Translations under genes and position numbers: made by a program
The notes under the pieces: model-generated
Database searches by the model: none
What the model was told of the DNA's origin: nothing
What the model saw: the letters and a program-made list of their open reading frames with translations, nothing else
From: Treponema sp. CETP13
GTDB taxonomy: Bacteria; Spirochaetota; Spirochaetia; Treponematales; Treponemataceae
Direction: 5' to 3'
Length of the DNA stretch: 64,000 nucleotides
NCBI GenBank assembly: GCA_001885315.1
Contig: MLPZ01000007.1
Location: 84,186 to 148,185 of the forward strand
Shown: in pieces, positions 1 through 64,000 of the stretch
How the letters are laid out: the number at the start of each line of letters is the position of its first letter
How positions within the stretch are numbered: position 1 is the stretch's first letter

Positions 1-129
1 TTTACCAGCTCTTGCTGCTATGTGGTTGGTAAATCCCATTTTAATTTTTAAATGCGCATAAGTTGCTGCGGAAATTACGGAATCAGTGTCTGGATTTTTG
101 TGTCCTATAACGTATACTGTCTTATTCAT
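1..129 (-). CDS. ppaC: Family II (manganese-dependent) inorganic pyrophosphatase, N-terminal fragment
   Basis: The first 43 codons of a minus-strand gene are visible; the rest lies outside the window. The protein begins MNKTVYVIGHKNPDTDSVIS. GHxNPDTDS is the metal-binding signature of the DHH-type family II pyrophosphatases, in which the His and the two Asp bind Mn and the enzyme hydrolyses PPi to phosphate in the cytoplasm. The start codon is the ATG at 129. I see no strong Shine-Dalgarno sequence in the short AT-rich stretch upstream. Some relatives carry inserted CBS or DRTGG regulatory domains; this cannot be judged from the fragment. The family call is firm, the domain architecture unknown. 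Confidence 0.88.
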   Translation of the reverse strand, partial: MNKTVYVIGHKNPDTDSVISAATYAHLKIKMGFTNHIAARAGK

Positions 130-166
130 AGTAAAAACAGTATACAGTATAAAAGTTTTTTTTTGT

Positions 167-199
167 AAAAAAAAGCCAGAAAAAAATCATTTTTCTGGC
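167..199 (-). terminator. Rho-independent terminator of the mgl operon
   Basis: On the minus strand a 10-bp stem (arms 175-184 and 190-199, GCCAGAAAAA/TTTTTCTGGC) with a 5-nt loop is followed by eight T residues (complement of 167-174). It lies just past the mglC stop codon. Confidence 0.85.
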
Positions 200-211
200 A
201 TGACAAATTTG

Positions 212-1885
212 TTATTTTCTTTTTAAGTATTTGAAGCTATCTAATGATACTGCAGCAATGATAATTAAACCTTTAAATACAAATTGAAGATTACTATCGA
301 TTCCTAAGAAGGTTAAACAATATGTTAATCCGGTAAAGATTAATACACCTGCAACAGCTCCCTGTATTTTACCAATACCACCAAAGAATGAGATACCACC
401 AACAACACAAGCAGCTATAGCATCAAGCTCATATCCTTGTCCTGTACCAGCACTAGCATTTGCACGGAACGCTTCAAAGAAAGCACCAAATCCATAAAAA
501 ACACCAGCCATGATAAAAACGCCAAGTGTTACTTTAAATACGCTAATACCACTAACACTAGCTGCTTCTGGATTTCCACCAACAGCAAAAATATTTTTAC
601 CAAATGTTGTTTTATTCCAAATAAACCAAGCTACAAAAATTGCTATTATAGCAGGTACAATTAGTTTTGGGAAAGTTACTAGTTCTCCATTAACAAAACC
701 AAGTATCCAACGTCCTCCCAACACATCTTTAATTCCACTGTCTATAGATCCAACAGGGGTACCACTTGTACCAAAGAATAATAGACCGTAGATGATTAAT
801 TGCGTGGCTAATGTAGAAATAAATGGATGAATTTTAAGTTTAGCAGAGAAAAATCCTGCAAATGCACTAAAAGCAACACACAAAGTAATAGATAACACTA
901 GAGCTAGTATTACACGTGCTGTCATAGGCATAGCTGTAAAATCCCAAGGTCCAAGACTAAACATAGTAACAATATTGACGCTTGGATGAAGTATAAGTCC
1001 AGTTGTAACAGATCCTAAAGCTACCATTCGTCCAACACTAAGGTCTGTACCGGCTAATAATATTAATCCTGCAACACCAAGAGCATAAAACATACGAGTA
1101 GAAGATTGCTCCAAAATTGTAAAAATATTTGGAAGTGTTAGAAGATGTCCATTACCATGCATAGGAGCTATAATAATACAGACTATAAAGAAAATTAAAA
1201 TTGCAATATACAATCCGTTTTGTAGAAAGAATTTTGAAGCAGCAAAGTTATACAAATAATTTTTTACTGCTAATTGGGCATTTTCGCTAAATTTAGTTTT
1301 ATTATTGCGTAGACTAATATTAGTTTGAATGTGGTTTACAAATTCGGTGTGTTTAGTGTCTTTGCAGGCTCCTATTCTAGAAGTAAATTTATTTTTTGCA
1401 TCAAAGAGGGTGGCATTTAGTTCGACTTTATTTGCATGCAACTCAAATTCTAAATCTTTTCCTGAATATTTTTTTTGAAGTTGCTCTTTTTTTTCTATAG
1501 AAGCTTTTTTTATGTTTTGAATTTCAGCAACATAATCTTTTTTTGCTTTTGCAATTTTTTCATTTTCAATTGCATTTACTTTTTTTAGATACTCATTGCT
1601 AATAGTGTTTGAATATTTGACGGCTTCTTTAGTAAGTTTTGCATCCTTAGCCTTATTTTTTAAGGCAATTTCTTTAGCTACAATTATTTGTTTTTGGTAA
1701 TCGGCAATCAGTTTAGCTTTTTCATCTTGCTCAATCATTTTGCTTTTTTTGACTGCAACAATCTCTTGTTTTAATTCTAAAACTTTGTTAACACCCTCGC
1801 AACGTAAATTATCTAGCTGGTTAATGTAATCATTAAGTTTTTTATCATCGTCTAAAGCTACTAGTTCTGTTTTATTTTTATTCAT
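212..1885 (-). CDS. mglC: MglC-type sugar ABC transporter permease with a long N-terminal coiled-coil extension
   Basis: Inner-membrane permease of the glucose/galactose (CUT2) ABC importer. From about residue 223 the protein is a typical BPD_transp_2 permease with roughly ten hydrophobic segments and the family signature GTDLSVGRMVALGSV. The first ~220 residues are unlike ordinary MglC (about 336 aa in E. coli): they are hydrophilic, Lys/Glu-rich and predicted by eye to be helical coiled coil, with no signal peptide, so they should lie in the cytoplasm beside the ATPase. The start at 1885 has a good SD (TAGGAG). It follows mglA by 22 nt and is the last gene of mglB-mglA-mglC; a terminator follows. 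The permease call is firm; the role of the extension is unknown. Confidence 0.92.
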   Translation of the reverse strand: MNKNKTELVALDDDKKLNDYINQLDNLRCEGVNKVLELKQEIVAVKKSKMIEQDEKAKLIADYQKQIIVAKEIALKNKAKDAKLTKEAVKYSNTISNEYLKKVNAIENEKIAKAKKDYVAEIQNIKKASIEKKEQLQKKYSGKDLEFELHANKVELNATLFDAKNKFTSRIGACKDTKHTEFVNHIQTNISLRNNKTKFSENAQLAVKNYLYNFAASKFFLQNGLYIAILIFFIVCIIIAPMHGNGHLLTLPNIFTILEQSSTRMFYALGVAGLILLAGTDLSVGRMVALGSVTTGLILHPSVNIVTMFSLGPWDFTAMPMTARVILALVLSITLCVAFSAFAGFFSAKLKIHPFISTLATQLIIYGLLFFGTSGTPVGSIDSGIKDVLGGRWILGFVNGELVTFPKLIVPAIIAIFVAWFIWNKTTFGKNIFAVGGNPEAASVSGISVFKVTLGVFIMAGVFYGFGAFFEAFRANASAGTGQGYELDAIAACVVGGISFFGGIGKIQGAVAGVLIFTGLTYCLTFLGIDSNLQFVFKGLIIIAAVSLDSFKYLKRK

Positions 1886-1907
1886 AATTTTACACTCCTA
1901 AGGATTA

Positions 1908-3401
1908 TCATAAATATTTAGCAGAAAGTTTTAACAGTTCTTCCTGGTTAGTTTCTTTTGTATTTACTATTCCGGAAAGTCTGTGATTTGACATTACAGC
2001 AATACGGTTTGTTATACCCAAAATTTCTGGCATTTCACTTGAAACAACAATTATTGTTTTACCTTGTTTAGCCATGTTTATGATAAGTTGATAGATTTCA
2101 CTTTTTGCTCCAACATCAATACCTCGAGTTGGTTCATCCAAAAGAAATATATCCGGTTTTCTTTCAAGCCATTTACCAATAATAACTTTTTGTTGGTTTC
2201 CACCACTTAACGAAGTTATCAAATCTTCGACAGAAACACATTTTGTATTCATTGTCGCGGCTTCTTTTTTTGCAGCTTCTAACATTTTTCGCTCGGACAA
2301 AATGCCTCCACTTTTATAGCTATCTAGATTGGTAATAGTTGTATTAAATTTTATAGTCGCAGTAGCAAACATTCCATTTAATTTTCTTTCTTCTGTTACG
2401 AGTGCAAAGTTATGATCCATTGCATCTTTACTTGAATTAAAACGCAGTTTCTTTCCGCCAACCATCATGGATCCAGAAGAAATTGTTCTAATACCAAATA
2501 ACGATTCTAAAAGTTCACTCCGTCCAGCTCCAACTAATCCATAAAGACCGAAAATTTCACCTTTTTTTACGGTAAAAGAAATATCTTTAAGGTGTGGTTC
2601 ATATTTTGTTGACAGGTTTCTGACCTTAAAATAATCTTCACCCACTACATTATCAACATCAGGGAAGCGTTTATCTAATGAACGTCCAACCATTGCAGAT
2701 ATTAATTCATTCATAGTAGTTTCTTTAGTTGATTTTTCTAAAACCATTTGGCCATCACGTAGTACAGCAACATCGTCACATATATCAAAAATTTCATCCA
2801 TTTTATGAGAAATATAGATGAATGAAATTCCTTTTTTTCGTAAATCACTAACAATTGAAAACAGTTTTTTTACTTCTCGTTCTGTAAGAGAAGATGTAGG
2901 TTCATCTAAAACAATAATTTTTGCATCATAGGAAACAGCCTTTGCAATTTCTACCATTTGTCTTTGCGATACGGACATGTTTTTCATTACTGTTTTAGGA
3001 TTAACATTCATATTTAATGATTTGAACAGTTGCACACTTTCTTTGTAAATCTGTACTTCATCAATTATTCCCATTCTTGTTGGGTATCGACCGAGAAAAA
3101 GATTATCAGTAATTGTTCGCTCTAAGCACTGATTCAATTCTTGGTGAACCATAGCGACACCATTTTCTAGTGCTTCTTTAGGTGTTTTAAAATTAATAAG
3201 TTTATTTTCTAAAAAAAATTGACCTTCATCTTGTGCGTAAATGCCAAATAGGCATTTCATCATTGTAGATTTTCCAGCTCCATTTTCACCCATCAGGCCT
3301 AAAACTGACCCTTTTTTTACAGTTAAGGTAATATTATTAAGAACTTTATTTTTAGCAAATGATTTAGATAAACCTTTTATTTTAAGTACAATATTATCCA
3401 T
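1908..3401 (-). CDS. mglA: MglA-type sugar ABC transporter ATPase, duplicated nucleotide-binding domains
   Basis: Cytoplasmic ATPase of the Mgl importer, 497 aa, the usual length for the MglA/RbsA/XylG family, with two fused ABC domains. Domain 1 has a complete Walker A (GENGAGKST, residues 38-46), a divergent signature (MSVSQRQM) and Walker B ending LDEPTSS. Domain 2 has the degenerate P-loop typical of this family (GLVGAGRSE, lacking the Lys-Ser/Thr pair) but a proper signature (LSGGNQQK), so only composite sites are expected to hydrolyse ATP. SD AGAGGG lies close upstream of the start at 3401. A small inverted repeat (ATGAACA-N5-TGTTCAT, 3411-3429) sits immediately before the SD and could affect translation. 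It lies between mglB and mglC. Confidence 0.95.
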   Translation of the reverse strand: MDNIVLKIKGLSKSFAKNKVLNNITLTVKKGSVLGLMGENGAGKSTMMKCLFGIYAQDEGQFFLENKLINFKTPKEALENGVAMVHQELNQCLERTITDNLFLGRYPTRMGIIDEVQIYKESVQLFKSLNMNVNPKTVMKNMSVSQRQMVEIAKAVSYDAKIIVLDEPTSSLTEREVKKLFSIVSDLRKKGISFIYISHKMDEIFDICDDVAVLRDGQMVLEKSTKETTMNELISAMVGRSLDKRFPDVDNVVGEDYFKVRNLSTKYEPHLKDISFTVKKGEIFGLYGLVGAGRSELLESLFGIRTISSGSMMVGGKKLRFNSSKDAMDHNFALVTEERKLNGMFATATIKFNTTITNLDSYKSGGILSERKMLEAAKKEAATMNTKCVSVEDLITSLSGGNQQKVIIGKWLERKPDIFLLDEPTRGIDVGAKSEIYQLIINMAKQGKTIIVVSSEMPEILGITNRIAVMSNHRLSGIVNTKETNQEELLKLSAKYL

Positions 3402-3472
3402 AAGCCCTCTATGAACAAATAATGTTCATTAATTATAATTATAAAATCAAAATTTTGACTTTTTACTATTGA

Positions 3473-3505
3473 AAAAGAGGACATGCAACAAACATGTCCT
3501 CTTTT
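3473..3505 (-). terminator. Intercistronic hairpin-terminator between mglB and mglA
   Basis: A perfect 13-bp stem (3473-3485 with 3493-3505, AAAAGAGGACATG) with a 7-nt loop, followed on the minus strand by TTTTTC. It lies 16 nt past the mglB stop. Such a leaky terminator or RNase barrier would give more binding protein than MglA/MglC, a common arrangement in ABC importers. The function is inferred. Confidence 0.75.
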
Positions 3506-3520
3506 ATTTCTTATACAAGC

Positions 3521-4738
<1,218 letters not shown>

Positions 4739-4740
4739 TT

Positions 4741-4759
4741 AACATAATTAGATTATGTT
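4741..4759 (-). promoter_or_regulatory. Stem-loop just upstream of the mglB ribosome-binding site
   Basis: Perfect 8-bp inverted repeat AACATAAT-TAG-ATTATGTT ending a few bases before the SD of mglB. It could form a short hairpin in the mRNA leader; its role is unknown. Confidence 0.4.
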
Positions 4760-4785
4760 TTTAATACTGTTTGTTTAAGCTTTAT

Positions 4786-4822
4786 AAAAAAAGTTGGCCA
4801 CGGCCTAGGATTTTGCGCCAAC
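4786..4822 (-). promoter_or_regulatory. mglB: Terminator-like hairpin in the mglB leader (possible attenuator)
   Basis: Read on the minus strand, a GTTGGC/GCCAAC stem (4817-4822 with 4793-4798) encloses an 18-nt loop that includes CCTAGGCC, followed at once by seven U residues (4786-4792). It lies about 16-50 nt downstream of the predicted mglB start site and about 65 nt before the start codon. The position suits premature termination controlled by an unknown signal. I do not recognise a known riboswitch class. Confidence 0.6.
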
Positions 4823-4847
4823 TACTTTTTAAGTAACTAAAAGTAGT
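4821..4847. promoter_or_regulatory. Perfect inverted repeat over the mglB start site (candidate operator)
   Basis: ACTACTTTT-N9-AAAAGTAGT, nine-base arms with a nine-base spacer, overlapping the end of the -10 box and the predicted transcription start of mglB. The geometry suits a dimeric regulator; the neighbouring AraC-type response regulator is one candidate, without direct evidence. Confidence 0.5.
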
Positions 4848-4874
4848 ATAGAGTCCAAAATATGTGGTCGTCAA
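4845..4874 (-). promoter_or_regulatory. Promoter of mglB-mglA-mglC
   Basis: Minus-strand TTGACG (4869-4874), 18-nt spacer, TATACT (4845-4850). The predicted start is near 4838, leaving a leader of about 118 nt. The remaining part of this 336-nt gene-free stretch (about 4875-5040) is AT-rich with A/T tracts and holds one further short hairpin (AAAAGATA/TATCTTTT, 4993-5016). Confidence 0.7.
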
Positions 4875-5059
4875 AATAAAAAAAAACTTTTTTGCATAAA
4901 ATTTCTAAATCTAAAAAAATTTCTATATAACCTAAAAATATTTATATAAATAAAAAATATGTTTGTTTTTAATACTATTTTTTTTAGTTTTCAAAAGATA
5001 GAACACTGTATCTTTTTTTTATGAGTGAAAAAGCTATACTTTTCTAAAAGGAAGGTATG

Positions 5060-5812
5060 ATGTCAGAAAAACTTTGGTTCGAAAATGAAAAATTTTGGGA
5101 AGTCTATGCCCCTATTATGTTTGATTCTCAGCGTTGGTCAGAAGCTCCCGATGTTGCAGAAAGTATAATCAAAATTGCAGGGTTACCTAAAGGGGCAAGA
5201 ATTCTAGATGCTGGATGCGGGCTTGGAAGAATTTCTGTTGAGTTAGCTGCTCTTGGTATGGATGTTACAGGTGTCGATATGATACAGCCTTATTTGGATG
5301 CAGCAAAAGAATCTGCTCAAAATGAAAATGTTGAATTAAATCTTGTAAAAGCTGATTTACGTGAGTATAAAGCAGAAAAACCTTTTGAGTGTGTTATCAA
5401 TTTATATACGTCGTTTGGATATTGCGAAACTATGGCAGAAGATTTACTTATCCTAAAAAATATTGCTGCTTCTGTAAAAAAAGATGGTTGGTTTATTATG
5501 GAATGCATAAGCAGAGAGCGTGCGGTGCGTGATTTTACTGAAGGTGAGTGGTTTGAACGTGCAGGGAAAACTGTTTTAACAGAATTTTCGGTCGAAGGAG
5601 CCTGGGAAGGGCTACGTTCTCGATGGATCCTTATAGATAATGCAACAGGGGAACGTATTGATCATACACACATTCAAAGGCTATATTCAGCAATTGAATT
5701 AAAGCGTCTTCTAATAGGTGCTGGATTTTCGAGTTGCGAAATATATGGTGATTTTGACTTTTCTTTATATAACGAGAAAGCACGAACAATGGTTCTTGTT
5801 TGTCGAAAATAA
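5060..5812 (+). CDS. Class I SAM-dependent methyltransferase, substrate unknown
   Basis: About 250 aa soluble protein. Residues ~40-150 form a Rossmann methyltransferase domain: motif I ILDAGCGLGRISVEL with the acidic end of strand 2 (GVDM), typical of the Methyltransf_25/31 families that use S-adenosylmethionine. No membrane segment or extra catalytic domain is seen, so the substrate (small molecule, lipid or RNA) cannot be told. Two ATG codons stand in tandem at 5057 and 5060; AAGGAAGG just upstream leaves better spacing for 5060. It is transcribed alone, divergent from mglB and convergent (16 nt gap) with the sugar-sensor gene, so no operon partner suggests a pathway. Confidence 0.8.
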   Translation: MSEKLWFENEKFWEVYAPIMFDSQRWSEAPDVAESIIKIAGLPKGARILDAGCGLGRISVELAALGMDVTGVDMIQPYLDAAKESAQNENVELNLVKADLREYKAEKPFECVINLYTSFGYCETMAEDLLILKNIAASVKKDGWFIMECISRERAVRDFTEGEWFERAGKTVLTEFSVEGAWEGLRSRWILIDNATGERIDHTHIQRLYSAIELKRLLIGAGFSSCEIYGDFDFSLYNEKARTMVLVCRK

Positions 5813-5828
5813 TTTGCAACAATGTTTA

Positions 5829-6824
5829 TTATATTAGAGGAAATAGCTTTCTTTGTATCTTAGGATTGAACATATTTTCTTTTGTTACAATTGCATAATC
5901 AATAGGGGCATTGGTAATTGGAACATTATTAAGTAAGTCGATGGCAGCATAAATTGCTTGGTAGCCCATTGCAAAAGAATTTACAACTAAAATTTTATCA
6001 ACAATACCAGTTTCAAGACTTTCTATGTTTGTAAGAGAATGAGAATAAGCAATAAATTGTATGTCATGATTTTTATTTGTTTGTTTAAGAATGTTCAAAA
6101 TTGCTTCTGATGTATCGTTATTAAGAGCTATTATCATATTTGTATGTTTGTTCTTCTGTAAATAGAGTTTAACTTTTTCTTTTATTTTTATAGAATCATA
6201 TCCAACATACATGCTATCAGTAGTGATAGAAGACTCTTTAGATAAAGTTTCTCTGATACCTTCTTCCATTTGTTTTTCTGATGATATATATTCTGAACTG
6301 CCAACTATGACGACATTTAGATTTTGAGATCTGTTTTCGGTAAGTAAAGATTGCGCTAGAGATATGCCAACAATCTTTGCATTTGTCATGTAGCTGTGAA
6401 TAATAGTATTTGTAAAGGTATTGTCTTTTCTGGTTGTTTCGTTTAGAAGCTGAATTACTTTTATGTTTGCTTTGGCTGCTTTTTTTAATGGTTCTTCCAT
6501 TAATACTGAATTACAAGGAGTTATAATGATACAGTCCACAGAATTTTTAATAGCTTCCTCTACAAACTCACATTGGCTTGAAACATCCGAAGCCATTACT
6601 CCAGAATAAAAATCAACGATACAACCTGTTTCTGTTCGAGCTGTTCTTGCCCCATTTCTCATTGTACTCCAAAATTGGCCTCCTTCTTTTAATCGAATAA
6701 AAGCAATATGGTAAGGATCGTTATTTGTATTATTATAAAAATTATAGGTTAGAGGTACAAAAATAACTAGAAAAGTAAGAACTAAAAGGATAATAACAGA
6801 TAAGTTTTTTATATGTATTTTCAT
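5829..6824 (-). CDS. Membrane-tethered periplasmic sugar-binding sensor protein
   Basis: 331 aa. An N-terminal hydrophobic segment (residues ~8-28) has no clear cleavage site, so the protein is probably anchored in the inner membrane facing the periplasm. The rest is a type I periplasmic binding fold of the Peripla_BP_4/RbsB kind (pattern HIAFIRLKEGGQFW, later DCIIITPCNS, MIIALNND). Its start overlaps the stop of the histidine kinase by 4 nt and the three genes (regulator, kinase, binding protein) form one unit. The same trio architecture is known in Firmicutes (XylFII-LytS-XylR type), where the binding protein presents the sugar to the kinase rather than to a transporter. I infer a sensor role; the ligand is unknown. 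Confidence 0.82.
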   Translation of the reverse strand: MKIHIKNLSVIILLVLTFLVIFVPLTYNFYNNTNNDPYHIAFIRLKEGGQFWSTMRNGARTARTETGCIVDFYSGVMASDVSSQCEFVEEAIKNSVDCIIITPCNSVLMEEPLKKAAKANIKVIQLLNETTRKDNTFTNTIIHSYMTNAKIVGISLAQSLLTENRSQNLNVVIVGSSEYISSEKQMEEGIRETLSKESSITTDSMYVGYDSIKIKEKVKLYLQKNKHTNMIIALNNDTSEAILNILKQTNKNHDIQFIAYSHSLTNIESLETGIVDKILVVNSFAMGYQAIYAAIDLLNNVPITNAPIDYAIVTKENMFNPKIQRKLFPLI

Positions 6825-8581
6825 TTTTTTGCCACCTTTATTGGTTCTATATCGTCTTGAATAGGGAGTCTTAAGGTTACTGTTGTGCCTTCATCAAGTT
6901 CTGATAGTATACTAATACCATATTTGTCTCCGTATGCAAGTTTTAAACGTCTGTTTACATTATAAACGCCAATGCCTGTTCCTGATTTATCATGTTCTGC
7001 TTTTTTTGTAATTAGCAAGTTATTACATGTTTTTTCATCTATTCCGACACCATCATCACTAACTGTAATTTCTAAATCGCCTTCTACAGTTATTTTTGCA
7101 GATATGGTAATATGTCCGGGATCCATTAAATATTTTATACCATGATAAATAGAATTTTCTACGATTGGTTGTAGAATTAATTTAATGACAGGTTTGTATC
7201 GTAATTCTTGGGGTAGCGAAAACTCATAGTCAAATTTGCCTACATATCGTTTTTGTTGAATTATAAGATAATTTTTTGCATGTTCAAATTCTTCTTCTAA
7301 GGTTATAATCTCATGATCTTTAGAAATTGAAATTCTAAATAATTTTGCAAGAGCTGTTACTAATTCTATAACTTCTCGATAGTTACCTTCTTCGGCAAAC
7401 CATATAACAGAATCAAGTGTGTTATATAAAAAATGTGGATTAATTTTTGCCTGTAAAGCATCTAATTCGCTTTTTCTTTTTTCTTCTTGTTTTATAACAA
7501 TATCTTGCATTAGGGATTGTATTCTTTTTGCCATTGTTGTATACGATTTTGCTAAAGATCGTACCTCTAAGCTTGCATGACCTAATTTTTCTGCAGAAAA
7601 ATTGCTGTTTTCGATATGCTCCATTTCCTTTTCAAGTTTTCGGATAGGAGAAGTAAGATAACTTGCCAGAACATTAGCCAAAAGAATAATAGTAATAAAG
7701 CTTACAAGAAGAATAGGCAAAAGAATATATAAAAAGGATTTAATTGCATTTGTGATTGTTTCGTTGGTAAAAACTATTCCTACTATGCGCCATCGAGAGA
7801 ATTCAACGGTTTCTATCACTGTCCATCGCTTTTCTCCTTTATATGTTGAATAATAAGAACCAAAAAGATGTTTTGTATTACTTTCTAGATCTTCTGAAAA
7901 TTGTTCTAGGTTTATAAGCGTTTGTTTTGGATGATATACAATTTGTCCTGTGTTATCAATTAAATATACATATCCTGTATTTCCAATTGTGGCAGATTTT
8001 AAGATATTCCCGATAGTGCTGTAATTAATATCTATTAGCAGAATCCCTTTAATTTCATTACCGTCGGAATCAGTAAATACTATAGCTTTTGAGTAACTGA
8101 TTACCCAAGGATAATGAAATTTTTCTAGTTGTTGGACATGAGGCATTGAAAAATAATAGCCTTCTTTATTATAAAAAGCTTTATGAAACCAATCTTGACC
8201 AATAATTTCAGTTTGTGTACGTAAACGCGAGCTACTAGTTCCATATAAAAGCGAGCCGTTTTCAGAAAAAATATCTATTGTAACAATATCTTTTCTAGAA
8301 CTTTTCATAACAGAAAGACCGTATTGAATTTGATTACTTGCATTTGTTTTAAATAATAAATCTTCAGTTGTTTCTGCAATTTGCATAATATCGGAGATAT
8401 ATGAAACTAGATGTTTATTTGTTTGTGTAACAGTTTGTCTAGTCGAGATTTCTGTATTAGAGCGGATAATGGCAATATATTGAAATGTAAAAGTCATAAA
8501 AATAACAAGTACAATTGCAATTGTCATTAAAACCATTACTTTAAAAAATATCGAATTTATACTTTTGTCTTGTTTATTCAT
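6821..8581 (-). CDS. LytS/YesM-type sensor histidine kinase with extracytoplasmic Cache domain
   Basis: 586 aa. TM1 at ~12-35, a periplasmic double-Cache-like domain at ~40-275, TM2 at ~283-306, a HAMP linker at ~305-357, then a His_kinase (PF06580) phosphoacceptor region with His383 in NPHFLYNTLD and an HATPase_c domain (VENSIYHG, DDGVGID, GTGIGVYNV). This family pairs with AraC-type response regulators and commonly senses sugars. The stop overlaps the start of the binding protein and the start overlaps the stop of the response regulator by 8 nt, so the trio is probably translationally coupled. It presumably receives its signal from the tethered binding protein and controls sugar uptake genes nearby; that is inference from position. 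Confidence 0.92.
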   Translation of the reverse strand: MNKQDKSINSIFFKVMVLMTIAIVLVIFMTFTFQYIAIIRSNTEISTRQTVTQTNKHLVSYISDIMQIAETTEDLLFKTNASNQIQYGLSVMKSSRKDIVTIDIFSENGSLLYGTSSSRLRTQTEIIGQDWFHKAFYNKEGYYFSMPHVQQLEKFHYPWVISYSKAIVFTDSDGNEIKGILLIDINYSTIGNILKSATIGNTGYVYLIDNTGQIVYHPKQTLINLEQFSEDLESNTKHLFGSYYSTYKGEKRWTVIETVEFSRWRIVGIVFTNETITNAIKSFLYILLPILLVSFITIILLANVLASYLTSPIRKLEKEMEHIENSNFSAEKLGHASLEVRSLAKSYTTMAKRIQSLMQDIVIKQEEKRKSELDALQAKINPHFLYNTLDSVIWFAEEGNYREVIELVTALAKLFRISISKDHEIITLEEEFEHAKNYLIIQQKRYVGKFDYEFSLPQELRYKPVIKLILQPIVENSIYHGIKYLMDPGHITISAKITVEGDLEITVSDDGVGIDEKTCNNLLITKKAEHDKSGTGIGVYNVNRRLKLAYGDKYGISILSELDEGTTVTLRLPIQDDIEPIKVAKK

Positions 8582-10169
8582 TCTGTTCTAAACTTTTTCG
8601 ATACATTTTAGGGGAAATCCCAGTTATTTTTTTAAAACAAAAAGAAAAATAATTTGAATCTGTAAATCCTACTAAGTTTGCTATTTCATAAGTTTTTAAG
8701 TCTTTGTTTGCCAACAGTTTTTTTGCATGCTTAATACGAGTTTCTGTTAAGGCTTTTACAAAAGCGGTTCCGGTCTCTTTTTTAAAGGTTGAACTAAAAT
8801 AAGCATTACTCAGATGTAATTTATCACATATTGTATCTAATCCAAATCTAGGGCTCTTATAGTTTGCTTCTATAAGGTTTTGAGCTTGTTCAATAAAGGC
8901 AATCCCACTTTGTTTACGTTTGTTTTTTAATTCTAAGTTTAGTTTATGTAAAGTATCTTTTAAGTAAATTCTAATTTTTTGAATTGTATTTGCTTCTGAG
9001 GCAGAAGCAAAGTTTTCTAAAATTGTGTTTTCATTTTCTGCTATTTTAAGTTCTGATGAAATCGTAATTATTGTAGTTAATATCTTAAAAAAGTATGATT
9101 TCAGCTCGAGTGGATGTAGGCTCCGTTCTTTAGAAAAAAGCGAATCGACAGCGGCATCAATAGTGTTTGAATTGCCTGTAGTAACAATTGTTATCAAGTT
9201 TTGTACTGCTTCATCTACATTTTTTGTTGTTAATGAAATAAACGTATCGTCCTCAAAATCTCCAATATAGAGTACATTTTGTTCTGGATAATATGTTTTA
9301 TAATTAAGAGCATTTATTGCTTGTTTCGAGGCTATATTTAAATCTGCAAAGTTATATATAGGTTTACTTACTCCAATATTGCAATTTATTTTTGTGTAAA
9401 AATAAATAGACTGATATAAATCTTCTATTTTTTTTAGAGTATTTTTTATAAATAAAGGTTCTTCTTGCTCCTTATCCATTTTAACTTTGTAAAAAAAGGT
9501 GATAGTTGCTTGATCCTTAAAGCAAGAAGTAATTGCTGTTTTGTCTTCTTTAAAATAATTATCAACTATATTTCGTACTGCTAAAGTATCTAATTTATCT
9601 GTGTGATCTTCTATTTCAACAATCGAAGTTATGTATATATCTTTGTCTATTGGTAAGTTATATTCTACTGCTTTTGCAATGATTTCTTTAAACTTTCCTG
9701 CATAAATTTCATTCATTAATTGCTCTTGCATGTCAGGAATCATATTATCATAAAGTTGTTTTAATTTTTGGCGATCTGTAGCTTCTTGTATTTTTTTATC
9801 AAGATTTACTTTTATTTTTTTTAGTAATTCTATGATATCTTCTTTGTTTACGGGTTTTAGGACATAGTATGATATTCCCAATTCGATTGCATTTTGCGCA
9901 TAAGTAAACTCATCGTATCCGGATAAAATAATGACAGTTTTTTCAGGGTAAATTTTTCTTATTTCTTTTACTAGTGTAAGTCCATCCATATATGGCATTT
10001 TAATATCAGTTATAATTACATCAGGGTTTTGTTCTTGAATAATTTCAAGAGCTTCGAGACCATTTTCTGCTTCATCACTGATTACAAACCCGTATTCTTC
10101 CCATGGTATTTTTGATTGAATTACACGGCGAACCATTGTTTCATCGTCTACTAGTAATATTGAATACAT
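8574..10169 (-). CDS. YesN/AraC-type response regulator
   Basis: 531 aa counted from the ATG at 10169 (MYSILLVDDE). Receiver domain at ~1-120 with Asp55 in IITDIKMP as the expected phosphorylation site; a long middle region; AraC-family double helix-turn-helix over the last ~100 residues (LCDKLHLSNAYFSSTFKKE, then GFTDSNYFSFCFKK). An upstream TTG at 10205 would add 12 residues, but it lies inside the promoter, and the receiver domain normally begins at MYSILLVDD. No SD precedes the ATG; a TTGTTC-17-TATAAT promoter ends 7 nt before it, so the transcript is probably leaderless. It is the first gene of the sensing cassette, divergent from the second mglB. Targets are likely one or both mgl promoters. 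Confidence 0.92.
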   Translation of the reverse strand: MYSILLVDDETMVRRVIQSKIPWEEYGFVISDEAENGLEALEIIQEQNPDVIITDIKMPYMDGLTLVKEIRKIYPEKTVIILSGYDEFTYAQNAIELGISYYVLKPVNKEDIIELLKKIKVNLDKKIQEATDRQKLKQLYDNMIPDMQEQLMNEIYAGKFKEIIAKAVEYNLPIDKDIYITSIVEIEDHTDKLDTLAVRNIVDNYFKEDKTAITSCFKDQATITFFYKVKMDKEQEEPLFIKNTLKKIEDLYQSIYFYTKINCNIGVSKPIYNFADLNIASKQAINALNYKTYYPEQNVLYIGDFEDDTFISLTTKNVDEAVQNLITIVTTGNSNTIDAAVDSLFSKERSLHPLELKSYFFKILTTIITISSELKIAENENTILENFASASEANTIQKIRIYLKDTLHKLNLELKNKRKQSGIAFIEQAQNLIEANYKSPRFGLDTICDKLHLSNAYFSSTFKKETGTAFVKALTETRIKHAKKLLANKDLKTYEIANLVGFTDSNYFSFCFKKITGISPKMYRKSLEQNE

Positions 10170-10176
10170 ATCTAGT

Positions 10177-10205
10177 ATTATATTATATAAATTACGAGAG
10201 AACAA
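10177..10205 (-). promoter_or_regulatory. Promoter of the sugar-sensing cassette (leaderless)
   Basis: Minus-strand TTGTTC (10200-10205), 17-nt spacer, TATAAT (10177-10182), only 7 nt before the ATG at 10169, so transcription should begin at or next to the start codon. A weaker plus-strand promoter for the divergent mglB-like gene (TTGAAT 10160-10165, TATATA near 10184) may overlap it. Confidence 0.65.
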
Positions 10206-10236
10206 TGGAAAAACCGATTGTTGGAGGATGTTCTTT

Positions 10237-11250
10237 ATGAAAAAAACTATACTGATTTTTATTTGTAGTGTGTTTTTTATGGTTGAACTAGTTGCTATGG
10301 GGGCTCAAGAAGATGAGGCCTTACCTGTTATTGGATGTACTATATATAAGTATGATGATACCTTTATGACAGGCATACGTAATGAATTGGTTAATTTTGG
10401 ACAAGGGAAAGCAAACTTAAAAATTGTTGATTCTTTGAATAACCAAGATACTCAAAATGCTCAAGTTGATACTTTTATAAAACAAAATGTTTCTGTTCTT
10501 GCAATAAACCCAGTTGATCGGGCTTCGGCTGGTATTGAAATAGATAAAGCAAAAGCTGCCAACATTCCTATAATGTTTTTTAATAGAGAACCTTTTGTCG
10601 AAGATATGGCAAAATCGGACAAAGTGTACTATGTGGGAACTCAGGCAAGCGATGAAGGAAAACTAGAGGGTGAAATTATTTCTGATTATTGGAATACTCA
10701 TCCAGAAGCAGACAAGAATAAAGATGGAATCTTACAGTATGTTTTGCTAAAAGGAGAACCTGGGCATCAAGACACAAAATTGCGTTCAAAAAGTTCTATC
10801 CAAAGCATTAAAGATAGAGGTATTTTAGTTGAAAAACTAGCAGAAGATACTGGTATGTGGGATTGGGTAAATGGGCAGCAGAAAATGTCAGAATTTATTG
10901 CTTCTTATGGGGATAGAATCGAAGCTGTAATATCGAATAATGATGATATGGCTTTGGGTGCTATCGAAGTTTTAAAAGCTTCGGGATACTTTGTTGATAA
11001 TAAATACATGCCTGTCGTTGGGGTTGATGCAACAGCACCTGCTCTTCAGGCAATAGAAGAAGGTTCTTTACTTGGTTCGGTCCATAACGATTCTAAGAGC
11101 CAAGCCCGAGCTATTTTTAATATTGCATATCAATTAGCAATTGGGGGAGATATTACAGAAGAAACAATTGGATACCCGATTACAAATCATCACTATGTTT
11201 GGATTTTTGGGGAAAAGGTTACTCAGGAAAATTATAAAGAATTTATGTAA
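10237..11250 (+). CDS. mglB: Canonical-topology glucose/galactose-binding protein (MglB-1 type)
   Basis: 337 aa periplasmic binding protein with a signal peptide (MKKTILIFICSVFFMVELVAM, then GAQEDE). Its segment order is that of E. coli MglB: TIYKYDDTFM near the N-terminus, then AINPVD, FFNREP, Ca-binding loop DKNKDGILQY, GEPGHQDTKLR, SNNDDMALG, GVDATAPA and SVHNDSKSQ. Asp/Phe, Asn, His-Asp-Arg, Trp, Asn, Asp and Asn sugar contacts are conserved, so glucose or galactose is the likely ligand. SD GGAGG lies 9 nt before the ATG at 10237; an ATG at 10228 directly abuts that SD and is less likely. It stands alone, divergent from the sensing cassette; it may feed the same MglA/MglC or act in sensing/chemotaxis. 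Confidence 0.92.
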   Translation: MKKTILIFICSVFFMVELVAMGAQEDEALPVIGCTIYKYDDTFMTGIRNELVNFGQGKANLKIVDSLNNQDTQNAQVDTFIKQNVSVLAINPVDRASAGIEIDKAKAANIPIMFFNREPFVEDMAKSDKVYYVGTQASDEGKLEGEIISDYWNTHPEADKNKDGILQYVLLKGEPGHQDTKLRSKSSIQSIKDRGILVEKLAEDTGMWDWVNGQQKMSEFIASYGDRIEAVISNNDDMALGAIEVLKASGYFVDNKYMPVVGVDATAPALQAIEEGSLLGSVHNDSKSQARAIFNIAYQLAIGGDITEETIGYPITNHHYVWIFGEKVTQENYKEFM

Positions 11251-11253
11251 AAA

Positions 11254-11325
11254 TAGGCAATAACAGATTTGAACTGTTGACTTCTTCCATGTGAAGGAAG
11301 CACTCTACCACTGAGTTAATTGCCC
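11254..11325 (-). tRNA. tRNA-Val (anticodon CAC)
   Basis: Full cloverleaf on the minus strand: acceptor GGGCAAT/ATTGCCT (G-U at 1:72), D arm ACTC-AGTGGTA-GAGT, anticodon arm CTTCC-TTCACAT-GGAAG with anticodon CAC (plus strand GTG at 11291-11293), variable AAGTC, T arm AACAG-TTCAAAT-CTGTT, discriminator A. CCA is not encoded. It lies head-to-tail downstream of groEL, behind the hairpin repeats. Confidence 0.93.
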
Positions 11326-11334
11326 TTACAAAGA

Positions 11335-11373
11335 GCGACGGAAGCTTTTCTGCTTCCGTCATGGACGTCCTAA
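11335..11373. repeat. REP-like hairpin repeat, copy 1
   Basis: GCGACGGAAGC, loop, GCTTCCGTC, then ATGGACGTCCTAA. The 9-bp hairpin (11337-11345/11352-11360) is followed by the palindrome GGACGTCC. It is nearly identical to copy 2 about 107 bp away, with a compensatory base-pair change in the stem. Confidence 0.75.
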
Positions 11374-11380
11374 CTTACGA

Positions 11381-11416
11381 GTGGAAGTTTACAGCGTTAG
11401 CTAATCTCACTTCCAC
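11381..11416. repeat. Diverged hairpin between the two REP-like copies
   Basis: GTGGAAGT (11381-11388) pairs perfectly with ACTTCCAC (11409-11416) around a 20-nt loop. The stem core GGAAG/CTTCC resembles the repeats on either side, so it may be a related or decayed unit. Confidence 0.5.
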
Positions 11417-11441
11417 AAGTCCCTCTATCGTCTGCTAATAT

Positions 11442-11477
11442 GCGACAGAAGCAGAGCTTCTGTCATGGACGTCCTAA
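11442..11477. repeat. REP-like hairpin repeat, copy 2
   Basis: GCGACAGAAGC, loop AGA, GCTTCTGTC, then ATGGACGTCCTAA. Stem 11444-11452/11456-11464. G in the left arm of copy 1 is A here and the partner C is T, so pairing is preserved. An outer CTGCTAA/TTAGCAG pair (11432-11438, 11484-11490) can extend the structure. It lies just past the groEL stop. Confidence 0.75.
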
Positions 11478-11505
11478 TCCACTTTAGCAGTTCTTACGTC
11501 CATAC

Positions 11506-13152
11506 TTAGTACATGCCGCCCATACCGCCCATGCCACCAGCAGGTGCTGCAGGTGCAGAAGGTGCTTCTGGTTCAGGGATGTCAGTAATTGCACATTCAG
11601 TTGTAAGTAGAAGACCTGCAACTGATGCAGCATTCTGTAATGCAGAGCGTGTTACTTTAGCAGGATCTATAATACCTGCTTCAATAAGATCTTTCCATTC
11701 CATTTTATAAGCATCAAAGCCAGTGCCTTTTTTAGCATTTTTAGCTTTATCTGCTACAACACTACCATCAATTCCTGCGTTTTCAGCAATTTGTCGGATA
11801 GGTTCTTCAAGAGCTCGTTTAACAATTTTAAATCCAACTTGTTCGTCATCAGTTAAGTTCTGCATATCTGCTTTTTCAAGAGCTTGAGCAGCCTGAATAA
11901 GAGCAAGTCCACCCCCAGCAACGATACCTTCTTCAAGGGCAGCTCGAGTAGCGGCTAAAGTGTCTTCAACTCTGTGTTTTTTCTCTTTCATTTCGGTTTC
12001 GGTAACAGCGCCAATGTTTACTACTGCAACACCACCTGAAAGTTTTGCGAGACGTTCTTTAAGTTTTTCTTTATCGTAATCTGAAGTTGCGTTTTCAATT
12101 TGTGATTTAATCTGAGCAACACGATCTTTAATTGCTTTTTCATCTCCAGCGCCATTTACAATAATTGTGTTGTCTTTGTCTATTTTTACAGATTTTGCAG
12201 TACCAAGTTGATCTATTTCAGTTGTTTCAAGTTTTAGACCTAAATCTTCTGTTATAACTTGAGCTCCAGTAAGAATTGCAATGTCTTCTAACATAGCTTT
12301 TCGACGGTCACCAAAGCCAGGCGCTTTTACAACACAAGTTTTTAGAGTTCCACGAAGGTTGTTTACAATAAGTGTTGCAAGTGCTTCACCATCCATATCC
12401 TCACAAATTATAAGCAATTCTTTTCCTGTTTGAGAAACTTTTTCTAATAAAGGAAGTAAATCTTTCATGTTCGAGATTTTTTTATCATGTATTAGGATAT
12501 AAGGATCATTAAAAGAGGTATCCATGCGTTCTCTATCAGTTGCAAAATAAGCGGAAATATAACCACGATCAAATTGCATTCCTTCTACGAAATCTGTTGT
12601 TGTCTCCATTGTTTTTGATTCTTCAACAGTAATAACACCATCTTTTCCAACTTTTTCAATTGCATCAGCTAAAATATTACCTATCTCAGAATCATTGTTT
12701 GCAGAAATAGTAGCTACTTGAGAAACATCTTCTGGTCCTTTTACTGCTTTGGAATTTTTTTTGATTTCTTCAACTGACAAAGCAACAGCTTTGTTCATTC
12801 CACGTTGTAATTCAATAGGAGTCATTCCTGCAGCAACAGCTTTAAGTCCTTCACGAACCATTGAATATGCAAGAACTGTAGCGGTTGTTGTTCCGTCACC
12901 TGCAACATCATTTGTTTTTGAAGCAACTTCTTTAAGTAATTGTGCTCCCATATTTTCAAAAGGGTCGTCTAATTCTATTTCTTTTGCAACAGAAACTCCA
13001 TCTTTAGTAATAGTTGGGGCTCCAAATTTTTTATCGAGCATTACCAATCGACCTTTAGGTCCTAATGTTACTTTTACAGCTTGTGAAATTTGTTCAACAC
13101 CTGAAAGCATTTTTTTTCGAGCTTCATCATTGAAAATTAGTTGTTTTGCCAT
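11506..13152 (-). CDS. groL: Chaperonin GroEL (Hsp60)
   Basis: 548 aa, the standard length, with the hallmark N-terminus ([20 protein letters not shown]), the ATP-site [10 protein letters not shown], and the Gly-Gly-Met tail ([10 protein letters not shown]). It assembles into a double-ring cytoplasmic folding machine that needs GroES as a lid. SD AAGGAG precedes the ATG at 13152. groES is not adjacent, unlike in many bacteria. The upstream 228 bp contain no CIRCE operator (TTAGCACTC-N9-GAGTGCTAA), so HrcA control is not supported here; a short inverted repeat GCAAAT/ATTTGC is the only symmetry seen. Downstream lie the hairpin repeats and tRNA-Val on the same strand, and no T-rich terminator is evident between. 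Confidence 0.98.
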
Positions 13153-13380
13153 TTTTTCAAAATCTCCTTATCAATTTGCCTCAATATTTTATTTTGTATT
13201 ATGTGATATTGAGTGTTTTTATTAGAAAATAACCAGCAAATGCTTATTTGCTTAATACAAAATATACTAATATTGAAAATAAACGGCAACCTTTTTTTCT
13301 GTTAAAAAAGCATTTCTGTGATAGAATGATTATAGACAATTATGTATTGAATTTAGATATTTTCAGATAGAGAGGTACAC

Positions 13381-15102
13381 ATGAAAACTGTGCGATGGGG
13401 AATTATTGGAGCTGGAAACATTGCTGCTAGTTTTGCAAAGGCTTTAAATGGTATACAAAGCAATGATATTGAGTTAGTAGCTGTTGCGTCTAGAGATGAA
13501 GAACGTAGTAAAGCATTTGCACATAAATGGAATTCTAAACGATATTATAGTGCTGAAAGTGCAACAAAAGCTGGTTTTGAATCTGCATACAAACAGCTTT
13601 TTGCAGATAGCGAGATTGATGTTGTATACATTGCAATTCCACATCGTTTCCACGCAGAAATTGCTATTCAAGCTTTAGAAGCTGGTAAACATGTTCTGTG
13701 TGAAAAACCTGCAACTGTTAATGCTCAAGAATTACAAGAAGTACTTGCTTGTGCAAAAAAACAAAATAAGTTTTTTATGGAAGCATTATGGACTAAATTT
13801 AACCCATCTGTTCAAAAAGTCTTGCAGTGGATTCAAGACGGTAAGATAGGCGATGTTTTGCATATAAAAGCAGATTTTTGTTTTGCAACTCCGATGTATG
13901 GAGAAAATGTATTGGGAATTACACCGACTCAATATGATAAGACAAGTCGTTTGCTCAATCCTTCGTTGGCAGGAGGTGCTTTTTTAGATGTAGGTGTTTA
14001 TACAGCTTTTATTGCAATGATGGTTGCAGGAAGTGCTCCTAATATTCTAAAACAAAAAACAAATAGTGTTTTACAAAATAGTTCAGAACCATGTCGTCTT
14101 CCGGATGCAATCCATGCCGTAGCACGAAAAAATAAAGATGGAATTGATTTATGGAATGGTGTTACGATGCAGTTTAATACTTGTTCAGATTCTAGTATAA
14201 CGGCACAACTTTCCTCTGCAATAGATTTTGGTGGAGAAAAAGGTTCTCAAGATGCATGGATTTTTGGGACAAAAGGTAAAATTAAAATTCCATTATTTTG
14301 GATGGCACAATCAATTGAACTTTATGCTACAGAGTATAATACAGACACTTTGGTTGAAAAAATTGAGATGCCGTTTAAAGTAAATGGATATGAGTATGAA
14401 ATTCTGCATGTTGTAGATTGTATTAATAAAATTTCAAAAAGTTCTATTTCTTTGACAACAAAGGAATCTTTAATAGAAAGCCCAATTCATACATTTGACG
14501 ATATGGTAAATATAAGCAAAGTTTTAGATGAATGTCGTCGACAGACAGGGATACTGTATCCTTTTGAAAACATACAGAATAATAAAATGAAAGATAATTC
14601 TGCTGAAATTGCACAAAAGACAGGAGATGAGGCTGTTTCTCAGAAAAGTACCGGTGGAGAAATAATTATGTATACCGATGGGGCTTGTTCTGGCAATCCA
14701 GGCCCGGGAGGTTGGGGCTGTGTTATAATTGCTAGTGGTCGTGAAATTCCTCTTTCTGGTGGTGAGAAACTTACAACAAACAACCGGATGGAACTAATGG
14801 CAGCTATACAAGGGTTTGAACGTATTCAATCTGTTCCAGAATGGCGAGTTAGACCAATTAAAGTATTTATAGATAGCCAATATGTAAAAAATGGTATTAC
14901 CAAATGGATAGATAATTGGAAGATAAATGGGTGGAATACTGCTGCCAAAAAGCCTGTAAAAAATCGAGATTTATGGATACAGCTTGATAGATTAAATGGA
15001 GAACTTGATGTAAATTGGCACTGGGTAAAAGGGCATGCTGGGAACAAATATAACGAGCAATGCGATCAATTAGCAGTAAAAGCGGGAAATAAAGCAAGGT
15101 AA
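13381..15102 (+). CDS. rnhA: Gfo/Idh/MocA-type oxidoreductase fused to ribonuclease HI
   Basis: 573 aa in one continuous frame. Residues ~1-395 are a Gfo/Idh/MocA NAD(P)-dependent oxidoreductase: Rossmann motif GIIGAGNIA near residue 8 and the catalytic-region EKP at 108-110. After a polar linker (~396-425), residues ~426-573 are a complete RNase HI: TDGACSGNPGPGGWG, NNRMELMAA, IDSQYVKNGI and KGHAGN...CDQLA supply the Asp-Glu-Asp-His-Asp active site that cleaves RNA in RNA-DNA hybrids. An internal ATG at 14668 (Met430) has a well-spaced GGTGGAG in front, so a free ~144-residue RNase HI may also be made. SD GAGAGG precedes the main start. I know no functional reason for this fusion. Confidence 0.88.
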   Translation: MKTVRWGIIGAGNIAASFAKALNGIQSNDIELVAVASRDEERSKAFAHKWNSKRYYSAESATKAGFESAYKQLFADSEIDVVYIAIPHRFHAEIAIQALEAGKHVLCEKPATVNAQELQEVLACAKKQNKFFMEALWTKFNPSVQKVLQWIQDGKIGDVLHIKADFCFATPMYGENVLGITPTQYDKTSRLLNPSLAGGAFLDVGVYTAFIAMMVAGSAPNILKQKTNSVLQNSSEPCRLPDAIHAVARKNKDGIDLWNGVTMQFNTCSDSSITAQLSSAIDFGGEKGSQDAWIFGTKGKIKIPLFWMAQSIELYATEYNTDTLVEKIEMPFKVNGYEYEILHVVDCINKISKSSISLTTKESLIESPIHTFDDMVNISKVLDECRRQTGILYPFENIQNNKMKDNSAEIAQKTGDEAVSQKSTGGEIIMYTDGACSGNPGPGGWGCVIIASGREIPLSGGEKLTTNNRMELMAAIQGFERIQSVPEWRVRPIKVFIDSQYVKNGITKWIDNWKINGWNTAAKKPVKNRDLWIQLDRLNGELDVNWHWVKGHAGNKYNEQCDQLAVKAGNKAR

Positions 15103-15159
15103 ATCTAACAAAATTTATAAGCTGTAATAACTTATAGATAATTAAACTAAATAAGAGGG

Positions 15160-15165
15160 TATACT
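15160..15165 (+). promoter_or_regulatory. -10 element close to the hybrid kinase start codon
   Basis: TATACT ends 6 nt before the ATG at 15172. No convincing -35 hexamer was found. An AGAGGG further upstream is poorly spaced for a ribosome-binding site, so a leaderless transcript is possible. Confidence 0.4.
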
Positions 15166-15171
15166 ATAGAT

Positions 15172-16953
15172 ATGATAAATATTAAGAATTGTATACTTTA
15201 CTATGGGTTTTCAAAAGAAGAATATCATAGTGTTGAACAAGTAATTGATAAAGGTAATTTTCGCAGTGGTCGAAGTCTTGCTTTCCTTATGACACTTCTT
15301 TTGGTTTTTCATAGTCTTTCCACGTTTTTTATACATCATTATGATATTTATCATTTTTATACTTTTACTGGTTTTTTGATAGGCAGTATTCTAATTGTAT
15401 TTTTTTTATATCATCCTCATATAAAAAGGTACGTTCTTGCTACAAAAATAATGCTTATAGTTATGTATGCGTATGGAATTTTTATAGGTACTGTCAATAC
15501 TTCACAGTCCAATGCCGTAACCATAGTTGTTTTTTTGGTCTTACTTCCGTGCATGAATAATAATCGATTTATAGAGACTTTTTTACTTGAAATAGTTGCT
15601 TCTGTGATATTTTTACTGCTTTGCGCTTATTACAAAACAGGTATTTATTTTCGTAATGATGTTGTAAATGTATTGTCGTTTATTTTTGTAGGTATCTTAT
15701 TTCATTATATGCTTTCACGTAATGTAATAAAAGGGAAATTGTTTCAATTAGAAAACGAAAAAGTTCTAAAAGAACTTAGACTCGCAAAAGATTTAGCCGA
15801 AGCTGCAGCCGATGCAAAAGAGAGTTTTCTGGCTAATATGAGTCATGACATACGAACTCCTCTTAATGCAATTCTAGGATTAACTCAGCTTGCATTAACA
15901 AAAGTTAATAATCCTGAAGGAGTAGATTATTTTAAAAGAATACAAAATTCGGGTAATTATCTTTTAGGTGTGCTTAATGATATTCTGGATATGTCAAAAA
16001 TACAAAGTGGAAAAGTCAACATTTTGCTAGATACTGTTAATTTTAAGGAAATGATCGATGGAATTTTAGAAATTATAGAACCAAAAGCTGAGAAAAAAAA
16101 TATTCACATACGTGTAAAAGTTAGTGGAAATGTAAGTAAGTATCAAAAAATAGATAAAGTTCATGTTATGCAAATCTTGGTAAATCTATTAAGTAATTCA
16201 GTAAAATATACACAGCCATCAGGAATAGTAATTTTTTCGATTGAACAAGTTATACATGATACTGGAGATTCTTTTGTCAGATACACGATAGAAGATAATG
16301 GTATCGGGATGAGTATTGATTTTATGTCTCATCTCTATGAGGTATTTAAACGTGAAAAAAATGAATTTGCTTCTTCTGAGGAAGGGACAGGATTAGGACT
16401 TTCGATTGCAAAAAAGTTAGTCGATTATATGGGTGGTACAATATACTGTACTAGTGAACTTGAAATAGGCACAACTTTTGTAGTCGAATTACCCCTTAAC
16501 AAAATATCAACGACTTCTTTTAGAAAAGGGACTTTTGCAGAAGAAAGTAAAAACAATTTGGATCGATTGCAAGGAGGAAATTTAAAAATACTTCTTGTTG
16601 AGGATAATCCAATAAATTCTGAAATTGTAATTCAGTTATTAAAAACGAGAGGCTTTGAGGTTGTCCATTGTGAAGATGGTCAGCAAGCTGTTGACTACAT
16701 AGCTAATAATGATAACTCAGAAATGTTTCTTATTTTGATGGATACACAAATGCCAATCTTAAATGGACTTGAAGCGACAAAAGCTATTCGAAATCTTCCG
16801 TCTTTGTATGCAAAAAAAATTCCAATTGTTGGGTTGTCTGCAAATGCTTTTACAGAGGACAGACAAAAAGCTGTAGCTGTAGGCATGAATGATTATTTAA
16901 CTAAACCCATAGTTGCTAAGGATTTATTCGAAACAATTTCAAAGTTTATTTAA
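15172..16953 (+). CDS. Membrane-bound hybrid sensor histidine kinase with receiver domain
   Basis: 593 aa. Residues ~35-185 contain about five or six hydrophobic segments forming an unclassified membrane sensor region. A short helical linker leads to HisKA with His225 (NMSHDIRTPLNAI), then HATPase_c (LVNLLSNSVKYTQ, DNGIGM, GTGLGLSIAKKLVDYMGG) and a C-terminal receiver domain (ILLVEDNPIN, Asp524 in LILMDTQMP, Lys near the end in YLTKPI). Phosphate probably passes from His225 to Asp524 and on to a histidine phosphotransfer protein encoded elsewhere. It has no partner regulator adjacent: upstream is the RNase HI fusion and downstream a convergent phosphoesterase. The signal is unknown. Domain calls are firm. 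Confidence 0.9.
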   Translation: MINIKNCILYYGFSKEEYHSVEQVIDKGNFRSGRSLAFLMTLLLVFHSLSTFFIHHYDIYHFYTFTGFLIGSILIVFFLYHPHIKRYVLATKIMLIVMYAYGIFIGTVNTSQSNAVTIVVFLVLLPCMNNNRFIETFLLEIVASVIFLLLCAYYKTGIYFRNDVVNVLSFIFVGILFHYMLSRNVIKGKLFQLENEKVLKELRLAKDLAEAAADAKESFLANMSHDIRTPLNAILGLTQLALTKVNNPEGVDYFKRIQNSGNYLLGVLNDILDMSKIQSGKVNILLDTVNFKEMIDGILEIIEPKAEKKNIHIRVKVSGNVSKYQKIDKVHVMQILVNLLSNSVKYTQPSGIVIFSIEQVIHDTGDSFVRYTIEDNGIGMSIDFMSHLYEVFKREKNEFASSEEGTGLGLSIAKKLVDYMGGTIYCTSELEIGTTFVVELPLNKISTTSFRKGTFAEESKNNLDRLQGGNLKILLVEDNPINSEIVIQLLKTRGFEVVHCEDGQQAVDYIANNDNSEMFLILMDTQMPILNGLEATKAIRNLPSLYAKKIPIVGLSANAFTEDRQKAVAVGMNDYLTKPIVAKDLFETISKFI

Positions 16954-16979
16954 AATAATTACTTATTCAGTTGTTATTA

Positions 16980-17906
16980 TTAACGTATATCAGCTACACT
17001 TCCATAGGTACATTGGAATCCTTTTGGAGTAACATTTACTCGGCAAAATGTTCCCGTGTCTCTAAAATCATCTAAGTTAATATAGGGAACATTTTTTGCG
17101 ACGTGACTGTACAATCTATGACTGTGACCGGTGAATACTGCTTGTACTTTATTGGCACAAATATTTATAAATTTTGAACGCTCTGTCAGATTCGAAAATT
17201 GTTGAGCAATTGTTTCACGAGGAATAAAAAAATTACAATGACTAAATACAAAAACATGTTTATTAGGGGTTTCTAATTGTTGTTCTAGCCATTCAAGTTG
17301 GTGTGAACCCAATATCCCATTTGCAGAATCGAGCATTAAAAGTGTTGTTGATCCTGAATCGATTCTATAAACACTTTGTCCCATATATTTAAACCATGTT
17401 TTCCAATTGTTGTGATAAATATCATGATTTCCAATAACTGGATATACAGGAATAGGCATTTTTTGAATGTATAAATTAAAAATAGCTAGTTGTTCTTCTG
17501 TTCCTTTTGTGGTGGCGTCACCTGTAAAAACAACAAATGCATCCGAATCTAGACAGGCATTAGGTAATTTTTCTAGGTTTCGATGATTCGTAGATTTTAT
17601 ATGAGGGTCTGTAATTATCAAAAAACTATAGTTTTCTAAAAGAGGTTCTTCATTTAGATCTTGATGTATTGGATGAGGTAGTTTCTTTAACTGGTAGAAA
17701 TTTACACAAGAGCGGGTGTTTTCTTCTGCTGTTCGATTTTTAAAGTCTGAAAGTAGAAAAGAAAGTCTTCCTCCTATTCTAGATTTTTTACCTCTTGCAT
17801 TGCTAAATCCTAATTTGAAACGTACACCATAAATTTTCTTAACCTTAGAAATTCTTTCTTTTTCAAATGGGATTCGTGCATATTTTCTGCGTTGGTTTTT
17901 TCTCAT
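16980..17906 (-). CDS. Calcineurin-like metallophosphoesterase
   Basis: 308 aa. After a strongly basic N-terminus (~90 residues rich in Arg/Lys, with no signal peptide) comes a metallophosphoesterase domain with all five sequence blocks: ITDPHIK, FTGDATTKG, GNHD, SHCNF and FTGHSH, which bind two metal ions. The family includes 3',5'-cyclic-nucleotide and other phosphodiesterases, and the blocks alone do not set the substrate. The basic N-terminus might bind nucleic acid or the membrane surface. It has no SD; a TATATT hexamer lies 6 nt before the start. It is downstream of and co-oriented with xylulokinase, but separated from it by a terminator, so it is probably its own unit. Confidence 0.85.
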   Translation of the reverse strand: MRKNQRRKYARIPFEKERISKVKKIYGVRFKLGFSNARGKKSRIGGRLSFLLSDFKNRTAEENTRSCVNFYQLKKLPHPIHQDLNEEPLLENYSFLIITDPHIKSTNHRNLEKLPNACLDSDAFVVFTGDATTKGTEEQLAIFNLYIQKMPIPVYPVIGNHDIYHNNWKTWFKYMGQSVYRIDSGSTTLLMLDSANGILGSHQLEWLEQQLETPNKHVFVFSHCNFFIPRETIAQQFSNLTERSKFINICANKVQAVFTGHSHRLYSHVAKNVPYINLDDFRDTGTFCRVNVTPKGFQCTYGSVADIR

Positions 17907-17960
17907 AGTACTAATATAATACTTGAAACAAACATAAAATAGTTGTTTTTTGTGTTTTTT

Positions 17961-17990
17961 ACAAAAAATGGCTTCATTTCTGAAGCCATT
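17961..17990 (-). terminator. Rho-independent terminator after xylulokinase
   Basis: Minus-strand 9-bp stem AATGGCTTC/GAAGCCATT (arms 17967-17975 and 17982-17990) with a 6-nt loop, followed by a T-rich run (complement of 17961-17968). It starts 10 nt past the stop codon. Confidence 0.85.
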
Positions 17991-17999
17991 AAGAAAAAT

Positions 18000-19508
18000 T
18001 TATTTATATAAAGGAGTGAGTTGTTGTACAAGATTATTATATTGGGTATACGCTTCATTATATTTTTTGACGTTTTGTAGAACAGGATCTGTGTTTTTTG
18101 TTTCATCTAATGAAATATGAGTTTTACAAAGTGTCTGTATACTCTCACTTGCTTCTTTTGTTGTAATAGTAGGATTCTCTTTACAATTTAAACACCATAG
18201 AGCCTGAACTGCAGCTCCTAAAGCAGCAGCTTCTGCTTTTTGTGGAATACGAATAGGTAAATTTAAAACATCTGCAGCAATTTGTCGCCAAAGTGGACTT
18301 TTGGCTCCTCCGCCTATAAGACGTATTTCTTTAGGTTGGAATCCTAATTTTCTAAAAGAATCTAACCCTCCACGCATTGCATAAATTGCAGATTCCATAG
18401 CAGCTCTACAAATATTATTTCTGCTAGAGTTAGCTGTAGTAAGCCCTGTAATACTTGCTCGTCCGTTAGGAAGATTTGGACTTCTTTCTCCGTTAAAATA
18501 CGGTAATACCGTAACTCCATTTGCTCCAGGAACACTTTGTTCTGCTAGTGCGTCAAATTCTTTTACTCCAAGCTCAAATAGAGTCCTAATTTGTTCAGTA
18601 GCAACGGTACAATTCATGGTGCATAAAAGTGGTAGCCATCCCCCAGTCGAAGAACAAAAGCCTGATAACCCTTCTTGTGGATCGGAGATAGGGGTATCTG
18701 AATAGCCATATAGTGTACCTGAAGTTCCAAGACTCATTGTTAAGAATCCGTCAGCGACACTTCCGGTCCCAATCGCTCCCATCATGTTATCCCCACCACC
18801 TGATGAAACAGGAATTCCTTCTGGAATACCGTATTCTTCTGCTGCTGATTTTTGCACAGTTCCACATTCAGTATGAGATTCTATAATAGGAGGAAGCATG
18901 CTATAGAGTGTTTCATCAATTGCATCACAGGTGCTCTTTGACCATTGTTTTGTTTTTGAATCGAACAATGCTGTTCCTGAGGCATCACCAGCCTCCATAA
19001 CATATTGATTGGTTAGTAAAAAATTTATGTAATCATGAGGTAATAGTATATAATGCAATTTTGCAAAAGCTTCTGGATGATTTTCTTTGAGCCATAAAAT
19101 TTTAGGGGCTGTAAAACCTGGGAGCATAAGATTCCCTAGTTCCTTGATAACTTCTTGCTCTCCACCCAGAATAGTTGTTATTTTAGAACACTGTGCCGCT
19201 GTAGAAGTATCATTCCATAATTTTATATTATATAAAGCATTACCTTCTTTATCGAGAGGAACAAAACCGTGTTGCTGACCTGAAACTCCTATTGCTTTGA
19301 TTGTTTGTAAATCAGAAGATTTAAAAGCCGAAAAACATGTTTTTAAGGCTTCTTTGTACCATTCAGTTTTTTGTTCTCGAGTGCCGTCATTTTCTGCAAT
19401 AATAGAAAGAGAGCATGACTCGTTGGCAATAATAATTTTATTATTAAAATCATACAGAACAACCTTTATACTTTGTGTCCCTAAATCAATTCCTGCAACT
19501 GTTTCCAT
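18000..19508 (-). CDS. xylB: Xylulokinase (FGGY carbohydrate kinase)
   Basis: 502 aa from the ATG at 19508 (METVAGIDLGTQS). FGGY kinase with the phosphate-binding AGIDLGTQSIKVVLYDF, the xylulokinase-typical GVSGQQHG, and the C-terminal ATP-binding LIGGGAKSPLWRQI. It phosphorylates D-xylulose to xylulose 5-phosphate for the pentose phosphate pathway. The start is set by AAAGGAG 8-9 nt upstream; an in-frame ATG at 19547 would lie upstream of the transcription start. It has its own strong promoter with a perfect palindrome at the start site, so it is probably repressed without substrate. No xylA or xylR lies nearby. A different FGGY substrate (for example another pentulose) cannot be excluded. 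Confidence 0.88.
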   Translation of the reverse strand: METVAGIDLGTQSIKVVLYDFNNKIIIANESCSLSIIAENDGTREQKTEWYKEALKTCFSAFKSSDLQTIKAIGVSGQQHGFVPLDKEGNALYNIKLWNDTSTAAQCSKITTILGGEQEVIKELGNLMLPGFTAPKILWLKENHPEAFAKLHYILLPHDYINFLLTNQYVMEAGDASGTALFDSKTKQWSKSTCDAIDETLYSMLPPIIESHTECGTVQKSAAEEYGIPEGIPVSSGGGDNMMGAIGTGSVADGFLTMSLGTSGTLYGYSDTPISDPQEGLSGFCSSTGGWLPLLCTMNCTVATEQIRTLFELGVKEFDALAEQSVPGANGVTVLPYFNGERSPNLPNGRASITGLTTANSSRNNICRAAMESAIYAMRGGLDSFRKLGFQPKEIRLIGGGAKSPLWRQIAADVLNLPIRIPQKAEAAALGAAVQALWCLNCKENPTITTKEASESIQTLCKTHISLDETKNTDPVLQNVKKYNEAYTQYNNLVQQLTPLYK

Positions 19509-19527
19509 TCTAAATACTCCTTTATTG

Positions 19528-19541
19528 CGTGCTCGAGCACG
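19528..19541. promoter_or_regulatory. Palindromic operator at the xylulokinase start site
   Basis: CGTGCTCGAGCACG is a perfect 14-bp palindrome covering roughly +2 to +15 of the predicted transcript. A GC-rich centred palindrome in AT-rich DNA at this position is typical of LacI-family operators. The regulator is not encoded in the window. Confidence 0.7.
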
Positions 19542-19549
19542 ATACAATA

Positions 19550-19578
19550 ATCATAAGCTTCTGTTTTCAATTTGTCAA
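19550..19578 (-). promoter_or_regulatory. Promoter of xylulokinase
   Basis: Minus-strand TTGACA (19573-19578), 17-nt spacer, TATGAT (19550-19555): near-consensus sigma-70 spacing and sequence, directly upstream of the palindromic operator. Confidence 0.85.
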
Positions 19579-19598
19579 GGTCAGTTACTGTTGTTAAA

Positions 19599-21599
19599 TT
19601 ATTGTTTATTGTTTTTTTCAGCAACATCAATTATATCTTCTTTTGAAGCAAGTTCTGCTAATTGTGCTGTATATGATTTTGTTGTCGAAGTTGCTGAAAC
19701 AGACTTAGCTGAAGGTACCTTATCTGATTTATTATTTTTGTTTTTTAGTGTTCCGGTTTTGCGCTCAAAGATCGTTTTGTTTCGCTCTTTTTTCACTATT
19801 TGTGCCGCTGCTAAAATATCATCTGCGTGTGAAATTGGTATGGTTAGTACGTCTGCTATTTCTTGAGGGGTTGCTAGTAGTAATTTATTAAGTGAAATAT
19901 AAGTGTCAATTAAAATAGCAGTACGTTTTTTTCCGACGTGTGGCAATTGTTCAAAAACGCTAACCACATTCTCTTTTGTACGTAGCCTCTGATTTCGTGT
20001 TGTTGCAAATCTATGTGTTTCGTCACGTACTCTTTGCATAAGACGAAGAGCATCGCTTCTTCTTTCAAGGTGAATTGGCGTTGAGTTTCTTGGTAAGTAT
20101 ATTTCTTCATCTTGTTTAGCCAGTCCTGCTATAGGAATATTTAACTCTAAGCTATCTAGAACTTCTTGGACAGCATTAACTTGTCCAATGCCACCGTCTA
20201 TAACAATAAGATCTGGCATTTCTGCCTGTTCATTTAAAAGTCTTGTGTATCGTCGTGCTGTTGCTTCTTTCATACTTGCAAAATCGTCAACAATTCCGTC
20301 TGTAGTTTTTAGTCGAAAGTAACGATATTGTTTTTTATCAGGATTCCCATTTTTAAAACTAACAAGGCTTGCAATTGGGAACCTTCCTCCAATATGTGCG
20401 ATATCGAAACCTTCAATATGAACAGGAAGAGAGTCTAAATGTAAAACTTTTTGTAATTCTTTCATTGCAGGAATATCTCCCCGTTCTCGAATGCGACGAA
20501 GGACATCTTCTTTTGCATTAAATATAGCCATTTTTTGTGATGCTTCATGGTGAACATATCCTTTTAAGCGTGAAGAAACTTTCATAATATGTGTTTTAAT
20601 ACCAAATTCTTGTTCAAGCCATTTTTCACAAAATGTATGTTCTGTGGTGTTTTGTACAAAAATACGAGGGGGAATTAGTTCTTTTGATGTGTAATAAGCA
20701 CACACAAATTCGCTTAATAATTCATCATCTGATCTGATCGTTTTTGTGCGATATAAATCACGCATAACCATTTTGCCACTTCGCATTTTTATAATTGCAA
20801 AGCTTGTAAGCATTCCACTGCGATAATAGCCTATGTAGTCGCGGCTTTCGGGATTAAAGTCGACTACCGCGTTTTGCATTCTTAGTTCTTTTAGTGCATT
20901 CATACCATCTCGTAAGCGTGCAGCTTTCTCGAATTTTAATTCTTTTGCTGCTTCTTTCATTTTTAATGCAAGTTTTTTTGTTCCTTTTTCTGGATTGTCC
21001 TCAAGAAAAGATCGAATCTCACCGATAAAAGAAGCATAGTCTTCTTCACTGATTTTATTACAGCAAGGAGCACTACATTTTCCTATATGATAATACATAC
21101 AGGGCGTCGTTCTTTTATGCATGTTTTTGCATCGAACTAATGGATAGATGCTATTAAGAGCTTCTATAAATAAGAACAGTGCTGTTCCGTTTGGGAATGG
21201 TCCGTAGTAGTTAGAACCATCATGAATAATTCGTCTGGTTCTAAAAATACGAGGGAACTTTTCTTTTGTAATTCTTAGAACAGCATAGGATTTGTCGTCT
21301 TTTAGTGCAATATTGTATTTGGGTCTATGTTGTTTTATTAAGGTGTTCTCAAGATTAAATGCTTCATATTCATTTGCAGTAGTAATATATTCAATTGAGT
21401 ATGCTTTTGAAATTAAAGTACGCGTTTTTATATCTTTTTGACCTGAAAAATAGGAGGATAGCCGGTTTTTCAAATGCTTAGCTTTCCCCACGTATAAAAT
21501 GGTGTTTTCTTTATCTTTCCAAAGATAAACTCCACTTGATGTTGGGGCTTTTATAGCTGTGTCATGTAACTTTTGATATGTCGAAGTATTTGTATTCAT
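19599..21599 (-). CDS. uvrC: Excinuclease ABC subunit C (UvrC)
   Basis: 666 aa nucleotide-excision-repair endonuclease, which makes both incisions around a UvrB-marked lesion. The N-terminal GIY-YIG nuclease (GVYLWKD...LYVGKAKHLKNRL) makes the 3' cut; a Cys-rich stretch follows (CKNMHKRTTPC, CSAPCC); UVR motif near residue 215 (KELKFEKAARLRDGM) binds UvrB; the RNase H-like domain (GFDIAHIGG, VIDGGIGQVNA) makes the 5' cut; helix-hairpin-helix repeats lie near 560-610. The last ~60 residues are a Lys/Ser-rich tail not normal for UvrC. No SD is visible. It stands alone, upstream of xylB, whose promoter lies just after its stop codon. Confidence 0.97.
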   Translation of the reverse strand: MNTNTSTYQKLHDTAIKAPTSSGVYLWKDKENTILYVGKAKHLKNRLSSYFSGQKDIKTRTLISKAYSIEYITTANEYEAFNLENTLIKQHRPKYNIALKDDKSYAVLRITKEKFPRIFRTRRIIHDGSNYYGPFPNGTALFLFIEALNSIYPLVRCKNMHKRTTPCMYYHIGKCSAPCCNKISEEDYASFIGEIRSFLEDNPEKGTKKLALKMKEAAKELKFEKAARLRDGMNALKELRMQNAVVDFNPESRDYIGYYRSGMLTSFAIIKMRSGKMVMRDLYRTKTIRSDDELLSEFVCAYYTSKELIPPRIFVQNTTEHTFCEKWLEQEFGIKTHIMKVSSRLKGYVHHEASQKMAIFNAKEDVLRRIRERGDIPAMKELQKVLHLDSLPVHIEGFDIAHIGGRFPIASLVSFKNGNPDKKQYRYFRLKTTDGIVDDFASMKEATARRYTRLLNEQAEMPDLIVIDGGIGQVNAVQEVLDSLELNIPIAGLAKQDEEIYLPRNSTPIHLERRSDALRLMQRVRDETHRFATTRNQRLRTKENVVSVFEQLPHVGKKRTAILIDTYISLNKLLLATPQEIADVLTIPISHADDILAAAQIVKKERNKTIFERKTGTLKNKNNKSDKVPSAKSVSATSTTKSYTAQLAELASKEDIIDVAEKNNKQ

Positions 21600-21608
21600 G
21601 GTAATTAA

Positions 21609-23108
21609 ATGAGAAAAAAAGATCTATGCTTTTTTATAACAGTTTTGCTACTCCTTATAAACGTAACCTCTCTTTCAGCCGAGGAACATGCAATAGAACT
21701 CGGCGGAGAAGATGGGTGGGATAATTTTTCTACAGAAAAAAATATCCAAAAATGTTTAGGCCGTTATGGATATGAATCAATATGCATTGCTAGTGCAAGT
21801 TTAACTCCATCCAAAACTACTGATATGTTTCTTTCTTTTGAGAATGGAACTATATCAGATATTACTGATAACTATAATGTAGTTTTTTCTTCCCTTACCG
21901 TCAACAAATCTTCGATAATGGGGGGGTATTCTGCATTGAGCCGAGGGACACAAAAAGGTCTAAAACTGAAAGGTAATGAAAACTCTATATTTGGGAAAAA
22001 AGGAGTTGTTGGTTCTTTTAGTATTGCATTTTGGCTTAATCCTTCATTGGCAGAAAATGGAGAAACAGTCCTTTCTTGGCAATCTTCTCGTAATATCAAT
22101 TATGAGCCTTTATATCAGATGATTGCAGGTGCTTTTTATAATAACAAATTTGAATGGACTTTTACAAATGTTTTTTCAAGTCCAGAAGGTTGTGAGTCAG
22201 ATATTACTTTGACTAGTTCAAATATGGTAGTGCCATCTTCATGGTCGTATCATGTCTTAAATTTTGATGAAGAAACCGGTCTTCTTGAATATTATATAAA
22301 TGGTCGACTAGAAAATCTTACTTATGTGACTTCTTCTGGAACGCAAGAGGGAGTTGTTTATCAGGCAGTTCTTGGAGTTCCTGCAACGATAGAAATTTGC
22401 CCTCAATTTACGGGATATATTGACGATTTTAGTATCCAAAAAACACTTATAGAACCGAAAGTTCATCAGCCAATGTATTATCCAGATGGTGGAAGTTTTG
22501 AGACAAATATACTAGGCCCTTTTACAACTAATTCTGAAATTACAAATGTTCAGAGTATTTCAACAATACCTGAACAAACAGACATTCAGTTGTTTGTACG
22601 TGGAGCTGAAAATTGTTTTGGTTGGACAGATGAGACTCCTGAGTGGATTCCTGTAAATGATGGTGTTTTATCAAAAAGTGTTGTCGGAACCTATTTCCAA
22701 CTGGGAGCTAGATTTTATACAGATGGGCAGAGTAAAAAAACTCCATTGTTAACAAGTGTTACTATTTTATATAATGAAAAAGATCCTCCGTTGCCTCCGT
22801 TTAGTGTATTCGGCGAGAGTGGCAACGGAAGTGCTAAGATAAGTTGGCTTTCATCTGTAGATGAAAGCACAGATGGATATTTACTTTACTATGGTACATC
22901 TCCTGGCGAATATTTAGGACGATCTGCCATAGAAGGAAATTCTCCTGTAGATGTTGAAGATGCAATAGAATATGTTCTTACTGGATTAACAAATGGTAAA
23001 ATATATTATTTTGCGATTTCTTCGTATACAATAACCGATTCAAACAGTCGTATAGAAGGTGTTCTTTCCAAAGAAATTTGGGTTAGACCACAGAGGAATA
23101 AGCCATGA
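21609..23108 (+). CDS. Exported protein with LamG-like and fibronectin type III domains
   Basis: 499 aa with a signal peptide (residues 1-~24, ending SLSAEE) and no lipobox. Residues ~130-290 look like a concanavalin A-like LamG fold (FSIAFWLNP, a hydrophobic strand pattern, YYINGRLE), and residues ~395-495 a fibronectin type III domain (GSAKISWLSS, DGYLLYYGTSPGEY, TGLTNGKIYYFAISSYT). Both folds usually bind carbohydrate or protein on the cell surface or in the periplasm. Its stop overlaps the start of the TPR protein by 4 nt, so the two are translationally coupled and probably work together. No catalytic residues are evident. The specific function is unknown. Confidence 0.7.
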   Translation: MRKKDLCFFITVLLLLINVTSLSAEEHAIELGGEDGWDNFSTEKNIQKCLGRYGYESICIASASLTPSKTTDMFLSFENGTISDITDNYNVVFSSLTVNKSSIMGGYSALSRGTQKGLKLKGNENSIFGKKGVVGSFSIAFWLNPSLAENGETVLSWQSSRNINYEPLYQMIAGAFYNNKFEWTFTNVFSSPEGCESDITLTSSNMVVPSSWSYHVLNFDEETGLLEYYINGRLENLTYVTSSGTQEGVVYQAVLGVPATIEICPQFTGYIDDFSIQKTLIEPKVHQPMYYPDGGSFETNILGPFTTNSEITNVQSISTIPEQTDIQLFVRGAENCFGWTDETPEWIPVNDGVLSKSVVGTYFQLGARFYTDGQSKKTPLLTSVTILYNEKDPPLPPFSVFGESGNGSAKISWLSSVDESTDGYLLYYGTSPGEYLGRSAIEGNSPVDVEDAIEYVLTGLTNGKIYYFAISSYTITDSNSRIEGVLSKEIWVRPQRNKP

Positions 23109-26023
23109 GTGAACAAAATAATGTAACCCTAAGACGGGCTAATAATGCTGTGATGTCAAGAGATTTTAATCTTGCAAGTAGACTGTATAGAAATGTACTT
23201 CGAACTGATTCTAAAAATTTAGAAATTTTGCTAAAACTAGCAGATTGTTATGTTAAAGGTAATAATGATAGGAAGGCTCTAGAAACGTATCTTAAGGTTA
23301 TTGAAATAGAACCTAAGAATTTTAAGGCCTTAAATAGTTTAGGTGGCATTTATCGTCGTCTTGGGCAATATGATAATTCAATAAAAGTTTTGCATACAGC
23401 ACTTGAATCTGGTGGAGATGTAAATACTATTAATTATAATCTGGGGCATACCTACAAGATGAGTGGCGATTATGATAACGCTTCTGATTGTTTTATGGCA
23501 GTTATTGATGAAAATCCCAATGATGTACTTGCATACAATCATTTAGGGTCAATTAATGCAGCACAGGGTAAACATGAAAAAGCTTTGCTTGATTATCGGC
23601 GGGGTTTGCAAATAGACCCAAATCATCCAATTTTACATTATAATGCTGCATTAAGTTTTGTAGCACTTAAAAAGTATGAGCAAGCAAAAAAAAGTTTTGA
23701 AAATGTGTTACGTTCAAAACCGGGTTGGGTAGAAGCAATGAGTAGTTATTCTAATCTGCTTTTGACCATGAATGAAAAAAAAGAGGCTAAAGCTCTATTA
23801 AAACAAGCCGTTTTACTTAACCCTCAAAATATAAAAATAAAGAATTCTCTAGGAGAAATTTATACTAGTGAAGGGAAATATCATGAAGCAGCAGTTATTT
23901 TTAAAGAAAATTTGAATGCAGAAAAAAATAATATAAATGCCTTGGAGGGCCTTGAATCTGTATACGAAAGTCAAAAAAAATATCTTGATGCAGCACGAAT
24001 ATTAAATAAACTCGAAAAAATTCATCCAGAAGATAATGAAATTGCATTACGCTTTGCCCGTGTACTAATGAATTTAGGAAGAATGCATAATGCTGGTGTA
24101 CATTTAAAAGAAGTTTTAAGTCGAGATTCTGAAAATACAGATGCATTAAACTTACTTGCACAATATTACATTGCTAAAGGGAAAATGAAAAAAGTAGGCA
24201 GCTGTTATAAACGGATTTCTGAAATAGATCCGTATAATGTTACTTATTTGCGAGATAGTGCTATTCAGCTTACAAAAGTTGGCAAATATGAAAGTGCCGA
24301 AAAACAACTTAAAAAATATCTAGAAAAAAAACCAGATGACAGTGATGGATGGGTTGCTTTAGGTCAAAATTATGAAGGTATGCATAATTGGAAAAAAGCT
24401 TTAGAAGCATATAAAAAAAGCATTGAGCTTAATAATCAAAATGAAATTGTTTTCCAATATGTTGCGAATCTTTCAAAAATGTTAGCTGAAGATAAACAGT
24501 CTTTAGATACAATTACTAAACTACTTGATGGTACGGGGATTGATATTGCAAGTGGAGATTTAGATTTACTTCAGAATTCTATCCAACGTCGTGAAAGAGT
24601 TCTTGATTCTCAAAGTGACAGTTATAGTTCTTTAGGGGAAGATGCAGAAGATGTCGAAGAAGTTGACGAACCAAAGGATATCTTAGAACTAGAATTGAGT
24701 AAAGATTATGAAGATGTTGACGAAGATTTTGATGAATTTCTTAATGTAGAAATATCTCCAGGAGAGGATGATTCTTTTGTCGACGACTTTGCCAATCTAG
24801 AATTAGAAGACTCAGATATGGTTCCTGAGGATATATTTGAAGGTGGAGATGAAGAAAATTATCATCAACTTGATGGTCTTGTTTCTACCAATGAACAACC
24901 AATAGACACAGATTTAAGTGATTTTGAAGCCGATCAAATTGATCCATTTGCAGATCGTGGACTGGGCCAGAGTGGGCCGAAAGAAGCTGATGCAATACTC
25001 GATGTTGATGATGATGGAGATTTAGATTTCTTTAATGATTTAGAAGAAGAACCGGAGGACGAAGACAATTCTTTAGAAGAAAAAGAAATAGAAAAAATTA
25101 AAGAACCAGTAAATGAGGAAAGCCTTGATAAAAAAGGTTGTTCTGAAAATCCTGAGATGACTCCTCAAGGGCAAAATTTTCAAATGCCGCAACCACAATG
25201 GAATCCGCAATATATTCCTAACTTTCCATTGCAAAATTCACCTCAGCAAGCTGTAGAAGAAGACTCTCTATCAAAAAAAGATGCAATGTGCAAAGCTGCG
25301 AAAGAAAAAGATTTTGAACTACCAATAGATGATGAACCAGAAGAAGAACAAGCAAAGCAAGCAATAGAAGAGCCAGAAATAGATGATGAACAGGAACTAG
25401 AAGAGGAGCCAGAAATAGATGATGAACTGGTTTTAGAAGAAGAGCCAGAAATAGAAAATTGTGACTTAAAAATGGATGATGAAATTTCAGAAAATAAACA
25501 AGACTTCGATTCAGATCAACTTTTGGAACCTTCAGATGCTATTATAGATGACATAGAAGATGAAGACCTTATTAGTGATGAAGAGCTTGCTATTCCTAAG
25601 GAAGAGCTTTTAGATGAAGACGAGATTATGATGGATAAAGTACGAATAGTTTTACACGAAGTTTGGGAAAACCCACCTGTAAAATCGTTTAACACTGTTT
25701 CTGCCATGTTTTCTGATTTACGTGATTTATGTGAATATTTACCAGAACCAAAATACAATGAGTTTTTGGAGGGGTTAACTGATATGAAATTAGATTATGT
25801 AATTTCACGGCTTTCCGGAAAACCCGGTTTGTTATCAGTAGCTAATCTCCTTAGAGATCGAGGGGCTGTCAAAATAGATACTCTAAAAAATAAAAAAAAT
25901 AAAAGTATCCGTGAAACAGTTTCCTACATGCAAACTTTAGTAGAAGAATTGCCACCTAAAAAAGGAAATCAACAACTCAACACTAAAGTTTCGGGTTTGT
26001 TAAATAGACTTAGTCAATCTTAA
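23105..26023 (+). CDS. Large TPR protein with an acidic central region
   Basis: 972 aa without a signal peptide or membrane segment, so probably cytoplasmic. Residues ~1-480 are about 13 tetratricopeptide repeats (for example KALETYLKVIEIEPKNFKAL, AYNHLGSINAAQGKHEKALL), a protein-protein interaction solenoid. Residues ~510-840 are extremely acidic and low-complexity, rich in Glu/Asp with phased EEEPEIDDE-like units. The last ~130 residues form a distinct helical domain (HEVWENPPVKSFNTV, YNEFLEGLTDMKLDYVISRL). It is coupled to the upstream exported LamG/FN3 gene. Its end overlaps the convergent M24 peptidase gene by 14 nt. Function not recognised; a scaffold role fits the architecture. Confidence 0.8.
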   Translation: MSEQNNVTLRRANNAVMSRDFNLASRLYRNVLRTDSKNLEILLKLADCYVKGNNDRKALETYLKVIEIEPKNFKALNSLGGIYRRLGQYDNSIKVLHTALESGGDVNTINYNLGHTYKMSGDYDNASDCFMAVIDENPNDVLAYNHLGSINAAQGKHEKALLDYRRGLQIDPNHPILHYNAALSFVALKKYEQAKKSFENVLRSKPGWVEAMSSYSNLLLTMNEKKEAKALLKQAVLLNPQNIKIKNSLGEIYTSEGKYHEAAVIFKENLNAEKNNINALEGLESVYESQKKYLDAARILNKLEKIHPEDNEIALRFARVLMNLGRMHNAGVHLKEVLSRDSENTDALNLLAQYYIAKGKMKKVGSCYKRISEIDPYNVTYLRDSAIQLTKVGKYESAEKQLKKYLEKKPDDSDGWVALGQNYEGMHNWKKALEAYKKSIELNNQNEIVFQYVANLSKMLAEDKQSLDTITKLLDGTGIDIASGDLDLLQNSIQRRERVLDSQSDSYSSLGEDAEDVEEVDEPKDILELELSKDYEDVDEDFDEFLNVEISPGEDDSFVDDFANLELEDSDMVPEDIFEGGDEENYHQLDGLVSTNEQPIDTDLSDFEADQIDPFADRGLGQSGPKEADAILDVDDDGDLDFFNDLEEEPEDEDNSLEEKEIEKIKEPVNEESLDKKGCSENPEMTPQGQNFQMPQPQWNPQYIPNFPLQNSPQQAVEEDSLSKKDAMCKAAKEKDFELPIDDEPEEEQAKQAIEEPEIDDEQELEEEPEIDDELVLEEEPEIENCDLKMDDEISENKQDFDSDQLLEPSDAIIDDIEDEDLISDEELAIPKEELLDEDEIMMDKVRIVLHEVWENPPVKSFNTVSAMFSDLRDLCEYLPEPKYNEFLEGLTDMKLDYVISRLSGKPGLLSVANLLRDRGAVKIDTLKNKKNKSIRETVSYMQTLVEELPPKKGNQQLNTKVSGLLNRLSQS

Positions 26024-27149
26024 TAATTCGTGAATGAGTGAGGATTTCGTGCCCATCATCTGTGATGAGTACGTCATTTTCTAATCGACATCCGCCTATT
26101 TTTGGATCATATAAACCAGGTTCACATGTTTCAACTACTCCGGGAAGTAAAATAGTCGTGTTATCACCAATAGAACGCATTACCGGAAATTCGTGGCATT
26201 CTAAGCCATAACTATGTCCTAGACTATGCGGCATTATACGTTTTTTTGAGGCAAAAACTTCATCAGCTTTTATCGCGGCTTCACTTACTTTACATCCTGG
26301 TTTATAAAATTTTAAGGATTCTTTATACGCTTTTTCTACAAGTTCGAGCTGTTCTTTTTGTTCTTGTGTGAGAGGTCCTTTTGCAACTGTTAAGGTTGTA
26401 TCACTTGTATATCCTTCCCAAACGACTCCAAAATCGAGGATTGATAAACCTTGTGTTCCCCATGGCCCGTCAGTATATCCAGGAAAACAATGGATTCCCC
26501 AACTGCGAGAAGGACCTGCAGCTAGTGTGTCAAAACCTGTTCTTTCACAACCTGCTTTGCGTAATTCTTTTTCTATAAGAAGTGCTACATCTGTTTCTGT
26601 TTTTATGCTGCCATTACGGATATCTTTTTCTATAATGTCAATAATTTTATCACCAATTGCAGCAGCCTTTTTAATACAATAAATTTCATAATCGTCTTTT
26701 ACAGTTCTCATTGAATCAACAACTGTCATAGATCCTTTTTCACGGCAAATAATCTGCATATCTGCTAGTTCGTCAACATAATGTAAAAATTGTGGGTAGG
26801 GTGTATTACTCGGGATTTCTATTTTAGAATTTTGGGGAACTTTAAGAATTTTCAATAGTCCTTTGAGTGCTTGAATTGGAGTTCGTCCAAAATCGGTGTA
26901 TGGTATGATTTTATCAACGTGGGCTTTTATATTAGCTAAATTTATATCCCAAGGGCATAAAATACTAGACCCATTAACAGTTAGAACAAACATAGCATCC
27001 ATTGGATGTCCTGTAAAATAACGAACATTGGGTGTTCTCATTCCTTCTGTATCTTGAAACATTAAGGCACCAATTCCTTCTTGTGCCATCCAAGTTGCCA
27101 AACTTGCACGTCGCAGAGCATAAATGGCATTTAAATCAAATTTTTTCAT
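26010..27149 (-). CDS. M24-family metallopeptidase (Xaa-Pro aminopeptidase-like)
   Basis: 379 aa from the ATG at 27149 (MKKFDLNAIYALRR), which has GGGAG 7 nt upstream; an ATG 90 nt earlier lacks this. Residues ~1-150 are a creatinase-like N-terminal domain and ~155-379 the pita-bread catalytic fold. Metal ligands are visible: Asp in LDFGVVWEGYTSDTT (two), His in SLGHSYGLECHE, Glu in CEPGLY and Glu in CRLENDV. Such enzymes remove N-terminal residues before proline or cleave Xaa-Pro dipeptides in the cytoplasm. It is monocistronic and convergent with the TPR gene. Assignment to aminopeptidase P or prolidase is not possible from sequence alone. Confidence 0.88.
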   Translation of the reverse strand: MKKFDLNAIYALRRASLATWMAQEGIGALMFQDTEGMRTPNVRYFTGHPMDAMFVLTVNGSSILCPWDINLANIKAHVDKIIPYTDFGRTPIQALKGLLKILKVPQNSKIEIPSNTPYPQFLHYVDELADMQIICREKGSMTVVDSMRTVKDDYEIYCIKKAAAIGDKIIDIIEKDIRNGSIKTETDVALLIEKELRKAGCERTGFDTLAAGPSRSWGIHCFPGYTDGPWGTQGLSILDFGVVWEGYTSDTTLTVAKGPLTQEQKEQLELVEKAYKESLKFYKPGCKVSEAAIKADEVFASKKRIMPHSLGHSYGLECHEFPVMRSIGDNTTILLPGVVETCEPGLYDPKIGGCRLENDVLITDDGHEILTHSRIIKID

Positions 27150-27303
27150 TCTATAACTCCCATTCTGCAAAGTATACACTATTGATAATAAAAAGTGAAA
27201 TAAAAATCGCCTAATACATATCTGGAAATCTTGTAACATATTACTAGGTAATCATTTTGATCTTTCCATTGATAATGCAATGCCAAACACTTGACACGTT
27301 TGC

Positions 27304-27309
27304 TATACT
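27304..27309 (+). promoter_or_regulatory. -10 element of the metal-transporter operon (leaderless)
   Basis: TATACT ends 6 nt before the ATG at 27316, and no SD is present. The best -35 candidate at 17-nt spacing is TGCCAA, which is weak, so an activator or other sigma contact may be needed. The nearby TTGACA (27290-27295) is too close to pair with it. Confidence 0.45.
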
Positions 27310-27315
27310 ACAAAT

Positions 27316-28230
27316 ATGAAAAACAAATATTTACATCATTTTAATTTTATGGTCGCGATTGCTTTGATTGCATCATTGGTGTTGGTTTCCTGCTCGGAAA
27401 AGAAAAATTCATCTCAGGTACAGTCTGAACAACAAGTAACAACCCAAAAAGAGACAGCTGAAAAACCTATTATTGCAGTTTCGATTGTACCAGAGCAGAC
27501 TTTTGTACAAAAAGTGTGTGGTGATGATTATGAAGTGGTAACAATCATTCCGCCAGGATATAGTCCAGAGTCCTATGATCCGACTCCTCTTGAGGCCGAA
27601 AAGTTTAATAAGGCAAAAATTTATTTTACCATTGGGGTTCCAGCCGAAGAAAATATTCTAAAACGAATTTCTTCTGATACTAAAATAGTGCATCTAGAAG
27701 ATATAGTTTCTAAAGCATATGAGGATCGTCATTTTGGTGATACTCGTGATCCCCATATTTGGTTGTCACCTAAAAGAGTTAAAGTTATGGTGAACACGAT
27801 TGCTGAAAATTTAGTTATATTAAAAGAAGGCTCGGCAGACTACATGGAAAATGCAAATCAGTACATTGAAGAATTGTCACAGTTAGAAGTTGATATTACA
27901 CAATTACTTCTTCCAGTAAAAAGTATGTCTTTTGTTGTTTTCCATCCCGCGTTTGGTTATTTTGCTGATGAGTTTGGTTTAAAAATGTATGCATTAGAAG
28001 AAGAAGGTCATGATGCTACGCCTAAAAATCTTATGAATTTAGTAGATTTTGCAAAAGAAAATGGAATTAAAACTATTTTTTATCAAGATGAAATTGATAG
28101 TGCACAGTCGAAATCTTTTGCAGAAGAGATTGGTGGAATATCTGTACCACTTTCTCCATTATCTGCAGATTATACAGCTAATCTTCTAAAAATGGCAAAG
28201 ACGATAAAAGATAGCCAAGTTACTAATTAA
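27316..28230 (+). CDS. znuA: Zinc/manganese ABC transporter substrate-binding lipoprotein (ZnuA/TroA family)
   Basis: 304 aa. Signal peptide with lipobox LVSC (Cys26), so it is anchored as a lipoprotein. Cluster A-I metal-binding fold: AVSIVPEQTFVQKVCGDDYEV, DPHIWLSP, FHPAFGYFADEFGL, EEGHDATPKNL and FYQDEID provide two His and an Asp. The first ligand, normally His in PGxxPHxYEPTP, is Glu here (GYSPESYDPTP), a variant that may shift metal preference. It is the first gene of a znuA-znuC-znuB type operon (20 nt to the ATPase). The start lacks an SD and has a -10 box 6 nt away. Whether the physiological metal is Zn or Mn cannot be decided. Confidence 0.9.
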   Translation: MKNKYLHHFNFMVAIALIASLVLVSCSEKKNSSQVQSEQQVTTQKETAEKPIIAVSIVPEQTFVQKVCGDDYEVVTIIPPGYSPESYDPTPLEAEKFNKAKIYFTIGVPAEENILKRISSDTKIVHLEDIVSKAYEDRHFGDTRDPHIWLSPKRVKVMVNTIAENLVILKEGSADYMENANQYIEELSQLEVDITQLLLPVKSMSFVVFHPAFGYFADEFGLKMYALEEEGHDATPKNLMNLVDFAKENGIKTIFYQDEIDSAQSKSFAEEIGGISVPLSPLSADYTANLLKMAKTIKDSQVTN

Positions 28231-28250
28231 AATAAGGATAGTAAATAGGA

Positions 28251-29123
28251 ATGGGAATAAAAAAAATTGGTGAAACGTCTAAACTTGCAACTAGTGTTGA
28301 TTTGACTAAACCTGCAATAAAGATAAAAGACATTTCTGTATCATATGGGAAGACTCAAGCTTTACAGCATATTTCTCTTTCGGTAAACGAAAAAGATTAT
28401 TTGGGGATTATGGGTCCTAATGGGGGAGGAAAATCGACCCTGTTACGTACTATTTTAGGATTTATAAAACCAGATAATGGAATAGCAGAAGTTTTTGGGT
28501 GTTCTTGTGCAAAAAACAGAGAAATATTAGGGTATGTTCCTCAGTTTTCTTCTGTAGATAAGAATTTTCCAATTTCTGTGCAAAAAGTAGTAGAAACAGG
28601 GCTTTTAAAAGGGAGGGCTCATCCTTTCCATACATATTCTAATGAGCAAAAAGAACAGGCTATGCAACAACTTGAGCGATTGGGAATTGCTGATTTGGCA
28701 AATCGGCAAATTTCGGAATTATCAGGAGGGGAGTTTCAGCGATTACTTATTGCGCGCTCTCTTGCTGCAAATCCTAAGATTTTACTTCTTGATGAACCAA
28801 CTGCAAGTGTAGATCCTTCTTCACGAGAGAAGATTTATAGTCTTTTGGCCGAGTTAAATAAAGAAATGACTATTGTTTTGGTAACACATGATTTAACGGC
28901 TATTTCTTCGAGTATAAAAAAACTTGCTTGTTTAAATCAAACCCTTGTATATCATGGGGAGCCTGTTCTTACAGATGAAGTTGTAGAGGCTATGTATGGT
29001 TGTCCGGTCGATTTGATAGCACATGGTGTTCCTCATCGTGTTTTAGCTGATTCGGCGCATCAATGTGTGCATGGAATTGGCGATAATTGTCCTGTTTGTA
29101 ATGGAGATTCTAAACATGTTTAA
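28251..29123 (+). CDS. znuC: Zinc/manganese ABC transporter ATPase with Cys/His-rich tail
   Basis: 290 aa single ABC domain: Walker A GPNGGGKST, Q-loop VPQFSSVDKNFP, signature LSGGEFQR, Walker B LLLDEPTASVD, switch His in VTHDL. It drives metal import through the ZnuB permease. Beyond the usual ~250 residues, the C-terminus carries HQCVHGIGDNCPVC plus a last His, a cluster of Cys and His that could bind the transported metal and regulate the pump. The gene overlaps the permease gene by 8 nt. The N-terminus has about 20 extra residues before the ABC domain starts (IKIKDISVSYG). Confidence 0.93.
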   Translation: MGIKKIGETSKLATSVDLTKPAIKIKDISVSYGKTQALQHISLSVNEKDYLGIMGPNGGGKSTLLRTILGFIKPDNGIAEVFGCSCAKNREILGYVPQFSSVDKNFPISVQKVVETGLLKGRAHPFHTYSNEQKEQAMQQLERLGIADLANRQISELSGGEFQRLLIARSLAANPKILLLDEPTASVDPSSREKIYSLLAELNKEMTIVLVTHDLTAISSSIKKLACLNQTLVYHGEPVLTDEVVEAMYGCPVDLIAHGVPHRVLADSAHQCVHGIGDNCPVCNGDSKHV

Positions 29124-29949
29124 TGCGCTTTTACAATATAAGTTTTTACAAAATGCTGTTGTAGCAAGTTTACTTGCTAGTATTGTGTGTGGCATTATTG
29201 GTGTAATTATAGTAGAAAAGAAAATGCTTATGATGAGTGGTGGGATTGCTCATACTGCTTTAGGTGGAGTCGGATTGGGATATCTTCTCGGGTTTGCTCC
29301 TATTTTAGGGGCAGTTGGCTTTTCTGTTGCTGCTGCTTTTGGTATAGGAACTGTACGTAAAAAAGGTGGAAAATATGCTGATGTGGCCATTGCTTTATTT
29401 TGGTCTCTAGGAATGGCTTTGGGGATTATTTTTATAGGAATGACGCCTGGGTATCCTCCAGATGTTAACTCCTATTTATTTGGCAGCATTCTTTCGGTAG
29501 CTCGTTCTGATTTGCTGTTAATACTCGTTATGACGGTAATTGTTTTAGCCGTTATTATCTTGTTTTTTAATGATTGGGAAGCATGGCTTTTTGATGAAGA
29601 ATTTTCTGCCGTATCTGGGTTAGCTGTAACTTTTTTAGAATATACAATGTTAGTTCTTGTTGCTCTTACCGTTGTAGCTCTTATTAGAGTTGCCGGAATT
29701 ATAATGGTTATAGCATTACTAGCAGCTCCGGCTGCAACTGCAGGACTATTTGCAAAAAAACTTAAAAGTCGAATGGGTTTAGCTATTGTATTTGGTATTA
29801 TAAGTTGCCTTGGCGGGTTGTGGTTATCATATACTTGGAATATAGCTTCTGGGGCAGTAATAATTCTTTGTAGCGTTGCGCTTTATGTTTTATGTAGTCT
29901 TGTGATTACTATACAACACTATATGGCAAAAAAAAGATTAGCAAAATAA
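29116..29949 (+). CDS. znuB: Zinc/manganese ABC transporter permease (ZnuB family)
   Basis: 277 aa integral membrane protein of the ABC-3 family with about eight transmembrane helices; motifs GGIAHTALGGVGLGYLLG and, near the end, RVAGIIMVIALLAAPAATAG are typical. The ATG at 29116 follows GGAG with 9-nt spacing and overlaps the end of the ATPase gene; earlier in-frame ATGs (29065, 29101) lie deeper inside that gene and lack an SD. It completes a three-gene metal importer. A strong hairpin follows the stop. Confidence 0.93.
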   Translation: MFNALLQYKFLQNAVVASLLASIVCGIIGVIIVEKKMLMMSGGIAHTALGGVGLGYLLGFAPILGAVGFSVAAAFGIGTVRKKGGKYADVAIALFWSLGMALGIIFIGMTPGYPPDVNSYLFGSILSVARSDLLLILVMTVIVLAVIILFFNDWEAWLFDEEFSAVSGLAVTFLEYTMLVLVALTVVALIRVAGIIMVIALLAAPAATAGLFAKKLKSRMGLAIVFGIISCLGGLWLSYTWNIASGAVIILCSVALYVLCSLVITIQHYMAKKRLAK

Positions 29950-29954
29950 AATAG

Positions 29955-29984
29955 ACATGACTTAAGGGACGCCTTAAGTCATGT
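29955..29984. terminator. Long hairpin between convergent znuB and sufB
   Basis: Perfect 13-bp stem ACATGACTTAAGG/CCTTAAGTCATGT with a GACG loop. It starts 5 nt after the znuB stop and 8 nt from the sufB stop. On the minus strand it is followed by a moderately T-rich run (CTATTTTATTTT), so it probably terminates the suf unit best and may serve both directions. Confidence 0.7.
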
Positions 29985-29991
29985 TAAAAAA

Positions 29992-30984
29992 TTATGATAA
30001 AAATCCGTTAATAATTTCTTGTTCTGCTTCTTTTTCTGTAAGACCTAAAGTCATAAGTTTTGTAAGCTGAGCTCCCGCAATTTTGCCGATTGCTGCTTCA
30101 TGAACAAGTCTTGCATCTACATTGTTTGCAGTAATTTCTGGAATTGCCGTAACTCGGCCTTGATCCATAATTATCCCGTCACATTCTACGTGTCCATAGC
30201 ATTTTGTGTTTCCATTTATTTTAGAAACAAACTTTTGATAACTTTTATCTGATGCAATAGAACGCGAAACAACTTGCACGCTTGATCCTTCACCGTTTAA
30301 ATCAACATCAAATTGAGTTTCTGCATATTGTTCTTTATGTGTATGTATTTTTTCTATAACTGATAAATTTGCGCCTTCCCCAAGTTCTGCTTTTGTTTGT
30401 CGAACAGTATAATCAATTCCTTTAATTTGTTGACTTTCCATTTGCATACTAGAATTTTTGCCCATGTGAATTTCAACTCGCGGATTCATTTTTACAACGC
30501 CTGCGTCAGAATGCCTGTTAGCATGAGTTTCACCATAATGTTTTTCTAAATAGGTTACTCGAGCTCCTTCTTCTATAAAAAAGCTATGCTGGCCTCTATG
30601 TTCGGTTTCTTTGGTGTTTCCGTTGTGAATAGCGCAGCCTGCTACAATTGTTACATTTGCATTCTTGCCAATATAGAAGTCATTATTAGCAATATCTGTC
30701 ATACCACTTTGTGTAACTATTGCGGGGATATAGACAAATTCCATTGGAGTATTAGGTTTTACTTTTATAGTTAGAGCTCCTGTTTCTTCATTTGTGGTAA
30801 TAGAAACATTTTTTGTAATTATGCGCTCTGCAACTTTCCCATTTTCTCGAATATTGCAGGCTACAGTAGGAGAGGCTCCTTTTACGCCATTATTTTCAAA
30901 GTCTCCATTTTTTACATCGGTAACTCTCTCTAACAATTCTTTTACAGTCGTATCTAAAGGATGTTGTGTAACTTTTTGTGCCAT
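29992..30984 (-). CDS. sufB: SufB/SufD-family Fe-S scaffold subunit of a two-gene SUF-like system
   Basis: 330 aa, shorter than classical SufB (~480) or SufD (~420), but carrying the SufBD beta-helix core and C-terminal domain (KCYGHVECDGIIMDQG, PEITANNVDARLVHEAAIGKI, LGLTEKEAEQEIINGFL). The conserved His in VHEAAIGK and a Cys in KCYGHVEC are candidate cluster-assembly residues. Its start overlaps the SufC stop by 1 nt and there is no second SufB/D, SufS or SufU gene here. This matches the minimal SufC-SufB arrangement described in anaerobes and archaea (called SMS), where one SufB-like subunit presumably forms a homodimer. It acts in the cytoplasm in Fe-S cluster assembly. Confidence 0.87.
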   Translation of the reverse strand: MAQKVTQHPLDTTVKELLERVTDVKNGDFENNGVKGASPTVACNIRENGKVAERIITKNVSITTNEETGALTIKVKPNTPMEFVYIPAIVTQSGMTDIANNDFYIGKNANVTIVAGCAIHNGNTKETEHRGQHSFFIEEGARVTYLEKHYGETHANRHSDAGVVKMNPRVEIHMGKNSSMQMESQQIKGIDYTVRQTKAELGEGANLSVIEKIHTHKEQYAETQFDVDLNGEGSSVQVVSRSIASDKSYQKFVSKINGNTKCYGHVECDGIIMDQGRVTAIPEITANNVDARLVHEAAIGKIAGAQLTKLMTLGLTEKEAEQEIINGFLS

Positions 30985-31787
30985 TATTTTCCCCCTCTTG
31001 TTGAAACAGTTTTCGATGCTGTGTAATTTTTAGCTGCAAATTCTTTTAAATCAGGTGTGTCACCGGTCATACATTCTTTTAAGTGTCCATCTAGTGAACA
31101 TTTACGAGGATCTCTTGCTGTGATATCAATACGGTCACCTTTTGTAGAAATTGACTGAACTTTTCCTTCGTTAAGCATAACTATTTTATCTGCAATATTC
31201 AGAATTTTTTCCTGATGTGAAATAATGAGGATAGATCCTTTTCTGGTGCTTTTTATGTCGTTAAAAACTTCGATAAGATTTTGAAAACTCCACAAATCAA
31301 TGCCTGCTTCTGGCTCATCAAATAATGAGAGTTGAGGGTTTCTTGCAAGAACTGTAGCTATTTCGATTCGTTTAATTTCACCACCACTTAAGGTAGGGTT
31401 AACTTCCCTTTCTACGTATCCTTTTGCACAAAGCCCCACGGTTGATAAATAGTCACAACATTCACTTGTTTTTAATTTTTTGCCTGCTGCAAGATTAAGA
31501 AGAGTATGAACTTTTATACCTTTAAAGGTGCATGGTTGCTGAAAACTAAATCCAATTCCCATTCGAGCTCTCTCATCTATTGTTTTATTTGTTATGTCTT
31601 CCCCGTTAAAGATGACTTTTCCACTATCTGGTTTTTCAATACCCATAATAACTTTAACCAAGGTAGATTTTCCCGACCCATTAGGCCCAGTAATTGCCAT
31701 GCATGTGAGGTTATCAATTTGTAAATTAATACCATTTAAAATATGTCTTTCACCTCTAGTGAGGTAAATGTTTTCAAGTTCTAACAT
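30984..31787 (-). CDS. sufC: SufC-like Fe-S assembly ATPase
   Basis: 267 aa soluble ABC-type ATPase of the SufC family: Walker A GPNGSGKST, MGIGFSFQQP, signature LSGGEIKR, Walker B LSLFDEPEAGID, switch His in IISHQEK. SufC lacks membrane partners and powers Fe-S cluster assembly on SufB. The SD AAAAGGATA is well spaced. It has its own promoter and is coupled to the following SufB gene. The C-terminal ~40 residues are extra compared with E. coli SufC (248 aa) and contain two Cys (CSLDGHLKEC) that could bind metal; their role is unknown. Confidence 0.9.
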   Translation of the reverse strand: MLELENIYLTRGERHILNGINLQIDNLTCMAITGPNGSGKSTLVKVIMGIEKPDSGKVIFNGEDITNKTIDERARMGIGFSFQQPCTFKGIKVHTLLNLAAGKKLKTSECCDYLSTVGLCAKGYVEREVNPTLSGGEIKRIEIATVLARNPQLSLFDEPEAGIDLWSFQNLIEVFNDIKSTRKGSILIISHQEKILNIADKIVMLNEGKVQSISTKGDRIDITARDPRKCSLDGHLKECMTGDTPDLKEFAAKNYTASKTVSTRGGK

Positions 31788-31832
31788 TTTATATCCTTTT
31801 TGCTACATATAAGTCTTAGCTATATGTGTATG

Positions 31833-31861
31833 AATTTACCGATTTTGTAACCTATAGTCAA
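31833..31861 (-). promoter_or_regulatory. Promoter of sufC-sufB
   Basis: Minus-strand TTGACT (31856-31861), 17-nt spacer, TAAATT (31833-31838). It lies between the Crp/Fnr regulator gene and sufC. No clear regulator palindrome was seen. Confidence 0.65.
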
Positions 31862-31910
31862 TAAAATATAAGTAATGGGAAAATAATACTGTTGGAAAAA
31901 CAACAAAATG

Positions 31911-32612
31911 TCATTCTGTTAGGGGGGTATGAACTCTCTCTTCTAGAAGACTACGATCTTTTATCGTTATAATACCTCTGCTTAGAGATATAGCATTTTC
32001 GTCCTGCAAGTATTTTAATAAGCGAGTGATTACTTCTCGAGCAGTGCCTAAATGATGAGCAATTTGTTCATGAGTAATTTTAAGTATTTCATTGTCTTCT
32101 CGATTAGTTTCATCGAGTAAAAACTCTGAAAGACGTTCATCCATACTTTTAAATAAAACTTGCTGCATAACCCACATTACATCAGAGAAACGAGCACTCA
32201 TAAGTTCGTTTGTATACGTACAAAGGGGCAGTGATTGTGCCATAAGTGTTTTATATGTTGTAGAAGGAATAATCCAAAAATTTGAATTTTTTTCTGTTTC
32301 GACAATAACTTCAAATTGAATACTACTCAATATACAAGAGGCAGATAATAAACACATATCGCCGGAAAAAAGACGGTATAAAGTTATTTCTTTACCTTCA
32401 TCAGACATCATATAGACGCGAAGTTGTCCAGAATTTACTAGTACAAGTCCTATACAATGGTTTTCATCACTTTGCAAAATAGTTCCTTTTTTTGCAGAGT
32501 GAAAGCTTGCTTGACTGTGAAGGATTTTTTGTACATTGGGTTCAAGTTTATTCCAACGTGGAAAAAGGTTATCAAATTCAGATTTATCTGATATGGCTGA
32601 TCTAAAACTCAT
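31911..32612 (-). CDS. Crp/Fnr-family transcription regulator
   Basis: 233 aa from the ATG at 32612 (MSFRSAISDKSEFD). N-terminal cyclic-nucleotide-binding-type beta-barrel (ENHCIGLVLVNSGQLRVYMM, LFSGDMCLLSASCILSS), a dimerisation helix, and a C-terminal winged helix-turn-helix (THEQIAHHLGTAREVITRLLK). The E-x-x-S/T-R-type recognition helix (AREVITRLL) resembles Crp/Fnr members of anaerobes that respond to redox or small ligands. There is no N-terminal Fnr cysteine cluster. A longer reading frame starting at 32756 would overlap the EamA gene and lacks family similarity. No SD; a -10-like TATTCT lies 6 nt before the ATG. It sits directly upstream of sufC, which it might control. Confidence 0.85.
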   Translation of the reverse strand: MSFRSAISDKSEFDNLFPRWNKLEPNVQKILHSQASFHSAKKGTILQSDENHCIGLVLVNSGQLRVYMMSDEGKEITLYRLFSGDMCLLSASCILSSIQFEVIVETEKNSNFWIIPSTTYKTLMAQSLPLCTYTNELMSARFSDVMWVMQQVLFKSMDERLSEFLLDETNREDNEILKITHEQIAHHLGTAREVITRLLKYLQDENAISLSRGIITIKDRSLLEERVHTPLTE

Positions 32613-32667
32613 AGTTCTAGAATAGTACAATATGAAAAAAAAAACAAATAAATCAAGGGGTTTTGAA

Positions 32668-33582
32668 TCAATGTTTAAATTTTTTTTGTAGATAATTTGT
32701 AATCTTTTCTCCGTTTTCTGCAAGAACAATTGCAGAAAAAATAATAATGCATCCAATTGTCATTTTTACTGTTAGTTGCTCATTTAGAAAAATAACACTG
32801 AATATCATTCCAAAGGTTGATTCTAAAGACAAAAAAAGGGTTGCAAGTGATGATGAAAGGTATTTTAAGCTAAAATTTTGTAGAAGATAAGCAATTAACG
32901 TACTAAATACTCCAATATATAGCATGGAACCAATTACAGATGGATTTTTAAGAGCTTCAAAAGGAATAGGGCCTTCCATTAAAGGAGCAGCAATCCATGA
33001 AAAAATTGCTGAAAAAAACATCATTACTATAGTAAGTGCTATGGTATCGTTTTTTTTACTAAATTCTCCGGTAAAAATTATCCCAATCGCAAATCCAACA
33101 CCGCAAAGAAGACTCATCACATCTCCTTTGTTCATAGTTAGAATGGTTTCTATTCCTCCTGATAAAGAAAGTAGAGCAATCCCTGTTATAGATAAAAAAG
33201 CTGCAATAAACACATACCAGCCTGGTTTGTGTTTTGTGAGGGGCCAAGCAATAAGAGGAACGAGCACAACATATATTGTTGTCAAAAAAGCATTTTTCCC
33301 AGCCGTTGTATATTGACAACCTATTGTTTGTAATGCAAATGCAAGAAAATTGAAGAAACTAATAATAATGGCATATTTTATGTATTCTTTGTTTATTAAT
33401 TTTAGTTTTTTGTGAAAAAAGATAACAAGTCCAATTGATGCTATTGTAAACCGGAATGCAAGTATGTAAATAGGGGAAACATAATCTAAGCTGTCTTTTA
33501 CTACGACAAATGCAAATCCCCAAATGCAAGCTACCATAATTGCACTAAAGCTTGCAATAAGCGCCATATTCTTATTATTCAA
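32668..33582 (-). CDS. EamA/DMT-family permease
   Basis: 304 aa with about ten transmembrane helices in two EamA repeats (VACIWGFAFVVVKDSL near the N-terminus; second repeat with TLIAYLLQNFSLKYLSS and LNEQLTVKM). The drug/metabolite transporter superfamily exports or imports small metabolites such as amino acids; the substrate cannot be told. The start codon is TTG at 33582, preceded by TTTGGAG with 8-nt spacing. It lies 19 nt after murJ and 55 nt before the Crp/Fnr gene, so it may belong to a murJ-led transcript. Confidence 0.87.
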   Translation of the reverse strand: MNNKNMALIASFSAIMVACIWGFAFVVVKDSLDYVSPIYILAFRFTIASIGLVIFFHKKLKLINKEYIKYAIIISFFNFLAFALQTIGCQYTTAGKNAFLTTIYVVLVPLIAWPLTKHKPGWYVFIAAFLSITGIALLSLSGGIETILTMNKGDVMSLLCGVGFAIGIIFTGEFSKKNDTIALTIVMMFFSAIFSWIAAPLMEGPIPFEALKNPSVIGSMLYIGVFSTLIAYLLQNFSLKYLSSSLATLFLSLESTFGMIFSVIFLNEQLTVKMTIGCIIIFSAIVLAENGEKITNYLQKKFKH

Positions 33583-33601
33583 TTAATATACTCCAAAAAA
33601 A

Positions 33602-35185
33602 TTATTGTTTGCGTATTTTTTTTATTGTTGTTTTTAACATAGGATCATGGGTTATCACAAGTAAAACAATACCTATGGATGCAAAAATCAATGCACTTAT
33701 AATCAAAGGAATCCCTTGATCAAAGATTATATTTCCACTCGAAAATAAACTAAAAAGTTTATCATGTAAAAGAAACGTAGGAGCAGCAGCTATAATTGAA
33801 AATAGTAGCATTTTTAAACTGTATTTGACTGTTTTACCTACGATAAGAGAAACGTCAACTGTTTTTGTTTTGCCAAGCATCATAATGAGTATAATTGTAT
33901 TAACAAAACTAGCAATGCTTAATGCAAATGCAATTCCATTACCTTGCATTGGGATAACTAAAATACACGCTAATATAAGGTTTACTATAACCCCACAGAT
34001 ACCAGCGATAGTTGGTAATTTTGTGTTCCCCTGTGCATAAAATGCTGGGGCGAGGATTCTATTAAGTGCAATGAATACTAATCCTATAATATGAAAATAA
34101 AAAATAGGTGTTGTCATTGCTACTGAATCTTCGCCAAAATTGTGTCTTTGAAAAATTAAACGTATTATATTTTCACCAGTGATAAGTGAAAAGAAAGTAA
34201 CAGGAATACATATTAATGTAACAATTTTTAGAGAAGTAGAAAGCAAATCATTAAATTTATACCAATCTTTTTTTTGAGCTAGTCCCGAGAGATCGGGTAA
34301 AATTACAGTTCCAATAGATACTACAAAAATCCCTAAGATAAGTTCTTGTAAGCGTAATGAATAATCCAAACTTGATGTGTATCCAATTCCTGCATGACCA
34401 GCTAGAGCTGTCGAAACAAGATCGTTTACTTGATATGCTGCCATGCCAATAATTGTTGGTCCAATAAGGTGCAAGACAGTTTTTGTTCCTTCATTTGAAA
34501 ATGCTTTTTTTATACTTGTAAAATGTATTGCCCATCCATTTTTTATTACAAAAGGTAGTTGGAAACCCGCTTGTATAATTCCTCCAACTAAGACTCCAAT
34601 TGACATAGCTCGTGCTGGATTTTTCACAAAGGGTGTGAGAGCAAATGTTCCTCCAATAACACAGATATTAAATAAAATTGGTGTAAAGCCAGATGGTGAA
34701 AAAATTTTTATTCCGTTTAATATGCCCTGTAAAAAAGCAGCAATAGAAATAACAAATAAATAGGGAAACATAATTCGAGTGAGTAAAGTCATTTCGTTTA
34801 AAACAGCTGCGTGTTCTTTTCCTGCAAAAATGCGTACGAGTAAGGGTGAAAATATCATGCCAAGGGTAACAATAATGGCAACAACAAATGTTACGAGTGT
34901 AAGTGTTGCATTAACAAATTCTTTTGTTTCTTGTTTTGATTTTGTTTTTAGATATTTTTGAAAAGTTGGAATAAAGGCAACTGAAACAGAGTTTTCAGCA
35001 AAAAGTCGTCTAAATAAATTAGGAATTTTAAATGCAATACCAAAAGCATCTCCGAGCGCACTCGTCCCTAAAAAAGCCGCTTTTACTATTTCACGAATAA
35101 GTCCAAGAAAACGGGAGATGAGAGTTAATAGGGTAAGACTTATTCCAGATCGTATGAGAGATGATTTTTCTGTTTCTTCTGACAT
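33602..35185 (-). CDS. murJ: Lipid II flippase MurJ (MviN)
   Basis: 527 aa from the ATG at 35185 (MSEETEKSSLIRSG), with about fourteen transmembrane helices. The MurJ/MviN signature SLTLLTLISRFLGLIREIVKAAFLG opens the protein and FRRLFAENSVSVAFIPTF follows near residue 60. It flips the peptidoglycan precursor lipid II across the inner membrane. A longer start at 35239 adds 18 residues not seen in the family, and a promoter (TTGCTC-17-TATGCT) ends 7 nt before the 35185 ATG with no SD, which argues for the shorter form and a leaderless transcript. It is divergent from the 35264 gene. Confidence 0.95.
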   Translation of the reverse strand: MSEETEKSSLIRSGISLTLLTLISRFLGLIREIVKAAFLGTSALGDAFGIAFKIPNLFRRLFAENSVSVAFIPTFQKYLKTKSKQETKEFVNATLTLVTFVVAIIVTLGMIFSPLLVRIFAGKEHAAVLNEMTLLTRIMFPYLFVISIAAFLQGILNGIKIFSPSGFTPILFNICVIGGTFALTPFVKNPARAMSIGVLVGGIIQAGFQLPFVIKNGWAIHFTSIKKAFSNEGTKTVLHLIGPTIIGMAAYQVNDLVSTALAGHAGIGYTSSLDYSLRLQELILGIFVVSIGTVILPDLSGLAQKKDWYKFNDLLSTSLKIVTLICIPVTFFSLITGENIIRLIFQRHNFGEDSVAMTTPIFYFHIIGLVFIALNRILAPAFYAQGNTKLPTIAGICGVIVNLILACILVIPMQGNGIAFALSIASFVNTIILIMMLGKTKTVDVSLIVGKTVKYSLKMLLFSIIAAAPTFLLHDKLFSLFSSGNIIFDQGIPLIISALIFASIGIVLLVITHDPMLKTTIKKIRKQ

Positions 35186-35192
35186 AAAATTG

Positions 35193-35221
35193 AGCATAGC
35201 AGGTAATTTGATTTCGAGCAA
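35193..35221 (-). promoter_or_regulatory. Promoter of murJ (leaderless)
   Basis: Minus-strand TTGCTC (35216-35221), 17-nt spacer, TATGCT (35193-35198), 7 nt before the ATG at 35185. Confidence 0.6.
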
Positions 35222-35263
35222 GACAAAGTAAGGTTTCATGATAAAACTGCCGATAATGAATTA

Positions 35264-36616
35264 ATGAAATTTAATAGTAATAAAATACATTTTTTATTTT
35301 TTTTTGTTCTCTTTTTAGCGTGCCCTGTTTTACTTTTTGCATTGCCTTTTTCGGATATTCCAGAAAGTGCTGATTGCCGTTTGCAATTAGTAAGTGATTG
35401 GTTTCAAAAAGATATTACTGAGGTTTTAAATAAACCCTCTGAATTTATAGAAAATGAATGTGGCCAAAAATTCCTTGTACGTGTTGAGGATATTTCAACA
35501 GATACTCTACTAAAAGCAAAAATAATTATTGCTCCGTGTGTGCAAATGGAAGGGAAAATTATTGAAGAGGACGATACACAATCTGTTTCGTTTGAAACCT
35601 GGCCTGAAAAAGGTGCGGGATCATGGGTTTTATATCGTGGCGAAGATTCCAATCAAGATACTATACGAATATATTTTCAAAATAATGAACAAGTATATTT
35701 GCAAATAAAACCCTTTGGAACAAGGACGCATGCTGAATTAGTAATATTTGGTACTAAGGTTGTTACGAATGTGACTGTCGGGTTGCCATTTGAAAATATG
35801 TATACATTATCGCTCCATCAAATATATGAAATTACGAAGAAATTAATACCTTGGCAGTATGTTTTTATCCCCGATGGTAGATATGAGGGAAATGAACAGA
35901 TGATTAGTATTATTCGAAAAGATCTTCCGTCTATTATATATACAAAAGATGCAGCTTATGATGAAAAAGGTAATCCTGTATTTGCCTCAACTGGTAAAGT
36001 TCGAGAAGTTACTGATAATGAAAAAGTTCTTACACTAGGATCTTTAGGCTTTGTAAAATGGATTGCCGACGGGTTGATTGAGCCAATTATTGGATCGGGG
36101 TGTTTAATAGAACCGTTGCATACTCCAACAGTTATTCCTAATAATGGAAGTTTAGCTGCAACAGTTTTACAAGATTTTAACATATATGAAAGTTTAGATT
36201 GGATACGAAATCTTGCAGCAGCAACTGTTTCTGCCCGGTATAATAATACAAGCCTACGATACGACAATTCTGGGGTTGGAGTTAATAAATTGGAAATGCC
36301 AAATTGCCCCTATATATCAAAAACTGGATATAAAACAGATTGTATCACGGCTCTTTTATATGTACTCGCTACAACAGAACCCGATCTGTTCTATTTTGGG
36401 GCTATAGCAGAAAAAATGCCTGGCAATAAAGATTTACATATTTATAAAAAGGCCGTTGCTATATTTCCTTATTTTACAGTTGATGGTAAATTTAATGTGG
36501 TTGTATTTGAAAACGGAATGGAATATACTTTAGTTCAATTTATAAAAGATAATCCAAGTACGTATATTGATTTAGTGCGTGTAAAATCGAGTCTTAAATT
36601 TATCCCGAGGTTATAA
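35264..36616 (+). CDS. Exported protein of unknown function, first gene of the envelope operon
   Basis: 450 aa with a signal peptide (hydrophobic residues ~8-25, ending LLFALPFSD) and no lipobox, so periplasmic or outer-membrane associated. I recognise no domain. Seven or more Cys residues are present in the mature part (for example DCRLQL, ECGQKF, CPYISKTGYKTDC), unusual for a spirochaete periplasmic protein and compatible with disulfides. A GATAAT hexamer lies 6 nt before the ATG and no SD is seen. Its stop overlaps the TPR gene start by 1 nt, and the run continues through the ExbB/ExbD/TonB genes, so a role in that envelope machine is likely by association. Confidence 0.7.
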   Translation: MKFNSNKIHFLFFFVLFLACPVLLFALPFSDIPESADCRLQLVSDWFQKDITEVLNKPSEFIENECGQKFLVRVEDISTDTLLKAKIIIAPCVQMEGKIIEEDDTQSVSFETWPEKGAGSWVLYRGEDSNQDTIRIYFQNNEQVYLQIKPFGTRTHAELVIFGTKVVTNVTVGLPFENMYTLSLHQIYEITKKLIPWQYVFIPDGRYEGNEQMISIIRKDLPSIIYTKDAAYDEKGNPVFASTGKVREVTDNEKVLTLGSLGFVKWIADGLIEPIIGSGCLIEPLHTPTVIPNNGSLAATVLQDFNIYESLDWIRNLAAATVSARYNNTSLRYDNSGVGVNKLEMPNCPYISKTGYKTDCITALLYVLATTEPDLFYFGAIAEKMPGNKDLHIYKKAVAIFPYFTVDGKFNVVVFENGMEYTLVQFIKDNPSTYIDLVRVKSSLKFIPRL

Positions 36617-39531
36617 TGCTAAAATGCAAAAGATTACTAATTTTTGTTATTGTTGCTGTACTTATTGTTCCCACACATGTTTTTGCTAGTAAAACTCAAA
36701 CAGAAGGCTATTTGTATGCCGAAATCCAATCAGAGCTAGTTTCTAAAGCTTATCCTGCTGTTCTTGCAACGTCAAAAATATTTATAGAAAAATATTCTCA
36801 GTCTGTTTATCTTGATGATATTCAACTTTGTTATGGGGAAGCTCTATTTTTTACCGGGAGTGCAACGAAGGCTCGGGATGTTTTATTAAAATCAGAAAAG
36901 TCACAAGATCCCAAGATACAAAGTGCTTCTCAGTATTGGCTAGGTCGTATTGCATTTGCAAAAAATGATTTTAACACAGCGGTAAAATATTTTTATTTAG
37001 CTCTAGATGTATTGCAAGACTCAAATAATATGTTATTAAAAAAAAGTTCGTGGTTTTATACTGGCAAGTCATTATATGAACTCAACGATTTTGAACAAGT
37101 AGAGAAAGTTTTACGTTATTATTTAGCTACCTTTCCTCCAGATGATAATTATCAAGAAATTTCACGATTGTTGTGTGCAACATATTTTAAAAGCGAAGAG
37201 TATGAAAATCTGATTGATTTTTATAATGCAATTCCTTTAGAAAGTTTTTCGAAAGATTCACAAGAAATATGTAAAATTTATGCTGCAGGTGCATATGCAG
37301 CAATAGAAAAATACCAAGATGCATATGCATTATATACTGAAATTTTATCATCTTCAAACAAACAACGTAGTCTTGCTGCTTTGCAACGTGCGTATAGTAT
37401 AGTGAATAAAAATGATGTTGAGAGTGAACAAGAGTTACTTGACCTTGCTACTTCGTATTTGGGAAATGAGTCAGATACGTTGCAAAATTTATGGGTTCGT
37501 TCTGGGATAACAACTTTTCAAGAAGGTGATTTTGATACAGCCTTACAATATTTTGAACGTTCCGAAAAAATAGGAGCAACGACTGGTGAATTATGGGATT
37601 TATGTACACTCTATCAAGCAAAGATTTACGCATACCAAAATGATGCATCAAAAGCCTTAGCTTTTTTACAAGAACGATATAATGATGCTAGTTCATTTGC
37701 TCCATGGTTTTTGACTGCACAAGCTGCATTAAGTGCACAAATTGGTGATTGGTTGACTTGTGAAGCGCAAGCGACAGATGCTATAAAAAAATTAGAAACT
37801 TCTAGTCTTAATAACAAAGCCTTATATGATGAAGCTTTGTATTGGCGAGGAGGGGCTCTTTATGCTCAAAGTAAAATACCTGATGCTGTAACAACTTTAT
37901 CTAAAGCTTCAAATAGCGAAACAGGTGGGGCGACAACCTTTTTATATGCACAAGCTCTTTTTAGTGCAGGAAATCGCAAAAAGGCATTAGAGCTTTTTAC
38001 GACTTTTTTCCCAAACAATAAAGATACTGCAATAGCTCAATTAAAAACTGGTGATTATTTAAGTTCTTGGAAAACAGCCATAAATGCTGATGACCAATAT
38101 ATAAGTGGATTAGATGCATATTGTTTTTCAGATTGGGAGAGAGCTTCATATGCTTTTCAACAAGCATTATTAAAAGAAAAAGTGCCTACAAACAAACTTT
38201 CTTGGGCAAATTACTATTATGCCGATTCTTTATATCATCAAGGAGAATATGCAAAATCGCTTGAGCGTTTTGAGCTATTTTTAAAATCTTGGGCTACTCA
38301 TATAAAAGCTTGGGATGCAAAAATGAATGTAGCAAAATGTGCAATTCAAATTGGTGGAGATAAAATGGGGAATGTAGCAATGACTTCTGTTGCAGAAGCC
38401 TCTACAATCGCGACTACCAATGAACAAAAGATAGAAAGTGCAATTTTAGCAGCTAGTTTATATACAGACGCTCATCGATATGGTGATGCAGAACAGGTTT
38501 TACTCCCTCTTGCAAAATCCTATTCACCAGATTCTGTTCCTGTTCGATTTCAGCTAGCAAACATTTATGCTGCAGAGGGAAAATTAAATGCTGCCGATGC
38601 TGAGTTAGAAAAAATATCCGAGGTATTTAAGACGAGTGATTTTGCTCGAGAAGCTGCGTATAGACGAGGAGAAATCTTTTATCGAGCTGGCGAGTATGAA
38701 GTTGCTGCCCAAAAGTTTGCTGATTTTAGACAAAACTGGCAGAGTGGGAACTTTTCAGATGCGGCTTTATTTTTCGGTGCTGAAAGTTTAGCAAAAAGCG
38801 GTAGTACTGGAAGGGCTATCCTTTTATATAATGATGAAATAGAACGCTATCCTAATGGGACATACACTTTTGCTTCTATGAGTGCACTTATAAAATTATA
38901 TCGTGAAAATGAAGAATATCAAGAAGCTCTGCACATGGCTAATAGAATGTTGGAGGAATTTGATGACCAAGCCCGAAATGCAGGAGTAGTGGCAGAAGTT
39001 TCGGAGCTACAACTGTTAGTAAATGGTGGGGATGAGCAATCGGCACAATTATATGCAACGTGGACAAAAAATAAAAAAAATCAAACATCCACAGGTCGTG
39101 AAGCTGGATTCAATTTAGCAATAAAATATATTTCAATGCCAGAAAAAAAAGCTGAGGGTATTCAAATGCTCAAAAGCTTAGCTGCAAGTTTAGAATCGTT
39201 AGGGGCAGCAGATACTGTAGAATCTAGTTTATCAACACAGCAAAAAGCTGATATAAACTTATATGCTCGGGTACTCGAAGAACAAGCCAAACTAGAAAGA
39301 GATACTGGTTCTGCTATAAATGCTGCAAATATATATATGAAAGTAGCAGAACGCTATTCTGTGACAGAGTATGTAGATTCTCGCGAAAAAGCAGCACGGG
39401 CTATGTACGGGGCAGTAGAAGCTTTTGATATAGGACGTAAATATGCTGACTCTAGAGCAGTATATAATACAATGCAAGATTCTTTTGCAGATTCCGAATG
39501 GACTGCAAAAGCTAAGAAGATAATTGAGTAA
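36616..39531 (+). CDS. Periplasmic TPR protein of the Ton-like operon
   Basis: 971 aa with a signal peptide (MLKCKRLLIFVIVAVLIVP, ending VFAS). Almost the whole mature protein is helical repeats of the TPR/SEL kind (ASQYWLGRIAFAKNDFNTAV, AYRRGEIFYRAGEYEVAAQK), as in YbgF/CpoB and BamD-like proteins that bridge the Tol/Ton and outer-membrane machinery. It has no catalytic motif. It overlaps the previous gene by 1 nt and precedes the barrel-like protein by 21 nt. I infer a large periplasmic scaffold linking the energy-transducing complex and the outer-membrane protein. Confidence 0.8.
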   Translation: MLKCKRLLIFVIVAVLIVPTHVFASKTQTEGYLYAEIQSELVSKAYPAVLATSKIFIEKYSQSVYLDDIQLCYGEALFFTGSATKARDVLLKSEKSQDPKIQSASQYWLGRIAFAKNDFNTAVKYFYLALDVLQDSNNMLLKKSSWFYTGKSLYELNDFEQVEKVLRYYLATFPPDDNYQEISRLLCATYFKSEEYENLIDFYNAIPLESFSKDSQEICKIYAAGAYAAIEKYQDAYALYTEILSSSNKQRSLAALQRAYSIVNKNDVESEQELLDLATSYLGNESDTLQNLWVRSGITTFQEGDFDTALQYFERSEKIGATTGELWDLCTLYQAKIYAYQNDASKALAFLQERYNDASSFAPWFLTAQAALSAQIGDWLTCEAQATDAIKKLETSSLNNKALYDEALYWRGGALYAQSKIPDAVTTLSKASNSETGGATTFLYAQALFSAGNRKKALELFTTFFPNNKDTAIAQLKTGDYLSSWKTAINADDQYISGLDAYCFSDWERASYAFQQALLKEKVPTNKLSWANYYYADSLYHQGEYAKSLERFELFLKSWATHIKAWDAKMNVAKCAIQIGGDKMGNVAMTSVAEASTIATTNEQKIESAILAASLYTDAHRYGDAEQVLLPLAKSYSPDSVPVRFQLANIYAAEGKLNAADAELEKISEVFKTSDFAREAAYRRGEIFYRAGEYEVAAQKFADFRQNWQSGNFSDAALFFGAESLAKSGSTGRAILLYNDEIERYPNGTYTFASMSALIKLYRENEEYQEALHMANRMLEEFDDQARNAGVVAEVSELQLLVNGGDEQSAQLYATWTKNKKNQTSTGREAGFNLAIKYISMPEKKAEGIQMLKSLAASLESLGAADTVESSLSTQQKADINLYARVLEEQAKLERDTGSAINAANIYMKVAERYSVTEYVDSREKAARAMYGAVEAFDIGRKYADSRAVYNTMQDSFADSEWTAKAKKIIE

Positions 39532-39552
39532 CCTCCAAATAGGAAAGGATTT

Positions 39553-41226
39553 ATGAAAAAAATAAAACAACATTTATATAAGATAAGTTTTACATTTTTA
39601 GTTTTTTGTTTGATGTCAAATGCATATGTAGCAGGAGAAGACAGTGTTGCTATTTCCGATGATACTTTAGACTCAGCCATAACAGATGATCAAATTGCTT
39701 TGCCAGATGTAAGTACAGAATTAAAATTAGATAGACAAAACATTGAAGATGCAGCAATTCCAGATTTTACCCAGTTTTTACCTCAAACAGATACTGCTTT
39801 TTCCGGTTTGCCAGTTCTTAGCGATGGAACAGATGAAAAAATAGCACTTGAAGCGATAGTCCAAGAATCTAATAATAATGACAATTCTCCTATCTACCTA
39901 GAAGGCATAATAGGAGGTGGATATCCTGGAATATTTATTGGCAATTTTAATGTATCGCAAACTATCGGTGATAATCCTTTCTCTTTGAGCTTTTTACATG
40001 AAGCAATTAATGGGTATGGAAGTCATAATGCTTCTGAAGGGTATAACAATTCAGAAACTTCCCTTTCTGGTGTAAAAACTTTTACACTGTCAGATAAACT
40101 TGCAATAAACGGGACTGCATTGTATAACACTTCAACTTGGGGGCTACAAAGTAAAAGCTCCTACTTTTATAATATGTCCCGCCAATATATAGGTGGGACA
40201 GGTACTATGTCATACCAGATAAATGATGTAGTTCAGCTTCAAACAACTCTCGATGCTTCTTATGATAATCGTTTTGCAGGTTTTACTGTTGAAGTCCCAG
40301 ATACCGTCCTCACAGGACCCAATTTATTTACAGTAGCTCCTAAGCTTAATGCTAGTATAGAAAAGGGTAATTTTTTAATTGATTTTTCTGGCTCTTATAA
40401 GTTTGCATCGATGGACTCTAGTGTAGATAGCAACGATGATATTATGCATCATGCAGATATAAATGCAGATGTGTCGTATTTATTTAATGATCTATTTACT
40501 TTAGTCGGTGGTGTTGGAGGTTCCTTTACAGACCCTGCTATCTCATCTGTTGTTGTTCCTTTTTATATTGGAGGAATAATAGAAAAACCTTTTTTAACAC
40601 TTACAGCAAAAGGTGGATTACATAGTACTCAAACTGATATTGCTGCATTGCAAGAATTATATCCTTATGTTCAGTTTGAAAAAGTTCCAACAGAAGAGTC
40701 TAAATGGTTTGGCCTACTAGATGCACAAATCCCATTTATGCAAAAATATGTTACAATCATTAATGTAGAATTTAATAAAACTGCATTTGGAAATGAAACA
40801 TTATGGCCTGATTATACAACACAAAATGCTAGTGGTTTATATGATAGCGCTTATTATGATGTTACTGAATTAATAACAAAGATGGCGTTTTCTGCACAGT
40901 TTAACAAAATAGGGAGTACTATTGGCTGGGAAGGCAATTGGTTAGATAAAATTGAAGGAACTAATACCCATGAAGTATATACAGATATTTCTTATACTAC
41001 AGCAGATAAAAAAGGATCGTTACAGTTAGAGTTAGTACAATCTATAATTTCTTTTGAGGTTCCTCAAATAAGTTTTTCTTCATTTTACCAGTTTGCAAAA
41101 CCTTTTCAGTTAGAGTTATCTCTCGAAGATATTGTTTACCTTTTTACTGGGGATGATCGACTCATTGCAGGTGAGTATTGTGATCAAGGTGGTTCTGTTA
41201 GTCTAAAAATGAAGCTTTTTTTCTAA
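39553..41226 (+). CDS. Putative outer-membrane beta-barrel protein
   Basis: 557 aa with a signal peptide (~1-28, ending AYVAGEDS). After ~100 polar residues the sequence shows alternating hydrophobic strands with Gly/aromatic caps (GIIGGGYPGIFIGNFNVSQT, GNFLIDFSGSYKFAS, KGSLQLELVQSIISFEV) and ends in GGSVSLKMKLFF; a terminal Phe preceded by alternating residues is the classical outer-membrane insertion signal. No TonB box, plug domain or known porin family is recognised. SD AGGAAAGG is strong. Its position immediately before exbB-exbD-tonB suggests it is the client of that energy system. The barrel call rests on sequence pattern only. Confidence 0.65.
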   Translation: MKKIKQHLYKISFTFLVFCLMSNAYVAGEDSVAISDDTLDSAITDDQIALPDVSTELKLDRQNIEDAAIPDFTQFLPQTDTAFSGLPVLSDGTDEKIALEAIVQESNNNDNSPIYLEGIIGGGYPGIFIGNFNVSQTIGDNPFSLSFLHEAINGYGSHNASEGYNNSETSLSGVKTFTLSDKLAINGTALYNTSTWGLQSKSSYFYNMSRQYIGGTGTMSYQINDVVQLQTTLDASYDNRFAGFTVEVPDTVLTGPNLFTVAPKLNASIEKGNFLIDFSGSYKFASMDSSVDSNDDIMHHADINADVSYLFNDLFTLVGGVGGSFTDPAISSVVVPFYIGGIIEKPFLTLTAKGGLHSTQTDIAALQELYPYVQFEKVPTEESKWFGLLDAQIPFMQKYVTIINVEFNKTAFGNETLWPDYTTQNASGLYDSAYYDVTELITKMAFSAQFNKIGSTIGWEGNWLDKIEGTNTHEVYTDISYTTADKKGSLQLELVQSIISFEVPQISFSSFYQFAKPFQLELSLEDIVYLFTGDDRLIAGEYCDQGGSVSLKMKLFF

Positions 41227-41313
41227 TTATTCAAAACTGTACTAGATGAGTCGTTACTTTTATTTGCGATATTTGTTATTTTTAGTATAGCTATTTAAAA
41301 TAAAGGAGTTTTT

Positions 41314-41931
41314 ATGTTTAATTTATTGTCAATTGGTGGACTTATTATGCTTGTAATAATAGCTTGTGCACTTATTGCTACATTTATTATTTTTGAAAGA
41401 AGTTTATATTACTCAAACCTAAAAAAGAAAGATATACTTATTTTTCAACATGCCAGAGCTTATGCAAAAGTAAAGCAATATGATAAAGCAGCTATGTACT
41501 GCGAAGCACAAAATACACCAACTGGAAGTGTCTTGGCAAAAGTTTTTAAGACTCGATTTATGGAATCAGAAGATGCAAAAGAAGCGGTATTAGCTGAAAG
41601 CAGTCGTCAACTTCCTAAGTTGGAGCATTTATTAACTTCTTTAGGAACAATTGCAAATATTTCCACGTTATTAGGGCTTTTAGGTACCGTAACTGGTAAT
41701 ATAGAAGCTTTTGGAGTTCTTGGTTCTGCTGGCTCTACTGGAGATCCATCTATGCTAGCTGGAGCAATCGCACAAGCGTTAATTACAACAGCTGCAGGGC
41801 TTGTAATTTCAATACCTTCAATTGTTTTTTATAATCATTTTACAAACCATGTAAATAAAACAGTTAATAATCTTGAAAATGAGATTACCGATCTTATGTT
41901 GCTTATTCGTGGTAAGGAATCTGATGTATGA
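41314..41931 (+). CDS. exbB: ExbB/TolQ/MotA-family proton-channel subunit
   Basis: 205 aa inner-membrane protein with three transmembrane helices (residues ~5-27, ~105-130, ~145-170) and the family pattern LTSLGTIANISTLLGLLGTVTGNIEAF, followed by AGAIAQALITTAAGLVISIPSIVFYN. With ExbD it forms the proton-driven stator that energises a TonB/TolA-like protein. SD AAAGGAG is ideal. The stop overlaps the exbD start by 4 nt. Confidence 0.92.
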   Translation: MFNLLSIGGLIMLVIIACALIATFIIFERSLYYSNLKKKDILIFQHARAYAKVKQYDKAAMYCEAQNTPTGSVLAKVFKTRFMESEDAKEAVLAESSRQLPKLEHLLTSLGTIANISTLLGLLGTVTGNIEAFGVLGSAGSTGDPSMLAGAIAQALITTAAGLVISIPSIVFYNHFTNHVNKTVNNLENEITDLMLLIRGKESDV

Positions 41932-42356
41932 AACTAAGGCGTGCAAAAAAACCAAAGGCCATAGTTGATCTCATTCCAATGATAGATGTTGTATTCCAGT
42001 TAATTTTATTTTTTTTGGTTTCTACAACTTTTTCGCTCATGCCAGGAATTACGTTAAATTTGCCTGTTTCCGAAACGGCAGAATCAACTGTAACACAAGG
42101 AATAACCATAACAGCTTCTGCTGAAGGGGATATATGGTTTAATGATACACAAGTAACAATGGATGAACTTTCCGTTGCACTTGATACCTATGAGGAAAAT
42201 GGAGAACCTATTACTGCAGAAGAAAAACTTGAGTTTCCTGTTAGTTTAGAAGCAGATTCGCTTGTGACAAATGGAACGATTGTCAAGATTTTTGATGTTT
42301 TGAGAATGAATGGTTTTTCTGCAGTAAATCTTCGAACAACAAAAAATGATAAATAA
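41928..42356 (+). CDS. exbD: ExbD/TolR-family stator subunit
   Basis: 142 aa with one N-terminal transmembrane helix; IDLIPMIDVVFQLILFFLVSTTF includes the essential membrane Asp of the ExbD/TolR family that carries the protons. The periplasmic part (~45-142) is the ExbD fold (GITITASAEGDIWFNDT, a C-terminal AVNLRT). It overlaps exbB by 4 nt and the TonB-like gene by 11 nt. Confidence 0.92.
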   Translation: MKLRRAKKPKAIVDLIPMIDVVFQLILFFLVSTTFSLMPGITLNLPVSETAESTVTQGITITASAEGDIWFNDTQVTMDELSVALDTYEENGEPITAEEKLEFPVSLEADSLVTNGTIVKIFDVLRMNGFSAVNLRTTKNDK

Positions 42357-43371
42357 AATAGAAAAACAGGCCGGATTAGCAACGTTTCTTTTATGGCTGG
42401 TAATTATTACAGTTGTTGGAATAGCGGTGCTAAAAGAGCAAAATAAAACAAAGTATAATAGTATCTCGATTCGGTTAGAAGTTCCGAGTATTCCTGAACA
42501 AAAAAAATTAGAAACTACTCCTGTCCTAAAAGAAAATACCTCTTCTAATACGCAGTCAATACCAATCGAAAAGTCAGCTCCGGCTGCTGCTCCAGCAAAC
42601 ACACAAGCACCTAAACAAATAGAGACTGTTCCAGCTAAAACTCAACCAAAGACAAAAGCTGTTCCGTCTCAAACTAAAGCAACAGAAAAAGCTCCTGTTC
42701 CTCAAAAATTGCAAAAAAGTATGGAAGAATTAATTGCAGAGCAAAATGCAGCAAGTAACAAAAAAAGTGTTGACGAGGTTGATTGGGATAGCTTGTTTGA
42801 AGATTCTAGTGTTGTTGCTACATCTTCTAATAGCAACGAACCGAGTTCTACTTCTACAGTAATAGACGATTCAGAAGCGCTTTCTGGTTCTGTCGCAGCT
42901 GTTTCTAAAGATTCAAGTGCAAAGGCTTCTTCAAATAAAAGAACTAATGAGGATGTTTCTATATCGACCTCGAGTGTACTCAATACGATAAGTAGTGCAA
43001 AATTTTCTGATTCAGGAACTGGGAGTGGAGTCACTTCAACTGTAAGTGTTGAAACTAATTCAGGAAGTTCTGGAGGAACTTCAATTAAAATGAGTGATGG
43101 AAGCATGCGTAAATTATTAGATCCTCTAAAACCTGTTTTAACAATCTCGCCTGAAAATGAAAAACTTATAGATTCGTCTATTACTGTTAGCATTCAATTT
43201 ACTGTCAAAGCTGATGGAAATGTTTTACCTACAACAATAAAATTTACTCCTTCTGGTCTTTTGCCTCTAGCAGTTCAATCAGATTTAGGCTTACAAATTG
43301 CAAAATGGAGATTTGAAAAAGGTTCAGGTGATGGACAGGCAGAGTTTAATTATAGTATAAATAAAAAATGA
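42346..43371 (+). CDS. TonB-like energy-transducing protein
   Basis: 341 aa. One N-terminal transmembrane helix (~11-28); a long periplasmic spacer (~40-260) rich in Pro, Lys, Ser, Thr and Ala; and a C-terminal ~80-residue domain with the TonB pattern (SIQFTVKADGNVLPTTIKF, a short helix LGLQIAKWRFE, then a final strand). This is the architecture of TonB/TolA proteins, which reach across the periplasm and pull on outer-membrane partners using the ExbB-ExbD motor. The start overlaps exbD and no SD is present, so translation is probably coupled. Whether it is closer to TonB or to TolA is uncertain. Confidence 0.8.
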   Translation: MINKIEKQAGLATFLLWLVIITVVGIAVLKEQNKTKYNSISIRLEVPSIPEQKKLETTPVLKENTSSNTQSIPIEKSAPAAAPANTQAPKQIETVPAKTQPKTKAVPSQTKATEKAPVPQKLQKSMEELIAEQNAASNKKSVDEVDWDSLFEDSSVVATSSNSNEPSSTSTVIDDSEALSGSVAAVSKDSSAKASSNKRTNEDVSISTSSVLNTISSAKFSDSGTGSGVTSTVSVETNSGSSGGTSIKMSDGSMRKLLDPLKPVLTISPENEKLIDSSITVSIQFTVKADGNVLPTTIKFTPSGLLPLAVQSDLGLQIAKWRFEKGSGDGQAEFNYSINKK

Positions 43372-44039
43372 TGAAAGAAATAAAAGCTGTTGCCTTTGAT
43401 ATTGATGGTACATTATATCCTGATTATAAATTGAATTTCCTTGTGATTCCTCATTTCTTAGCCCATATATATTTTTTTATATGTTATGATATTGTACGAC
43501 ACCAATTAAGAAAACATGCCCAATTACAAGATCTTCTCGTTTTTCAGTCACAATTACTTGCAAAAAAACTACATACAACACCTAAACGAGCATATGAAAA
43601 AACAAATGAAATTATTTATAAAGGTTTACGGCCTTATTTTAAAATCATAAAACCTTTTAAATATGTTACAGAGACCTTTGATGCATTTAAAGAGGCTGGC
43701 CTTAAGCTTGGGGTACTTTCTGATTTTCCAACAGAACAAAAAGGTGATATTTGGGGACTCGCACAAAAATGTGACGTTGTTATCGGTACAGAAGAAATTG
43801 GAGCGCTTAAACCTTCTCGATATACATTTGGAGTGTTTGCCGAAAAATTAGGGTGTAAGCCTCAGGAAGTCTTGTATGTTGGAAATAGTAAAAAAAATGA
43901 TATAAAAGGTGCGAAGGCTGCTGGTATGAAAACAGCTTTTGTAATGTCGCCTTGGCGACGTCTAATTCATAAGAAGCTTTCAATTGCAGACATTTCCTTT
44001 AGTAGCTATCGCCAATTGCAAAAAATTGTGTTAGACTAA
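43368..44039 (+). CDS. HAD-family hydrolase
   Basis: 223 aa. Motif I DIDGTLYP (nucleophile Asp), motif II Ser in GVLSDFPTEQ, motif III Lys in LKPSRYTFGVF, and motif IV GNSKKNDIKGAKAAGM identify a haloacid dehalogenase-type phosphatase with a helical cap between residues ~20 and 100. Such enzymes dephosphorylate small metabolites in the cytoplasm. It overlaps the TonB-like gene by 4 nt, so it is co-translated with the envelope operon, though its substrate and its link to that machinery are unknown. Confidence 0.88.
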   Translation: MMKEIKAVAFDIDGTLYPDYKLNFLVIPHFLAHIYFFICYDIVRHQLRKHAQLQDLLVFQSQLLAKKLHTTPKRAYEKTNEIIYKGLRPYFKIIKPFKYVTETFDAFKEAGLKLGVLSDFPTEQKGDIWGLAQKCDVVIGTEEIGALKPSRYTFGVFAEKLGCKPQEVLYVGNSKKNDIKGAKAAGMKTAFVMSPWRRLIHKKLSIADISFSSYRQLQKIVLD

Positions 44040-44069
44040 AGAAAATAAGATTTTCTGGGTGGAAAAAAA

Positions 44070-47000
44070 ATGTTATTGAATATTCTCACAATGACGGTGT
44101 GCTTAACGCTTGTTTTGATTTCTTATCAAATAAATAAGCAGAATAGCTCGCTAGGAAAAGTAAAAAAATTTACTGATAAAGTGTTTGCTGATTTTGACGC
44201 ATATTTTAAAGATCAAACACAAAAGACACAAAATGCAGGAGTTGAACTTGGCGTAAAACAGAGTCAAGCAGTAGCTGCAGTAAAAAGGCTTGAAAATAAT
44301 ATTGAGCTTTTTGATGAACATAGCAATGACATAAATCAACGTATGCGCGTCATTGATGAAATGGGAAAAAGCGCTGAAAAATACGAAAAAAAAATAAAAG
44401 ATCTTATGGAGATGACTGATAGGGTTGAAGAAAACCTTAATCGTATTAGAGTAGCTTCTAAATCATTCAATAAAATATCGCATACAATTGAAGATCATGA
44501 CGTTTATTTACAAAAACTTGATATGCAAATTCCTCAAATTGTACAAAAATTTGCAGTAGAAAATCACAAATCTTTAGATGCTCTTGGTGAAGAGTACAAA
44601 TCTGAGTTAGCAAAAACTAAGGAAGATTTTCTTGATTCAGCAAATACTTCTAATTTACAAATACAAGAGCTAACGGATCAATCTATTCAGAAGATAAATT
44701 TGTTGGTTGAAAATGCAACTGGAAATATTACACAATTAGTCGATAATTCGACGCAGGATTATAGCCAGTTAGCGGCAAATGCAGTCCAAGAATTTTATCA
44801 AGTAACAGACCTTTCTACCCAAACCTATAAACAATTAACAGAAGAATGTAAACAAGAATATAAACAGTTGTCTGCTGGTTCTATAGAAAATTATAAGAAC
44901 CAAATTAGTGGCTCAGAAGATTCCTATTTGCAATTAGCTGATAATGCTAGTAAAGATTTTATCAAACTTACTAATGATTCGAAAGAAGCATTTACAAAAT
45001 TAACTTCGGGAGTTGAACAAAAAATTTCACAAGTTGTGAATAATTCAACTAAAAAAATTACTGAGGTTGCTGTAAAAGCTAAAGAAAATTTCGAAAAATT
45101 AACTGCTGAAGCCGTGTCGGATATTAAACAACTTGGCGAGAATACAACTAATAATGTTTCAGCCTTAACAACAGGGATAGCAGATAGTATTAAAGAAGCT
45201 GCTGGAGAAGCAACAAAAGATTTTAGTCAGTTAACTTCTGAGGCTACTAATAGTTTTAAGAATTTAACAACTAACTCAACTCAAGATTTGAATGTTTTAA
45301 TTACAGCCTCTACTCAATCATTCAATAAATTAGCTGAACGTTCAACAGAAAATCTTAACCTTCTGGTAAGTGAGTCAACCGAAAATATTAACCAACTTGC
45401 AACTGAGTTTAAAGAATTAACTTCTACAAGAATTGCGAATGTAGAGCAGCTTGCAAGTAGTTCGACACAAAATTTTACAGAATTAGTAGCGCAATCAACA
45501 GAAAACATACAAGAGTTAGCACAAGGTTCTGAAGATCACTACAAACAGTTGGTTTCAGGAACAACAGATAAAGTACAAGAAATAGCCGATACTGCAACAG
45601 CAAATATAGAGCAGCTTGCAAGTAGTTCAACTGAAAGTCTTGTACATCTTACAGTAGAATCGACAGAGAGTATTAAGCAATTAACTTTGGATTCTACAAA
45701 TTCTTTTGGACAATTTATTGATGCTTCGAAACAAGATTATAACAATTTAACGAAAGCTTCTGTAGAGAAATATACAATTCTGGCAGATGATTATATTCAA
45801 AAAGTTTCTAATGTATCAGAAGGAATTTTTCAAGATATTACTAATTTGACAGAGGATTCTTTAAATGAAATATCGCAAATTTCATCTGATTCTACAGAAT
45901 CGTATTACAGATTAACAACTGATTCTGTAAAAGAATATAAAAATTTAGCGGCAGAATCGACAGAACAGTTTAAGACAAGTGCAGCTGAAAAAACTGATAT
46001 GTTAAACAAACTAGCTTTTGAGGCAACAAACCACTTTAGTACTTTATCTTCAGAAAGAATAGAACAGTTTAGTTCTCTTTGTTCTGAAGGGTTTGATAAG
46101 ATACAAAATCTTGTAACTGACAGTAGTGAAAATTTAAATATGTTTGTATCTCATAATACAGATAAATTTAATGAACTTGTTGATTCCAGTAGTGAAAAAT
46201 TCCATTCCGAGGTTACTGGTAAAATACAAGAAATTAATGATTTGGTTACAAATGGCTCAAATCAACTAAAGACTCTTCGTGATGTGGCAGTTACTAAAAA
46301 CCAAGAAATTTTACAAGAGATAGATGAGGTTTATAAAAAATCTAAAGATTTTGCTTCTGAAAAAGCAAAAAAATTAGAAGCAGATGTATTTAACAGTTTT
46401 AAAGCAAAAACTGATGAGAGAATTACAATTTATGAAGCTGAACTTCAATCGAGTACAGATACTATTAATGAGTTATTAGAAAATGGTTTAGCAAAGATTA
46501 GGACTGATGTTGAACAGAGTGTGACTGATTTACAAGCAAAACAAGATGTGATTTCTGAACAAAGTGGAAGTCTTGTCGTTGCTTTAGATGCTCGATTCAA
46601 GGAAATAAAAAATACATTTGAACAAAAAATTGAGGCTATGAATAATGATCTTGATTTTGCAAAAAATGAGATAGGAAGTAGAAATACCGAAAAAGCAGAT
46701 AAATTCTTTACTGAAATGGATAAGAGGTTAGATGCTTATAAGACTGACATGGAGTATCGTTTCGAGCGTATAGAAAAGGTAGGTGAGGATATAGATTTAT
46801 TAGAGAGCAATTTTAAGTCTATAATGAAAGTTGCCGAGCAAAATGTATCGGAATCTTTTAACCAGTATAAAATTGGACAAGAGAGCAAAGAGCAAGAATT
46901 CTCCGAAAAATTACAGATCTCTTTTGATCAACTTACTCAAAAAATGTCTACAATAGAAACAGATTTAAATGAGTTAAAACAACATGCGTATGATAATGTA

Positions 47001-48884
47001 TCTGAAAAATTACAGATTTTCCAAGATGACTTTTTTAAAGATTTAAATGTTCGTGGTGAAAAGATAAATGATTCTTTAAGTGAGTGGCAAAATAATCTTG
47101 ATGCCAAAATGGTTGCAGTTACGCATGATTTTGATGACAAAACAACTGCATTGGAAAATAGCTATACCATAGAAATGAAGAAAAGATTAACTTCTTTACG
47201 TGATACATTAGCCGAAAATTCTTCTAAGATAGAAGAAGCTTTTACGCATAAAGAAACAGAAATGGAAGAAAGGTTAAATTCTTTTGATAGCCAAGTGCGT
47301 TCTTTTATGGAGCAAGAAAGAGCTCAAGTAGAAGAGGTTAGAACAGCTGCAAATGAAAAAGTGGTTAAGGAGCTTGAAGCTTATTCAGATTCCCTTCAGC
47401 AACAATTTAAGAAGTATGAACAGAATATTAATAACATGCTTGATGATTTAACCCAAGCTGTAACAGCAAATAAAGAGGATGCAGCCAGATCCATAGCAAC
47501 AACTAAAAATGATATGAATACATGGAGCGAACGTCTTGCTGGCCAATTTGAAGAAGCGAGATTAATGTATAATTCTAGATTAGAGACGCTTAATGAATCT
47601 GCAAATGAAAACATGGCTCAGATACAAGAAACGTTTAAATCTGAAGTCCAGAATTATGTAGAAAAATCTCTCGAAGAAACAGAGACTGTTAATAATAATG
47701 TTGCAGAATTAAAAGAAAGAATTGATTCTGCTCTTAAAGGATATGAGATTCGCTCTGCTGAAATGATTTCTGAATTTAAGAAATCATATGAAGCTATGAG
47801 TAAAAGTTCCCAAAAGATTATTCGAGATGAAAATGCTGATGCTGATAAACGTGTTCGAGAAGTTAGAGCGATTGTGCAAGAAATAGAAGAAAAAACAGAA
47901 GATGCTCAACAAAAAATGCTGCTTAAAATTCAAACTGAAGCTAATAATCTCAAAGTTAATATTGATGATATAGATAAACAGGTAAAAGAATTTTTGACTC
48001 AAACTCAACTTTTTGAGAAAGCAGAAAGTATGCGTAAAAGTTTGGAAGAGCAAATGAAAATACTTGATGTAAACATGAGTAAATATGATAATACTGAAAA
48101 AATCGCTGCAGAGCTTAAAGATCAGTATGATCATTTATTACAAATGGATGAAGATATTAATCATAAAATACAAAAATATATGAACGAACAAGTACGTGTT
48201 GAAAATATTGAATCTAAGTATAATAGACTAATATCTCTTTCTGCTTCTGTAGAACAAAAATTGTCGGAGTTGACAAGTACGAACGATGATTTGCAGGTTT
48301 TTCAAGTAGAAGTACGTAAATTTCAGGATACCTTAGATGAAATTAGTAATAGATATGACAGGCTTGAAAAAAAGAATGCTGTCTTGGAAGGTACAATAGC
48401 AGGGGTAGATAAGTCATTTGAAAATCTCGAAGCTCTCGAAAAACGACTTGTTGAATGTGATGAAAAAACGTATGGAATGCCAGAGAAGGTTAGGGATTTA
48501 GAAGCTAATCTTAATAAGCTTACAGAACATAGTGCTAAACTAAATGAAGTTATGGAAAAAATAGGTTCTTTGGATGATGTACTAGGTGAAACGGATAAGA
48601 AAATAGAAGCTGTCTCTAAAAATCGAGAATGGATTGCAAATACAGAAAAACGTCTTAACGCTATGACAAAAGAAGCAACTGAACAAGTAAGATTGTATGG
48701 GGCTCTAGTTAAAGATAGACGTAATAAAAAAGATGATGTTGGGGCTCCTCCTCCGGCAGTACGTGAAAATGTTATAAAATTAGCACATACTGGTTGGAAA
48801 ATGCAGGAAATTGCAGATAGTTTGCATCTGACACTTGGAGAAGTTGAGTTAATACTTAATTTTTATGCAAGTAATGATAAGTAG
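44070..48884 (+). CDS. Giant membrane-anchored hendecad/heptad coiled-coil protein with C-terminal HTH-like motif
   Basis: 1604 aa. One hydrophobic helix at residues ~2-19 (ILTMTVCLTLVLISYQ) anchors it. Residues ~193-738 are about 49 consecutive 11-residue units with the pattern x-S/A-T-x-D/E/N-F/I/Y-x-x-L-T/A/V-x (for example STQSFNKLAER, STENINQLATE), broken once by a 7-residue insert at 446-452. Eleven-residue periodicity predicts a nearly straight or right-handed coiled coil. From ~740 to ~1540 it continues as Lys/Glu/Gln-rich heptad coil. The last ~45 residues (VIKLAHTGWKMQEIADSLHL, then GEVELILNFY) look like a helix-turn-helix, similar to the C-terminus of DUF6115-like proteins. SD GGTGG precedes the start. 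It is the last gene of the operon. Function unknown. Confidence 0.85.
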   Translation: MLLNILTMTVCLTLVLISYQINKQNSSLGKVKKFTDKVFADFDAYFKDQTQKTQNAGVELGVKQSQAVAAVKRLENNIELFDEHSNDINQRMRVIDEMGKSAEKYEKKIKDLMEMTDRVEENLNRIRVASKSFNKISHTIEDHDVYLQKLDMQIPQIVQKFAVENHKSLDALGEEYKSELAKTKEDFLDSANTSNLQIQELTDQSIQKINLLVENATGNITQLVDNSTQDYSQLAANAVQEFYQVTDLSTQTYKQLTEECKQEYKQLSAGSIENYKNQISGSEDSYLQLADNASKDFIKLTNDSKEAFTKLTSGVEQKISQVVNNSTKKITEVAVKAKENFEKLTAEAVSDIKQLGENTTNNVSALTTGIADSIKEAAGEATKDFSQLTSEATNSFKNLTTNSTQDLNVLITASTQSFNKLAERSTENLNLLVSESTENINQLATEFKELTSTRIANVEQLASSSTQNFTELVAQSTENIQELAQGSEDHYKQLVSGTTDKVQEIADTATANIEQLASSSTESLVHLTVESTESIKQLTLDSTNSFGQFIDASKQDYNNLTKASVEKYTILADDYIQKVSNVSEGIFQDITNLTEDSLNEISQISSDSTESYYRLTTDSVKEYKNLAAESTEQFKTSAAEKTDMLNKLAFEATNHFSTLSSERIEQFSSLCSEGFDKIQNLVTDSSENLNMFVSHNTDKFNELVDSSSEKFHSEVTGKIQEINDLVTNGSNQLKTLRDVAVTKNQEILQEIDEVYKKSKDFASEKAKKLEADVFNSFKAKTDERITIYEAELQSSTDTINELLENGLAKIRTDVEQSVTDLQAKQDVISEQSGSLVVALDARFKEIKNTFEQKIEAMNNDLDFAKNEIGSRNTEKADKFFTEMDKRLDAYKTDMEYRFERIEKVGEDIDLLESNFKSIMKVAEQNVSESFNQYKIGQESKEQEFSEKLQISFDQLTQKMSTIETDLNELKQHAYDNVSEKLQIFQDDFFKDLNVRGEKINDSLSEWQNNLDAKMVAVTHDFDDKTTALENSYTIEMKKRLTSLRDTLAENSSKIEEAFTHKETEMEERLNSFDSQVRSFMEQERAQVEEVRTAANEKVVKELEAYSDSLQQQFKKYEQNINNMLDDLTQAVTANKEDAARSIATTKNDMNTWSERLAGQFEEARLMYNSRLETLNESANENMAQIQETFKSEVQNYVEKSLEETETVNNNVAELKERIDSALKGYEIRSAEMISEFKKSYEAMSKSSQKIIRDENADADKRVREVRAIVQEIEEKTEDAQQKMLLKIQTEANNLKVNIDDIDKQVKEFLTQTQLFEKAESMRKSLEEQMKILDVNMSKYDNTEKIAAELKDQYDHLLQMDEDINHKIQKYMNEQVRVENIESKYNRLISLSASVEQKLSELTSTNDDLQVFQVEVRKFQDTLDEISNRYDRLEKKNAVLEGTIAGVDKSFENLEALEKRLVECDEKTYGMPEKVRDLEANLNKLTEHSAKLNEVMEKIGSLDDVLGETDKKIEAVSKNREWIANTEKRLNAMTKEATEQVRLYGALVKDRRNKKDDVGAPPPAVRENVIKLAHTGWKMQEIADSLHLTLGEVELILNFYASNDK

Positions 48885-48891
48885 ATATACA

Positions 48892-49365
48892 TTATTTAGA
48901 CAGTAAACAACTTGCCCAAGCTTCAATAGCTTGGCAAGTTCCAACTGAACCTAGATGTTCACCCGTTTTTGCTTTTACAAAGATTTGTTCTTCGTTGACA
49001 TTCAGTATTTGTGCTATGTTTTTACATATTTTGGTTCTGTATGGTAAGAATTTGGGTTTTTGTAATGCTATTACGCAGTCAATATTTTCTAAATGCCAAC
49101 CCTTTTCACATACTTGATGCCAGGCAGTATTCAGTAAATCGGCTGAATTTGCATTTAGCCATTTATTATCATTAGGCGGGAAGAATTCCCCTATGTCACC
49201 AAGAGCAGCGGCTCCGAGTAAGGCATCAATAATAGCGTGTAATAAAACATCACCGTCTGAGTGTCCTGCTTCGCCTTTTTCTGAAGGAATATGTACTCCT
49301 CCGAGTATTAGCTGTCTATCTTCTACGAGTCTATGTAAATCATAGCCTAAACCAGTTCTAATCAT
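48892..49365 (-). CDS. ispF: 2-C-methyl-D-erythritol 2,4-cyclodiphosphate synthase
   Basis: 157 aa, standard length. IspF of the non-mevalonate isoprenoid pathway cyclises CDP-methylerythritol phosphate to MEcPP in a metal-dependent homotrimer. Signatures: GLGYDLHRL with the metal-binding Asp-x-His, SDGDVLLHAIIDALLGAAALGDIGEFFPP, and C-terminal KAKTGEHLGSVG. It lies 12 nt downstream of carD on the same strand, so the two are probably co-transcribed; ispD is not adjacent, although fused or paired IspDF and CarD-IspD links are common elsewhere. Confidence 0.96.
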   Translation of the reverse strand: MIRTGLGYDLHRLVEDRQLILGGVHIPSEKGEAGHSDGDVLLHAIIDALLGAAALGDIGEFFPPNDNKWLNANSADLLNTAWHQVCEKGWHLENIDCVIALQKPKFLPYRTKICKNIAQILNVNEEQIFVKAKTGEHLGSVGTCQAIEAWASCLLSK

Positions 49366-49377
49366 GTTAAAGAAAAT

Positions 49378-49980
49378 TTATTCATCGTCATCTGGAAGTT
49401 CAGGATCTGTTGAATCAGAATTTATACTATCTAAGTTATCAAAGATTGTTTCTGGAACTTTTTTTTCATGTTTAATTTCAACTGCTGGTTCTAATCGTGC
49501 ATGAATCATTTGTCCAACTTCTTTCTGTGGCTTTTGAAGCGCAAAAGAAATTTCATCTTCAAGAAGTTTTCGAGCAGAGTCATAGAGTTTTCTTTCTAGA
49601 ATAGGTAATTCTTTTACTTTACTACGGTGATATAAACAACGAACAATTTCAGCAATGTCATTTATAGTCCCTTGTTTTAAAAGATCAAGATTCATTTGAT
49701 AGCGAAGTTTCCAATCAGACGTAATTGGTTCAAAGTCTTCTCCTATCATTTTAAGAGCTGTTTTTGCTTCTTTTTCAGAAACTATAGCGCGAACCCCAAG
49801 TTCTTCGCAACGATCGACAGGGATCATTACAGTCATGTCAGAAACTTCAATATAGACGACATAATATAAAACAGATTTATTCTTAAATTTTTTTTCTGTA
49901 ATTTCAGTGATTGTACCAACGCCCTGACTCGGATATACGATTTTTTGGTTAACCTTAAAGGTTGTATCTTGCTTACTCAT
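49378..49980 (-). CDS. CarD/CdnL-family RNA polymerase-binding regulator
   Basis: 200 aa from the ATG at 49980 (MSKQDTTFKVNQK). Residues ~5-65 form the RNA polymerase-interaction domain shared with Mfd/TRCF (VNQKIVYPSQGVGTITEI); the helical DNA-contacting domain follows (~75-165), and the last ~35 residues are an acidic tail ending DPELPDDDE. CarD-type proteins stabilise open promoter complexes. A strong TTGACC-17-TATAAT promoter lies within the end of the upstream gene, 8 nt before the ATG and without an SD, so the message is probably leaderless. A TTG at 49986 is in frame but improbable. ispF follows. Confidence 0.92.
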   Translation of the reverse strand: MSKQDTTFKVNQKIVYPSQGVGTITEITEKKFKNKSVLYYVVYIEVSDMTVMIPVDRCEELGVRAIVSEKEAKTALKMIGEDFEPITSDWKLRYQMNLDLLKQGTINDIAEIVRCLYHRSKVKELPILERKLYDSARKLLEDEISFALQKPQKEVGQMIHARLEPAVEIKHEKKVPETIFDNLDSINSDSTDPELPDDDE

Positions 49981-49982
49981 AG

Positions 49983-51596
49983 TCAATCATTATAGCATAA
50001 ATTGAGGGTAGGGTCAAAGCTCAGATTCATGACAAAATTGAGAAAATTTGAAGGTTCTTTAAAGTATAGGCTTTTTAAGGGATGAATATCTAAGACATTA
50101 GAATACCATCCTCCGAGTATATCTGTATCGATGCAATCTGTTGCTACAGGGTGAGAAATTGGTACGATTATGCCACTGTCAATTAAAACTTGTTCAGCTT
50201 GTGATAATTTTTTATACCGTGCAGTGGTATCTGTAATGGCAGAGGCTTCTGTAATAAGTTTTTCAAATTCCTCATTTGTCCAATTTGTTTCTCTAAGAGT
50301 TGAGTCTTTTCTAAATAGTTCAAGAAATGCAAGAGGATCTGCAAAATCTCCTATCCATGTATAGGTCAACATATCAGAATCAATAGAATCGAAAGAGTCT
50401 AAATAAGATTCTGGATCACAAAGTTCTATTTCGACAGTAACGCCAATTTTAGCAAGTCCTTCTTTTATAATGTTTGCCTGTTGTTCTGAGTGTTCATAAT
50501 TTGGAATTGCTAATTTTAATGTCAGATTGTCTTCTGCAGAATACCCAGCATTAAGCATCATTTCACTTGCTAAATCAGGATCATAGTCAGTTAATCCTAT
50601 GATGGATGGATAATTTGTGAGAGGAAGAATTAGTGTTGTTGCTAAAACAATATTACCAGATCGTAATTTATTCCAAGGAATAGCGGTTAAAATAGCGTTT
50701 CGTAATTCTGGATCATTCCATGGTTCTCTGTTATCTCTAAAAAACATAAATTCAGTACCATATTGAGCAGATATAATTAATTGTTGTTGATTATATAGTA
50801 AGTCTGTAGAAAAAATACTACTTAACCATTGGGCTTCTCCAGTATTTAATGCCCACGTAGCTGCAGCAGCATCTTCAGTACCTCTAAATTCAATGCGTTC
50901 TATATTTACATTTTTTGCATCATGGTAATTTTCATTTTTTACAAGAACTGTTTTTGTTTTTGTTTCTGATTCAAGAACATATGCACCACTGTAAACATTG
51001 GGTGTTTGAGACATAACGCTAAATGCATGATGAGCTAAAATACTAGAAAAATGGGCAGTAGGTTCTGTTAATGTTATAACTAAGGTAGTGTCATTTCTTG
51101 CATGTATTTTTACTGTTTCAGCAGGGGCCTCTCCTTTTCTATAGGCAGCTGCTCCTTCTACACAATCAAGTAATGACGCAAAAGGAGCTTTTGTTTCTGG
51201 AGCAATTTCAGTTAAAAGAGAGCGTTTTACATCATTTGCTGTTATAGGCGTTCCATCGCTAAAAGTAATATCATCTGGTAAGTAAAAAGTCCAGATTTTA
51301 CTGTTGCGAGATATCTTAAAAGATTTTGCAATTCCTGTTTCTGGTTCTGCGGTAGCGGCATTAAAAGTAAATAAGCCTTCATATAAACCATTTAGAACTT
51401 GGGCATCAGAACTATAATTAGCAGTATGAGGATCTAGATTATAATATCGTGGATATCCTATGATAACTAATGTTTTTTGAGGCTCAGATTCTGTTATTGA
51501 AAGATCTGGTTCATCTGTAATTTCTATGTTTTGTGCTGTACAAATTAACATAGAAATAGAAAGTAGTACAAAAAGAGTTGTTAATTTTTTATTCAT
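49983..51596 (-). CDS. Oligopeptide-binding protein (SBP_bac_5 family)
   Basis: 537 aa, the usual size of OppA/DppA-type binding proteins. Signal peptide at ~1-20 with Cys19 (ISMLICTAQ), which may be a permissive spirochaetal lipobox. Family signatures: YPRYYNLDPHTANYSSD near residue 55, YEGLFTF, DDITFSDGTPITANDVKRSL and a C-terminal YKKLSQAEQVLIDSG. It captures peptides (or another ligand of this broad family) for an ABC importer whose permease and ATPase genes are not in the window. It overlaps the upstream gene by 8 nt, so the two are probably coupled; that partner is uncharacterised. Confidence 0.9.
   Translation of the reverse strand: MNKKLTTLFVLLSISMLICTAQNIEITDEPDLSITESEPQKTLVIIGYPRYYNLDPHTANYSSDAQVLNGLYEGLFTFNAATAEPETGIAKSFKISRNSKIWTFYLPDDITFSDGTPITANDVKRSLLTEIAPETKAPFASLLDCVEGAAAYRKGEAPAETVKIHARNDTTLVITLTEPTAHFSSILAHHAFSVMSQTPNVYSGAYVLESETKTKTVLVKNENYHDAKNVNIERIEFRGTEDAAAATWALNTGEAQWLSSIFSTDLLYNQQQLIISAQYGTEFMFFRDNREPWNDPELRNAILTAIPWNKLRSGNIVLATTLILPLTNYPSIIGLTDYDPDLASEMMLNAGYSAEDNLTLKLAIPNYEHSEQQANIIKEGLAKIGVTVEIELCDPESYLDSFDSIDSDMLTYTWIGDFADPLAFLELFRKDSTLRETNWTNEEFEKLITEASAITDTTARYKKLSQAEQVLIDSGIIVPISHPVATDCIDTDILGGWYSNVLDIHPLKSLYFKEPSNFLNFVMNLSFDPTLNLCYND
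49989..50017 (-). promoter_or_regulatory. Promoter of carD-ispF (leaderless)
   Basis: Minus-strand TTGACC (50012-50017), 17-nt spacer, consensus TATAAT (49989-49994), 8 nt before the carD ATG at 49980. It is embedded in the last codons of the peptide-binding gene. Confidence 0.75.
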
Positions 51597-52998
51597 CTAT
51601 TATCCCGAGTCGTTTCATTTGTGCTTGTTCTTCGATATAAGAAGTATATTCAGCTTTGCGTTGTTTTGTTTTAACTAGAGTATTTTTCATAGAAGTAATT
51701 TCTATAGACCAGTTTTTCAATTTTTCTCGTGTAAGAGGTCGTACAGATACCTTAAAAAAATCAGTTAAAGCTTCAAGTATAACAATAATATCAGTACATT
51801 CTGCTATTTGTTTTGTAATAAAATTTAAAATATCTTCTTCTGATTGAGATTCAATTTTCATAAATCCGGGAGTGTTCCGGACTGAAAAAGAAGAATAAGT
51901 GTTAGCACGTTTTGTAAGTGCAATTACAAGAGAAGAGAAATTGATTAATTTGTGTTTTTTTAAGTGGGTGAGAGGGTCTTCTATAGAAATTCTATATTCA
52001 ACTTTAGGTTTTTCAATATGAAAAGCTTTTCGCCATAAGGAAGAAAGTTTATCCCAAAAACCTTTAGTTTCATTCTCTAATAGCATTTGGTTTTCATTCA
52101 TTTTTTTGAGTATTTCTTCTAATTGGTTTGAAAGAGATCCTAGGGCTCGTACAGTGTTCATTAAGAGTTCTTTTGTATTAACTTGTTTAGTTTTTTTCTC
52201 TGTTTGTTTTACTTTAACTGAAAGTGAATCTAACAAAGTTCTTCTTTTAATTTCTTTTGTAGCAGAAAATTCTTCTTCAGCAATTTCAATTATAAGTTCC
52301 TTATAAAAAGGTTTTTTACCCATTGCGGAAGGGAACGCTTTTTTAATTTGGGAAAAACCGACAGTTTCATTTGGAGCTTTGTTTGAGTAGTTTGGATTTT
52401 TTTCAAGGGCTTTTCTAACTGATGCTTTGTAAACTTGTTTTTGGAATGCTAAAAGTTCTTTGAGTTGAATATTTATTAGTGCAATAGTTTTTTTTGCCAC
52501 TGCGGTAAAGTCATTTAGTACTTTTATAGACATTTGATCAGAACCATTACGAATAACTGCAAATAATTCTGCTAGAGCTCTTGTATTAGGATGTGTAGAA
52601 ACTGGTTGAAGTGAATTCCATTTTATATAGTTATTTAATCGGGATAATGTTTTTATTCTTTCCATCGGAAAATTATTAATTGAAAATTTACAATAATTGC
52701 ACAAATAATCGAGAGATGTTTCGTAATCAGAAAGTCTTTTTCCCATAATAGAGGCTTTATCATTGTCTAGAAAATCTGAGTCGTCTGGTACAAAAATATC
52801 TGAAACATTTCGATCTTTTTTATAAGGATCTTCTATGATTAGTCCCTTTTTTACGAGCATGTTAAACATATTTTTAATTAAGGCATGATAATTTCTGTAT
52901 TCTGTGAGTATTTCATTAAGTCCAATGGTATTGTACCATTGAGCTTTTGTATCAATCTTGTTGTATAATGTCTTATTAAAATTAAAATCTTCTGGCAT
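51589..52998 (-). CDS. Uncharacterised soluble, largely helical protein
   Basis: 469 aa from the ATG at 52998 (MPEDFNFNKTLYNK). An in-frame start at 53178 would overlap the upstream barrel-like gene by more than 140 nt and translates to hydrophobic non-conserved residues, so I reject it. The protein is charged, mostly helical and has a Lys-rich coiled segment at roughly 235-350. No signal peptide, membrane helix or known motif is seen. It lies between an exported barrel-like gene and the oligopeptide-binding gene, overlapping the latter by 8 nt. Function not recognised. Confidence 0.65.
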   Translation of the reverse strand: MPEDFNFNKTLYNKIDTKAQWYNTIGLNEILTEYRNYHALIKNMFNMLVKKGLIIEDPYKKDRNVSDIFVPDDSDFLDNDKASIMGKRLSDYETSLDYLCNYCKFSINNFPMERIKTLSRLNNYIKWNSLQPVSTHPNTRALAELFAVIRNGSDQMSIKVLNDFTAVAKKTIALINIQLKELLAFQKQVYKASVRKALEKNPNYSNKAPNETVGFSQIKKAFPSAMGKKPFYKELIIEIAEEEFSATKEIKRRTLLDSLSVKVKQTEKKTKQVNTKELLMNTVRALGSLSNQLEEILKKMNENQMLLENETKGFWDKLSSLWRKAFHIEKPKVEYRISIEDPLTHLKKHKLINFSSLVIALTKRANTYSSFSVRNTPGFMKIESQSEEDILNFITKQIAECTDIIVILEALTDFFKVSVRPLTREKLKNWSIEITSMKNTLVKTKQRKAEYTSYIEEQAQMKRLGIIDE

Positions 52999-53035
52999 AG
53001 TATTATTATCGGATACTCCCTTTATTAGTATAGTG

Positions 53036-53743
53036 TTATTTTCGTTGTGGAAAAAACAAACGGCTAGAAATTGTGCAAATAAAATTTTGTGGAAAGTTAT
53101 TTTCTGTAAAACTTGATATTGGTACATAGGCAGAAGCTGATAAACCAATTTTAATACCTGATTTATAGAAATGATCAAAAGAAATTCTTAAAGATGGATA
53201 GAAAAAATGCAAATCACTGTAAAACCATGAGTTTATATTTGAAATATCTTCAGAAACATCTTCTGTAACGTTATGTGCTGTGTAGGCGTAGCGCAGTAAA
53301 AAAGAAAGCGCTGGCTGAACTCCTAAAATAAAAGATCCAAAAGTAAAATTAAATGTGGCTGGTACATCTAAAAGAATTGCAGGGACAGAAGCTGTTCTGT
53401 TTTCTACGGCTGCAGGAAGTGCTTGTTCATTATCAGAATCCCATAAATAATAGTTTGTAAAAAGGTGTATTTGAGGTGTACATGAAATTAGAGATGTAAT
53501 TGGTATATCATATCCAACGCCTAACGAAAAAAGTATGGGAGAGGGAGCACTATCATCATATGTATTAACTTTTATCAGAGTTCCCATTTGAAAAAATAAA
53601 TTGCTAGATGTATCTATAAGGGGGGTGTCATTTTCAGTATTTTCTATGCTTTCTGTTTCGGGGGAGGTGTTAGTGGGTGTATCTAGAGAAAAAACTACTG
53701 TTATACTAGTGAAAAAGACAATGCAGCATAGAATTTTTTTCAT
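53036..53743 (-). CDS. Exported protein, probable small beta-barrel
   Basis: 235 aa with a signal peptide (MKKILCCIVFFTSITVVFS). The mature part shows alternating hydrophobic strands separated by turns (LFSLGVGYDIPI, FNFTFGSFILGVQPALSF, IGLSASAYVPIS) as in outer-membrane barrels of eight to ten strands, but it ends in LFFPQRK, not in an aromatic. SD GGAG is well placed. It is third in a minus-strand run of lipoprotein/exported genes, 3 nt after the 53747 gene. No family is recognised. Confidence 0.6.
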   Translation of the reverse strand: MKKILCCIVFFTSITVVFSLDTPTNTSPETESIENTENDTPLIDTSSNLFFQMGTLIKVNTYDDSAPSPILFSLGVGYDIPITSLISCTPQIHLFTNYYLWDSDNEQALPAAVENRTASVPAILLDVPATFNFTFGSFILGVQPALSFLLRYAYTAHNVTEDVSEDISNINSWFYSDLHFFYPSLRISFDHFYKSGIKIGLSASAYVPISSFTENNFPQNFICTISSRLFFPQRK

Positions 53744-53746
53744 TTA

Positions 53747-54973
53747 TTATTCTCCGTTATACAAGATTTCTTCTAAATTTACAACAATAAATCCACTTTT
53801 TCCTGTTTTATAAAAATCATGTTCTTCCCAACTGACATACAAATTTGAACCTGCAATAAAGGAGTATCCATAGATATAATTGTCTGGAAGTAATGGCAAT
53901 TTAAAAGCAATTGTCTTGCCGTTCTTTAGTACTGCTTTATATGGTAGTTTACCCGCAAAATAGGTTGTTCCGTCGGCAAAAACAGCAAGTGAACAATCTG
54001 TGGTACTCATTGCATACCCTTCAAGAACATCTCCTTGTTTTGTGGATTGTGAAAATACTGTAGTGTTGGAATCTGAATCTTCTAAATATCGAATGTAAAA
54101 AGGAGTTGTTTTTGGAATCATATACAATAAATCTTGTATTTTTTTTGGCGCAATACTAAAAGGAGTTGGCTCTGTTCTTTCTCGAAATTCTTCTTGATTA
54201 ATTTTTTTGCATGCCGTTGTGGTACTTAGTGATTTTATATTTTCAGGTTCATTAGAATATGTTTTGGTAAAAAGAATTGTTGTTTGATTGTCTAATGAAT
54301 TTTTAAAAGAGGCATACCATTTTTTGTTTATATACTGCAATGAATTTAGATTTAGATCTTCAAATTGAATTGCCTCATTACTAGGAACAAAATCATTTTT
54401 ATATAAAAGAGTTTTAAATTCATTAGAGAGAGGATTAAATTCAATTAAAATAGGAATAGAATTGGTATCATGATTTTGGTTTTTATCAAATATTGTGTTT
54501 GTATATAAATTAAAGGCTGGTTTATCATTTATACAATACATATTCCCTGCAGTATAATTAGTAAACAAGGAAGAATCTTTGACAAGATATGTTTGAGATG
54601 AAATCCCATCTGATTGAAGTCCTGAGACAGCTGGGCAAACAAGAATTCCTAATTTGTTAACGGTAAAAAAGACTTGGCCATTTATGATAGTGCCAGAAGT
54701 AATTCGTGGTTTTTCTGTCCATGGCTCAAGAACTTTATCTGGAGCAAGAGAAGGGCTTTGTGTTTCTAAAAAACCGGTGTTAGTAAAATAAAACCATCGA
54801 TGATTAATAGTGGTAGTAGTTGAATTTAACAATTTTGAATACGAATTTTCGGATATATTTTTATTATCATCATTGCAAGATAAATTCAAAAAAGATAAAA
54901 AGATAAAGCTACAAATACTTATGAGCAGTGCGATTGTTTTACAAAATTTATTAGTGTTGTTACAAGTTCTCAT
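53747..54973 (-). CDS. Putative lipoprotein of unknown function
   Basis: 408 aa. Signal peptide with lipobox LNLSC (Cys33), so it is predicted to be a lipoprotein. The mature protein is Asn/Thr/Ser-rich with repeated beta-like segments (NGQVFFTVNKLGILVC, DGTTYFAGKLPYKAVLKNG, GSNLYVSWEEH), which could form a beta-propeller, but I cannot place it in a family. It has no SD; a TTGAAA-17-TACACT promoter ends 7 nt before the ATG. It heads the run continuing into the 53036 and 52998 genes. Confidence 0.65.
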   Translation of the reverse strand: MRTCNNTNKFCKTIALLISICSFIFLSFLNLSCNDDNKNISENSYSKLLNSTTTTINHRWFYFTNTGFLETQSPSLAPDKVLEPWTEKPRITSGTIINGQVFFTVNKLGILVCPAVSGLQSDGISSQTYLVKDSSLFTNYTAGNMYCINDKPAFNLYTNTIFDKNQNHDTNSIPILIEFNPLSNEFKTLLYKNDFVPSNEAIQFEDLNLNSLQYINKKWYASFKNSLDNQTTILFTKTYSNEPENIKSLSTTTACKKINQEEFRERTEPTPFSIAPKKIQDLLYMIPKTTPFYIRYLEDSDSNTTVFSQSTKQGDVLEGYAMSTTDCSLAVFADGTTYFAGKLPYKAVLKNGKTIAFKLPLLPDNYIYGYSFIAGSNLYVSWEEHDFYKTGKSGFIVVNLEEILYNGE

Positions 54974-54980
54974 TACTAAC

Positions 54981-55009
54981 AGTGTAACCTTGGTTTACTG
55001 TAATTTCAA
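54981..55009 (-). promoter_or_regulatory. Promoter of the 54973 lipoprotein gene (leaderless)
   Basis: Minus-strand TTGAAA (55004-55009), 17-nt spacer, TACACT (54981-54986), 7 nt before the ATG at 54973. Confidence 0.6.
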
Positions 55010-55024
55010 GGTACAAAAAACTTG

Positions 55025-55651
55025 TTATGTTAAGTCATATACATTAAATGTTCCATCAGCGATTTTGGTTAAAATTTTTTCGATATTACAATCCCATATT
55101 ACTTCTTCTATTGAAGTGTCTGGGGCTTCTTCGATTGCATTATTTGTTATTTTTTTTAGTTCTGCTTGAAATTTTATCCAATTAAAGTGTTCAATAAATG
55201 TAGTGATTTCTTCTGTTGTCCCGTATGATTGATTATATAAACTATAGGCAATAAAGGCTGTAAATCCACCAATAATTGAGCTTTCTGTAAAATAAGGATA
55301 CAAACAACCTTGCGGATGAACATCTAATTGATTTCCGTAAAAAAGGACAGGGGTAGGTTTGTTCTTAGTGACTAGAAAACTAATTTTTGATATCCCTTCT
55401 TTGTTTAACAGATTTTCTTGTATTGTGTTGTCTGAATTTATATACCGATAGAATCCCGTTTGTTTTGAGCCTACTGTTTGTGGTGTATATTTTTTTGGTA
55501 CAGAAATTTCAATTTCTTCAGCTTGATTTTCTTTTGCAAATGGTATGTGAGAACACGAACAAAGGATATTAAATGAATATAAAATAGAAAAAAAAATCAA
55601 AAAAGCAAAATATTTGCTCCTCTTTTTTGAATATATATTAATTGTTTCCAT
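55025..55651 (-). CDS. Small putative lipoprotein of unknown function
   Basis: 208 aa. A basic N-terminus (YSKKRSKYFAF) is followed by a hydrophobic stretch and ILCSCSH, a plausible spirochaetal lipobox. The mature protein is short, with no recognised domain (KISFLVTKNKPTPVLFYGN, GGFTAFIAYSLYNQSYG). It lies 51 nt upstream of the 54973 lipoprotein gene, which has its own promoter. The two resemble each other only in general composition. Confidence 0.55.
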   Translation of the reverse strand: METINIYSKKRSKYFAFLIFFSILYSFNILCSCSHIPFAKENQAEEIEISVPKKYTPQTVGSKQTGFYRYINSDNTIQENLLNKEGISKISFLVTKNKPTPVLFYGNQLDVHPQGCLYPYFTESSIIGGFTAFIAYSLYNQSYGTTEEITTFIEHFNWIKFQAELKKITNNAIEEAPDTSIEEVIWDCNIEKILTKIADGTFNVYDLT

Positions 55652-55709
55652 ACCTAAAAAATGCTAAGGTGGAATAAAAAAAACGTAAAAACAACTATAT
55701 TTTAATAAT

Positions 55710-56717
55710 CTAAGTAAAAAGTGAGTACAAAAAGGGCCAACTAATGTACAAAGAGAATATTAGTAAAATTGAGAATCCAAACATTTGAATACTATAAGCA
55801 ACTTTTGCTGCAGTAGTTTGGTTAGCCTTTAATGTATGAAAGAGTCCAGATCTGCCACTCCATGCAAGGTATCCGGCAATCATAATAGGAATTGACATTC
55901 CCAGTGACATAGCTATTACGGAAAAGGCACCTAAACGCAATAAATGTAGTGAAAAAGAAAGTACTAATATTAAAATGGCACCGGGGCAAGGATAAATCCC
56001 AGATATAAGAAAGGGAATAAGACCATATTTTTGTAGTTTATCTGTAGGGGTGCTTTTATGTTTATCTTCTGATTGGGTTGCAAATTTTTTTTGTTGGGTT
56101 AGGTATTCTCGACTCTCGTGTATAATTAGCCAGATTGTAGTAATAATAAGCAATAGATATGTAAAGCCTTCCATGTACATAGTTACATTATCTGTATTAT
56201 AACCAATAGATCCTGCAACTCCTTTAAAAATAAGCATAATAATAATTGCGCTACAACCGTGCAAAAGAGCTAAAAATAACGAAACCATTAATGGCTCCCA
56301 CCAAGGGGAACTTCGAGTAAGATATAAAGAAAAAACGATTGTTTTTCGATGCCCTGGACCAGATGCATGTAAAATTCCATAAGCAAAGGATAATGATAAA
56401 ACAAGCCACAAAAGATGTAGATAGGAACTTTTAGACACACTTTTTGAATCGACTTTTTCTGCATTTTTTATTTTTACAAAAACATCGGCTATTTTTTCAC
56501 GCAATACACCTTGTTTTTTTATTAAATCCGGATTTCCTCCCGCTATACGTACTGGTAAAACTTCTGGAGCGCCTGTAGAAATAACTTCACCGGTTGATGG
56601 ATCGGTAATTGTTTTTGCATTTTTAGGCGTGTATATAGGATTTGCTATAAGAAAATAAGGGAATACAATTAAAAATAATAAAAAGAATAGGCTTGTTTTT
56701 TTCATACATACTACCAT
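55710..56717 (-). CDS. NicO/RcnA-like nickel-cobalt family membrane transporter
   Basis: 335 aa. N-terminal signal/anchor and a ~70-residue periplasmic segment, then about six transmembrane helices with the NicO signature HASGPGHRK (residues ~115-123), a second motif SGIYPCPGAILIL, and SLGMSIPIM. NicO-type proteins move Ni or Co ions, as importers or as RcnA-like exporters. The start at 56717 overlaps the stop of the DUF1007 gene; a second ATG at 56705 is possible. Pairing with DUF1007 is a known context for uncharacterised metal transporters. Direction and metal are undetermined. Confidence 0.82.
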   Translation of the reverse strand: MVVCMKKTSLFFLLFLIVFPYFLIANPIYTPKNAKTITDPSTGEVISTGAPEVLPVRIAGGNPDLIKKQGVLREKIADVFVKIKNAEKVDSKSVSKSSYLHLLWLVLSLSFAYGILHASGPGHRKTIVFSLYLTRSSPWWEPLMVSLFLALLHGCSAIIIMLIFKGVAGSIGYNTDNVTMYMEGFTYLLLIITTIWLIIHESREYLTQQKKFATQSEDKHKSTPTDKLQKYGLIPFLISGIYPCPGAILILVLSFSLHLLRLGAFSVIAMSLGMSIPIMIAGYLAWSGRSGLFHTLKANQTTAAKVAYSIQMFGFSILLIFSLYISWPFLYSLFT

Positions 56718-57361
56718 GTAAGGTGAATTTCTTTGGGATAATATGTATATAAACCTGGCCCTGGTTTGTAGTAAATTGTGGTATCTGTCGCAGCTCCGAC
56801 TGGATTGTAATAAACCGGATAGTTTTTGTTTTCTACTATTTCATATGTCGGTTGAACAACAGTCTCATCGTATGTAAGGGTAATAGGTTCTTTGTATTCA
56901 ATATCACAAAAATAGGTGTAATCATAAACAGCAAAGTATATATTATTACCAGTATAGGAAGATAAATCGATGTAAAATGTATAAGTCATTATACCGTCTT
57001 TAGCATGAGATCGAAATTTTGTTACAGAAGCAGGGTTTGTTCTCTCGTTCCCTTGGCGAATGAATGTATAATAGTAGTAATGTTGTAAATTAATAAAGGC
57101 ATTGTTGTAAACCTGAATGCTTTCATCAGCACTAAAATCGCCATCTTGATTTACGTCGAGCCAAGAAATAATGTCTGCACTAAATACTCTGTCAAATTCC
57201 CATGTTTCCCAAACTCCATCAAGTTTATTTTCCTTAAATACAAATTCTGATGAGTTTTTTATAAAGACGTGAGGATGAGCAAAAAGAGATGTTGCTGGAA
57301 TTATACAAAGTATAATTGCTATGTAGGTTTTTTTCATTATAGAAGAATTTATTAGTTTCAT
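56711..57361 (-). CDS. DUF1007-family periplasmic protein
   Basis: 216 aa. Signal peptide ending SLFA, then HPHVFIKNSSEFVF; the HPH motif directly after cleavage is the hallmark of DUF1007 and may bind metal. An EF-hand-like loop DVNQDGDFSADE (~residues 71-82) is a further candidate metal or calcium site. The protein likely supplies or buffers the ion for the adjacent NicO-like transporter, with which it overlaps. Translation may begin at this ATG or at the one 24 nt downstream (57337), which gives a more ordinary signal peptide (MKKTYIAIILC). It is divergent from the sugar ABC operon. Confidence 0.85.
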   Translation of the reverse strand: MKLINSSIMKKTYIAIILCIIPATSLFAHPHVFIKNSSEFVFKENKLDGVWETWEFDRVFSADIISWLDVNQDGDFSADESIQVYNNAFINLQHYYYYTFIRQGNERTNPASVTKFRSHAKDGIMTYTFYIDLSSYTGNNIYFAVYDYTYFCDIEYKEPITLTYDETVVQPTYEIVENKNYPVYYNPVGAATDTTIYYKPGPGLYTYYPKEIHLTW

Positions 57362-57438
57362 ATTATATATTCTGACTAATTATTAAAATTAAGGCAATAG
57401 AAATCAAATTTTTAAATATAAATTATGGAATTAAGCTA

Positions 57439-57466
57439 TTCAAAAAGAGTTAAATCACGGTATGAT
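57439..57466 (+). promoter_or_regulatory. Promoter of the CUT1 sugar ABC operon (leaderless)
   Basis: TTCAAA (57439-57444), 16-nt spacer, TATGAT (57461-57466), 6 nt before the ATG at 57473; no SD is present. Confidence 0.5.
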
Positions 57467-57472
57467 ATTTAT

Positions 57473-58567
57473 ATGGAAATTAAACTTAAAAATTTAACGA
57501 AAGTCTTTTCTAACAAAGAAAAAGTTGAAACTGTAGCTGTAGATAAATTAAATGTTACAATTCCTTCCGGCCACTTAGTCGGATTATTAGGCCCTTCTGG
57601 TTGTGGAAAGAGTACAACTCTATTTATGATTGCTGGACTTTTAGAGCCTTCAGAAGGTAAAATTTTTTTTGGTGATGAGAATGTAACAGAACTTCCCCCA
57701 GAAAAAAGAGGGATAGGGTTAGTTTTTCAAAACTATGCACTATATCCACACATGACAGTTTTCGAAAATATATCATTTCCATTGCGCAATTCAAAAAGTT
57801 TTAGACTTACTTATCCAAATGCAAAAAATCGTCGAAATCAGATAGAAAAAATAGTAAAAGAAACAGCTGAAGTCGTAGCAATACAAGATTTATTAAATCG
57901 TAAACCGGGGCAACTTTCTGGAGGCCAGCAACAAAGAGTTGCCATCGCTCGCGCTCTTGCAAAAAAACCTAAGGTTCTTTTATTGGACGAGCCTCTCTCA
58001 AATTTGGATGCAAGACTTCGCATTCAAACGCGCGAAGAAATTCGACGAATTCAGCAAAAAACCGGAATTACAACTATTTTTGTTACACATGATCAGGAAG
58101 AAGCTATGAGTATTACGGATGAAATTGTTGTTATGAAAGAGGGAGAAATACAGCAAGTAGGAGAACCTCAAGCTACTTATAACCATCCTGATAATGCTTT
58201 TGTAGCAAAATTTTTAGGTAATCCTCCCATAAATCTTTTTGATTCCGAAGTAAAAGATGGATATTTGTATATCAATAATGAAAAAGCTTTAAAAGTGACT
58301 CTCCCCGACGGAGTAATACAGACAGGAATTCGTCCAGAAAGTTTTAGGATTTGTAAAGAAAATGAGCAAGGGTTCGATGTGAAAGTAGATTTTAAGTCTA
58401 CTATAGGCCGAGATATTCTTATTCGTTTTAATTTAAATGATGTTTATTCAAAAGCGTTAGTTGAATCAGATAATCATATTAACAAAGGTGATACTGTAAA
58501 AATAAAATTAAAACCAAACGGAATCCATCTTTTTGAAAAAAATGGAGAGAGAATAGAAAAATGGTAG
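57473..58567 (+). CDS. CUT1 sugar ABC transporter ATPase (MalK/UgpC/MsmX type)
   Basis: 364 aa from the ATG at 57473 (MEIKLKNLTKVF). Walker A GPSGCGKST, Q-loop FQNYALYPHMTV, signature LSGGQQQR, Walker B LLLDEPLSNLD, switch His in VTHDQEEAM, then a C-terminal TOBE/OB regulatory domain (GIRPESFRI). These are typical of ATPases that energise di- and oligosaccharide or glycerol-phosphate importers. A start at 57425 adds 16 residues before the normal family start and lies upstream of the -10 box. It heads a complete four-gene importer and overlaps the first permease by 7 nt. Confidence 0.93.
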   Translation: MEIKLKNLTKVFSNKEKVETVAVDKLNVTIPSGHLVGLLGPSGCGKSTTLFMIAGLLEPSEGKIFFGDENVTELPPEKRGIGLVFQNYALYPHMTVFENISFPLRNSKSFRLTYPNAKNRRNQIEKIVKETAEVVAIQDLLNRKPGQLSGGQQQRVAIARALAKKPKVLLLDEPLSNLDARLRIQTREEIRRIQQKTGITTIFVTHDQEEAMSITDEIVVMKEGEIQQVGEPQATYNHPDNAFVAKFLGNPPINLFDSEVKDGYLYINNEKALKVTLPDGVIQTGIRPESFRICKENEQGFDVKVDFKSTIGRDILIRFNLNDVYSKALVESDNHINKGDTVKIKLKPNGIHLFEKNGERIEKW

Positions 58568-59448
58568 GTCAAAATAAAAAGAAAACAACAATTCAAGCTT
58601 TTTTCTATGTTTTACCCGCATTAATCATTATTTTTGCTTTTGTTATCTATCCGCTTATTCACACAATACGGATGAGCTTTTATTCTGAGTTTAATATTTT
58701 TAAACGTGAAGGGAGTGGTTTTGGACTTGATAGTTATATACGTGTTCTAAAAGATAGCTCTTTTAGAAAGGCTGTATTAAATACTCTTATTTATACATTT
58801 GTAACTGTGCCAATATCTCTTATTTTGGCACTTTTATTATCCCTTTTACTAAATAGTGGAATAAAAGCTTCTAAGTTTTTTCAAACAGCATATTTTTTAC
58901 CGTATGTTACCAATGCCATTGCTATTGGTTTGGCGTTTCGTTTTATTTTTCATAGTCAGTATGGTATTTTAAATAAGTTTTTAGGCTTATTTGGTATCAA
59001 TGCTATTCAATGGTTAAACGATCCTAATTTGGCTATCCCCTCTCTTTGTATTTTTGGCATTTGGTCAGGAATGGCTTTTAAAATTGTTATTTTTCTTGCT
59101 GGGTTGCAGGGGATTGATAAACAACTATATCAGGCAGCACGTATAGATGAAGCGAGTCGCTGGAGTCAATTTATACATGTTACAGTCCCACAGTTGGCTC
59201 CTATTATTTCATATCAATTGGTCATTGCAATTATAGGGGCTTTTAAAACTTATGTAGAAGTTGTTGGTTTGTTTGGTGATGCAGGACCTATTGATTCTGC
59301 TATGACTATGGTGTACTACATGTTTGAGCAGTTTTATGCTGAAAGTCATTATACTGAGGCTGCTGCTAGTGGAGTTCTAATGTTTCTCCTTATTATGGTA
59401 TTTACACTTATTCAAATGAAATTAAGTAATCGTAAAACGGATCAGTAG
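58561..59448 (+). CDS. CUT1 sugar ABC transporter permease (MalF/UgpA type)
   Basis: 295 aa with six transmembrane helices and the binding-protein-dependent transport (EAA) loop YQAARIDEASRWSQFIHVTVPQLAP, which docks onto the ATPase. It overlaps the ATPase gene end and precedes the second permease by 9 nt. Together with it, it forms the membrane channel. The substrate is not deducible. Confidence 0.94.
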   Translation: MVGQNKKKTTIQAFFYVLPALIIIFAFVIYPLIHTIRMSFYSEFNIFKREGSGFGLDSYIRVLKDSSFRKAVLNTLIYTFVTVPISLILALLLSLLLNSGIKASKFFQTAYFLPYVTNAIAIGLAFRFIFHSQYGILNKFLGLFGINAIQWLNDPNLAIPSLCIFGIWSGMAFKIVIFLAGLQGIDKQLYQAARIDEASRWSQFIHVTVPQLAPIISYQLVIAIIGAFKTYVEVVGLFGDAGPIDSAMTMVYYMFEQFYAESHYTEAAASGVLMFLLIMVFTLIQMKLSNRKTDQ

Positions 59449-59457
59449 GGGATACTT

Positions 59458-60282
59458 ATGAATAAAGCTATAAAATTAGTAATATATGTATTACTCATTG
59501 TTGGTTCGATAGTAATGCTTTTCCCGTTTTTTTGGATGATTACAGGAGCAATAAAAACATATCGTGAGATTACAGCAACTCCAGTTGTATGGTTTCCTCG
59601 TGTCCCTCAATGGCATAATTTTTACGAAGTTTTAACAATGAAATCAAATCCATTTAGCCTTTATTTTGTAAATTCTGTTCTAGTGGCTGTTTCAAATACT
59701 GTTTTTACATTGATTACGACAATTCTTGCTGCTTTTGCTTTTTCAAGGTTAGAATTTTCAGGAAGGGACAAACTTTTTAGTTTTTTACTCACAACAATGA
59801 TGATTCCTAGTCAAATGTATTTAATTACAAATTTTATTACTATTACAAATTTACACTTATATGACAATCTTATAGCCCAGATTTTACCTTATACAGCAAG
59901 TATTTTTTACATCTATCTATTGCGCCAATTTTTTAATCAAATTCCAGAACAGCTGTATCTGGCAGCAAAAGTTGATGGGTGTTCTGATTGGAAATATCTA
60001 TGGACAATTATGGTTCCAAATGCAAAGAGTTCACTCGTTACGATAGGGCTTTTTAATTTTATTGCATCGTGGAATGCCTATTTGTGGCCAATTATGGTTA
60101 CGGGATCAGTAAAAAAGCGAGTTCTTTCTATTGGATTAATGTATTTTGCTGGAGAAGCAGGTACAGATTATCAGCTTATGATGGCAGGAGCTACAATAGT
60201 AGTTGTTCCTCTTGTTATTATATATTTATGTTTTCAACGCTACATTATTCAAGGTATAGCGCGTGGGGGCTTAAAAGGCTAA
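59458..60282 (+). CDS. CUT1 sugar ABC transporter permease (MalG/UgpE type)
   Basis: 274 aa with six transmembrane helices; family start VLLIVGSIVMLFPFFWMI and EAA loop YLAAKVDGCSDWKYLWTIMVPNAKS. SD AGGGGA is well placed. It is the partner of the preceding permease and is followed 63 nt later by the binding-protein gene. Confidence 0.94.
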   Translation: MNKAIKLVIYVLLIVGSIVMLFPFFWMITGAIKTYREITATPVVWFPRVPQWHNFYEVLTMKSNPFSLYFVNSVLVAVSNTVFTLITTILAAFAFSRLEFSGRDKLFSFLLTTMMIPSQMYLITNFITITNLHLYDNLIAQILPYTASIFYIYLLRQFFNQIPEQLYLAAKVDGCSDWKYLWTIMVPNAKSSLVTIGLFNFIASWNAYLWPIMVTGSVKKRVLSIGLMYFAGEAGTDYQLMMAGATIVVVPLVIIYLCFQRYIIQGIARGGLKG

Positions 60283-60345
60283 CAAAAACATGTAAACTTG
60301 GTTTCGTGTTTTTTATATTTTTTTCTACAAAGAAAGGAGCGTAGA

Positions 60346-61671
60346 ATGAAAAAATTATTGTCGTTGATTGTAGCTGTTACATTACTTGCAGCAGCAGTTT
60401 TTGCTGGTGGTTCTAAAGATAGCCAGACAACATCTAAAAAATCTGTTTCTGCTGAAGAGCTCAAAGCTGCAAATGTAACTCTTGAGTTCTGGCATGCACA
60501 GACTAAATCGAATGAAGAGGCTATGAATGAGGTTGTTGATCTTTTTAATGCAACTAATGAATATGGCATAACTGTAAATGCAACATCACAAGGTGGTTAC
60601 ACAGATTGCCATAAAAAAGTTACTTCAGCATTAGCTGCTGGAAGCCAACCTAATGTTGCACAGGCATATAATAATAACATTCTTACCTATATGCCTTCTG
60701 GTTTATTATTAGATATAACTGATTATTTAAATGATGAATTTGGGATAAGCGCAAAAGATAAGGCTACAATCGTTCCTTCCTATATCGAAGAAAATGCAGC
60801 TTATCCTGATGGACGCTCTTATTCAACTTCGCTTGGAAAATCTACTGAGGTTTTATACTATAACAAGACTTTTTTTGAAGAACATAATTTAAAAGTTCCT
60901 ACTACTTATGATGAACTTACAGAAGTAGCTAAAAAGGCTACAGAAATTCTTGGTAAACCAGCTTTTGGATATGATGATGCCCAAAATCTTTCAATTTATG
61001 GGCCTCAAAATTTTGGTGCACAATATGCCACTTCGGATGGTACTGTTCTTTTATTTAATAAAGACAATATTGATGCAACAATGGCTTGTTATGAATGGTG
61101 GCAAAAAGGCATACAAGAAGGATATTTCCGTATCCCAGGAGAAGATGGATATTTGTCAGGCCCATTCGGTTCTGGACAAGTTGTCATGTTTATAGGTTCT
61201 ATCTCTGGTGTTTTTTATGTAAACCCTGATGGTTTTGAAGCTGCTGTTGCATCAATACCTTTTGGTAAAAATCCTACTGTTATACAACAGGGAGGTAATT
61301 TTTGCGGATTTCAGAGTGGAGATGCTGTTACAGATTTAGCAACTTCTATCTTCTTAGAATTTTTGTATACTCCAGAAGCTTCAGCTCTCTATGCAGCGGG
61401 AACAGGATATGCTCCTGCAAATGCAGCCGGTGTAAATGAGCAAGTGTACAAAGATTGTATAGCAAAAGGAGATTTAAATGCACAAGCTAAAGATGTAGCT
61501 TCAAATTATCCAGAAGATGCACGTGGATTTGATCCTGTTTTTGCAGAAAGCTATGCAACCAGAACCGAATTAGGTAAAGTTATTGAAACAATTTCACTCG
61601 ATAAAGACGCCAAAATAGAAGATGCAATAAGGACTGTTGCAGACAAACTTGGTTGTGAGTACGCTGAATAA
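60346..61671 (+). CDS. CUT1 sugar ABC transporter binding protein (SBP_bac_1)
   Basis: 441 aa from the ATG at 60346 (MKKLLSLIVAVTLLAAAVFA), set by AAAGGAG 7 nt upstream; an upstream in-frame ATG at 60298 has no SD. Signal peptide without lipobox Cys, ending VFAGGSKD, the same mature start style as MglB here. Family 1 extracellular binding protein: VTLEFWHAQTKSNEEAMNEV, LYYNKTFFEEHNLKVPTTYDEL, a QSGDAVTDLATSIFLEFLY stretch. UgpB-like features suggest oligosaccharides or glycerol-3-phosphate esters, not proven. It is the last gene of the operon, followed by a terminator. Confidence 0.93.
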   Translation: MKKLLSLIVAVTLLAAAVFAGGSKDSQTTSKKSVSAEELKAANVTLEFWHAQTKSNEEAMNEVVDLFNATNEYGITVNATSQGGYTDCHKKVTSALAAGSQPNVAQAYNNNILTYMPSGLLLDITDYLNDEFGISAKDKATIVPSYIEENAAYPDGRSYSTSLGKSTEVLYYNKTFFEEHNLKVPTTYDELTEVAKKATEILGKPAFGYDDAQNLSIYGPQNFGAQYATSDGTVLLFNKDNIDATMACYEWWQKGIQEGYFRIPGEDGYLSGPFGSGQVVMFIGSISGVFYVNPDGFEAAVASIPFGKNPTVIQQGGNFCGFQSGDAVTDLATSIFLEFLYTPEASALYAAGTGYAPANAAGVNEQVYKDCIAKGDLNAQAKDVASNYPEDARGFDPVFAESYATRTELGKVIETISLDKDAKIEDAIRTVADKLGCEYAE

Positions 61672-61694
61672 TAATATTAAGTAACATAGTTTTT

Positions 61695-61728
61695 ATATAT
61701 CCAGCAGAAATGCTGGATATATTTTTTT
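61695..61728 (+). terminator. Rho-independent terminator of the CUT1 sugar operon
   Basis: 12-bp stem ATATATCCAGCA/TGCTGGATATAT (61695-61706/61711-61722) closed by a GAAA tetraloop and followed by T residues to 61728. It overlaps the stop codon of the convergent oxidoreductase gamma gene by 2 nt. Confidence 0.92.
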
Positions 61729-62272
61729 ATGAATAATTGAGAGCTGCTTTTTGTCCTTCTGTTACTGCCTGAATATTTAAGTCAATAAGATTTTTTTTTG
61801 ACTCTGTAAAAAAATCAGCAAAAATTGTCGTTAAATTTACAAGAGAGACAGCCTTTGTTAAATTTGCAAGAGCTCCGAGCATAACCATATTTGAGGCTTT
61901 TTCGTTTCCAATTTTTTTTGCAATATCAAATGCCGGTATTTTTGCTATTGTAATATCTTTTCTAGTTGGCAATTCTAAAATAAGAGAAGTATTTAAAAGC
62001 ATTAATCCCCCCTCTTTTAAAATTGTTTCTGCAACGAGAAGGCCTGCTTGATCCATAACAACAACTGAATCTGCTTGGGTAACAATTGGGCTTGCAATTT
62101 CTGAATCTGAAATAATTACATTAGCTTGAGCCATGCCTCCACGTTTTTCTGCTCCGTAAAAAGGGAAAAACGTTACTTCTTTTCCTTCTTGCATAGCACA
62201 AAATGACCAAATTTTTCCAAGCGAAACAATACCTTGTCCTCCAAAACCTGTAAAAAATGTTTTTTCTAACAT
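61727..62272 (-). CDS. 2-oxoacid:ferredoxin oxidoreductase, gamma subunit
   Basis: 181 aa gamma domain of the pyruvate/2-oxoacid:ferredoxin oxidoreductase family, with TFFTGFGGQGIVSLGKIW, FPFYGAEKRGGMAQANVIISD and VVMDQAG. With alpha and beta it oxidatively decarboxylates a 2-oxoacid to acyl-CoA and reduces ferredoxin in anaerobic metabolism. It is the last gene of alpha-beta-gamma, 10 nt after beta. Subunit sizes and sequence style fit VOR/KOR (branched-chain 2-oxoacid or 2-oxoglutarate) enzymes better than pyruvate enzymes, but the substrate is not certain. Confidence 0.9.
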   Translation of the reverse strand: MLEKTFFTGFGGQGIVSLGKIWSFCAMQEGKEVTFFPFYGAEKRGGMAQANVIISDSEIASPIVTQADSVVVMDQAGLLVAETILKEGGLMLLNTSLILELPTRKDITIAKIPAFDIAKKIGNEKASNMVMLGALANLTKAVSLVNLTTIFADFFTESKKNLIDLNIQAVTEGQKAALNYS

Positions 62273-62282
62273 TGAAAACTCC

Positions 62283-63053
62283 TTATGATTGTTGCGTCAA
62301 TGCTTTTGGCAACGTGTTTTTGATTTCTCCAAGTGAATAAAATGGTATCATCTGCTCAGCAACAATCTGAGTAGCTTTTACCGGAGTAACACCCCAGTTT
62401 GTAGGACAAGGAGAAAGAACTTCGACCATTGTAGAGCCATAACCTGCAAGTTGTGCAAGAAAAGCTGTTCGTATATATTTTTTGAGCAATCTAATATGAG
62501 AGGCGGTATCAGTAGCCCCTCTGGCTAAGTACATTGTTCCCTCTAAAGTCGAAAGCATTTCGAGTACTTTTATTGGATATCCCATTCCTGCAGGAAAACT
62601 TGGATCACGTCCCAAAGGTGCGGTTGTAGCTTTTTGATTAACAAGAGTAGTCGGAGCCATTTGTCCACCAGTCATACCGTATATTGCATTATTAATAAAA
62701 ATAGTTGTGAAGTGTTCTCCTCTGTTTGCAGCGTGTACTGTTTCTGCTGTTCCTATAGCCGCTAAATCACCGTCTCCTTGGTAACAAATGACTAGATGAT
62801 CATCTAACACACGTTTTATAGCAGTTGCGGCAGCAGGAGTTCTTCCGTGTGCTGGCTGGACTGAATCAAAATCAAAATACAGGTCAGCCCAAATGGCACA
62901 TCCTACTGGATTTGTAATAATTGTTTTTTCTTGTAGCCCTAATTCATCGACAAGTTCAGCTATAATGCGATGAACAACTCCATGTCCACAACCAGCACAA
63001 TATTTTGTTTGTAGTTTATTTAGCGATTTTGGATGTTCGTATGTTTTTTTCAT
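62283..63053 (-). CDS. 2-oxoacid:ferredoxin oxidoreductase, beta (thiamine-diphosphate) subunit
   Basis: 256 aa. KYCAGCGHGVVHRIIAE and the thiamine-diphosphate/Mg motif CYQGDGDLAAIGTAE with NNAIYGMTGGQ identify the catalytic beta subunit. Cys residues in CAGCGHG and VGCAIW are typical, but the CxxC ladder of the Fe-S-binding pyruvate enzymes is incomplete. Its start overlaps the alpha subunit stop by 4 nt. Confidence 0.93.
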   Translation of the reverse strand: MKKTYEHPKSLNKLQTKYCAGCGHGVVHRIIAELVDELGLQEKTIITNPVGCAIWADLYFDFDSVQPAHGRTPAAATAIKRVLDDHLVICYQGDGDLAAIGTAETVHAANRGEHFTTIFINNAIYGMTGGQMAPTTLVNQKATTAPLGRDPSFPAGMGYPIKVLEMLSTLEGTMYLARGATDTASHIRLLKKYIRTAFLAQLAGYGSTMVEVLSPCPTNWGVTPVKATQIVAEQMIPFYSLGEIKNTLPKALTQQS

Positions 63054-63940
63054 TGTTTCTCTCCTTTAAGTATCTCTTGGATACGAGCAAAAACTTCATC
63101 TTCATTAGGAACAACGCCTCCGGTATGAGGTAAAGAAATAACAGGAACCGTATCATGGACTGACAAACGAATATCTTCTATCATTTGCCCCATACTCATT
63201 TCAACGACAAGAAAAATAGCTCCAGTCTTAGATATCTTTTTAAGTTCGGTACTTGGAAAAGGCCATAAAGTAATAGGTCTAAATAAACCTACTTTTAACC
63301 CAGCTTTTATAGCCATTTGTTGTGCTCCTTGGCAAACTCGAGCAGAACTCCCATACGCAACAAGAATAACATCAGCGTCCGAACAGTTTTTTTCTTCAAA
63401 TAGAACTTCTGTGTGTTGTATTTTTTTGTATCGCTCAAATCTGTCGAATACTTTTTTTTCTAATAATGTTGGATCTAAAATAATAGAAGTTACGTGATGT
63501 GCTTTTCTATGATTTTTATACATTCCTCCAACTTGCCAATCTGTTTTATCTATTAAACTTTTGGGGTCATAATATGGAGGAAGTTCAACACTTTCCATCA
63601 TTTGCCCAATTAAACCGTCCGCTAGAATCATAGCTGGCATGCGCCATTTATCGGCAAGTTCAAAGGCTTTGTAGGTTAAGTCTGCAGCTTCTTGGACACT
63701 TTTTGGTGCAAGAACTAATACATGATAGTCTCCATGTCCTCCCCCTCTTGTTGACTGAAAATAATCACTTTGTGCTGGAGCAATAGAGCCTAGTCCAGGG
63801 CCTCCGCGAACCATGTTCACGTACACGCACGGTAAATCAGCTCCTGCGGCATACGATATTCCTTCTTGTTTTAGAGATATTCCAGGACTAGATGAGCTAG
63901 TCATAGCTCTTATTCCGGTACTGGCTGCTCCGTAAACCAT
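63050..63940 (-). CDS. 2-oxoacid:ferredoxin oxidoreductase, alpha subunit, 5' end truncated or disrupted
   Basis: 296 aa are readable from the internal Met at 63940 (MVYGAASTGIRAMTSSSSPG, then SLKQEGISYAAGADLPCVYV and RGGPGLGSIAPAQSDYFQ), the substrate-binding core of the alpha subunit, with the C-terminal transketolase-like domain from ~200. Normal alpha subunits begin ~55-60 residues earlier; their usual QAESE(V/L)AAINMVYG continues upstream here as LAAIN (63941-63955), but an in-frame TAA at 63956-63958 interrupts it, and the last 45 nt match that N-terminal sequence only with small indels. So the gene is either a frameshifted copy or affected by sequence error at the edge. A delta (ferredoxin) subunit may lie beyond the window. 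Confidence 0.8.
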   Translation of the reverse strand: MVYGAASTGIRAMTSSSSPGISLKQEGISYAAGADLPCVYVNMVRGGPGLGSIAPAQSDYFQSTRGGGHGDYHVLVLAPKSVQEAADLTYKAFELADKWRMPAMILADGLIGQMMESVELPPYYDPKSLIDKTDWQVGGMYKNHRKAHHVTSIILDPTLLEKKVFDRFERYKKIQHTEVLFEEKNCSDADVILVAYGSSARVCQGAQQMAIKAGLKVGLFRPITLWPFPSTELKKISKTGAIFLVVEMSMGQMIEDIRLSVHDTVPVISLPHTGGVVPNEDEVFARIQEILKGEKQ

Positions 63941-64000
63941 ATTAATAGCAGCAAGTTACTTTCTTGCTTGTTTATAAATTCTATTTTTTTCGCGTATGTT

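Follow-up and report, generated by a model that had tools for sequence, protein, structure and literature searches.

A SpiroCoCo-family coiled-coil protein of Treponema sp. CETP13 as a putative membrane-anchored tether, with a tip related to a spirochaete flagellar-operon protein

A very long coiled coil that begins in a predicted membrane helix and ends in a helix-turn-helix (HTH) raises the question of what it connects. A preliminary description of such a protein, encoded within a 64,000-nucleotide window of Treponema sp. CETP13 (the whole stretch of DNA that was analyzed), offered three ideas: a link from membrane to chromosome, a cytoplasmic filament, or a motility scaffold. Whole-genome search of the 2.54-Mb genome finds the open reading frame in single copy and without internal stops. 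A ribosome-site-like GGGTGG precedes its ATG, and 30 bp separate the latter from an upstream HAD gene. The features of the locus are as follows.

43368..44039, + strand: HAD-type hydrolase gene, directly upstream of the SpiroCoCo gene (HAD_2 match)
44070..48884, + strand: SpiroCoCo-family coiled-coil protein, 1604 aa (open reading frame and NCBIfam SpiroCoCo_N/SpiroCoCo_C)
44070..44135, + strand: predicted transmembrane helix (TMH), residues 1-22 (hydrophobicity scan)
44082..44702, + strand: SpiroCoCo_N domain (TMH and heptad-type coil), residues 5-211 (NF047514)
44646..46283, + strand: 49 hendecads, residues 193-738 (periodicity and register analysis)
45405..45425, + strand: 7-residue register slip, residues 446-452 (register phases 198 and 458)
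46284..47639, + strand: near-straight coil, residues 739-1190, 3.62-3.67 residues per turn (windowed periodicity)
47832..48704, + strand: left-handed coil, residues 1255-1545, period 3.455 (periodicity; helical in AF2 model)
47925..48857, + strand: SpiroCoCo_C domain, residues 1286-1596 (NF047515)
48753..48875, + strand: three-helix HTH-like tip, residues 1562-1602 (structure model and alignment)

Both terminal domains score over their NCBIfam cut-offs (141 bits versus 75 for SpiroCoCo_N, 320.5 bits versus 125 for SpiroCoCo_C), and by these profile matches the protein belongs to the SpiroCoCo family, which is already named in NCBIfam. The search for spirochaete homologs proposed in the preliminary description shows this family to be spirochaete-wide. 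In a sample of the phylum, SpiroCoCo_C is detected in 195 of 198 genomes at E ≤ 0.001 and exceeds its cut-off in 134. The former threshold is noisy, also matching control genomes (7/14 for SpiroCoCo_C and 5/14 for SpiroCoCo_N, none over cut-off), and we therefore used either the cut-offs or a limit of E ≤ 1e-16. At E ≤ 1e-16 the C domain is near-universal (189/198 genomes), and occurs in proteins as long as 9,127 residues. Among 80 of the 198 loci, the closest named relatives over this domain are an uncultured Spirochaetaceae bacterium (55%) and Treponema lecithinolyticum (49%). In the open-licence PubMed Central literature we found no paper on the family, and no report linking it to a flagellar protein of transmembrane-plus-HTH (TM+HTH) type or to flagellar loss.

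The most TMH-like stretch of the protein is its N-terminus (19-residue mean hydrophobicity of 2.04 at residue 1, versus a best value of 0.86 past residue 60), consistent with the single N-terminal membrane helix previously described, which is likewise a prediction. Lysines K23, K30, K32, K33 and K37 follow this helix, so by the positive-inside rule the rest of the protein is predicted to be cytoplasmic. The coil comprises three zones of about 3.50, 3.64 and 3.453 residues per turn, of which the N-terminal zone (residues ~23-150) has a period near 3.5. Periodicity analysis bears out the tandem array of ~49 hendecads reported for residues 193-738: hydrophobicity power at 11/3 is 67.8, against a maximum of 6.1 in 2000 shuffles, and the 'a' position is I, L, V, F or Y in 49/49 hendecads, with 'd' mostly L, 'e' mostly A/T/V and 'h' mostly S/A. 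The single slip also stands, as the array divides into two register blocks, 193-445 (23 'a' positions) and 453-738 (26 'a' positions), offset by 18 (11 + 7) residues, with only one such step. The array is S/T/N/Q-rich and proline-free, with a net charge of -40. The ~800 residues of heptad coil said to follow it must be revised, since residues 739 to ~1190 are near-straight and only ~1255-1540 are left-handed, with a period of 3.455 rather than 3.5. Proline is absent between residues 156 and 1470. As one straight helix at 0.15 nm per residue, the protein would extend about 230 nm, in keeping with the earlier estimate of more than 200 nm. A search for solved structures similar by sequence returned none at E ≤ 0.01.

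The hendecad array appears to be both old and peculiar to this protein. At the DNA level a single pair of 33-bp units can still be recognized (79% matches), which argues for the age of the repeats. No homolog of residues 187-740 was found at E ≤ 1e-10 among 7,983 scored candidates, suggesting that the S/T/N-rich block of 49 units is private to this member of the family. One relative (genome G009) matches query residues 1-186 and 730-835 at adjoining places. A reading of the block as a clean insertion was nonetheless toned down, because global alignment scatters the G009 rod over the hendecads.

The same three zones recur throughout the family. We surveyed 121 SpiroCoCo proteins, four of them without a GW-type end; the C zone lies inside 3.42-3.49 residues per turn in 117/117 proteins. 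Among the 104 proteins that start with M (or V) followed by a TMH, which reach 3,005 aa, the middle zone measures 3.60-3.69 in every case and the N zone 3.45-3.56 in 98. The ends are thus fixed across the phylum and the middle is variable. Open frames range from 448 aa, in a short divergent form (f10/g39), to the 9,127 aa of genome G094. Lengths span 1,251 to 2,020 aa within genus g4 alone, and a precise ruler is for this reason not favored. The largest SpiroCoCo proteins belong to f19/g48, probably Brachyspira, and have more mixed middle windows (3.38-3.77); in G130 and G168 the TMH lies outside the frame as read from the first ATG. The two giant frames of G094 and G130 (L054-L057; 9,127 and 7,877 aa) are very large for bacteria and carry net charges of -977 and -805. 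Elsewhere, long and short SpiroCoCo genes lie in tandem (L060 and L063, in G039 and G053; frames of 2,786 and 1,304 aa, and of 3,014 and 1,377 aa). At the other extreme, G180 (L112) and other FlhA-positive f10/g39 genomes have frames of only about 448-509 aa (284 in G254). These natural minimal forms are useful for asking whether rod length matters for flagella.

The C-terminal HTH suggested by the preliminary description is reproduced by structural modeling: the last 58 residues are predicted to form three helices (1562-1574, 1578-1585 and 1589-1602) with a core pLDDT of about 95-97. G1575, W1576 and I1581 of this tip are invariant in 33 phylum-wide sequences. The two profile families to which the C-terminus was to be compared gave different outcomes, with DUF6115 (PF19610) matching residues 1485-1599 at a borderline 27.3 bits versus a gathering threshold of 27 (25.6 for the last 49 aa alone), and sigma-70 region 4 giving no match at E ≤ 1 in a profile search of the protein.

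A second DUF6115-type protein occurs in the same genome. A gene on contig C3 (L074:15290-15928, G000) encodes a TM+HTH protein of 212 residues (DUF6115, 30.8 bits) and closes an flhA-flhF-...-fapA operon, in which flhA, flhF, fapA and DUF6115 were assigned by profile match and ORF order, and the other gene names read from the sequences. Aligned to TM+HTH proteins of this kind by hhalign, the SpiroCoCo tip scores a probability of 97.2% (E 4e-11, 38 columns), and the whole SpiroCoCo_C domain 98.1% (E 1e-13, 89 columns, coil included). On these profile comparisons, the SpiroCoCo tip and the TM+HTH protein encoded in the spirochaete flhF operon are homologous, a new link. In other genomes, eight short frames (150-189 aa) match the end of SpiroCoCo_C with E-values of 1e-9 to 1e-7, and six of the eight lie ~6 kb from flhA on the same contig. 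A survey of spirochaete flagellar loci describes, in its account of the superoperon, a flagellar-associated TM + HTH gene adjoining FapA (PMC11607428); from its place and architecture, we infer that this is the TM+HTH gene found here.

The tip also resembles FipA (DUF2802), the γ-proteobacterial partner of FlhF, which has a TM-coil-domain plan and in which substitutions G110A and L129A abolish the FlhF interaction and E126A does not (PMC11620751). G1575, E1591 and L1594 of the SpiroCoCo protein reproduce the spacing of the conserved FipA residues G110, E126 and L129 (0, +16, +19) (FipA residues from PMC11620751). This G/E/L triad is invariant in 8/8 sequences of the TM+HTH alignment; its E and L are not kept in all classes, reading T/T in L066 and E/K in L054. 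The DUF2802 profile itself (PF10975) stays below its cut-off of 33.5, at 15.1 bits for the whole protein and 23.0 bits for the last 49 aa. FipA homologs are stated to be absent from Spirochetes in the report's text on their distribution (PMC11620751), to which the TM+HTH gene and SpiroCoCo, judged by sequence, are candidate exceptions.

The distribution of the family was compared with that of flagella. FlhF was dropped as a marker of presence, as its profile matched 158/158 genomes of a class sample and 14/14 controls, evidently including SRP GTPases. FlhA was chosen for this reason, and itself matches in 4/14 controls. Within the class sample, FlhA matches at E ≤ 0.001 in 134 genomes (106 over its cut-off) and is lacking in 24. 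SpiroCoCo_C over cut-off occurs in 121/134 of the former and 0/24 of the latter (Fisher p 2.4e-19, kinship ignored). Some of the FlhA-negative absences may be gaps, because 6/24 of these genomes are under 90% complete; family f56, which supplies 13 of the 24, is at 95-99%. The two traits also part together within family f3, where G025 and G028 have both FlhA and SpiroCoCo_C and G031, G034 and G037 have neither. On an rpoB tree of 30 genomes, of which 11 lack FlhA, two changes are required: SpiroCoCo_C was lost twice independently along with FlhA, and a short N-terminal form persists.

The association has exceptions. In the class sample, 13 genomes with FlhA have no C domain above the cut-off; seven are f10/g39 genomes with the short divergent version (59-78 bits), and the other six are G226, G234, G250, G264, G283 and G292. 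FlhA is present in G024 (f2, 83% complete) alongside a C match of just 23 bits. In the phylum sample, FlhA is found in 197/198 genomes; among the FlhA-positive ones, G054, G070 and G189 have no C match, and G096, G103, G124, G141, G190 and G198 only one with E > 1e-16. Conversely, a single genome (G191, 88% complete) carries the C domain but gives no match to FlhA. Many of these exception genomes are incomplete drafts.

What remains in FlhA-negative genomes is the N-terminal part of the protein. SpiroCoCo_N is detected at E ≤ 0.001 in 24/24 of them and over cut-off in eight, the weakest of these matches not being proof, as 5/14 controls match at the same threshold. Nineteen listed frames measure 195-655 aa. 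Of 14 such short proteins, five have an HTH-like end (G248, G228, G265, G272 and G258), with sub-cut-off Pfam scores partly to sigma-70 region 4, and nine do not, which rules out a first hypothesis in which loss of flagella always takes the HTH with it. When flagella are lost, the long rod and terminal coil accordingly go too, and the tip less strictly. Since some FlhA-negative genomes retain the tip, it is not purely flagellar, and at least one partner is non-flagellar.

The SpiroCoCo gene lies on contig C6 of the genome, apart from the flagellar operon. Across 17 loci searched in other spirochaetes, recurrent neighbors were HAD (10, by tblastn match beside SpiroCoCo), ExbB-like (4), IspF (2) and CarD (2) genes, with no flagellar gene among them; several of the loci lacking the HAD match have little upstream flank. 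In the window, positions 36616-44039 upstream of the gene encode a TPR protein, an unassigned 557-aa protein, ExbB/ExbD/TonB-like proteins and the HAD hydrolase, and portions of this block turn up next to SpiroCoCo in several spirochaetes. Positions 51589-53178 encode a TP0584 family protein (NCBIfam NF053715, 515.6 bits).

We propose that SpiroCoCo is a membrane-anchored cytoplasmic tether whose far end attaches to a protein of the flagellar or cell-body machinery, and not to DNA, a reading to which we give slightly less than even odds (about 0.45). The N-terminal helix would anchor it in the inner membrane; the near-straight rod, up to about 230 nm here and freely changed in length over evolution, would cross the cytoplasm; and the left-handed terminal coil with its HTH-type tip would dock on a protein, creating a two-ended tether. 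The membrane topology, the extended rod and the nature of the partner are each inferred. FlhF, the export apparatus, a cytoplasmic filament or another structure may be the partner. Two observations suggest flagellar or cell-body machinery: the tip is kin to FipA and to the flagellar TM+HTH protein, and SpiroCoCo_C is co-lost with FlhA. Of the three earlier ideas, that of a scaffold for motility or the cell body has the best support. A more specific and speculative version, which we consider unlikely as it stands, is that SpiroCoCo is a giant placement factor of FipA/SwrB type: a cable tying FlhF-guided basal bodies, or the cytoplasmic structures that underlie them, to a remote site in the cell body. 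Its length would range from under 0.1 µm to more than 1 µm depending on the spirochaete, and would be altered by the addition of straight hendecad modules like the 49-unit block of this protein.

A rival interpretation of the tip is that it binds DNA, so that the rod would hold the nucleoid at the membrane. The best fold matches of the tip model are mostly DNA-binding domains. However, a shared fold shows no function, and no DNA-binding family exceeds its own cut-off in a profile search of the protein. At the profile level SpiroCoCo resembles the flagellar TM+HTH protein (hhalign probability 92%) and not the genome's own sigma-28-like (FliA-like) factor (2.6%). The recognition helix is also never positively charged, with a median net charge of -2 in both n=33 (range -4 to 0) and n=41 (range -3 to -1) sequences, versus +1 in the sole comparator, the FliA-like factor, and it contains a GEVELIL motif conserved in the Treponema-side set. 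Charge of the whole tip does not discriminate, being near zero in each (medians of 0 and -1, versus 0 for the FliA-like region). Taken together, these data weaken the membrane-chromosome link, and we regard it as improbable.

Marginally better, though still doubtful, is a cytoplasmic filament or cell-shape scaffold, in which the coils would assemble laterally with one another on the membrane like bacterial intermediate-filament-like proteins. The very long coil, proline-free between residues 156 and 1470, would suit such a role. The 9,127-aa frame, about 1.35 µm if extended, would exceed the width of spirochaetes (0.1-0.4 µm) and could fit only lengthwise. Moreover, loss of flagella may accompany loss of helical form, and flagella and helical shape are confounded in the FlhA comparison. 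Against this, the fixed, specific N- and C-terminal domains suggest docking at two ends, and the sequence carries no sign of assembly. The 11/3 period could instead denote an apolipoprotein- or perilipin-like amphipathic helix lying on the membrane surface, and Pfam Apolipoprotein (PF01442) does match at 71.1 bits (best stretch 1036-1220). That score is below the gathering cut-off of 90, however, the two hendecad blocks have net charges of -13 and -26 and HELIQUEST-type D values of 0.04 and -0.21, where the usual threshold is near 0.7, and their a/d/e/h pattern matches a hendecad coiled-coil core, making a surface helix very improbable.

The findings new to this work are the homology of the tip to the TM+HTH protein with its FipA-like spacing, the co-loss of SpiroCoCo_C and FlhA, and the never-positive recognition helix. 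If the flagellar link of the proposed tether is true, the family would offer a handle on the long-standing question of how spirochaetes attach their periplasmic flagella to the cell body and control their position and number. It would also mean that a FipA-like tip exists in a phylum from which FipA is reported to be absent (in the text of PMC11620751 cited above).

Compared with its own family, the Treponema protein is typical in its TMH start, three-zone coil, GW-type HTH end and over-cut-off domains, and stands apart in its 49 S/T/N-rich hendecads, which lack a recognizable homolog. SwrB of Bacillus subtilis, which we take to be a DUF6115 member, is a small protein with no long rod, unlike SpiroCoCo. 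The two are alike as single-pass membrane proteins, SpiroCoCo by prediction, and SwrB acts in flagellar assembly (as described in PMC4526659). FipA shares with SpiroCoCo a TMH, a coil (short in FipA), a C-terminal domain and the G/E/L spacing (FipA features as given in PMC11620751). Their gene places differ, in that SpiroCoCo lies away from flhF and it is the TM+HTH gene that takes the seat after the flhF operon. This flagellar-operon protein, of the kind outlined in the survey (PMC11607428), shares with SpiroCoCo an N-terminal TMH and a C-terminal HTH with a GE(V/I)EL-type motif. Unlike SpiroCoCo, it spans just 149-212 aa, has no long rod, is encoded in or near the flhA-flhF operon, and bears GF, GY, GI or GL at the site of the SpiroCoCo GW.
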